A stretch of 34,399 nt of DNA, from the NCBI GenBank assembly GCA_903877065.1, contig CAIRCR010000366.1, forward strand, positions 1 through 34,399, given 5' to 3'. Source of the DNA: an uncultured Pseudomonadota bacterium. Its GTDB lineage: Bacteria > Pseudomonadota > Gammaproteobacteria > Methylococcales > Methylomonadaceae. Of this stretch, positions 1 through 34,399 are shown in pieces (within the stretch, counting starts at the first letter, position 1; each line of letters opens with the position of its first letter). The position numbers and the translations under genes were made by a program. The notes under the pieces were generated by a model that searched no databases, was not told the origin of the DNA, and worked only from the letters and a program-made list of their open reading frames with translations.

Positions 1-34
1 AAAAATAATTTTTATTGTCGAAATTGTTTGGGAT

Positions 35-68
35 AAAAAAAGGCGGTGTTTCAATGTTGAAACACCGC
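35..68 (-). terminator. Rho-independent terminator of the response regulator gene
   Basis: An 11-bp perfect stem (43-53 with 58-68, GCGGTGTTTCA) closes a 4-nt loop. Read on the minus strand it is followed by one C and then seven T (complement of 35-41). It lies about 55 bases past the stop codon of the minus-strand response regulator at 124-492, so it most likely ends that transcript. There is no T-run on the plus side, so it is one-directional. Confidence 0.85.
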
Positions 69-123
69 GATTAAATAACAACTCAATTAAACGCTTTTTT
101 CTCAAAAAAACGTTACAGGAAAA

Positions 124-492
124 TCAACCCAGTATTTTTTTGATGGTTCGGCGCATCTCTGATGCAGTGAAAGGTTTTTTAAGCGTTGCTGTCACGCCCA
201 GTAATTCTGCTGATTGCAAATTAAAGTCGCTGGAGATGGCGCGTCTACCACCTGAAATCGCAATAATTGGCACACGATTACCGCCGTTAATAATATCCAC
301 GATAACGTTAATTCCATCTTTGTTGGGCATCAGAATATCAGTAATAATTAAGTCGAACTTCTTCTTGCGATAAAGCTCAATCCCTTTTTCACCATCTTCG
401 GCTAAAGCAACCTGATGTCCGTCAGCAGTTAAAACTATTTGAAGTAAATCACAGATGTCTTCATCGTCATCGATTACTAGAATGTTAGCCAT
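124..492 (-). CDS. Single-domain response regulator (CheY-like receiver)
   Basis: A 122-residue protein that is one receiver domain with no output domain. Acidic pocket residues D8-D10 follow the first beta strand, the phospho-acceptor is D52 (motif IITDILMP), the switch Ser is in AISGG (about 80), and the conserved Lys is in TLKKPF (about 105). It should accept phosphate from a histidine kinase and act by protein contact. No kinase gene is adjacent, so its partner is unknown. It is a clear paralogue of the receiver at 21018-21401, sharing the start MANILVIDD, KFDLIITDI and TLKKPF. The ATG at 492 has a strong Shine-Dalgarno (AGGAG, 501-505). That site overlaps the stop codon of a short repeat-containing ORF (504-701), and an intrinsic terminator sits only about 30 bases upstream, so expression is probably controlled by attenuation and translational coupling (inference). 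Confidence 0.93.
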   Translation of the reverse strand: MANILVIDDDEDICDLLQIVLTADGHQVALAEDGEKGIELYRKKKFDLIITDILMPNKDGINVIVDIINGGNRVPIIAISGGRRAISSDFNLQSAELLGVTATLKKPFTASEMRRTIKKILG

Positions 493-503
493 ATTGGTAT
501 CTC

Positions 504-701
<198 letters not shown>

Positions 702-739
702 AATCTTGCCTTAAATTTGATGTTGCGGGACATTTTTGG

Positions 740-768
740 ATTATAGTTATTTTCGTAAAAATTACTAG
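740..768 (-). promoter_or_regulatory. Possible promoter for the leader ORF and response regulator
   Basis: A perfect -10 hexamer TATAAT lies at 740-745 on the minus strand, in the gap between the crp stop codon (805) and the leader ATG (701). A transcript would start near 733 and carry the leader ORF. No good -35 hexamer is visible at 16-18 bp spacing (the region around 763-768 is weak), so an activator may be needed, or transcription may come from crp. Confidence 0.4.
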
Positions 769-804
769 GCACGACCTGACGGATAACAAAAAGAATCTTA
801 AAAA

Positions 805-1467
805 TTAGCGTGTACCAAAAACAACAATGGTTTTTCCGTGTGAAGAAATAACGCCTTTGCGTTCCAATTCTTTGAGAACTCGCCCCGCCATTTCGCGTGA
901 ACAACCAACAACCCGCCCAATTTCTTGCCGTGAAATGTGTAATTGCATTCCATCGGGGTGCGTGATGGCATCGGGGGATTTACACAAATCGAGCAACGTG
1001 CGAGCAATTCGCCCTTCAACATCAATAAACGCTAATTCACATAATTTTCGGCTGGTGTTCAGCAAACGAGAAGACAGTTGTTCGCTGATTAAATACAAAA
1101 TATCGGGTGCGTAAGCTAATAATTCTTTGCGTAAAATGGCTTTAAAGCGAACGTAGCTAATTTCAGCTAATACGCATTGTTCACGCGTACATACGTTTAC
1201 TTTGCGTATTTCTTCACCTTTAAAAATGCCGATTTCGCCAATAAATTCATTTTTGTTTAAATACGCCAAAATGAGTTCGTGACTGTTTTCGTGTTCGTCA
1301 TCTTCGGCAAGAATTGCTACTGAACCATCAATAATAAAAAATAGCCGATCACCAATATCACCAATGTTGATGATATTAACTTTGCTCGGATACGTTTTTT
1401 GATGACAAAATTTTAAAAATGCCGCGAGAGCTTCTTTGTAAGGTGATTGATTGTAAAGGGGATTCAT
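805..1467 (-). CDS. crp: cAMP receptor protein (Crp/Vfr-type transcription factor)
   Basis: A 220-residue protein that aligns end to end with enterobacterial Crp. An N-terminal cyclic-nucleotide-binding beta roll contains IGEIGIF with its Glu and a following Arg, then the long dimerisation helix with the Thr-Ser pair (LLNTSRKL) that contacts cAMP. The C-terminal helix-turn-helix has RQEIGRVVGCSREMAGR, and the protein ends in HGKTIVVFGTR, nearly identical to E. coli Crp. It should bind TGTGA-type operators as a dimer when cAMP is present. The Ser after the phosphate-binding Arg in E. coli is replaced by Lys here, so ligand affinity could differ. It is transcribed towards the repeat leader and response regulator. 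The alternative of an Fnr is excluded because the N-terminal cysteine cluster is absent. Confidence 0.92.
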   Translation of the reverse strand: MNPLYNQSPYKEALAAFLKFCHQKTYPSKVNIINIGDIGDRLFFIIDGSVAILAEDDEHENSHELILAYLNKNEFIGEIGIFKGEEIRKVNVCTREQCVLAEISYVRFKAILRKELLAYAPDILYLISEQLSSRLLNTSRKLCELAFIDVEGRIARTLLDLCKSPDAITHPDGMQLHISRQEIGRVVGCSREMAGRVLKELERKGVISSHGKTIVVFGTR

Positions 1468-1509
1468 GCGTAAACTTAATCAAAATGTGGAAGGGAAATA
1501 AACCTCGCG

Positions 1510-1537
1510 TTGCTTTTCTACATAATTCTAGCATAAT
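1510..1537 (+). promoter_or_regulatory. Candidate sigma70 promoter for the lipoprotein gene
   Basis: TTGCTT (1510-1515) and CATAAT (1532-1537) are separated by 16 bp, giving a start near 1544 and a 5' leader of about 23 nt before the ATG at 1567. It lies in the divergent gap with crp. Confidence 0.4.
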
Positions 1538-1566
1538 GCCATTTTACCTATTCTTTGTGTAATTTC

Positions 1567-2016
1567 ATGAAAAAACATCACTTTATAAAAAAAATCATTG
1601 TTAGCTTTGGTGTGATTGGCGCGTTGTTAATTGCGGGTTGTTCGGATGAAAAAACGCCTTCAAATAAAATGCAAACAAACGGCGTAGAGCAAGCAACACC
1701 GATTAGTCACACGTTGCTTAATACGCCCGTTACGGCAAGCGACAAACAAAAATTTGAACAGACATTTGAAAATCAATGTGTGCAACGTGAGTTAAAAGGT
1801 TCTGCAAATCCTGACAACGACAAAGCGCGTGTAAGCAAAGCGTGTCAATGTATTGCGACGTTTATGATGAAGGATTTAACTGCCATTGAAGCAGAAAAGT
1901 ATTTAATCGAACATGAAAACGCGCAATCGTTAACGATTAAATATGAAAATGCGGCATACCATTGTTTACAGCAAAAAACACCCGTGCCAGCGGTGCATTT
2001 GTTTAGCAAACAATAA
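1567..2016 (+). CDS. Small secreted lipoprotein of unknown function
   Basis: A 149-residue protein with a clear type II signal peptide: positively charged start (KKHHFIKK), a hydrophobic core and the lipobox LIAGC, so the mature protein would begin with a lipidated Cys. The mature part has an Asp/Glu/Lys-rich linker and then a domain with four cysteines in a C, C-x-C, C pattern (CVQRELKG, KACQCIAT, YHCLQQ), probably two disulfides in the periplasm. I do not recognise the family. An in-frame TTG at 1555 would add four residues, but the ATG at 1567 gives a normal signal peptide and is preferred; neither has a clear Shine-Dalgarno. It is divergent from crp and precedes fdxA by 60 bases. Confidence 0.75.
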   Translation: MKKHHFIKKIIVSFGVIGALLIAGCSDEKTPSNKMQTNGVEQATPISHTLLNTPVTASDKQKFEQTFENQCVQRELKGSANPDNDKARVSKACQCIATFMMKDLTAIEAEKYLIEHENAQSLTIKYENAAYHCLQQKTPVPAVHLFSKQ

Positions 2017-2076
2017 CTTTCTGCTAAGATACCGCCTCCGAATAACCCCACTATTATCCTTTCTGAGTATTAGATT

Positions 2077-2400
2077 ATGGCTTTTGTTGTTACTGAAAAT
2101 TGTATTAAATGTAGATTTACTGATTGTGTAGATGTTTGTCCTGTCGATTGCTTTCACGTTGGACCAAATTTTTTAGTGATTGATCCTGATGAATGTATTG
2201 ATTGCACCTTGTGTGAACCTGAATGCCCCGCAAATGCTATTTTTGCTGAAGATGAGTTGCCAGAAGGTCAAGAAATATTCATTCAATTGAATGCGGAATT
2301 ATCCAAAAAATGGCCTGTGATTACCGAAGTTCAAGATCCATTGTCGGATGCAGATGACTGGAACGGCAAAGCTGATAAATTAGCGTTGCTAGAAAAATAA
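2077..2400 (+). CDS. fdxA: Seven-iron (3Fe-4S/4Fe-4S) ferredoxin FdxA
   Basis: A 107-residue ferredoxin of the Azotobacter FdI/FdxA type. The first cluster region reads [18 protein letters not shown], where the extra spacing and the Cys after CPVD are typical of the 3Fe-4S site. The second is [12 protein letters not shown], a standard 4Fe-4S motif. The acidic C-terminal tail ([18 protein letters not shown]) is also usual for FdxA. It is a soluble cytoplasmic electron carrier; its partner cannot be told from the neighbours, which are a lipoprotein gene and the nitrate uptake operon. The start is the ATG at 2077; only a weak Shine-Dalgarno is visible. Confidence 0.93.
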
Positions 2401-2413
2401 AAATTTCCTTTTT

Positions 2414-2442
2414 CCGTTCCCGCATAGTCAAAGTGGGAACGG
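2414..2442 (+). terminator. Hairpin after fdxA, possible weak terminator
   Basis: A perfect 8-bp GC-rich stem (CCGTTCCC 2414-2421 with GGGAACGG 2435-2442) lies 13 bases after the fdxA stop codon. No T-run follows, so it may be a 3' stabilising or Rho-linked structure rather than a true intrinsic terminator. Confidence 0.4.
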
Positions 2443-2458
2443 TGCGTTAAATCAAAAA

Positions 2459-2473
2459 GCACTTTTTTGGTGC
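2459..2473 (+). promoter_or_regulatory. NtrC-type enhancer site upstream of nrtA
   Basis: GCACTTTTTTGGTGC is an inverted repeat of GCAC and GTGC separated by 7 bases. This matches the known NtrC operator form GCAC-N7-GTGC with its T-rich centre. It lies about 130 bp upstream of a -24/-12 promoter, a normal enhancer distance. Nitrogen-starvation activation of the nitrate operon is inferred. Confidence 0.72.
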
Positions 2474-2603
2474 GAACATTTTCACCCCGTTACATTCCCC
2501 GCACTAAATAAAATCGCTTTATTTTTAAGTGAATTTACATTTTTTAAAATTTATTAACTTTAAATTCAATCGGATAGCGTTTAAAAATGACGCTTAAAAT
2601 TTG

Positions 2604-2619
2604 TGGCACTGATTCTGCA
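2604..2619 (+). promoter_or_regulatory. Sigma54 (RpoN) -24/-12 promoter of the nitrate uptake operon
   Basis: TGGCACTGATTCTGCA contains the invariant GG (2605-2606) and GC (2617-2618) with exactly 10 bp between them, and TGGCAC is the consensus -24 element. Transcription should begin near 2630, about 34 nt before the nrtA start. Together with the NtrC-like site at 2459-2473 it predicts NtrC-dependent expression. Confidence 0.8.
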
Positions 2620-2663
2620 CTGCGTAACGTGATATTTCACAATCACTTTACGGAGTTTATGCC

Positions 2664-4046
2664 ATGCAATCCATTTCAACATTTGTTTTAAAACCCCTTG
2701 CTTTAGCCCTCACACTTGCCTCAATTTCAACGTCAGCATTCGCTGTTAAAAACATCGAAAAACCCGATTTAAAATTTGGTTTTATCAAACTGACCGACAT
2801 GGCACCGCTTGCGATTGCCGCTGAAAAAGGTTTTTTTGAAGAAGAAGGACTTTTTGTCAAACTCGAAGCACAAGCCAATTGGAAAGTTGTTTTAGACCGC
2901 GTGATTAGCGGTGAACTCGATGGTTCTCATATGCTTGCACCCGTTCCGCTCGGTTCAACGATTGGTTTTGGTACAAAAGCAGACGTGATTACTGCATTCA
3001 GTTTAGGTTTAAACGGCAGTGCAATTACGGTTTCCAACGACGTTTGGGCAAAAATGAAACCCAATGTTCCTGCAAAAGACGGCAAACCGATTCATCCGAT
3101 TAAAGCCGATGCCTTAAAACCAGTCGTTGACGATTTCAAAAAAGCTGGCAAATCCTTCAACATGGGCATGACATTTCCCGTTTCTAGCCACAACATGAAA
3201 TTGCGTTATTGGCTCGCGGCAGGCGGTATCAATCCAGGTTATTACTCGCCACCGCAAGACATTGGCGGTCAAATTGATGCTGATGTTTTGTTGTCAGTCA
3301 CACCACCACCACAAATGCCGTCAACACTTGAAGCAGGGACGATTTCAGGTTATTGCGTCGGTGAGCCTTGGAATCAACAAGCGGTTGCAAAAGGTGTTGG
3401 CGTGCCAGTGATTACCGATGATGAGTTGTGGACAGATGTGCCTGAAAAAGTATTCGGTGTGTCTAAAGAATGGGCGGATAAATATCCCAATACCCATATC
3501 GCAGTGGTTAAAGCATTGATACGCTCGTCCATGTGGCTGGATGCCGAAAACAATAAAAATCGTGTTGAAGCGGTCAAAATTATTTCCGATGCAAAATACG
3601 TTGGCGCGGACAGCAGTGTAATTGCGAACAGCATGACTGGCACGTTTGAATATGAAAAAGGCGATAAACGCAGCCTTCCCAACTTCAACCTATTTTTTCG
3701 CGGCAACGCCAGCTATCCGTATTACAGCGGCGCAGTTTGGTATTTAACGCAAATGCGTCGTTGGGGGCAAATCAATGAACCCAAACCCGATAGCTGGTAT
3801 TTAGAAACCGCAAAAAAAGCCTTCCGACCTGATATTTATCAAGCGGCGGCAAAAGAATTGATTGCTGAAGGTAAAGCAAAAGCCACTGATTTTCCCGCTG
3901 AAAATGATTCGGGCTTTAAAGGGGCGCAAGCTGATTTTATTGACGGTGTGAGTTTTGATGCCAATAAACCAAACGATTATTTAACGCATTTCGCCATTGG
4001 TTTGAAAGGCAAACAAAAAGTCGTGGGCGGCAAAATCGTTGAGTAA
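2664..4046 (+). CDS. nrtA: Nitrate ABC transporter substrate-binding protein
   Basis: A 460-residue periplasmic binding protein of the NrtA/CmpA family. A Sec signal peptide (about 27 residues, ending STSAFA) is followed by the typical opening of this family ([22 protein letters not shown]). Further hallmarks are [37 protein letters not shown] and the late MRRWGQI. It should capture nitrate (possibly nitrite or, less likely, bicarbonate as in CmpA) and deliver it to NrtB. The ATG at 2664 has a good Shine-Dalgarno (ACGGAG, 2650-2655). It is the first gene of the nrtA-nrtB-nrtCD-porin operon, behind a sigma54 promoter and an NtrC-like site, so expression probably rises when ammonium is scarce. 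Length agrees with the family. Confidence 0.92.
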
Positions 4047-4064
4047 TTCGCGCCAAGAATCAAA

Positions 4065-4094
4065 ATGTGAACGTAAACATTTTTGCGTTCACAT
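4065..4094 (+). other. Intercistronic hairpin between nrtA and nrtB
   Basis: ATGTGAACG (4065-4073) pairs perfectly with CGTTCACAT (4086-4094) around a 12-nt T-rich loop. It sits between the binding-protein gene and the permease gene with no T-run after it. Such structures often protect the upstream message and give more binding protein than permease; that role is inferred here. Confidence 0.6.
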
Positions 4095-4118
4095 CGTATT
4101 TAAAAAATAGGTTTCAAG

Positions 4119-5135
4119 ATGAACAAACTAATTAAATTTTTAAACATTACAGGGCTGACGTGGTTTATCCCACTCGTAAAAATTTGTGCAGGTGAAAATC
4201 CCAAACAGCAACTACACCAATTATGGTTGATTATGGGCGTACCAATTATCGCGTTTATGATTTTTTTAAGTTTGTGGAGTGCTGGCGCGTCACAAGTTCA
4301 CACCAGTTTGGGGGCGATTCCAAATCCGACAGCGGTGTGGGAAGAAGTCGGTGGTTTAGTCGATAATTATCACGAAGAACGTCAAAAAGAAGTGGAATTT
4401 TACGAACGCCAAAAAGTACGTTACGAAAAACTCAAAGCCGAAGACTCAAATACACCACCTCTGAAATTGCGTAAATACACAGGAAAACCAACGTATTTAG
4501 ATCAAATTTTCACCAGTTTATATACCGTTTTCGCAGGATTTTTTATTGCGACGATTCTCGCTGTTCCGCTTGGCATTATTTGCGGCATGAGTCCTGTTGT
4601 GAATACCGCCATAAATCCTCTGATTCAAATTTTTAAACCCGTTTCACCGTTGGCGTGGTTGCCTATCGTGACGTTATTAGTGAGCGCAATGTATGAAACA
4701 ACCGATGATTCGTGGTTTGATAAATCCTTTTTAACGTCAGCAATTACCGTCACGCTTTGTTCGTTGTGGCCAACGTTAATCAATACAGCGGTTGGCGTAT
4801 CGTCAATAGATCAAGATTTAGTCAACGTTGGTAAAGTGCTGCGTTTGAGTTACATGACACAAATCAAAAAAATCATTTTGCCTTCTGCACTGCCGTACAT
4901 TTTTACGGGAATGCGTTTGTCGCTTGGCGTGGGTTGGATGGTTTTAATTGCGGCTGAAATGCTCGCACAAAATCCAGGTTTAGGTAAATTTGTTTGGGAC
5001 GAATTTCAAAATGGCAGTTCACATTCTTTGGGTAAAATCATGGTTGCCGTGTTCACGATTGGGATTATCGGTTTCATTTTGGATCGCATCATGCAATCGT
5101 TCCAAAAAGTGTTTTCATTCGGTCGCAACGTCTAG
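4119..5135 (+). CDS. nrtB: Nitrate ABC transporter permease
   Basis: A 338-residue inner-membrane permease of the NrtB/SsuC type. A first membrane segment (about 33-55) is followed by a charged, helix-prone stretch of roughly 50 residues (about 80-130, rich in Glu, Lys, Arg and Tyr). Then come about five more segments starting near 132. The EAA loop that contacts the ATPase is visible as GKVLRLSYMTQIKKIILPSA followed by LPYIFTGMRLS. The protein is longer than usual for this family (about 270-290) because of the charged insertion, which topology would place in the periplasm. A weak AGG lies before the ATG at 4119. It ends 9 bases before nrtCD, so the two are co-translated. Confidence 0.9.
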   Translation: MNKLIKFLNITGLTWFIPLVKICAGENPKQQLHQLWLIMGVPIIAFMIFLSLWSAGASQVHTSLGAIPNPTAVWEEVGGLVDNYHEERQKEVEFYERQKVRYEKLKAEDSNTPPLKLRKYTGKPTYLDQIFTSLYTVFAGFFIATILAVPLGIICGMSPVVNTAINPLIQIFKPVSPLAWLPIVTLLVSAMYETTDDSWFDKSFLTSAITVTLCSLWPTLINTAVGVSSIDQDLVNVGKVLRLSYMTQIKKIILPSALPYIFTGMRLSLGVGWMVLIAAEMLAQNPGLGKFVWDEFQNGSSHSLGKIMVAVFTIGIIGFILDRIMQSFQKVFSFGRNV

Positions 5136-5144
5136 GAGCTAGCA

Positions 5145-6827
5145 ATGACAACGCCTTTACTTTCACTCAAAAACGTCTGTAAATCTTACGGCGAAGGCAG
5201 CAACGCCGTTTCTATTTTAAAAAATATCAATCTCGACATTGTTGAAGGCGAATTTATTGCGATTGTTGGATTTTCAGGTAGTGGTAAAACAACGCTCGTA
5301 TCGTTAATTGCTGGATTATTGCAAGCAGATAGTGGCGAAATTTTAAAATCAGGTGAACCGATTACCGAGCCTGCACCAGATAGAGGTGTCGTATTTCAAA
5401 ATTATTCGCTGATGCCGTGGCTTACCGTTTACGAAAATGTGGCGTTAGCGGTTGATGAAATTTTCAAACATTGGACAGCAGATCAACGTCATTTTCACAC
5501 TGAAAAATATGTGAAGATGGTGAATTTAGGCGCGGCAATGCACAAAAAACCTGCTGAACTTTCGGGCGGTATGCGTCAACGCGTGAATGTGGCACGAGCA
5601 TTGGCGGCAAATCCTGAAATTTTGCTTTTAGATGAACCGCTCAGTGCTTTGGACGCATTAACTCGCGGGAATTTGCAAGATGAAATTTTGCAAATTTGGT
5701 CACAAGAAAAAAAGACCGTTATTTTGATTACCAACGACGTGGACGAAGCAATTTATATGGCGGACAGAGTGATTCCGCTCACGCTTGCCCCCGATGCGAC
5801 GTTTGGTGAAAGTTTTAGCGTTGATATTGCGCGTCCACGAAATCGCACCGAACTCAATCACAACGAAAATTTCAAACGCTTGCGAGGTGAAATTACTCGT
5901 TATCTTATGGCGATGGGAATTGAAAAAGCCAATGAAGCAAGCAATGACAAAATTGCCTTACCTAACGTGCGCCCAAATACCAGTGAAAATTGGCAAAATG
6001 TTTCGTTGCCAGACATTGCTTGCCAATCCAATTTAGGAAAATCACGCTATTTAGAATACACACAACTTTCAAAAATCTATCCAACACCAGACGGTAACAG
6101 CAAGGTAAAAGTGGTTGATGGCTTTGATTTGAAAATGAAAAAAGGCGAATTTATTTCAATTATTGGACATTCGGGGTGCGGCAAATCAACGGTTTTATCG
6201 ATGACTGCGGGGTTAAGCGAAATTTCTGAAGGCGGCATTATTTTAGATAACCGTGAAATTAACGGTGCAGGACCTGATCGTGGTGTGGTATTTCAAGCCC
6301 CTAGTTTATTTGGCTGGTTGAGCGCGTTTGAAAATGTGATGCTCGGTGTTTATAAAGTTTATCCACACACCAGCCAAGCAGAACGCGAAGACATTGCGAC
6401 CTATTATTTAACACGAGTTGGTTTAGGTGACGCGATTCATAAAAAAGCGGGTGAGATGTCAAACGGTATGCGCCAACGAGTTGGCATAGCGCGTGCGTTT
6501 GCTTTATCACCCAAGTTACTACTCCTTGATGAACCATTTGGAATGCTCGATTCATTGACACGATGGGAATTACAAGAGGTTTTAATGGAAGTGTGGGATC
6601 GCACACACGTTACCGCGATTGTCGTTACGCATGACGTAGACGAAGCGATTTTATTGGCAGACCGCGTAGTAATGATGACGAATGGTCCAAATGCACGCGT
6701 TGGCAAAATTGAAATCATTGATTTACCCCGTCCACGCACACGTCAAGGTTTGCTTGATCATCCCGATTACTACAAATATCGAGAGAGCTTGCTTACTTTT
6801 TTATCTGAATGCGATCACACGCATTAA
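5145..6827 (+). CDS. Fused double ATPase of the nitrate ABC transporter (NrtC-NrtD type)
   Basis: A 560-residue protein with two complete ABC ATPase domains in tandem, driving nitrate import with NrtB. Domain 1 (about 5-225) has Walker A GFSGSGKTT (42-50), Q-loop FQNYSLMPW, signature LSGGM (139-143) and Walker B LLLDEP. Its switch His is replaced by Asn (ITND, N197). Domain 2 (about 303-530) has Walker A GHSGCGKST, signature MSNGM (438-442), Walker B LLLLDEP and a normal switch His (VTHD, H496). A linker of about 75 residues joins them. Cyanobacterial transporters use separate NrtC and NrtD, with a binding-protein-like tail on NrtC; that tail is absent here. The two departures fall in the same composite ATP site, suggesting one degenerate and one active site. 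GGAG precedes the ATG. Confidence 0.9.
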   Translation: MTTPLLSLKNVCKSYGEGSNAVSILKNINLDIVEGEFIAIVGFSGSGKTTLVSLIAGLLQADSGEILKSGEPITEPAPDRGVVFQNYSLMPWLTVYENVALAVDEIFKHWTADQRHFHTEKYVKMVNLGAAMHKKPAELSGGMRQRVNVARALAANPEILLLDEPLSALDALTRGNLQDEILQIWSQEKKTVILITNDVDEAIYMADRVIPLTLAPDATFGESFSVDIARPRNRTELNHNENFKRLRGEITRYLMAMGIEKANEASNDKIALPNVRPNTSENWQNVSLPDIACQSNLGKSRYLEYTQLSKIYPTPDGNSKVKVVDGFDLKMKKGEFISIIGHSGCGKSTVLSMTAGLSEISEGGIILDNREINGAGPDRGVVFQAPSLFGWLSAFENVMLGVYKVYPHTSQAEREDIATYYLTRVGLGDAIHKKAGEMSNGMRQRVGIARAFALSPKLLLLDEPFGMLDSLTRWELQEVLMEVWDRTHVTAIVVTHDVDEAILLADRVVMMTNGPNARVGKIEIIDLPRPRTRQGLLDHPDYYKYRESLLTFLSECDHTH

Positions 6828-6842
6828 CAAAGAGGATTTTTT

Positions 6843-8075
6843 ATGAAGCGTTATCTCCACGCTGTGCCGCTTACGGCGGCATTTTTTTCTACGTTATTTT
6901 TTGCTCATGCCGCATCGGCAGATATTGATAAAACGATTGAAGACGCTTTGAAGTTTGGTGACGGTGGCGCAATTAAAGCCGACATCAATTACCGTTGGGA
7001 AAATGTGAATCAAGACGCTGGAGCTGCAAAAACAGCAAATGCCAACACGGTTCGCACTCGAATTGGAGTGCTTTCACCAAAATTTTTCGGTATTCAAGGT
7101 TTTGCTGAATACGAAGGGACACACGCTTTACAAGACGATTACAACAACGGACGTGGCAATAAACCTGCGTTTTCTAATATCGCCGATCCTTCGCTCAATG
7201 AATTAAACCAATTATGGTTGAGTTATTCCGATATTCCTGACACGGTGATTAAAGGTGGTCGTCAACGTATCAAATTTGATGACGATCGTTTTATCGGTAA
7301 CGTGGGCTGGCGACAATTGGAAACCACGTTTGATTCGGTATTAGTGACCAATAAATCACTGCCCAACACCACAATTAACGCGGGTTACATTGGAAATGTT
7401 CAAACGTTTTTATCGACAACCGAAAACATTGACGCGCCCATTGTGAACGTCAATTACAAATTGGGTGATTACGGCAACTTGATTGGTTACGGTTATTGGC
7501 TCGATTACACCGATCCGAGCGTCGCCATTCGTAATAAATCGAGCCAAACGTTTGGTGTGCGTTTGAACGGTGCAACACCAAAATTTTATGAGCATTACAG
7601 CTTGCTCTACACTGCCGAATGGGGGATTCAACAAGATTACGGGCATCGTGCCGTCGCTTATGAAGCAAACCGTTATAACGTTATGGGTGGATTCACGGCG
7701 TATTTTTTAAATTTTCAAGGCGCGATGGAGCAACTTGATGGCAACGCTAAAGGTCAATTCAATACACCACTTGGCACAAACCACGCTTTTCAAGGTTGGG
7801 CAGATTTATTTTTGACAACGCCTGTAAATGGTATTCGTGACGTATTTGGAACAGTCAGCGCGAAAGTTTGGGATGAAAGCTTAACGTTGGTGGGAAGTTA
7901 TCACGATTACACCGATGATTCGGGCAGTAAGCATTACGGTGACGAGTGGAATTTTCAAGCGGTGAAAAAAATCGGGAAGCATTATTCTGTGATGGTGAAG
8001 TATGCCAATTACAGCGCGGACACGGTTAATACTGATACGCAAAAAATTTGGTTACAAGGCAATATCAATTTTTAA
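6843..8075 (+). CDS. Outer-membrane porin of the alginate-export (AlgE-like) beta-barrel type
   Basis: A 410-residue protein with a Sec signal peptide (ending AHAASA), an early motif ADINYRWENVNQ and alternating aromatic beta strands, finishing in Phe as outer-membrane barrels do. The pattern RTRIGVLSPKFFGIQGFAEYEG and GGRQRIKFDDDRFIGNVGWRQ is typical of proteins assigned to the alginate export family. As the last gene of the nrt operon, 15 bases after nrtCD and with a clear AGAGGA site, it probably lets nitrate or other small anions across the outer membrane rather than exporting polysaccharide (inference). The terminator at 8085-8118 follows. Confidence 0.82.
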   Translation: MKRYLHAVPLTAAFFSTLFFAHAASADIDKTIEDALKFGDGGAIKADINYRWENVNQDAGAAKTANANTVRTRIGVLSPKFFGIQGFAEYEGTHALQDDYNNGRGNKPAFSNIADPSLNELNQLWLSYSDIPDTVIKGGRQRIKFDDDRFIGNVGWRQLETTFDSVLVTNKSLPNTTINAGYIGNVQTFLSTTENIDAPIVNVNYKLGDYGNLIGYGYWLDYTDPSVAIRNKSSQTFGVRLNGATPKFYEHYSLLYTAEWGIQQDYGHRAVAYEANRYNVMGGFTAYFLNFQGAMEQLDGNAKGQFNTPLGTNHAFQGWADLFLTTPVNGIRDVFGTVSAKVWDESLTLVGSYHDYTDDSGSKHYGDEWNFQAVKKIGKHYSVMVKYANYSADTVNTDTQKIWLQGNINF

Positions 8076-8084
8076 TCACGTTTT

Positions 8085-8118
8085 GTAGGGATTCAGCCTT
8101 TGAATCCCTACGATTTTT
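8085..8118 (+). terminator. Intrinsic terminator of the nitrate operon
   Basis: The perfect 11-bp stem GTAGGGATTCA (8085-8095) and TGAATCCCTAC (8101-8111) has a 5-nt loop and is followed by GATTTTTG on the plus strand. It overlaps the stop codon of the convergent lytic transglycosylase gene. The minus side has no T-run right after the stem. Confidence 0.85.
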
Positions 8119-8851
8119 GTTTGTATAACGCCATCACTTGTTTGACGTAATTTTGTGTTTCGGGGTAGGGCGGAATGGAATTATTGTGGCGTAACACCGA
8201 ATTTTCACCCGCGTTATACGCCGCAACGGCAAGATCTAAACTGTTTGGGAACATATCCATCAAATGCCTTAAATAGCGTGTTCCACCATCAATATTTTGC
8301 TGTGGATTATTGCTATCAATCACGCCAAAACGGCTCGCAGTTGCGGGCATCAATTGCATCAATCCCACCGCACCCGCTGACGAAATTGCATCAGGACGAT
8401 AAGCCGATTCCGTTTGAATAACGGCGTGAAGCAATTTCACATCAACTTGATGACGTGCGGCGGCTTGAGAAATTAAGTTACTAAATTTACTTTTGTTCAA
8501 ATTGACGTAAGGCGACGTTGCCGTCAATGGGTATGGCGAATTGAACGCCACTTGCGTTGGCATCGTTGGCGCGGCGGGTACGGTAACTTTCATTTTGCTG
8601 ATCAATGCCACGTCAGTACGCGCTTTATCAGTGTAAATAACGTTTTTCGCGCTATCTTGATATTTATAAAAAAAGCCCGTTGTTGCTGTCACGGGACGCG
8701 CCACTGTTTTAATAATCGGTTTTGCGGCAACGGTGGGTGCTTTATTTGTGTAACTAATCACACCGTCGTTGCCTACTACCTTTTTATAAATGTCCGCGTG
8801 AGCCTGACCACACCAGCTCATCATCATCAAAATTACCGCACCATTACGCAT
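8108..8851 (-). CDS. Lytic transglycosylase with N-terminal DUF4124-like region
   Basis: A 247-residue exported protein. A short signal peptide (ending QAHA) precedes a region with DIYKKVVGNDGVISYTNKAP and a second similar strand set (FFYKYQDSAKNVIYTDKAR), typical of DUF4124. The C-terminal half is a Slt-type domain: VIQTESAY with catalytic Glu at about 148, then SAGAVGLMQLMPATA, NIDGGTRYLRHLM and VAAYNAGE. It should cut peptidoglycan between MurNAc and GlcNAc with formation of the anhydro product, in the periplasm. It follows purT on the same strand with a 13-base gap, so it may be cotranscribed. Its stop codon lies within the terminator hairpin that ends the opposing nitrate operon. Confidence 0.88.
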   Translation of the reverse strand: MRNGAVILMMMSWCGQAHADIYKKVVGNDGVISYTNKAPTVAAKPIIKTVARPVTATTGFFYKYQDSAKNVIYTDKARTDVALISKMKVTVPAAPTMPTQVAFNSPYPLTATSPYVNLNKSKFSNLISQAAARHQVDVKLLHAVIQTESAYRPDAISSAGAVGLMQLMPATASRFGVIDSNNPQQNIDGGTRYLRHLMDMFPNSLDLAVAAYNAGENSVLRHNNSIPPYPETQNYVKQVMALYKQKS

Positions 8852-8864
8852 AACATAATTACCT

Positions 8865-10064
8865 TTAGTTCGTTGTTATCACCACCATATTTGCAGCTTG
8901 TGCCGCATTCTTGCGTGCTGTATCGGCAGAATCAGCAATTGCTAAAGCAACTCCCATTCGTCTGTTAAGAAACGCTTCAAATTTTCCAAATAAACGCACG
9001 TCTGTATTCGGTACGCTTAATGCTTTTTCTAAATCGTTATAAATCAAGCCTTGTGCGTGGATGGGGCTTAAAATAACGACACTCGCGCCAGGACTTTTTA
9101 ATTGCACATTCACAGGCAAACCTAAAATGGCGCGGGCGTGTAAATCAAATTCGCTTTGCACTTGCGTTAACAGTGTCACAAGTCCCGTGTCGTGCGGGCG
9201 CGGACTGACTTCACTAAACCACACATCGTCGCCACAAATAAATAATTCCACGCCAAATAATCCCAAGCCACCCATCGCGTCCGTAATTTTTTTCGCAATC
9301 TGTTGGGCGTTTGCAAGAGCCTGACTCGTCATGATTTGAGGTTGCCAACTTTCACGGTAATCGCCACTTTCTTGCGTGTGTCCAATCGGTTCGCAAAAAT
9401 ACGTTTCAACAACACCGTCAGCATTCAACGCTCGCACCGTGAGTAATGTAATTTCAATATCAAAATCAATTTTGCCTTCCACAATGACTTTGCCCGTATC
9501 AACACGCGCACTGTTTTTCGCGTAACCCCACGCGGCAATCAATTCATGATCGGTTGTGACCATCGATTGACCTTTGCCCGACGATGACATAGTTGGTTTG
9601 ACAAAACACGGATAACCAATGCCATTGTCAACGGCGGCTTTTAATTCCTTAAACGTTTCCGCGAACGCATAACTTGAAGTCGGTATTTGCAACGTTTCAG
9701 CGGCAAGTGTGCGAATGCCTTCTCGATTCATCGTTAATTGAATGGCGCGTGCATTCGGTACAACCGTGCAATTGCCTTCGGCTTCAATTTCAACCAGTGC
9801 TGAAGTCGAAAGAGCTTCAATTTCTGGAATAATAAAATGCGGTTTTTCTTTGGCAATTAACGCTTTCAATGCTTTGCCATCAGTCATATCAATAACATAA
9901 GCACGATGCGCTAAAGCATGAGCTGGCGCGTTGGGATAACGATCAACTGCAATCACTTCTACGCCAAAACGCTGTAATGAAATGACGAGTTCTTTACCTA
10001 ATTCACCGCTACCCAATAACATTGCCTTTGTTGCATTTGGCGTTAATGCCGTCCCTAATTTCAT
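8865..10064 (-). CDS. purT: Formate-dependent phosphoribosylglycinamide formyltransferase PurT
   Basis: A 399-residue ATP-grasp enzyme matching E. coli PurT throughout: [72 protein letters not shown] and [11 protein letters not shown]. It makes formyl-GAR from GAR, formate and ATP in purine synthesis, independent of folate. The start at 10064 (MKLGTALTP) matches the family's N terminus and has GAAGG upstream on the minus strand. An in-frame ATG at 10112 would add 16 hydrophobic residues with no counterpart and would overlap the divergent kinase gene, so it is rejected. Confidence 0.95.
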
Positions 10065-10098
10065 GATTTTTTGACCTTCAAATTGAATAAAAATAAAA

Positions 10099-12321
10099 AT
10101 GATGCGCTGCATTATAAGCAGTTGTCATGAGTATGATAAGATTGAAAAATCACCCTCAACAATTCAAAGCGATTTGAATAAACATTCGGAAAAAACTGTG
10201 ACACAAGGAAGCAAGCAAAATAGGGTGTTGGCTTATTTATCACGAATCAAAATTTTTTTGCCAAATATACTTATGAAATTAAATTCAGATATGACCGTTC
10301 AAAACACAGAAAACGAAAAGAATGCGGCTGATTTTTCAAAATTTATCATGGGACTGCACAATCTCAGCGTAGGCGTTATTTGTGCAGATTGTGATCGAAA
10401 AATTACTTACATCAATAAAGCGGCACTGCTTTTATTGAGTAAGGCTGAACTCGATATTCAAATAGATTTACCCAATTTTAGCGCGGAAAATTTAATTGGA
10501 AAAAGTATCGATTTATTTCATAAAAACCCACAACATCAAGCTAATTTGCTCCGTGAACTCAACGGAATGATCGAATCTATCTCGTTAATTGGCGGACATC
10601 AACTGCTCATTAGAGCAAGCCCAATTATTAACGAATTAGGGCAAAGAATAGGTTCACTTGCCGAAGTCACTGACATTTTTGAAATAAACAAGAAGGCAAC
10701 TGAACTGGTTATTGCCACCAATAAAGGGTTGGAAGAAAGCGCAAATTCAGAAACGCTTACAAATCATCTGCTAACACTTGAAAATGCAGAAAAAAAAGCG
10801 TGGCTGTCTGAATTTGTACTTATGAATAGTGAACGGATATTTCAAAGCACTGAAAAAGAAGCACGAATAACGGCACTTATTGATGCGAATAAAGAGTTAG
10901 AGCTTCAAAATTTTCAACTAGAAAAGGAGCTTCGTAAATCGATTGCTTTAGGCGAGAAGTTAACGGTCATTTATGAGGAATTTGCTACGGTAAATGAGGA
11001 GTTAATTGTTCAAAATGCTGAAAAAGCGGCGCGGGCGGCTGAACTCATTACTGCAAATAAAGAGTTAGCATTTCAAAATTCTGAAAAAGAAAAACGAGCG
11101 GCTGAATTTGTTATTGTGAATAACGAGTTGGAATTGCAAAATTTTGAAAAAGAAGAACGAGCCAATGAACTTATGCTTGTGAATGAAGAGTTGATGTTGC
11201 AATACGCAGAAAAAGACAAGCGTTCCGAAGAACTTATACGATCAAACAATGAACTTGCTCGAGCAAACGAAGAAATTGCCGTGAATCTTCACGCTCTTTT
11301 CTCTCTAAATGAAATACAAACCAAGCAAGCCGAAGAACTTACGCTTAAAAATCAAGAATTGATTAGACAAGCCAAGAAGTTGTCTGTGCTGAATGAAGAT
11401 TTAGCGATTGCTAACGAAGAGTTGATGCTTCAAACCGTTGAAACAGAAAAACGCGCTACGGAATTAACACGCTCTTATGATGAAAATGCGGTTTTGATTG
11501 ACCAAATGAATCATATGCAAAAATTAGAAAGTATTGGGCGATTAACATCAGGGATTGCTCACGATTTTAATAACATTTTGGCGTGTATGTTGGGCTACAA
11601 CGAAATGAATAAAGATGTGAGTGATGATTTGACAGGTAAAGGTGTAGACGGATTAAAAACTGAACTTGAAAACAACACGAAACAAATTGATGAAGCGGGC
11701 AAACGTGCGATGTCACTCATTTCAAAAATGATGGCGTATTGTCGTCAAGAGAACAGCGCGAAAAAAATAGACATCAAACCCACACAAGAAGTCATCAACG
11801 AAGTTTTGGCGATGTTGCGTCCTTCGCTTACGAGTCGAATCAAACTTGAATTTACAAATCCGTGTCAGATCAATCACAACGATTGTGAAACGTGCGTTGT
11901 ACGCGATATATGCGAGGATAACATTCAAATTGATGCGATTGATTTGCACCAAATTCTTACAAATTTAGCGGTGAATGCGCGAGATGCCATGAAAGAACGC
12001 GGTGGAATTATTTCTATTTCGTTAGACAAATTGCATTTTGAAAATCATATTTGCCGTGCTTGTTCGGACATTATGGGCGGTGATTTTATTGTGTTGAGCG
12101 TATCCGATAACGGCACGGGCATTGAGGAAGGTGTGATTAAACGGATGTTTGATCCGTTTTTCACAACCAAAGAACAAGGTGAAGGCACGGGTTTGGGATT
12201 ATCGACAGTGAGTGGAATGGTGCATAGTTCGGGTGGTCACATTTTAGTTGATTCGACATTAGGTCAAGGCACTGCGTTTAAATTGTTGTTTCCAATTAGA
12301 CCCAAAGTTTTAATTGATTGA
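10099..12321 (+). CDS. Cytoplasmic PAS histidine kinase with a long coiled coil and cysteine-rich ATPase domain
   Basis: A protein of up to 740 residues with no membrane segment. A PAS domain (about 80-195, with the [14 protein letters not shown] loop) is followed by a coiled coil (about 200-470) containing four clean 21-residue repeats. The dimerisation domain has phospho-acceptor H488 ([10 protein letters not shown]) and the ATPase domain has N-box [16 protein letters not shown] and GEGTGLGLS. No receiver domain is attached, so the output passes to a separate regulator, not adjacent. Unusual are C596-x2-C599-x5-C605 and C652-x2-C655 within the ATPase domain, a possible metal or redox site. 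No Shine-Dalgarno supports the first ATG; internal ATGs at 10273 or 10291, just before the PAS domain, are equally plausible starts. It diverges from purT and converges on cysW. Confidence 0.88.
11014..11265 (+). repeat. Four 63-bp units encoding 21-residue coiled-coil repeats
   Basis: Residues 306-389 of the kinase fall into four consecutive 21-residue units (three heptads each). They follow the pattern N-x-EK-x-x-R-x-x-E-L-I/M-x-x-N-x-E-L-x-x-Q. DNA copies have diverged, so this is protein-level repetition. Fainter related units extend on both sides (about 250-305 and 405-455). Confidence 0.8.
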
Positions 12322-12336
12322 ATTTAGTGACTGAAT

Positions 12337-13185
12337 TTACGAATTATTTTTTTGTTTCCATTCCAAAAACGTTTTTAAAATCAATGTAATAACCGCAAGT
12401 CCAGCCAAAATCGACGCACCCGCAAACGCTGAAACGCTGTCGTATTCGTTGTAACTGACTTCGACGTGAAGCGGCAATGTATTTGTCATGCCGCGAATGT
12501 GTCCCGAAACCACAGACACCGCGCCAAATTCACCCATTGCGCGTGCATTTCACAGCAAAACACCGTAAAGCAACGCCCATTTGATATTTGGCAATGTAAT
12601 CAAAAAAAACGTTTTCAAACCACTCGCGCCCAGTGATAAAGCGGCTTCTTCTTCTTCGCTTCCCATTTCTTGCATCAACGGAATCAGTTGCCGTGCAACA
12701 AAGGGAAAAGTAATAAACAACGTCGCTAAAACAATGCCAGGCACAGCGAAAATAATTTTAATATCGTGCTGAACAAACCAACTGCCAAACCAACCTTGTG
12801 CGCCAAACATCAACACGAAAATCAAGCCTGAAATTACGGGCGAAACCGAAAACGGTAAATCAATCAACGTAATCAACAAATCTTTGCCGCGAAATTCAAA
12901 ACGAGTAATTGCCCACGCCGCCGCGACACCAAAAACCGTATTTAATGGCACGGTAATAAACGCCGTCAATAACGTTAAACGCATTGCCGCTTGCATATCG
13001 GGTTGGCTCAACGCTGAAAAATACGCGCTGAATCCTTTTGAGAACGCTTGAATAATGACCAAAACCAACGGCACGCATAAAAACAAAACCATAAATCCCA
13101 ACGAAATGGTAATTAAAGTCCAGCGTACCCAATTTGCATCTTCGAGCGTTGATTGATGAACCCGTGTTGAAATAGCTGCACTCAT
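12337..13185 (-). pseudogene. cysW: Sulfate/thiosulfate ABC transporter permease CysW, interrupted by in-frame TGA
   Basis: The reading frame of a normal-length CysW (about 282 codons) is intact except for one TGA at 12550-12552. It splits the frame into a 211-residue part (start 13185) and a 66-codon part whose first ATG is at 12537, both in the same phase. Residues on either side (LLYGVLL before, [17 protein letters not shown] after) are the conserved CysW segment, where I recall homologues having Cys or a similar small residue at the TGA. Most likely this is a nonsense mutation or a base-call error; stop readthrough is possible. The permease fold and EAA loop ([20 protein letters not shown]) precede the stop, but the last membrane segments follow it. 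AGGAA precedes the start, 9 bases after cysT. No cysA or binding-protein gene is nearby. Confidence 0.85.
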
Positions 13186-13194
13186 AAATAATTC

Positions 13195-14022
13195 CTAAAG
13201 TTGTCCTGAACGTTTGCGAACCCAATGTTGCAACAAGTTAATCAGCAACAATAATAAAAACGAAATCACAAGCATCGTGAGCGCAATCGCCGTTGCTCCC
13301 GCCATATCGTATTGTTCTAATTTCGTGATAATCAATAAAGGCACAATTTCGGAAACATAAGGCAAATTACCTGCGATAAAAATCACTGAACCGTATTCGC
13401 CAACACCTCGCGCAAATGCCAACGCAAAACCTGTTAATAACGCGGGGAAAATGTTGGGAAAAATGATTTTGGTGAAAACTTGCCAGCGCGTTGCGCCTAA
13501 ACTTGAAGCGGCTTCTTCCATGCGTGAATCGAAGTCTTGCAACACGGGTTCAATGGTTCTCACCACAAATGGAATACTGATAAAAATTAGCGCAACCACA
13601 ATACCTGCGGGTTTGAAACCAATTTGCAAATCGAAATTTTCTTTGAGGAATTTACCCAAAAGACCGCTGGGTTGAAAAATCGTCGCTAACACAATCCCCG
13701 CAACCGCAGTTGGTAGCGCGAAAGGTAAATCAATAATGGCGTGAAAAAAACGTTTACCCGCAAACGAATAGCGTGTCAAAACCCATGCTACGATAAAACC
13801 AAAAAAACTGGCAATAATCGCCGCGCCCAAAGCCGTGCCAAAACTTACTCGAAATGCGGAAACAACCCGACGATTCGTAATGATAGTTAGATAATCATTA
13901 AAATTGAGTTCAAAACTTTTGAAAACCAACGTACTGAGCGGAATTAACACCACCAAACTTAAATAAAACACCGTGAAACTAATTGTTGGGCGAAACCCTG
14001 GCATGATGCGGCTTTGGCTCAT
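13195..14022 (-). CDS. cysT: Sulfate/thiosulfate ABC transporter permease CysT
   Basis: A 275-residue inner-membrane permease with about six hydrophobic segments and the CysT/CysU landmarks IMPGFRPTISFTVFYLS at the start, LPFALPTAVAGI, the EAA loop EEAASSLGATRWQVFTKIIF, FARGVGEYGSVIFIAGN and LPYVSEIVPLLI. It would pair with CysW to form the channel for sulfate or thiosulfate import, energised by CysA, which is not in this window. The ATG at 14022 has only a weak AAGG. It is the first gene of a two-gene unit and is divergent from gltX; the 206-base gap between them holds no element I can identify. Confidence 0.92.
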   Translation of the reverse strand: MSQSRIMPGFRPTISFTVFYLSLVVLIPLSTLVFKSFELNFNDYLTIITNRRVVSAFRVSFGTALGAAIIASFFGFIVAWVLTRYSFAGKRFFHAIIDLPFALPTAVAGIVLATIFQPSGLLGKFLKENFDLQIGFKPAGIVVALIFISIPFVVRTIEPVLQDFDSRMEEAASSLGATRWQVFTKIIFPNIFPALLTGFALAFARGVGEYGSVIFIAGNLPYVSEIVPLLIITKLEQYDMAGATAIALTMLVISFLLLLLINLLQHWVRKRSGQL

Positions 14023-14228
14023 GATTTTTTTATGCCTTGTATTTGTTGCGTTGCTTTGAATGGTAAAGAAAAGTGGGGCGAAAATAAAATGATGATATTC
14101 GATAGTGGTATCTAAAAATTAGAACTAAATAAACTTAAAAATAGGGTGTGGGTGCATAAATATCGAAAATATGGCAATCTTTACGAATCACGAAATCAAT
14201 TACTTATTCACTTTTCAGGTTTTAAACA

Positions 14229-15632
14229 ATGACAGTTATTACACGTTTTGCGCCAAGTCCAACGGGTTATTTGCACGTTGGTGGAGCGCGTACCGCTTTA
14301 TTTTCATGGCTTTATGCGCGTAAACATGGTGGTACATTTATTTTGCGAATTGAAGACACAGACTTAGAACGCTCAACCCAAGAATCCGTACAAGCGATTT
14401 TTGACGGCATGGAATGGCTCGGTTTGAATTACGACACGGAGCCGTCGTTTCAAACGCACAATTTTCCACGTTATAAAGAAATCATCGCCAAATTACTCGA
14501 AACAGGTCACGCTTATTATTGCGATTGCAGCAAAGAAGATTTGGATATTTTGCGTGAACAGCAAATGGTGGCAAAAGAAAAACCGCGTTACAACGGTTTG
14601 TGCCGCGACGCGCATAAACCACAAAGTGACAAAACGGTTGTACGTTTTAAAACGCCCATTGATGGCGTGATTACGATTCCTGATTTAGTGAAAGGTGAAA
14701 TTAGCGTTGCCAATAAAGAGCTTGATGATTTAGTGATTGCTCGCACGGACGGTTCACCAACCTACAATTTAACGGTTGTCGTTGATGATATGGACATGAA
14801 AATAACGCACGTTATTCGTGGTGATGACCATATCAATAATACGCCGCGACAAATTAACATTTTAAAAGCCTTAAACGCACCGTTGCCAAAATACGCACAT
14901 TTGCCAATGATTTTAGGTTCAGACGGGGCGCGTTTATCAAAACGTCACGGCGCGGTAAGCGTGATGCAATTTCGAGATGACGGTTATTTACCACAAGCAT
15001 TACTTAATTATTTAGTGCGTTTGGGTTGGTCACACGGCGATCAAGAAATTTTTTCAATTGCTGAAATGATTGAATTTTTTGACCTTGCAGACGTGAATAG
15101 CGCGGCTTCCACGTTCAACATGGAAAAATTGTTGTGGCTCAATCACCATTATTTGATGCACAGCGAACCGAGTGAGATTGTTCCGTATTTGACTTGGCAT
15201 TTAAAGCAACTCGATATTGACGCAGAGCAAGAAGAAGTAAATTTAATTCAGTTGGTAAAAGCACAACGTGAACGCTGTAAAACCTTGGTTGAAATGGCGG
15301 CGGCGAGTGTTTATTTTTACCGTGAATTTGAAAATTACGACGAAAAAGCCGCAAAAAAAGCCTTTGGCGACGGTTCAGAGAACGTTTTAACGCATCTAAA
15401 AAATGCGTTTGCACAGCTTGAAAATTGGGAAAAAGAAGCCTTACACGATGTTGTTAAAAATACCGCTGAAACGCTCGAAGTCGGTTTAGGCAAAGTCGCT
15501 CAACCGTTGCGGGTTGCTATTTGTGGTTCTGGCGTTTCACCGTCAATTGATGTGACGCTGACATTGTTGGGCAAAGAAAAGACGTTAGCACGTTTACAAC
15601 GCGCCATTTTACATATTCAAACAACGTCTTAA
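14229..15632 (+). CDS. gltX: Glutamyl-tRNA synthetase
   Basis: A 467-residue class I aminoacyl-tRNA synthetase. The HIGH-type motif is in FAPSPTGYLHVGGART (about 8-22) and the KMSKS-type motif is LSKRHG (about 236-241). A zinc-type cysteine group (C98, C100 in YYCDC and C125 in GLCRD) matches the E. coli enzyme. The C-terminal helical anticodon-binding region ends in LLGKEKTLARLQRAI. It charges tRNA-Glu in the cytoplasm. A CAGG lies upstream of the ATG at 14229. The next gene, glnL, begins 3 bases after its stop, so protein synthesis and nitrogen sensing genes are in one operon here. Confidence 0.96.
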   Translation: MTVITRFAPSPTGYLHVGGARTALFSWLYARKHGGTFILRIEDTDLERSTQESVQAIFDGMEWLGLNYDTEPSFQTHNFPRYKEIIAKLLETGHAYYCDCSKEDLDILREQQMVAKEKPRYNGLCRDAHKPQSDKTVVRFKTPIDGVITIPDLVKGEISVANKELDDLVIARTDGSPTYNLTVVVDDMDMKITHVIRGDDHINNTPRQINILKALNAPLPKYAHLPMILGSDGARLSKRHGAVSVMQFRDDGYLPQALLNYLVRLGWSHGDQEIFSIAEMIEFFDLADVNSAASTFNMEKLLWLNHHYLMHSEPSEIVPYLTWHLKQLDIDAEQEEVNLIQLVKAQRERCKTLVEMAAASVYFYREFENYDEKAAKKAFGDGSENVLTHLKNAFAQLENWEKEALHDVVKNTAETLEVGLGKVAQPLRVAICGSGVSPSIDVTLTLLGKEKTLARLQRAILHIQTTS

Positions 15633-15635
15633 ATT

Positions 15636-16656
15636 ATGCACAGACGTTTACTTGATAATTTAAATACCGCCGTTTTGTTGTTCGACACGGATTTAACGTT
15701 GTGTTATTTGAACACGGCGGCGGAGATTTTATTAGCGGACAGCGCACGGCAATTATTGGGCATTTCGGCGGAGCAATTGTTTAAATCATCTGACGCGGCA
15801 TTTATAAGCAATTTAACGCATTGCCGCGATGCCGCAGAGCCGTTGATTGATTACGCGCTAGAACTAAAGCGCGTTGTCAATCACAGCGTTTTTGTGAATG
15901 TGAGCGTGACACCGTTTGATTCAGAAAAATTTGTGAGCGAAATTATTGTCGAGTTGTTACCGATTGATAATCGTTTTCGTATGTCGCAAGAAGAACACAG
16001 ACACGCTCAACAAAATACCGCGCGTTTGATGGTGCGTAGTTTGGCACATGAGATTAAAAATCCACTCGGTGGGTTGCGTGGTGCGGCGCAATTACTCGAT
16101 TTAGAATTGCCTAACGCTCAATTTAAAGAATACACGCAAGTGATTATTGCTGAATCGGATCGGCTGCAAGGTTTGGTTGATCGAATGCTTGGCTCGAATG
16201 AATTGCCAAATAAACAACCGTTAAATATTCATGAAGTGCTAGAACGTGTGCGCTGGTTGGTTAAAACAGAAACGGGTGAAAATATCAAAATTCATTGTGA
16301 TTACGATCCGAGCATTCCTGAATTATTGGGTGATAAAAATCAGCTAATTCAAGCCGTTTTAAACATTGTGCGAAATGCGGTGCAAGCGATTTCTGAGCAG
16401 GGCAATATCAGGTTAAAAACGCGTATTTGTCGTCACGTTACGTTGGAGCGTAAACATTATAAATTGGCGTTGCGTTGTGAAATTATTGATGACGGTGTAG
16501 GCATTGCGCCCGATATGTTGAATAAAATTTTTTATCCAATGATTACGGGTCGCGCAGAGGGAACGGGTTTAGGATTATCTATTTCACAAGCCTTGATTGC
16601 TCAACATTCTGGTGCGATTGAGTGCAGCAGTGAACTGGGTCGCACCGTTTTTGCAA

Positions 16657-16682
<26 letters not shown>
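15636..16682 (+). CDS. glnL: Nitrogen regulation sensor histidine kinase NtrB
   Basis: A 348-residue soluble kinase of the NtrB/GlnL type. An N-terminal PAS-like domain (LLDNLNTAVLLFDTDLTLCYLN) is followed by the phospho-acceptor motif LAHEIKNPLGGLRGAAQLL with H138, N-box NIVRNAVQAI, DDGVGI and [10 protein letters not shown]. In its family it phosphorylates NtrC under nitrogen limitation and is switched by PII. The usual partner gene ntrC does not follow; the next gene is convergent srmB, whose 3' end overlaps this one by 26 bases. The start 3 bases after gltX has no clear Shine-Dalgarno, implying translational coupling. A likely NtrC target, the nitrate operon with its sigma54 promoter, is in this same window. 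Confidence 0.9.
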
Positions 16683-17997
<1,315 letters not shown>

Positions 17998-18207
17998 GGT
18001 GTAATTCAGTGTGAGTGAGCAGACGTCTTAGTATTTTTGATGTTTGAAAAACGTATCAATTTAATGTGTCTCCGATTGATGTTGCTGATTGTTTTTGAGT
18101 TAATGTTTGCGGTTTAGAGCAAGAAGAACGACGATGTGATTAGGCTAAAACGGGTACAAAGTATAAATTTAGATGACTGCTGAACCAGTTGGAGTTGAGT
18201 TAATTAC

Positions 18208-18290
18208 TACCGAGAAAAGGACTTGAACCTTCACGAGCTTACGCCCACTAGCACCTGAAGCTAGCGTGTCTACCATTCCACCACCTCGGC
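18208..18290 (-). tRNA. tRNA-Leu (anticodon CAG)
   Basis: Read on the minus strand, an 83-nt type II tRNA. The acceptor 5' strand GCCGAGG pairs with TCTCGGT (two G-U pairs) and the discriminator is A. The D-arm has GGTAGACAC, the anticodon stem CTAGC/GCTAG encloses the loop TTCAGGT, the variable arm is long (GGGCGTAAGCTC) and the T loop is GTTCAAGTC. The CAG anticodon and long variable arm identify leucine. The 3' CCA is not encoded. Confidence 0.93.
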
Positions 18291-18302
18291 GAATCGAGGA
18301 CG

Positions 18303-18331
18303 ACTATAAGTGTCAAGGCTTGTATTGTCAA
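18303..18331 (-). promoter_or_regulatory. Promoter of the tRNA-Leu gene
   Basis: On the minus strand TTGACA (18326-18331) is separated by exactly 17 bp from TATAGT (18303-18308). The start would be near 18296, a few bases before the tRNA 5' end. The GC-rich stretch between the -10 and the start is typical of stringently controlled stable-RNA promoters. Confidence 0.8.
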
Positions 18332-18439
18332 TTCAAAGACCTATCGCTTTTTGTGTTGTGCCTTTTACCTAAAGCCTGAAACCTGTATGATAACTCCTAA
18401 TTTTTCCTGATTTTACTCCTCCAAAGAAGCCACTCAAAA

Positions 18440-20830
18440 ATGCCCACAAAGTCTAAAAATGTCCTTGATTTCACGTCAAAAAATGATCCTTTCGCCGAAC
18501 GTGAAGCTGAAAAATACGACAACCCCATTCCTAGCCGTGAACTGATTTTAGAATTGCTAGAAAATACAGGGCGACCGTTAGGGCGTGAAGATATTGCTGC
18601 CGCCTTTGTTATCGAAGACGACGAACGCTTAGAAGCACTGCGTCGCAGATTGCGAGCGATGGAACGTGACGGTCAGGTATTATTCAATCGGGGCGGTCGT
18701 TATTGTTTAGTCAATAACAAAGATTTAATTGTCGGACGTGTTATTGGTCACGCCGATGGTTTTGGTTTTGTACGTCCTGACGACGGTTCTGAAGATTTAT
18801 ATTTGTCGCCACGCGAAATGAATGTCCTTTTACATAATGACCGTGCAATGGTTCGTGTTGTTGGTGTCGATAGAAAAAATCGTCGTGAAGGGGCTGTTGT
18901 TGAAATTTTGGAACGTAACACTCATCAAGTCGTGGGGCGTTTGTATTATGAAGATGGATTTACTTACGTTATTCCTGACAATAAAAATATCGCACAAACC
19001 GTTTTAATTGAAAATGGAAAAACAGCAAACGCGCAACAAGGGCAAATTGTTGTCGCCGAAATTACTCAGCAACCCACAAAATTACACCAACCGTTGGGAC
19101 AAATTATCGAAGTGCTTGGCGATCATCTCGCACCTGGAATGGAAATTGAGATGGCAATTCGCACACACGAATTGCCCAACGTTTGGTCAGCACAATTACT
19201 CACAGAAATCGCGCCACTCACCGCAGAAGTTCCCGAATCTGCAAAATTAAATCGTGTCGATTTGCGCTCAACACCTTTGGTGACAATTGATGGCGAAGAT
19301 GCCCGTGATTTTGACGACGCGGTTTATTGCAAAAAAACACCAAAAGGTTGGAAATTATTAGTTGCCATTGCTGACGTGTCGCACTACGTCACCGTTGGCA
19401 GTGAACTCGATAACGAAGCGCACAAACGCAGCACGTCCGTTTATTTTCCTGAGCAAGTCATTCCAATGTTGCCTGAAATTTTGTCGAACGGTTTGTGTTC
19501 ACTCAATCCGCACGTTGATCGTTTGTGTATGGTGTGTGAAATGCTTATTGACGAGGAAGGTCAAGTCGGGCGAACACGTTTTTACGATGCGGTCATGCAA
19601 TCACACGCTCGTTTAACTTACAACGACGTGGCGAAAATGTTAGTTGATGGCGATGACGTTTTATCCGAAAAACACGCCACGTTAATGCCCGATTTGTGTG
19701 AACTTTACGCACTTTATCAAGCCATGCGAAAAGCACGCGAAAAACGCGGTGCAATGGATTTCGACACACAAGAAACCCGCATTGTATTTGGTGAAAATCG
19801 TAAAATTGAAAAAATTATTCCCGTTGTTCGCAATGACGCACACAAACTCATTGAAGAATTTATGATTGCGGCAAATGCGTCTGCGGCACGCTTTTTAAAC
19901 AACAAAAAAATGCCAAAATTGTTGCGTATTCATGATGGACCAAGTGAAGAAAAATTGGGGAATCTTCGGACATTTTTGGGCGAATTAGGTTTACGATTGA
20001 TGGGCGACAATGAACCAACGCCCGTTGATTACATGAATTTAATTGAGCGCATCAAGCACCGTCCCGACGCGCATTTAATTCAAACCGTATTGTTGCGTTC
20101 CATGTCACAAGCCGTTTACAGCGCCGAAGAAAAAGGGCATTTTGGTTTGGCGTTGGAGGCTTACGCACATTTCACTTCACCTATTCGTCGTTATCCCGAT
20201 TTGCTGGTACATCGCGCCATTCGGCATTGTTTACAAAATAAAAAAGCAGATAGTTTTGTTTATGGCATACCTGATATGGTCATGCTTGGTGAACATTGTT
20301 CTGCTAATGAACGTCGCGCTGACGATGCAACCCGCGACGTGACCAATTGGCTCAAATGTGAATACATGATGGACAAAATTGGCGACGAATTTTCAGGTGT
20401 CATTTCAGCCGTTACGTCGTTTGGTTTTTTTGTCGAATTGAATGATATTTATGTTGAAGGTTTGGTGCATATTAGCAATTTAGGGCAAGATTATTTTCAT
20501 TTCGACGCACTCAGTCATCAGCTCAAAGGCGAACACAGCAACACACGTTATCGTTTAGGCGATGTCGTAAAAGTGAAAGTGATGCGCGTTGATTTGGACG
20601 AAAAGAAAATTGATTTTGCGCTGGTTTTGAAATCAAACACAAATGCCAAAACACCGTTGAAAAAAGTCGCAGCGACTGAAAACAAACGTCAGGCAACCAC
20701 AAAACCAAAACCCGCAAAAAAACCTGTTCCCACGAAAGCAAGCGTTGAACCTGTCAACACCGCGCCGATTAAGAAAAAACGTCGCAGACGCGGTAAAAAA
20801 CCCGCTCAAACCAGTGTCCCCCAATCATGA
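18440..20830 (+). CDS. rnr: Ribonuclease R (3'-5' exoribonuclease)
   Basis: A 796-residue RNase II family enzyme. An N-terminal helix-turn-helix-like segment (about 30-90, LLENTGRPLGREDIAAAF) precedes cold-shock domains, with GHADGFGFVRPDDG about 103-116. The RNB catalytic core has the acidic motif DGEDARDFDDAVY and later FTSPIRRYPDLLVHRAI and DDATRD. An S1 domain (GVISAVTSFGFFVEL) leads to a Lys/Arg-rich tail ending KKKRRRRGKKPAQ. This full set, with the basic tail, marks RNase R rather than RNase II. It degrades structured RNA, including rRNA and mRNA fragments. The ATG at 18440 has only a weak purine site. Its stop codon overlaps the start of the small lipoprotein gene (ATGA). Confidence 0.96.
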   Translation: MPTKSKNVLDFTSKNDPFAEREAEKYDNPIPSRELILELLENTGRPLGREDIAAAFVIEDDERLEALRRRLRAMERDGQVLFNRGGRYCLVNNKDLIVGRVIGHADGFGFVRPDDGSEDLYLSPREMNVLLHNDRAMVRVVGVDRKNRREGAVVEILERNTHQVVGRLYYEDGFTYVIPDNKNIAQTVLIENGKTANAQQGQIVVAEITQQPTKLHQPLGQIIEVLGDHLAPGMEIEMAIRTHELPNVWSAQLLTEIAPLTAEVPESAKLNRVDLRSTPLVTIDGEDARDFDDAVYCKKTPKGWKLLVAIADVSHYVTVGSELDNEAHKRSTSVYFPEQVIPMLPEILSNGLCSLNPHVDRLCMVCEMLIDEEGQVGRTRFYDAVMQSHARLTYNDVAKMLVDGDDVLSEKHATLMPDLCELYALYQAMRKAREKRGAMDFDTQETRIVFGENRKIEKIIPVVRNDAHKLIEEFMIAANASAARFLNNKKMPKLLRIHDGPSEEKLGNLRTFLGELGLRLMGDNEPTPVDYMNLIERIKHRPDAHLIQTVLLRSMSQAVYSAEEKGHFGLALEAYAHFTSPIRRYPDLLVHRAIRHCLQNKKADSFVYGIPDMVMLGEHCSANERRADDATRDVTNWLKCEYMMDKIGDEFSGVISAVTSFGFFVELNDIYVEGLVHISNLGQDYFHFDALSHQLKGEHSNTRYRLGDVVKVKVMRVDLDEKKIDFALVLKSNTNAKTPLKKVAATENKRQATTKPKPAKKPVPTKASVEPVNTAPIKKKRRRRGKKPAQTSVPQS

Positions 20831-20946
20831 AAAAAATCCTTTTTATCGTTTTTATAACGTTACTTTTAACCGCGTGCGGGCAATCGGGAAAACTCGTCTT
20901 GCCAAGCAAACTCTCTGAAAGTCAAAATAATATTCACTATTTTTAA
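20827..20946 (+). CDS. Very small lipoprotein, LptM-like
   Basis: A 39-residue ORF whose ATG overlaps the rnr stop codon (ATGA). It has a Lys-rich start, a hydrophobic core and the lipobox LLTACG, followed by QSGKLVLP. The layout Cys-Gly-x-x-Gly-x-Leu-x-x-Pro matches LptM (formerly YifL), a lipoprotein known in E. coli to help mature the LptD/LptE outer-membrane complex. LptM is usually near lysA/dapF or cyaY; here it follows rnr. It is shorter than E. coli LptM (67 residues), as many family members are. Function is assigned by pattern only. Confidence 0.7.
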   Translation: MKKILFIVFITLLLTACGQSGKLVLPSKLSESQNNIHYF

Positions 20947-21017
20947 ACACGTTAACTTTCTCAATCCGATGGGCATTTTAGGCTCTGGTTTTCTAAATTT
21001 TTCAAGGGATTAAAACA

Positions 21018-21401
21018 ATGGCTAACATTTTAGTTATCGACGACGAAGAACAAATGCGCGATTTGCTCGACATGATGCTGACCGATGATAATCACAGCGT
21101 GAAAACAGCAAGCGATGGTGTGGAAGGATTATTGGCTTGTCATCATGAAAAATTCGATTTAATTATCACCGACATCAATATGCCGCCCAAAAACGGCATT
21201 GATTTTCTTATCGAGATACAAAAATTCAACAAAAAAATCCCCGTAATTGCCATTTCTGGTGCTGTTGGAAAATTCACAGACAGTGAATTTAATTTAGCTT
21301 CCGCTAAGATGTTGGGTGGCGTTTTAGGCACACTCAAAAAACCATTCAATGAAATTGATTTACGCAACGCTATTAACGCCATACTGGGTGAATCAAAATG
21401 A
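21018..21401 (+). CDS. Single-domain response regulator paired with a light-sensing kinase
   Basis: A 127-residue stand-alone receiver: acidic pocket at 8-11, phospho-acceptor D52 (IITDINMP), AISGA and the Lys in TLKKPF. AAGGGA precedes the ATG at 21018. Its stop codon overlaps the start of the BLUF kinase gene (ATGA at 21398), so the two proteins are made together and probably form one phosphorelay. It is a close paralogue of the receiver at 124-492, with the same N terminus, KFDLIITDI motif and FNL-x-SA-x-x-LG segment. With no output domain, it must act by binding a partner or as a phosphate shuttle or sink. Confidence 0.93.
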   Translation: MANILVIDDEEQMRDLLDMMLTDDNHSVKTASDGVEGLLACHHEKFDLIITDINMPPKNGIDFLIEIQKFNKKIPVIAISGAVGKFTDSEFNLASAKMLGGVLGTLKKPFNEIDLRNAINAILGESK

Positions 21402-23506
21402 TTAAAACACTATCTTCTGAAAAATTGAGTGTTCCAATTGGCTATAGCGAAATATTTGCAGCAATTGATGAAGCCTGTGTTGTTTCACTGTCTGATATTG
21501 ATGGCGTTTTCCTTCAGGTTTCTAAAAATTTCTGCACGCTCACAGGTTATAGCGAAGAGGAATTGATTGGAAAAAACAACCGTTTGATGCGTTCAGGGCT
21601 ACATTCTAAAGAATACTATGCTGAATTTTGGCAATCTATTCTTAGCGGTAATGTTTCAGAGCATGACATTTGCAATCGAACTAAAAATGGCGATTTATTT
21701 TGGGTGCATAACACGATTGTGCCAATGCTCGAGTCAGAAACGAAAAAGATAAAAGCGTTTCTTTCGATTATGGTTGAGATTACTACACAGAAAAAAATAG
21801 CATCTGAAAAGGAAGAAATTTTTGGACAATTACTGCACGCGCAAAAAATGGAAAGTATGGGGCAATTAGCCAGTGGCATCGCGCATGATTTCAATAACAT
21901 TTTAACGCCCATTATCGGCTTCACGCGTGCCGCCAAAATATGTGTGGAAAAAAACGATATTTCTAAAGCGATGGATTGTTTAACGCGGGTTGAAAAATCA
22001 GCAAATCGAGCGGCTGATTTAGTCGATAAAATGCTCACTTTTTCGAGTGAAAAAACGGTAAAAGCGGGGGAGCCAATTAAGCCATCGATTGTTATCAATG
22101 AAGTGGTTGAAATTAGCAAAATGTTACGCGCCAGCATTTCATCACTGGTTACGCTTGAGGTGACAAATTCACTCGTTGAAGATTATCCGTTAATCCTTAT
22201 CGACAGTTCCGAATTACATCAAATTGTGACGAATTTAATTGTGAATGCGCGTGATGCCATTGATGATTATTGGACACTCAATTTAGATCACTGGTTACGC
22301 AATGCGGGTGAAATAAAAATCAATTTATCTTTGGAAAAAATGACCGAATCGGACACGATTTTTTGCTCGGCGTGTTCAGCGCGACTGAACGGCGACTACG
22401 TTAAAATTTCAATCAGCGACAGTGGAGTCGGCATTTCACCTGAAAAAATTTCGCGTATTTTTGACCCATTTTTTACGACAAAAGAAATTGGCAAAGGAAC
22501 GGGATTAGGTTTATCAGTCGTAAGCGGTATTCTTCACAATGTAGATGCTCATGTCATCGTTGAATCTGTCGTTAATCGAGGTACAACATTTTCTTTATTA
22601 TTCCCTGCCGTTTATAAAACAACTGAAGTAGCTGAATCAGTTGAAACTGCTGAAATAGTTGAAGCGGCTGAAATATTTAAAAAATCTGAAACATCGAAAT
22701 TAAAAGTTTTGGTCGTTGATGATGAAGAAGAAATTTGTGGTTTACTTAGTTATGAATTGACGGCGTTAGGTTATGACGTGACAACATTCACGTCGAGTTT
22801 TGAAGCGTTAAGTTTTTTTCATCAAGATACTGCTTATTTTGATGTTGTCATTACCGATTATGGAATGCCAAATATGTCGGGATTAGATTTAGCGATTAGC
22901 TTATTAGCACGGCGACCAAAAATTCCGATTTTGTTTTGCACTGGTTACAGCGACAAATTGAAAACGGCAGATGATTTGCCCAAAGGAAACACGTTTTTAT
23001 TCAAAAAACCAATTCATGTGCATATTTTGGATAAAACAATCAGAAAATTTTTTGCCGAAAGAATTGAAAATTCTGAAGATACACTTTTTCACTTAATTTA
23101 TGTGAGTGTTGCCGCGCATACCTTTTCAGATGACGATTTAAAAGTTTTGTTAAAAAAAGCGCGGACTAAAAATGAAAAATTAAACGTGACGGGAATGTTG
23201 CTTTATCGAGATGGGTTATTTTTACAAGTTTTGGAAGGCGAAGAAAAAGCACTTGATGAACTTTATGGCAACGTGATTAGTAAAGATGTAAGACATAAAA
23301 AAGTGTGGATGATTTATAAAAAACCCGTTGAAAAACGCAGTTTTCAAAATTGGACAATGGGATTTAACAAAATTGAGGGTAAACAAATAGAAAATCTCGA
23401 AGGTTTTACGGATTTTTTAGAATGTCCGACACTCGATTTTTTCAACAATTCGCCAAATAAAGCCGAAGAATTGTTGAATTGCTTTAAAGATGAAACGTTG
23501 TTTTGA
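21398..23506 (+). CDS. Hybrid histidine kinase with C-terminal BLUF blue-light domain
   Basis: A 702-residue cytoplasmic protein with domains PAS - HisKA - HATPase - receiver - BLUF. The PAS domain (about 15-130) has FCTLTGYSEEELIGKN. HisKA has H163 ([10 protein letters not shown]). The ATPase domain has NLIVNARDAI, DSGVGI and GTGLGLS, with a CSAC pair (C323, C326). After an acidic linker, the receiver (about 436-550) has DDEEE, D487 (VITDYGMPN) and KKP. The last domain (about 565-660) has the BLUF hallmarks: Tyr568 (LIYVS), Asn592, Gln610 (LFLQVLEG), Trp652 and Met654 (NWTMGF). The Tyr-Gln spacing of 42 equals that in AppA. BLUF binds FAD and senses blue light, so this is predicted to be a light-regulated kinase acting on its own receiver and on the adjacent regulator. 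Confidence 0.92.
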   Translation: MIKTLSSEKLSVPIGYSEIFAAIDEACVVSLSDIDGVFLQVSKNFCTLTGYSEEELIGKNNRLMRSGLHSKEYYAEFWQSILSGNVSEHDICNRTKNGDLFWVHNTIVPMLESETKKIKAFLSIMVEITTQKKIASEKEEIFGQLLHAQKMESMGQLASGIAHDFNNILTPIIGFTRAAKICVEKNDISKAMDCLTRVEKSANRAADLVDKMLTFSSEKTVKAGEPIKPSIVINEVVEISKMLRASISSLVTLEVTNSLVEDYPLILIDSSELHQIVTNLIVNARDAIDDYWTLNLDHWLRNAGEIKINLSLEKMTESDTIFCSACSARLNGDYVKISISDSGVGISPEKISRIFDPFFTTKEIGKGTGLGLSVVSGILHNVDAHVIVESVVNRGTTFSLLFPAVYKTTEVAESVETAEIVEAAEIFKKSETSKLKVLVVDDEEEICGLLSYELTALGYDVTTFTSSFEALSFFHQDTAYFDVVITDYGMPNMSGLDLAISLLARRPKIPILFCTGYSDKLKTADDLPKGNTFLFKKPIHVHILDKTIRKFFAERIENSEDTLFHLIYVSVAAHTFSDDDLKVLLKKARTKNEKLNVTGMLLYRDGLFLQVLEGEEKALDELYGNVISKDVRHKKVWMIYKKPVEKRSFQNWTMGFNKIEGKQIENLEGFTDFLECPTLDFFNNSPNKAEELLNCFKDETLF

Positions 23507-23525
23507 GATGATTTCATAAACAGAA

Positions 23526-23990
23526 TCAAGTTTTATCACTCGTTTTTGCGTGTAACAGTTCGTTGAGATGAGCGCGTTCGCTGTCAGATAATTGTTCTGT
23601 TATGTTTGTTTCTCGGCGTTTGAGCAATGACCAAAAGCCGATGCCGCCGATTAAAAGGGTTAAAACAGGTGCAATCCACAAAATCAATGTTTTGACGTTA
23701 AACGGTGGACGATACAAGACAAAATCACCGTAACGCTCGGTCATGTAATCTATAATCTGGTCGTTACTTTCTCCCGTATTGAGTTTTTCATAAACTTTAC
23801 GACGTAAATCTTGAGCGAGTTCGGCGTGTGAATCCGCGATATTTTGATTTTGGCAAACTAAACAGCGTAATTCTTCGGTTAAGGTTTGGTAGCGTAATTC
23901 AAGTTCAGGTGTTTTGAATTGATAAATCTCGATTTCAGCAAATGCGTTTAGACTTTGTAACAGTAATAAGCTCAGTAATAATTTTTTCAT
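23526..23990 (-). CDS. ccmH: Cytochrome c maturation protein CcmH (haem-lyase thioredoxin-like subunit)
   Basis: A 154-residue protein with a signal peptide (ending NAFA), the motif LRCLVCQNQNIADS (C43 and C46), a periplasmic helical domain and one membrane anchor (about 104-122). Its CXXC pair is thought to reduce apocytochrome c for haem attachment. It overlaps the stop codon of ccmG by one base, so they are coupled. The CcmI-like C-terminal part of the long E. coli CcmH is absent, which is common. The 3' end converges with the BLUF kinase gene. Confidence 0.93.
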   Translation of the reverse strand: MKKLLLSLLLLQSLNAFAEIEIYQFKTPELELRYQTLTEELRCLVCQNQNIADSHAELAQDLRRKVYEKLNTGESNDQIIDYMTERYGDFVLYRPPFNVKTLILWIAPVLTLLIGGIGFWSLLKRRETNITEQLSDSERAHLNELLHAKTSDKT

Positions 23991-24529
23991 TACATTTCCT
24001 CTAAGTTTAATTTTTCAATCAACGGCATAATCAGCGTTTGTAAAATAGTGGGATCAACAGGTCCTGTTTGTTTATGACGTACGATGCCTTTTTTATCAAT
24101 GACAAACGTTTCAGGAACGCCGTAAACGCCCCAATCTAAACCCGCCATGCCGTCTTTATCTGTGATGCTGATTTTGTAAGGATTTCCCAAACGCACGAGC
24201 CATTGCATTGCGGCATCGGATTCATCTTTGTAATTCAAGCCCATCAAATTTATCGACGGATTCGCCTTTGCAAATTCGGTAAAATAAACGTGTTCTTGCC
24301 GACATGACGCACACCACGATGCCCACACGTTTAACAACCACACTTTGCCTTTCATGTCAGCGGGTGAAAAATTTTTCTGCGGTTCGTGTAATTGAGGTAA
24401 GGTGAAAGCAGGCGCAGCTTTATCAATAAGCGGAGAGGGAACGTCGTGAGGGTCAAGTTTTAAGCCAATTGCCAAAAACACAACCAAAATCATAAATGCG
24501 CCAAGCGGTAATAAAAAACGTAATTTCAT
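23990..24529 (-). CDS. ccmG: Thiol:disulfide interchange protein CcmG/DsbE
   Basis: A 179-residue membrane-anchored thioredoxin-like protein. An N-terminal hydrophobic anchor (about 6-24) is followed by the thioredoxin fold with WASWCASCRQEH (C73 and C76), GLNYKDESDAAMQWL, and the cis-Pro segment GVYGVPETFVID. It supplies reducing power to CcmH and apocytochrome in the periplasm. Only ccmG and ccmH are present; ccmA-F and ccmI are not in this window. The 235-base gap upstream, before the divergent P-loop gene, shows no recognisable element. Confidence 0.93.
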   Translation of the reverse strand: MKLRFLLPLGAFMILVVFLAIGLKLDPHDVPSPLIDKAAPAFTLPQLHEPQKNFSPADMKGKVWLLNVWASWCASCRQEHVYFTEFAKANPSINLMGLNYKDESDAAMQWLVRLGNPYKISITDKDGMAGLDWGVYGVPETFVIDKKGIVRHKQTGPVDPTILQTLIMPLIEKLNLEEM

Positions 24530-24764
24530 AGAATAAAATCAAAAGAAGTCAAGGAAGTAGCGGGAGTAAAATTTTAACACACGATAGATTTTGCACGCGC
24601 TGAAAAAAGGTAATGAAGTCCGTTTATGTGCTTAATCGTAACGGTAAAAATTTCGTTGCATCTTCGAGCAACATTTTCAAACAAACTCGTTTTAATTCAA
24701 ACGCTGAGTTAAAATCTATCTTAATTTCGTATTTGTACATTTATTACAGACATACCTAAAAATT

Positions 24765-25613
24765 ATGAAAATGACCGCTCAAGAATTTATCGATTGGAAA
24801 TCGAAACGTATTACGTTACTTGCTATGTCTGGCGCAGGAAAAACAACGCTTGCCGACAAACTTCCCAAAACAAAGTGGTATCACTATTCAGGTGATTACC
24901 GAATCGGCACGAAATATTTAAAAGAACCCATTTTAGACAATATCAAACGCCAAGCGATGAGCGTGCCTTATTTGCGTGAGTTATTACGCGCTGACTCGCT
25001 TTATATTAAAAGCAAAATTTCGTTTGATAATTTGACGGCGGTTTCGAGTTTTTTGGGTAAATTGGGCGATGCAAATCAAGGTGGTTTATCGCTGGAAGAA
25101 TTTAAATATCGGCAAAATTTACATCGTCACGCTGAAATTGATGCCATGAAAGATGTGCCGAATTTTATTCATAACGCGGAAGATATTTATGGCTATCACC
25201 ATTTTATTAACGATGCGGGTGGCAGTGTGTGTGAACTCGATTGCCCCGAAGCGTTAGACGTTCTCGCGCAAAACACATTGATTATTTACATTAAAATTCC
25301 GCCCGAATTAGAACAAACCATTATCAACCGCGCAAAAAGCGATCCAAAGCCGTTGTATTACCGTGAGGCGTTTTTGGATGAAAAGTTAGCTGAATTTTTG
25401 TGGTTAAAAAGTTATGCGTCAACTGACGTGATGCCGCCGAATGAATTTGTGTCGTGGGTTTTTCCTGAATTATTTAAATCACGTTTACCACGTTATGAAG
25501 CGATTGCTGAAAAATACGGTTACACCATTGACGGCAACGACGTGGCAAAAGTACAAACCGAAGATGATTTTATTCGCCTAATTGCTGATGCGTTAGCCCA
25601 AAAAAATGGTTAA
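24765..25613 (+). CDS. P-loop NTPase of unknown function upstream of metA
   Basis: A 282-residue soluble protein with a Walker A motif AMSGAGKTTL (about 20-29) near the N terminus. It resembles small-molecule kinases or AAA-like proteins; the segment WYHYSGDYRIGTKYL follows at once. A possible Walker B is the hydrophobic strand TLIIYIKI, reading into PPELEQTIINRAK. The C-terminal part is helical and acidic. I cannot assign a substrate. It ends 12 bases before the MetA-family gene, so a role linked to methionine synthesis is possible but unproven. Two in-frame ATGs (24765, 24771) lie close together with no clear Shine-Dalgarno, so the exact start is uncertain. Confidence 0.75.
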   Translation: MKMTAQEFIDWKSKRITLLAMSGAGKTTLADKLPKTKWYHYSGDYRIGTKYLKEPILDNIKRQAMSVPYLRELLRADSLYIKSKISFDNLTAVSSFLGKLGDANQGGLSLEEFKYRQNLHRHAEIDAMKDVPNFIHNAEDIYGYHHFINDAGGSVCELDCPEALDVLAQNTLIIYIKIPPELEQTIINRAKSDPKPLYYREAFLDEKLAEFLWLKSYASTDVMPPNEFVSWVFPELFKSRLPRYEAIAEKYGYTIDGNDVAKVQTEDDFIRLIADALAQKNG

Positions 25614-25625
25614 GGCGGAGTCACG

Positions 25626-26690
25626 ATGCCTTTAATTGCTCACACCAATTTACCGACTTTTCAGCGATTGCGTGAAGAAGGCGAAGAAATTATTGATCCA
25701 CAACGTGCAACGCTTCAAGAAATCCGTGAGATTCACATTGGTTTGCTCAATATGATGCCCGACGCGGCTTTGGAAGCCACTGAACGGCAATTTTTTCGCC
25801 TTGTTGGTGCGTGCAATCAAATCGCACAATTTCATGTTCATCCTTTCACAATTGACGGTTTAGAACGTAGTCCTGAAACACAAGCGCATATTGATAAATA
25901 TTACGAACCTTTTTCTAAAATCAAACTTGACGGATTGGACGCGCTGATTATCAGTGGCGCGAATGTGACAGGTGCTTTTTTACCCGATGAAGATTTTTGG
26001 CAACCGTTAACAGAGGTTTTTTCGTGGGCAAAAGAGAATGTCACGTCAATTTTGTGTTCATGTTTGGCAACACACGCAATTATTCATTATTGTTATGGTG
26101 TGTCCCGAACACGTTTACCCGAAAAACGTTGGGGTATTTTTTCGCACACTTTAGTCGATAAAACGCATCCCTTAGTGGTTGAAATTAACACGCGGTTTGA
26201 TGTGCCACATTCACGCTTTAACGAAATTTATCAAAGCGATATGGAACAAAATGGGTTGCGTGTGTTAGCGACAAGTAAAGAAGCCGGTGTGCATTTAGCG
26301 ACCAGTCCCGATGGTTTTCGTATTGTGTTTTTTCAAGGTCATCCTGAATATGACGACGTGAGCTTGCTCAAAGAATACAAACGTGAAGTACGACGATTTT
26401 ATCAACGTGAACTGGTGAATTATCCGCCTTGTCCTGAGCATTATTTTAACGATGATGTAAAAGCGATTTTCAAAGAATATGAACAAAACGTAAAAACGGC
26501 AAAAGAAAATCAAACGCCGTTGCCTCTATTTCCAGAAACGTTGGTGATTGAAAGTATTGATAATACTTGGCGTGATACGGCAAAAGCGGTATTTAATAAT
26601 TGGTTAGGGCAAATTTATAAAATTACACATCAAGATAGACGTTTGCCATTTCAGGACGGTGTTGATCCAAAAAATCCGTTGAATTTATAA
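25626..26690 (+). CDS. metA: MetA-family homoserine O-acyltransferase
   Basis: A 354-residue enzyme of the MetA (glutamine amidotransferase-like) family. IGLLNMMPDAALEATERQFFRL is the family opening, the catalytic Cys is C146 in LCSCLATHA, and the catalytic His and Glu are H239 and E241 in FFQGHPEYD. It should acylate L-homoserine as the first step towards methionine. In E. coli-type succinyltransferases the acyl-specificity residue is Gly, and in acetyl-specific ones Glu. The matching segment here is SGANVTG with Thr at that place (T115), so the acyl donor cannot be deduced. It is longer than E. coli MetA (309) at the C terminus. A good GGCGGAG precedes the ATG. Confidence 0.88.
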   Translation: MPLIAHTNLPTFQRLREEGEEIIDPQRATLQEIREIHIGLLNMMPDAALEATERQFFRLVGACNQIAQFHVHPFTIDGLERSPETQAHIDKYYEPFSKIKLDGLDALIISGANVTGAFLPDEDFWQPLTEVFSWAKENVTSILCSCLATHAIIHYCYGVSRTRLPEKRWGIFSHTLVDKTHPLVVEINTRFDVPHSRFNEIYQSDMEQNGLRVLATSKEAGVHLATSPDGFRIVFFQGHPEYDDVSLLKEYKREVRRFYQRELVNYPPCPEHYFNDDVKAIFKEYEQNVKTAKENQTPLPLFPETLVIESIDNTWRDTAKAVFNNWLGQIYKITHQDRRLPFQDGVDPKNPLNL

Positions 26691-26740
26691 ACAGATAAGA
26701 AAACAATATGCCCTAATAAGCATTCAATTCGGGGTGAATT

Positions 26741-27076
26741 ATGAGAGACAAAAGTATTGCTGTGGTGGTTGGAAATGTTTTGCTATATAGCGTGGCAGGT
26801 GAGGATTGGCATTTTTTTATTCGTTCTTTAGACGCACAAACCCACGCTTCCTTTTCTGATTTCCATAAAAAGGGAATGTCGCCAGCAAATGTTGCCAAAT
26901 TTTTGCCAAACTGGAAAACTTTGAAATGGACGAGAATCAAAAACAGCATTTTAGGCAGAAGTGAATCTTATGCAAAAGACGTTGAATTTGAAGTCAATGT
27001 GTACGCCACTGAAAAGAGTGAGAAAAAACATCAGGAAGTGATTGATCTTTTTTTAGCCTTTATGCGTAATCACTAA
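26741..27076 (+). CDS. Small protein of unknown function
   Basis: A 111-residue soluble protein with a GGGG-containing Shine-Dalgarno just before the ATG. It is rich in aromatics and Lys (EDWHFFIRSL, NWKTLKWTRIKN), with no signal peptide, membrane segment or motif I recognise. It lies between metA and moaB on the same strand with gaps of about 50 and 44 bases. Confidence 0.6.
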   Translation: MRDKSIAVVVGNVLLYSVAGEDWHFFIRSLDAQTHASFSDFHKKGMSPANVAKFLPNWKTLKWTRIKNSILGRSESYAKDVEFEVNVYATEKSEKKHQEVIDLFLAFMRNH

Positions 27077-27120
27077 CTTTTTTAAAGGTTACATAACAAT
27101 CCAAAAATAAACATAAAAAA

Positions 27121-27633
27121 ATGACTGAATTTAAAACGCTAAATGTTGCAATTCTCACCGTTTCTGATTCACGCAACGAAACCAACGATACGTCTGGCAA
27201 AGCGTTAGTTGAGCGAATTAGCAATACGGGGCATTTTGTCGCAGATAAACGCATCGTAGCCGACAACATTTATCACATTCGCGCCATCGTATCTCAATGG
27301 ATTATCGAAGAAAAAATAGATGTCATTATCAGCACTGGCGGCACAGGTGTTACGGGGCGTGACGGTACACCCGAAGCGATTACGCCGCTACTCGATAAAG
27401 TTTTAGATGGTTTTGGCGAAACGTTTCGTTACTTGTCTTTTACCGATATTAAAACTTCAACCATTCAATCACGCGCCATTGCTGGCGTGGCGAATGGAAC
27501 GTATATTTTTTGTTTACCAGGTTCAACAAGCGCGTGCAAAATGGCTTGGGATTCAATCATTCAAGCACAACTCGATTCACGCACAAAACCCTGTAATTTA
27601 GTTCAACTCATGCCTCGGCTTTTGGAAAAATAA
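27121..27633 (+). CDS. moaB: Molybdenum cofactor biosynthesis protein MoaB
   Basis: A 170-residue protein of the MoaB/MogA fold: [10 protein letters not shown] at the start, the molybdopterin-binding [12 protein letters not shown], then [11 protein letters not shown] and [14 protein letters not shown]. The family adenylylates or binds molybdopterin for molybdate insertion; the length and TGRDGTPEA sequence fit MoaB better than MogA. Nitrate reductase is a molybdoenzyme, which links it loosely to the nitrate uptake operon. No good Shine-Dalgarno is seen; the region before the ATG is A-rich. The DUF423 gene follows after 2 bases. Confidence 0.9.
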
Positions 27634-27635
27634 TT

Positions 27636-28040
27636 ATGCCTTCTGTTTTTTTATTTCTCGGTGCAATGTGTGCTTTTTTAGGTGTCACTTTTGGGGCTTT
27701 CGGCGCACACGGTTTGAAAACCATGATTAGCCCCGAATTACTTGCCGTTTATCAAACGGGCGTGACGTATCAAATGTGGCACGCTTTCGGTCTGATTGCC
27801 ATTGCGTTAATACAGCAACACGACGCACAATCAAAATTACTCAAATGGGCGGGTGTGTTGATGTTTTTAGGGATTATTTTGTTTTCGGGCAGTTTGTATG
27901 CGTTAGCCATTTTTGATTTGCCCGAACTAGGAAAAATTACACCATTAGGCGGCGTGAGTTTTTTAATTGCGTGGTCATTGTTGATTATATTTTCAGGAAA
28001 AAAATCGATGAATCGCCGATACAAATCGTCGCGCTATTAA
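27636..28040 (+). CDS. DUF423 family inner-membrane protein (YgdD-like)
   Basis: A 134-residue protein with about four hydrophobic helices. It has the family features GAFGAHGLK near residue 24, YQTGVTYQMWHAFGL, and FSGSLYALA followed later by PLGGVSFLIAW. The biochemical role of DUF423 proteins is not established. It lies 2 bases after moaB and is followed by hflD, so it is probably in one transcript with both. Confidence 0.9.
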   Translation: MPSVFLFLGAMCAFLGVTFGAFGAHGLKTMISPELLAVYQTGVTYQMWHAFGLIAIALIQQHDAQSKLLKWAGVLMFLGIILFSGSLYALAIFDLPELGKITPLGGVSFLIAWSLLIIFSGKKSMNRRYKSSRY

Positions 28041-28057
28041 CTGTTAGGATGATTAAA

Positions 28058-28684
28058 ATGGAACTCAATACATTAACGCACCAAGTCATTGCATTAGCTG
28101 GAATCGCTCAATCGGCTGCATTAGTGCATCAATTGGCAACGAATGGAAAAGCCGATGAATTAGAACTTGAAACAACGTTAGGCAGTTTGCTCAAAACCGA
28201 TTCGGAAAGCGTTCTTGAAATTTACGGAAACGATTTAGCTAATTTGAAATTAGGTTTAGAACAGCTTGATAAACAGTTGACGGGCTACGAAATTACTTAT
28301 CCCGATCAAGCGCGTTATGCCGCTTCGATGGTGTTTTTGGAGCAAAAATTGAGTGAACAATCTGCCATGATTAAAACCATTTCAATTGGTATTGAACGCG
28401 CTAAAGCACAAACTGACCATTTCAGTGTGCTACATGAAAATGTGTTGGCGAATTTTGGCGATATTTATGTGCAAACTGTGAGCAAATTACAGCCGCGCAT
28501 TATGGTAAATGGCGTACCCGATTATTTGTCACGTCCTGACGTAGCAAACAAAATTCGGGCGTGTTTACTTGCAGGGATTCGTTCGGCAATGCTATGGAAA
28601 CAATGTGGTGGACGGCGTTGGAAATTTTTGTTGTATCGTAAAAAAATTCAAACGGAAACGCAGCGTTTGTTAGCGTTACTTTGA
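28058..28684 (+). CDS. hflD: HflD family protein
   Basis: A 208-residue protein matching HflD: VIALAGIAQSAALVHQLA at the N terminus, NLKLGLEQL in the middle, then ARYAASMVFLEQKL, LQPRIMVNGVPDYLSRPDVANKIRA and LLAGIRSAMLWKQCGG. In E. coli it is a peripheral membrane protein that affects phage lambda CII stability and is encoded beside mnmA. That neighbour is missing here. I chose the ATG at 28058 because AGGA lies 8 bases upstream and the family starts here. The frame extends back to 27971 inside the DUF423 gene, but that extension has no counterpart. prmC starts directly after its stop codon. Confidence 0.88.
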   Translation: MELNTLTHQVIALAGIAQSAALVHQLATNGKADELELETTLGSLLKTDSESVLEIYGNDLANLKLGLEQLDKQLTGYEITYPDQARYAASMVFLEQKLSEQSAMIKTISIGIERAKAQTDHFSVLHENVLANFGDIYVQTVSKLQPRIMVNGVPDYLSRPDVANKIRACLLAGIRSAMLWKQCGGRRWKFLLYRKKIQTETQRLLALL

Positions 28685-29560
28685 ATGTCCACAATTCAAA
28701 AACATTTAAATTTTGCGACAAATCAGCTCAATTCCGTTTCTGATTCTGCGCGTTTAGATGCAGAAGTTCTGTTGGCTTTTGTGTTAAAAAAAAACCGAAG
28801 TTATTTACGAGCATGGCACGACAAAACGTTAAATACATCAACGCTTGCACTTTTTGAATCGTTGATTTCACAACGCTTAGAAGGTGTGCCAATTGCTTAT
28901 ATCACGCGATCACGCGAATTTTGGTCGCGTGATTTTATTGTTTCTCCCGATGTGTTAATTCCACGCCCTGACACTGAATTATTGATTGAATTATGTTTGG
29001 AAGAAATCCCCAAAGATTCAACTTTTGAAATTTTAGACTTAGGGACGGGTTCTGGTGTCATTGCAATAACGTTGGCGGTAGAACGTCCCAAAGCAAAAAT
29101 TATCGCTGTCGATGCAAGTGCCAAAGCGTTAACCATCGCCCAAAAAAATGCTAAACAACACGACTGCAAAAATGTCCAATTCATTTTGAGTGATTGGTTT
29201 GCTTCTGTACCTGCAATTCAATTTGATTTAATCGTGAGTAATCCTCCCTATATTTCAGATGACGATAAACATTTATCACAAGGCGATGTTCGTTTCGAGC
29301 CTAAATCCGCGTTAATTTCTGCTGAAAATGGTTTGCGTGACATCAAAATAATCGCACAGCAAGCAAAAAAACATTTAACGACTGACGGGCAAATTTGGTT
29401 TGAGCATGGCTACAATCAAGCACTCGCGGTTCAAGCCATTTTGAACGAATTAAATTATGTTAACGTGCAAACATATCGAGATTTGGCAGGGCAATTGCGG
29501 GCAACGAAAGCATCTGCACCTGTTGATAAAATTCATCTTCAAGTAGATTGTTCCCCATAA
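28685..29560 (+). CDS. prmC: Release factor glutamine methyltransferase PrmC
   Basis: A 291-residue SAM-dependent methyltransferase. An N-terminal helical domain (about 1-85) with RLDAEVLLAFVL is followed by the Rossmann core with LDLGTGSGVIAI (about 117-128), VDASAKAL, and the NPPYIS motif (186-191) that binds the target Gln side chain. It modifies the GGQ glutamine of release factors RF1 and RF2. It abuts hflD with no gap. prfA, its frequent neighbour, is not here. Confidence 0.94.
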   Translation: MSTIQKHLNFATNQLNSVSDSARLDAEVLLAFVLKKNRSYLRAWHDKTLNTSTLALFESLISQRLEGVPIAYITRSREFWSRDFIVSPDVLIPRPDTELLIELCLEEIPKDSTFEILDLGTGSGVIAITLAVERPKAKIIAVDASAKALTIAQKNAKQHDCKNVQFILSDWFASVPAIQFDLIVSNPPYISDDDKHLSQGDVRFEPKSALISAENGLRDIKIIAQQAKKHLTTDGQIWFEHGYNQALAVQAILNELNYVNVQTYRDLAGQLRATKASAPVDKIHLQVDCSP

Positions 29561-29592
29561 AACAACACAGTTAGTAATTCAATGCGTTAGCT

Positions 29593-29622
29593 CTGCCTGC
29601 ATATCTATTTTTCCGTTATAAT
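29593..29622 (+). promoter_or_regulatory. Candidate promoter of glyQS
   Basis: A perfect TATAAT lies at 29617-29622. The best -35 at 18 bp spacing is CTGCCT (29593-29598), which is weak. The start would be near 29629, 29 bases before the GTG of glyQ. Confidence 0.5.
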
Positions 29623-29657
29623 TTACACATCTTTTTTCGTTTTAACTGGTCAATCTC

Positions 29658-30575
29658 GTGTCAAATACCAATCAAAAAGTAATCACCTTTCAAGGGCTAA
29701 TTTTGGCTCTACAAACTTATTGGGCGCAACAAGGTTGTGTGCTGTTGCAACCGCTCGATTTAGAAGTTGGCGCGGGAACATTTCACCCTGCAACTTTTTT
29801 ACGCGCAATTGGTCCAGAGCCTTGGCGTGCGGCTTATGTTCAACCTTCACGTCGTCCAACGGATGGACGTTTTGGTGACAATCCAAACCGCTTGCAACAT
29901 TATTATCAATTTCAAGTGATGCTAAAACCGTCACCTGCCGATATTCAAGATTTGTATTTGGGTTCGCTTAAACATTTAGGTTTTGATTTGTTAGAGCATG
30001 ATATTCGTTTTGTTGAAGACAATTGGGAATCACCCACTTTGGGCGCGTGGGGCTTAGGTTGGGAAGTATGGCTCAACGGTATGGAAGTGACGCAATTCAC
30101 CTATTTTCAACAAGTCGGTGGGCTGGAATGTCGCCCCGTTACAGGTGAAATTACTTACGGTTTAGAGCGTTTGGCGATGTATTTACAAGGCGTGAACAGC
30201 GTTTATGATTTGGTTTGGACAGAAACACCGCATGGCGTTGTGACTTACGGCGATGTATTTCATCAAAACGAAGTCGAAATGTCAGAATTTAATTTTGACC
30301 ACGCGAAAGTCGATTTTTTGTTTCACAGTTTTTTAACTTACGAACAAGAATGCCAAAAATTGATTTTAGAAGATTTGCCATTGCCCGCGTATGAAATGGT
30401 TTTGAAAGCCTCGCACACGTTTAATTTGCTTGATGCACGTCACGCAATTTCGGTCACAGAAAGGCAACGCTATATTTTACGAGTACGAAATTTATCAAAA
30501 TCAGTGGCTGAAACCTATTACGCCAAACGCGAAGCCTTAGGATTTCCTATGATAAACACGCAAGGAGCGAACTAA
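29658..30575 (+). CDS. glyQ: Glycyl-tRNA synthetase alpha subunit
   Basis: A 305-residue class II synthetase subunit almost identical in pattern to E. coli Gly[74 protein letters not shown] and [19 protein letters not shown]. With GlyS it charges tRNA-Gly. The start is a GTG at 29658, since no ATG lies between it and the conserved N terminus. glyS begins on the base after its stop codon. Confidence 0.96.
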
Positions 30576-32633
30576 ATGACAGATCAACATTTATTATTTG
30601 AACTCGGTTGTGAAGAATTGCCGCCGAAAACGTTATTAAAACTAAGCAAGGCTTTATCCGATGGCATTGTGCAAGGCTTGAACGATGCTGAACTGGCTTT
30701 TTCAAACGTAAAAAGTTTTGCCACGCCAAGACGTTTGGCAGTTTTGATTGAAAACTTACAAGGTTCACAAGCCGATAAAACCGTGCAAAAAAGAGGTGTG
30801 TCCATTCAAGCCGCATTTCAAGCAGATAACACACCAAGCAAAGCCGCGTTAGCTTTCGCGCAAAGTTGTGGTGTTGAATTTGACCAATTGGAACGTTTAA
30901 AAACCGACAAAGGCGAATGGCTGGCTTGCACTCAAACGATTGCAGGTCAAACGACACAACAATTGATTCCTGACGTTATTCGCAAAAGTATTAGCTTGTT
31001 GCCGATTGCCAAACGAATGCGTTGGGGAAATTTTTCAGTTGAATTTGTAAGACCTGTTCATTGGGCGGTTTTGCTTTATGGTGAACACGTTATTGAAACT
31101 GAAATTTTAGGTTTGCAAACGGGCAATCAAACACGCGGTCATCGTTTTCACGCGCCACAAAATTTAACAATTTCAAAACCTGAAAATTACGTCGAAATTT
31201 TATTTTCTCAAGGCAAAGTGATAGCAGATTTTGAGCAACGTAAAAATCAGATTCGCGCCGATGCTGAAAAAGCGGCTTCTGTGGTGAATGGAATTGCTCA
31301 TATTGAAGACGATTTACTTGAAGAAATTGCCGCCTTAAACGAGTTTCCTGTTCCGATTACAGGGCATTTTGATGAGCGATTTTTAGTGTTACCCGCTGAA
31401 GTGTTGATTACGACAATGCAGGAAAATCAAAAATACTTTCCTGTTAAAAACGCCGATGGTTCGTTGCGTCCCTATTTCATCACGTTCAGCAATATCGAAA
31501 GCACAAATCCCGAATCAATCAAAAATGGCAATGAGCGTGTCGTTACACCGCGTTTGTCAGATGCAGAGTTTTTCTGGAAACAAGACCGTAAAAAATCACT
31601 TGCTGATTTCTCGCCACGTTTAGAAACCATCCTATTTCAAGAAAAATTAGGAACGGTTGCCGCAAAAGTTGAGCGACTTGTAAAACTTGCTGAATACATC
31701 GCACCGAAAATTAACGCTGATGTTGCGTTTGCAAAACGTGCCGCATTTTTAGCGAAAAATGATTTGATGACTGAAATGGTCGGTGAATTTGGCAATTTAC
31801 AAGGCACAATGGGGCGTTATTACGCCCTCGCAGACGGTGAAAATTCTATCGTCGCGCAAGCCATTGAAGAACATTATTTGCCAAAACAAGCAGGTGGCGC
31901 GACTCCGAACAGTGATATTGGTTGCGTCGTGGCGTTGGCTGAAAAAATTGATACGCTCACAGGTATTTTCAGTGCTGGGTTGTGTCCAACAGGCGATAAA
32001 GATCCGTATGCGTTACGTCGCGCCGCGCTTGGTGTGTTACGAATTTTGATTGAGCATAATTTAAAACTCGATATTCACGCGCTGACTCAATTTGCGTTGT
32101 CGTTATTTAGTCAAGAATTTGATAAAAGCAAAACGCAAACGCTTGTCATCGATTTCATTTTTGAACGTTTGAAAGGTTATTGCTTAGACAAGGGTTTTAC
32201 GGCTGACGAATTTGAAGCTGTTTTAGCCGTAAATCCAGCTGAACCGCTCGATTTTATGCAACGCTTGCAAGCGGTAAAAGCATTCCGTCAATTACCTGAA
32301 GCGGAAAGTTTAGCCGCAGCGAATAAACGAATTTTAAATATTTTGAAAAAATCCGATAAACCTTCTGCAACAGTTGGGAATTTGGTTAAACCTATTGAAA
32401 TTAGCTTATTTGAATTGGCTAAAAAATCCGCCACCGACATTGAGCCGTTGCTCGAAAAACGTGATTATCAAGCAACGCTGAATCGTTTGGCAGAATTAAA
32501 ACAACCTGTTGATGCGTTTTTTGATGGTGTGATGGTCAATTGTGATGATTTAGAACTTCGTGCAAATCGTTTGGCGTTGCTGAATTTGTTGTCACAGCAG
32601 TTTTTAACTTGCGCTGATATTTCAAAGTTGTAA
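30576..32633 (+). CDS. glyS: Glycyl-tRNA synthetase beta subunit
   Basis: A 685-residue protein matching GlyS: FELGCEELPPKTL at the start, SFATPRRLAVLIENL, MRWGNFSVEFVRPVHWAVLLYG, GHRFHAP, TMQENQKYFPV, LSDAEFFWKQDRK and GDKDPYALRRAALGVLRI. The C-terminal part (about 560-685) is the anticodon-binding region, ending in FFDGVMVNCDDLELRANRLALL. It binds tRNA-Gly in the alpha2-beta2 enzyme. The start directly abuts glyQ, with AGGAG in the end of that gene. Confidence 0.96.
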   Translation: MTDQHLLFELGCEELPPKTLLKLSKALSDGIVQGLNDAELAFSNVKSFATPRRLAVLIENLQGSQADKTVQKRGVSIQAAFQADNTPSKAALAFAQSCGVEFDQLERLKTDKGEWLACTQTIAGQTTQQLIPDVIRKSISLLPIAKRMRWGNFSVEFVRPVHWAVLLYGEHVIETEILGLQTGNQTRGHRFHAPQNLTISKPENYVEILFSQGKVIADFEQRKNQIRADAEKAASVVNGIAHIEDDLLEEIAALNEFPVPITGHFDERFLVLPAEVLITTMQENQKYFPVKNADGSLRPYFITFSNIESTNPESIKNGNERVVTPRLSDAEFFWKQDRKKSLADFSPRLETILFQEKLGTVAAKVERLVKLAEYIAPKINADVAFAKRAAFLAKNDLMTEMVGEFGNLQGTMGRYYALADGENSIVAQAIEEHYLPKQAGGATPNSDIGCVVALAEKIDTLTGIFSAGLCPTGDKDPYALRRAALGVLRILIEHNLKLDIHALTQFALSLFSQEFDKSKTQTLVIDFIFERLKGYCLDKGFTADEFEAVLAVNPAEPLDFMQRLQAVKAFRQLPEAESLAAANKRILNILKKSDKPSATVGNLVKPIEISLFELAKKSATDIEPLLEKRDYQATLNRLAELKQPVDAFFDGVMVNCDDLELRANRLALLNLLSQQFLTCADISKL

Positions 32634-32666
32634 GCGTAAAAATTTATTACAAAATAAGGTTGCAGC

Positions 32667-32748
<82 letters not shown>

Positions 32749-32768
<20 letters not shown>

Positions 32769-34399
32769 ATACTGCGTTTTGAGTGTCATGTTTGTTTGCT
32801 TAAATTCGCAAAACGTAATGGCAACGTGTAGTAAATCTGTTGAGCAGATGTTAGACGCGCCAATGGAAGAATTGCTGGAAACGCCCATCACAGTGGCATC
32901 TAACGTTTCTGTTGATCCCAAAAAACAACCCGCTTCAGTGACAGTGATTTCACGAGAACAACTGCAATTAAGCTCTGCTCGCACGCTTAACGAAGCCTTG
33001 ATGACTTATGTTCCAGGATATTTTGTTGCGGAAGGTCATAGCGATACCGTTGGGGCTTTTCGTGGGCTTGCCGCTGACAGCAATACAAAAATTATGATGC
33101 TGATCAACGGACATAATATAAATGCTGAACGTTTAGAAGGTATGCCCGATGGAATCATTAACGGCACTAATTTTGATTGGATTGAGCGCATTGAAATCGT
33201 GCGCGGTCCTGGTTCGGTGACGTTAGGGCAGGGTGCGTTGCAAGGTGTTATAAATATCGTGACGCGCACGGCGGATAATTTAGCCACGGATTGTGGTGAC
33301 GCTAAAGTGACTATGTTCAGTGGAGGCGGGTTAAATGGCGCAGTACAAGGCGGCATGGAAGCGGCGTTCAACCATGAAAACTATGACGGTTATTTATTTG
33401 TTCAACAAAAAAACTACGACGGTCAGCCTGTACGTCGTGAAGGTTGGGCGGCAAAATCGAGCTTAGTTGGCGACAGCGCACCAGGTTCTGATGGTGTGGT
33501 GGCAGATGTTGGACATCATTTGAAACGCACTGACAATTTGAGCGTGTTTGCCCATTTGCGTTATGGAGAATTGAATTTTGATATGCTGCATATTGACCAA
33601 ACGCGTGATATGTATTTTTTCTTTAGTGATGCCGATGGCAAGGGTGAAGAACTCAATTACTTTGGACTCAGTCACAACTTGGAATTTGCAAAAGATATTC
33701 GTTTGGAAAGTAAAGTCGATGCAACCATTGATGATGCGTCAAAGTACACCGTTCAAACGGGGAGTACAGCAGGTGGAAGTCGAGAAATACGATATGGCGT
33801 TAAAGAAGTTTTGCATTTAAATAATTTGTTGGAAGGGAACAATTTAGCGTTGGGTTCTGAGGCGCATCTTTATGAAATAGGTCTGAATAATTCAGATGGT
33901 GCAAATTTTATAATTAACAATATGTCCTTGCTGAATGGTGAAACGATTAGTTCTTTGAATCAAAAACATACCTTTATTTTTCCTTCTAATATCAATATCT
34001 ACAGCTTTTTTATTGAAGATAACTACCAAATCAATCCGTGGCTTACTCTGTTTGGTGGTCTGCGCCTTGATCAACATCAATACTGGGGTACTCATTATTC
34101 ACCGCGTATAGGTACGTTTATTACGCCTTGGCAAGATGGTTTGTTTCGTGTTTCTTATCAAGAAGGTGTTCGTGGCGCAGTGGGATTGGCTTACAGTGGC
34201 GGTTACGTTGGAGATGGTTTTTTAAGTTTGAACAATTTGAAAAAAATAGGCAGTGCAAACATACCAGGTTACAGCAGTGTATCGCCCGTTAAACCCGAAT
34301 CCTTGCAAACATTAGAGTTAGCATTTAATCAACAGCTCAATAAAAATTGGCAGTTTGAAAACGTTTTGTTTTACAGTAAATCGTCGCATACGATTGATG
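32749..34399 (+). CDS. TonB-dependent outer-membrane receptor, partial at window edge
   Basis: An open frame of 550 codons runs off the right edge. A signal-like segment (about 25 residues, ending QNVMA) is followed by a plug domain (about 50-170) with ASNVSVDPKKQPASVTVISR, LNEALMTYVPGYFV, FRGLAADSNTKIMMLING and the plug signature WIERIEIVRGPGSVTLGQGA. Beta-barrel strands follow (SFFIEDNYQINPWLTLFGGLRLD and SPRIGTFITPW). The family imports siderophores, haem, cobalamin or other scarce ligands using TonB energy; the substrate cannot be told here. The ATG at 32749 has no Shine-Dalgarno of its own, and the tract at 32693-32740 separates it from a well-placed upstream ATG in another frame. Expression is therefore probably set by repeat number, as in the tetranucleotide-repeat haemoglobin receptors of Haemophilus. 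Confidence 0.93.

Follow-up and report, generated by a model that had tools for sequence, protein, structure and literature searches.

A lone in-frame TGA in cysW: an ordinary one-base nonsense mutation or assembly error, not a new selenoprotein

Described systems and the cysW frame

The systems closest to a permease gene with a TGA at a Cys position are the bacterial Sec/Cys selenoprotein pairs accompanied by a bacterial SECIS (bSECIS) hairpin and, for the CysW family (TIGR02140), the nonsense-mutated pseudogene. For a selenoprotein, the in-frame TGA is expected to be conserved across two or more distinct sequences (PMC1088965), and the bSECIS model describes a loop of 3-9 nt with an early G, an MFE of -7.5 kcal/mol or lower and a distance of 16-37 nt from the UGA to the apical loop (PMC13188914). 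Some ABC transporter subunits are listed as predicted selenoproteins, members of the SaoP permease family among them (PMC13188914). The genome is further expected to encode SelA, SelB and tRNA-Sec, and Sec to replace a functional redox Cys. A pseudogene is recognised by a premature stop that removes conserved parts of the domain in a gene that is intact in relatives, and by relaxed selection after the stop.

The window analysed here is the whole of one contig (C366; 34,399 nucleotides) of a draft genome (G000), and it carries on its minus strand a frame for the sulfate ABC transporter permease CysW with a single in-frame TGA (Table 1). The preliminary description held that this TGA splits an otherwise intact gene, and the frame bears this out: its 282 codons start at position 13185, are broken only at codon 212 and run open from there to the natural TAA (12339-12337). 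Translated with Cys in place of the TGA, the frame gives a 282-aa protein that reaches 411.9 bits against the TIGR02140 profile, whose cut-off is 329.1 bits, while the 211-aa truncated product, which lacks the last ~70 residues, scores 290.8 bits and falls below it. An ATG is found 12 nt 3' of the TGA. The partner gene cysT scores 367.2 bits against TIGR02139 and is 92-95% identical to its closest congeners. A CysW search of the bin, which is 90.7% complete, returned no second cysW.

Table 1. Features of the cysW locus in the window (all of contig C366, draft genome G000)
Feature	Position	Strand	Basis or remark
cysW, sulfate ABC transporter permease frame with one TGA	12340..13185	-	TIGR02140 match
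In-frame TGA, codon 212 of cysW	12550..12552	-	Cys in 12 covering congeners, Thr in E. coli
Truncated cysW product, 211 aa, expected under normal termination	12550..13185	-	ORF listing
cysT, intact gene for the partner permease, immediately 5' of cysW	13195..14022	-	TIGR02139 match
Weak hairpin after the TGA	12517..12545	-	By-product of conserved coding sequence

Two further loci of the window were noted. Convergent with cysW lies a histidine kinase gene (10099-12321), whose product has a degenerate run of repeats (NEELxxQNxEKxxRAxEL-like) before the kinase part; a 53% identical homologue adjoins cysW in a congener (G010). Positions 2664-6827 encode a nitrate/taurine-type ABC importer with two ATPase domains fused in one 560-aa protein; its permease resembles the SaoP family only below the cut-off (104 of 295 bits) and contains no in-frame TGA.

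Codon 212, signs of decay and sulfate uptake in relatives

Thirteen of 17 congeneric genomes contain a CysW match with 84-95% identity, and in 12 of these 13 a full-length homologue covers the site. All 12 encode Cys at codon 212, by TGT in ten genomes and TGC in two, and none has TGA. This agrees with the earlier statement that homologues commonly have Cys at this position, and it supports both the proposed change from TGT or TGC to TGA and the view that a nonsense mutation or sequence error is the likeliest reading. More distant relatives also carry TGT or TGC, with AGC (Ser) in G034, and E. coli CysW has Thr at the equivalent position (LLYGVVLTNARAIGEFGAV); given this tolerance of Ser and Thr, a redox Cys is probably not needed here. 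In an order-wide search of 301 genomes, TGA occurred among the matches listed in G000 and G152 only, and the latter (contig C41) was rejected as a recurrence, its TGA being the natural terminator of that cysW and its codon 212 being TGC. A degenerate motif pattern with TGA gave no match in the 84,980 genomes of the GTDB r220 collection, where the identical pattern with TGY gave at least 118. Conservation of the TGA in two distinct sequences (PMC1088965) is thus seen neither among the 12 congeners nor in the genome collection.

Of the residues that do not vary among the 12 congeners, G000 retains all 57 that follow the TGA; it departs from them at 4 of 159 before the TGA and at 2 of 223 in the neighbouring cysT. 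Numbers this low do not prove relaxed selection; they are compatible with a recent mutation or with an error. Trp190 of CysW, which is shared by all 24 relatives compared and by 59 of 66 wider loci, is replaced by Leu in G000 only (TTG for TGG; 12616-12618, minus strand); this makes two unusual changes in one gene, and W190L is as compatible with mild relaxation as with error. A dN/dS that is higher after the TGA than before it, relative to the closest relatives, was considered as a sign of decay and rejected: the invariant sites are all unchanged downstream, and most of the differences fall at C-terminal positions at which the residue of G000 also occurs in other congeners. FastTree was used for the phylogenetic tree. 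As nothing has decayed 3' of the TGA, the change is either recent or an error in the consensus.

The locus had also been described as decaying, on account of the absence of cysA and of a binding protein nearby. Besides the lack of decay after the TGA, this view is contradicted by the presence of both elsewhere in the genome: contig C250 carries an intact cysA that adjoins a LysR-type regulator, and contigs C429 and C76 hold two intact genes for sulfate-binding proteins. Three congeners (G010, G003 and G001) likewise have cysA and the LysR-type gene away from an intact cysTW, so that the absence of cysA from the window is uninformative on decay. Other congeners keep cysT-cysW-cysA-lysR together; both arrangements emerge from a comparison of window 12340-14022 with L045, L046, L047 and L048. 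SulP-family transporter genes occur in all 18 members of the genus, and one of these (G008, 93% complete) shows no cysTW and no cysA over the cut-off; the ABC sulfate importer may therefore be dispensable.

Selenocysteine machinery, the hairpin and termination at TGA

A search for SelA gave no match in G000 or in any of the 17 congeners. The best SelB match in G000 reaches 172.1 bits against a cut-off of 242.25 and is a frame of EF-Tu size, while the best tRNA-Sec match reaches 38.5 bits against a cut-off of 47; in the congeners searched, matches to these two are also sub-threshold only. In a positive control of the same order (G027), SelA (554.9 bits), SelB (455.7 bits) and tRNA-Sec (78.5 bits) were recovered from adjacent genes, so the searches are able to detect them. 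The expected trio of SelA, SelB and tRNA-Sec is thus not found in G000. The incompleteness of the bin leaves room for an intact second cysW or for sel genes; for the sel genes this argument is weak, because congeners up to 98% complete also lack SelA.

The stem reported after the TGA does form on paper, CACGCGC (12545-12539) pairing with GCGCGGTG (12524-12517) with one bulged G, but its 3' arm lies outside the interval to which it had been assigned. Its stability is at chance level and ordinary for its composition, with z = -0.98 (71 nt) and -0.40 (36 nt) against dinucleotide shuffles, and of 8,826 codons examined across the window genes, ~12-13% are followed by a hairpin that passes comparable SECIS-like criteria. 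The same apical hairpin is present in TGT-bearing relatives (L002, L009 and L010), more stably in L002, and is therefore not specific to the UGA-containing gene; it is a consequence of the coding sequence for a conserved peptide. The superficial resemblance to a bacterial SECIS element, put forward with the reserve that it may be coincidence, is not supported: the GGGUGA loop of the predicted fold fits the model, but the UGA is 14 nt from the loop and not 16-37.

TGA is a normal stop codon in G000. It terminates 7 of the 29 window genes, RF2 is encoded in the genome, and prfB keeps the CGGGGGTATCTTTGAC element (frameshift site CTTTGAC; L169, around 573-580). This is the classical autoregulatory site of prfB, at whose UGA a frameshift lets RF2 adjust its own synthesis. 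A TAA inside RF2 was considered as a sign of altered termination and rejected as the misjoined end of contig C43, with the true continuation on C403. The assembly breaks prfB at C43:17300-17378 (L169), where the sequence that follows the last correct codon is unrelated, and the true 3' part of the gene is on the overlapping contig C403:1-200 (L170).

Explanations of the TGA and comparison with known systems

The lone TGA has an ordinary origin, either a one-base nonsense mutation or an assembly error, and a true lineage-specific nonsense mutation at codon 212 is the probable explanation. In this lineage only, a Cys codon (TGT or TGC) would have changed by one base to TGA, and recently so; RF2 would then terminate translation at UGA 212, leaving a CysW without its C-terminal residues that would most likely disable the CysTWA sulfate importer, and SulP-family transporters could cover sulfate uptake. 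Less likely, though quite possible, is that the cysW of the organism is intact, with the TGA introduced as a consensus error or contributed by a minor strain variant of a mixed population. This would suit a 3.1-Mb bin of 552 contigs with 4.73% estimated contamination, in which one contig end, at prfB, is demonstrably misjoined, and would also account for the absence of decay 3' of the TGA. Against it, no further frame break is apparent in the window, and ~55 ORFs shared with G010 show no frameshift-like breaks and no clear excess of nonsense or frameshift changes; of their five apparent internal stops, three concern shadow ORFs or ORFs spanning better-matching neighbouring genes, and the other two, both short, may or may not be genuine. 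The cysW of G000 also has further lineage-specific changes, such as W190L, which are as compatible with error as with mild relaxation.

Production of some active protein despite the TGA, by programmed or leaky readthrough or as a functional split CysW, is very improbable. The unspoiled sequence 3' of the TGA and the ATG shortly after it would accommodate such a mechanism, but the former is equally expected from a recent mutation or an error, RF2 is present, nothing points to a reassignment of TGA, and the TGA is found in no relative, which argues against a selected recoding signal. Readthrough had been offered as a testable alternative; it finds no support, given the undetected Sec machinery, the lack of recurrence and the presence of the hairpin in TGT-bearing relatives. 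A hairpin-directed insertion of selenocysteine at UGA 212, which would make CysW a new selenoprotein, has a negligible probability. The alignment of the TGA with the Cys of relatives, the G in the first loop positions of the hairpin and the SaoP precedent are in its favour; the machinery searches, the non-recurrent TGA, the spacing, the chance-level hairpin shared with TGT-bearing relatives and the tolerance of Ser or Thr, by which a redox Cys is probably not at stake, lead to its rejection. Decoding of UGA 212, as Sec or through other suppression, by machinery encoded in unbinned sequence, with CysW a one-off recoded permease, is just as hard to credit.

A TGA at a Cys position followed by a hairpin is not enough to suggest a selenoprotein, and such a case can be disposed of quickly by a genome check for selA, selB and selC, by the recurrence of the TGA in relatives and by looking for the same fold in Cys-coding relatives. 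In biological terms the TGA would mean no more than a recent loss, real or apparent, of the ABC sulfate importer in one lineage. With bacterial Sec/Cys selenoprotein pairs, the cysW locus shares a TGA aligned with Cys and a nearby hairpin; it differs from them in a genome without selA and with selB and selC not over the cut-off, in a TGA that is not conserved, in a spacing and stability that are not SECIS-like, and in a Cys that is probably not functionally required (Ser in G034, Thr in E. coli). By comparison, the locus resembles a nonsense-mutated CysW pseudogene in its single-base stop within an otherwise intact frame, in the loss of conserved domain parts and in the restriction of the stop to one lineage with intact orthologues in close relatives. 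It differs from such a pseudogene in being so far free of secondary decay, none of the 57 downstream sites having changed, consistent with a recent event.
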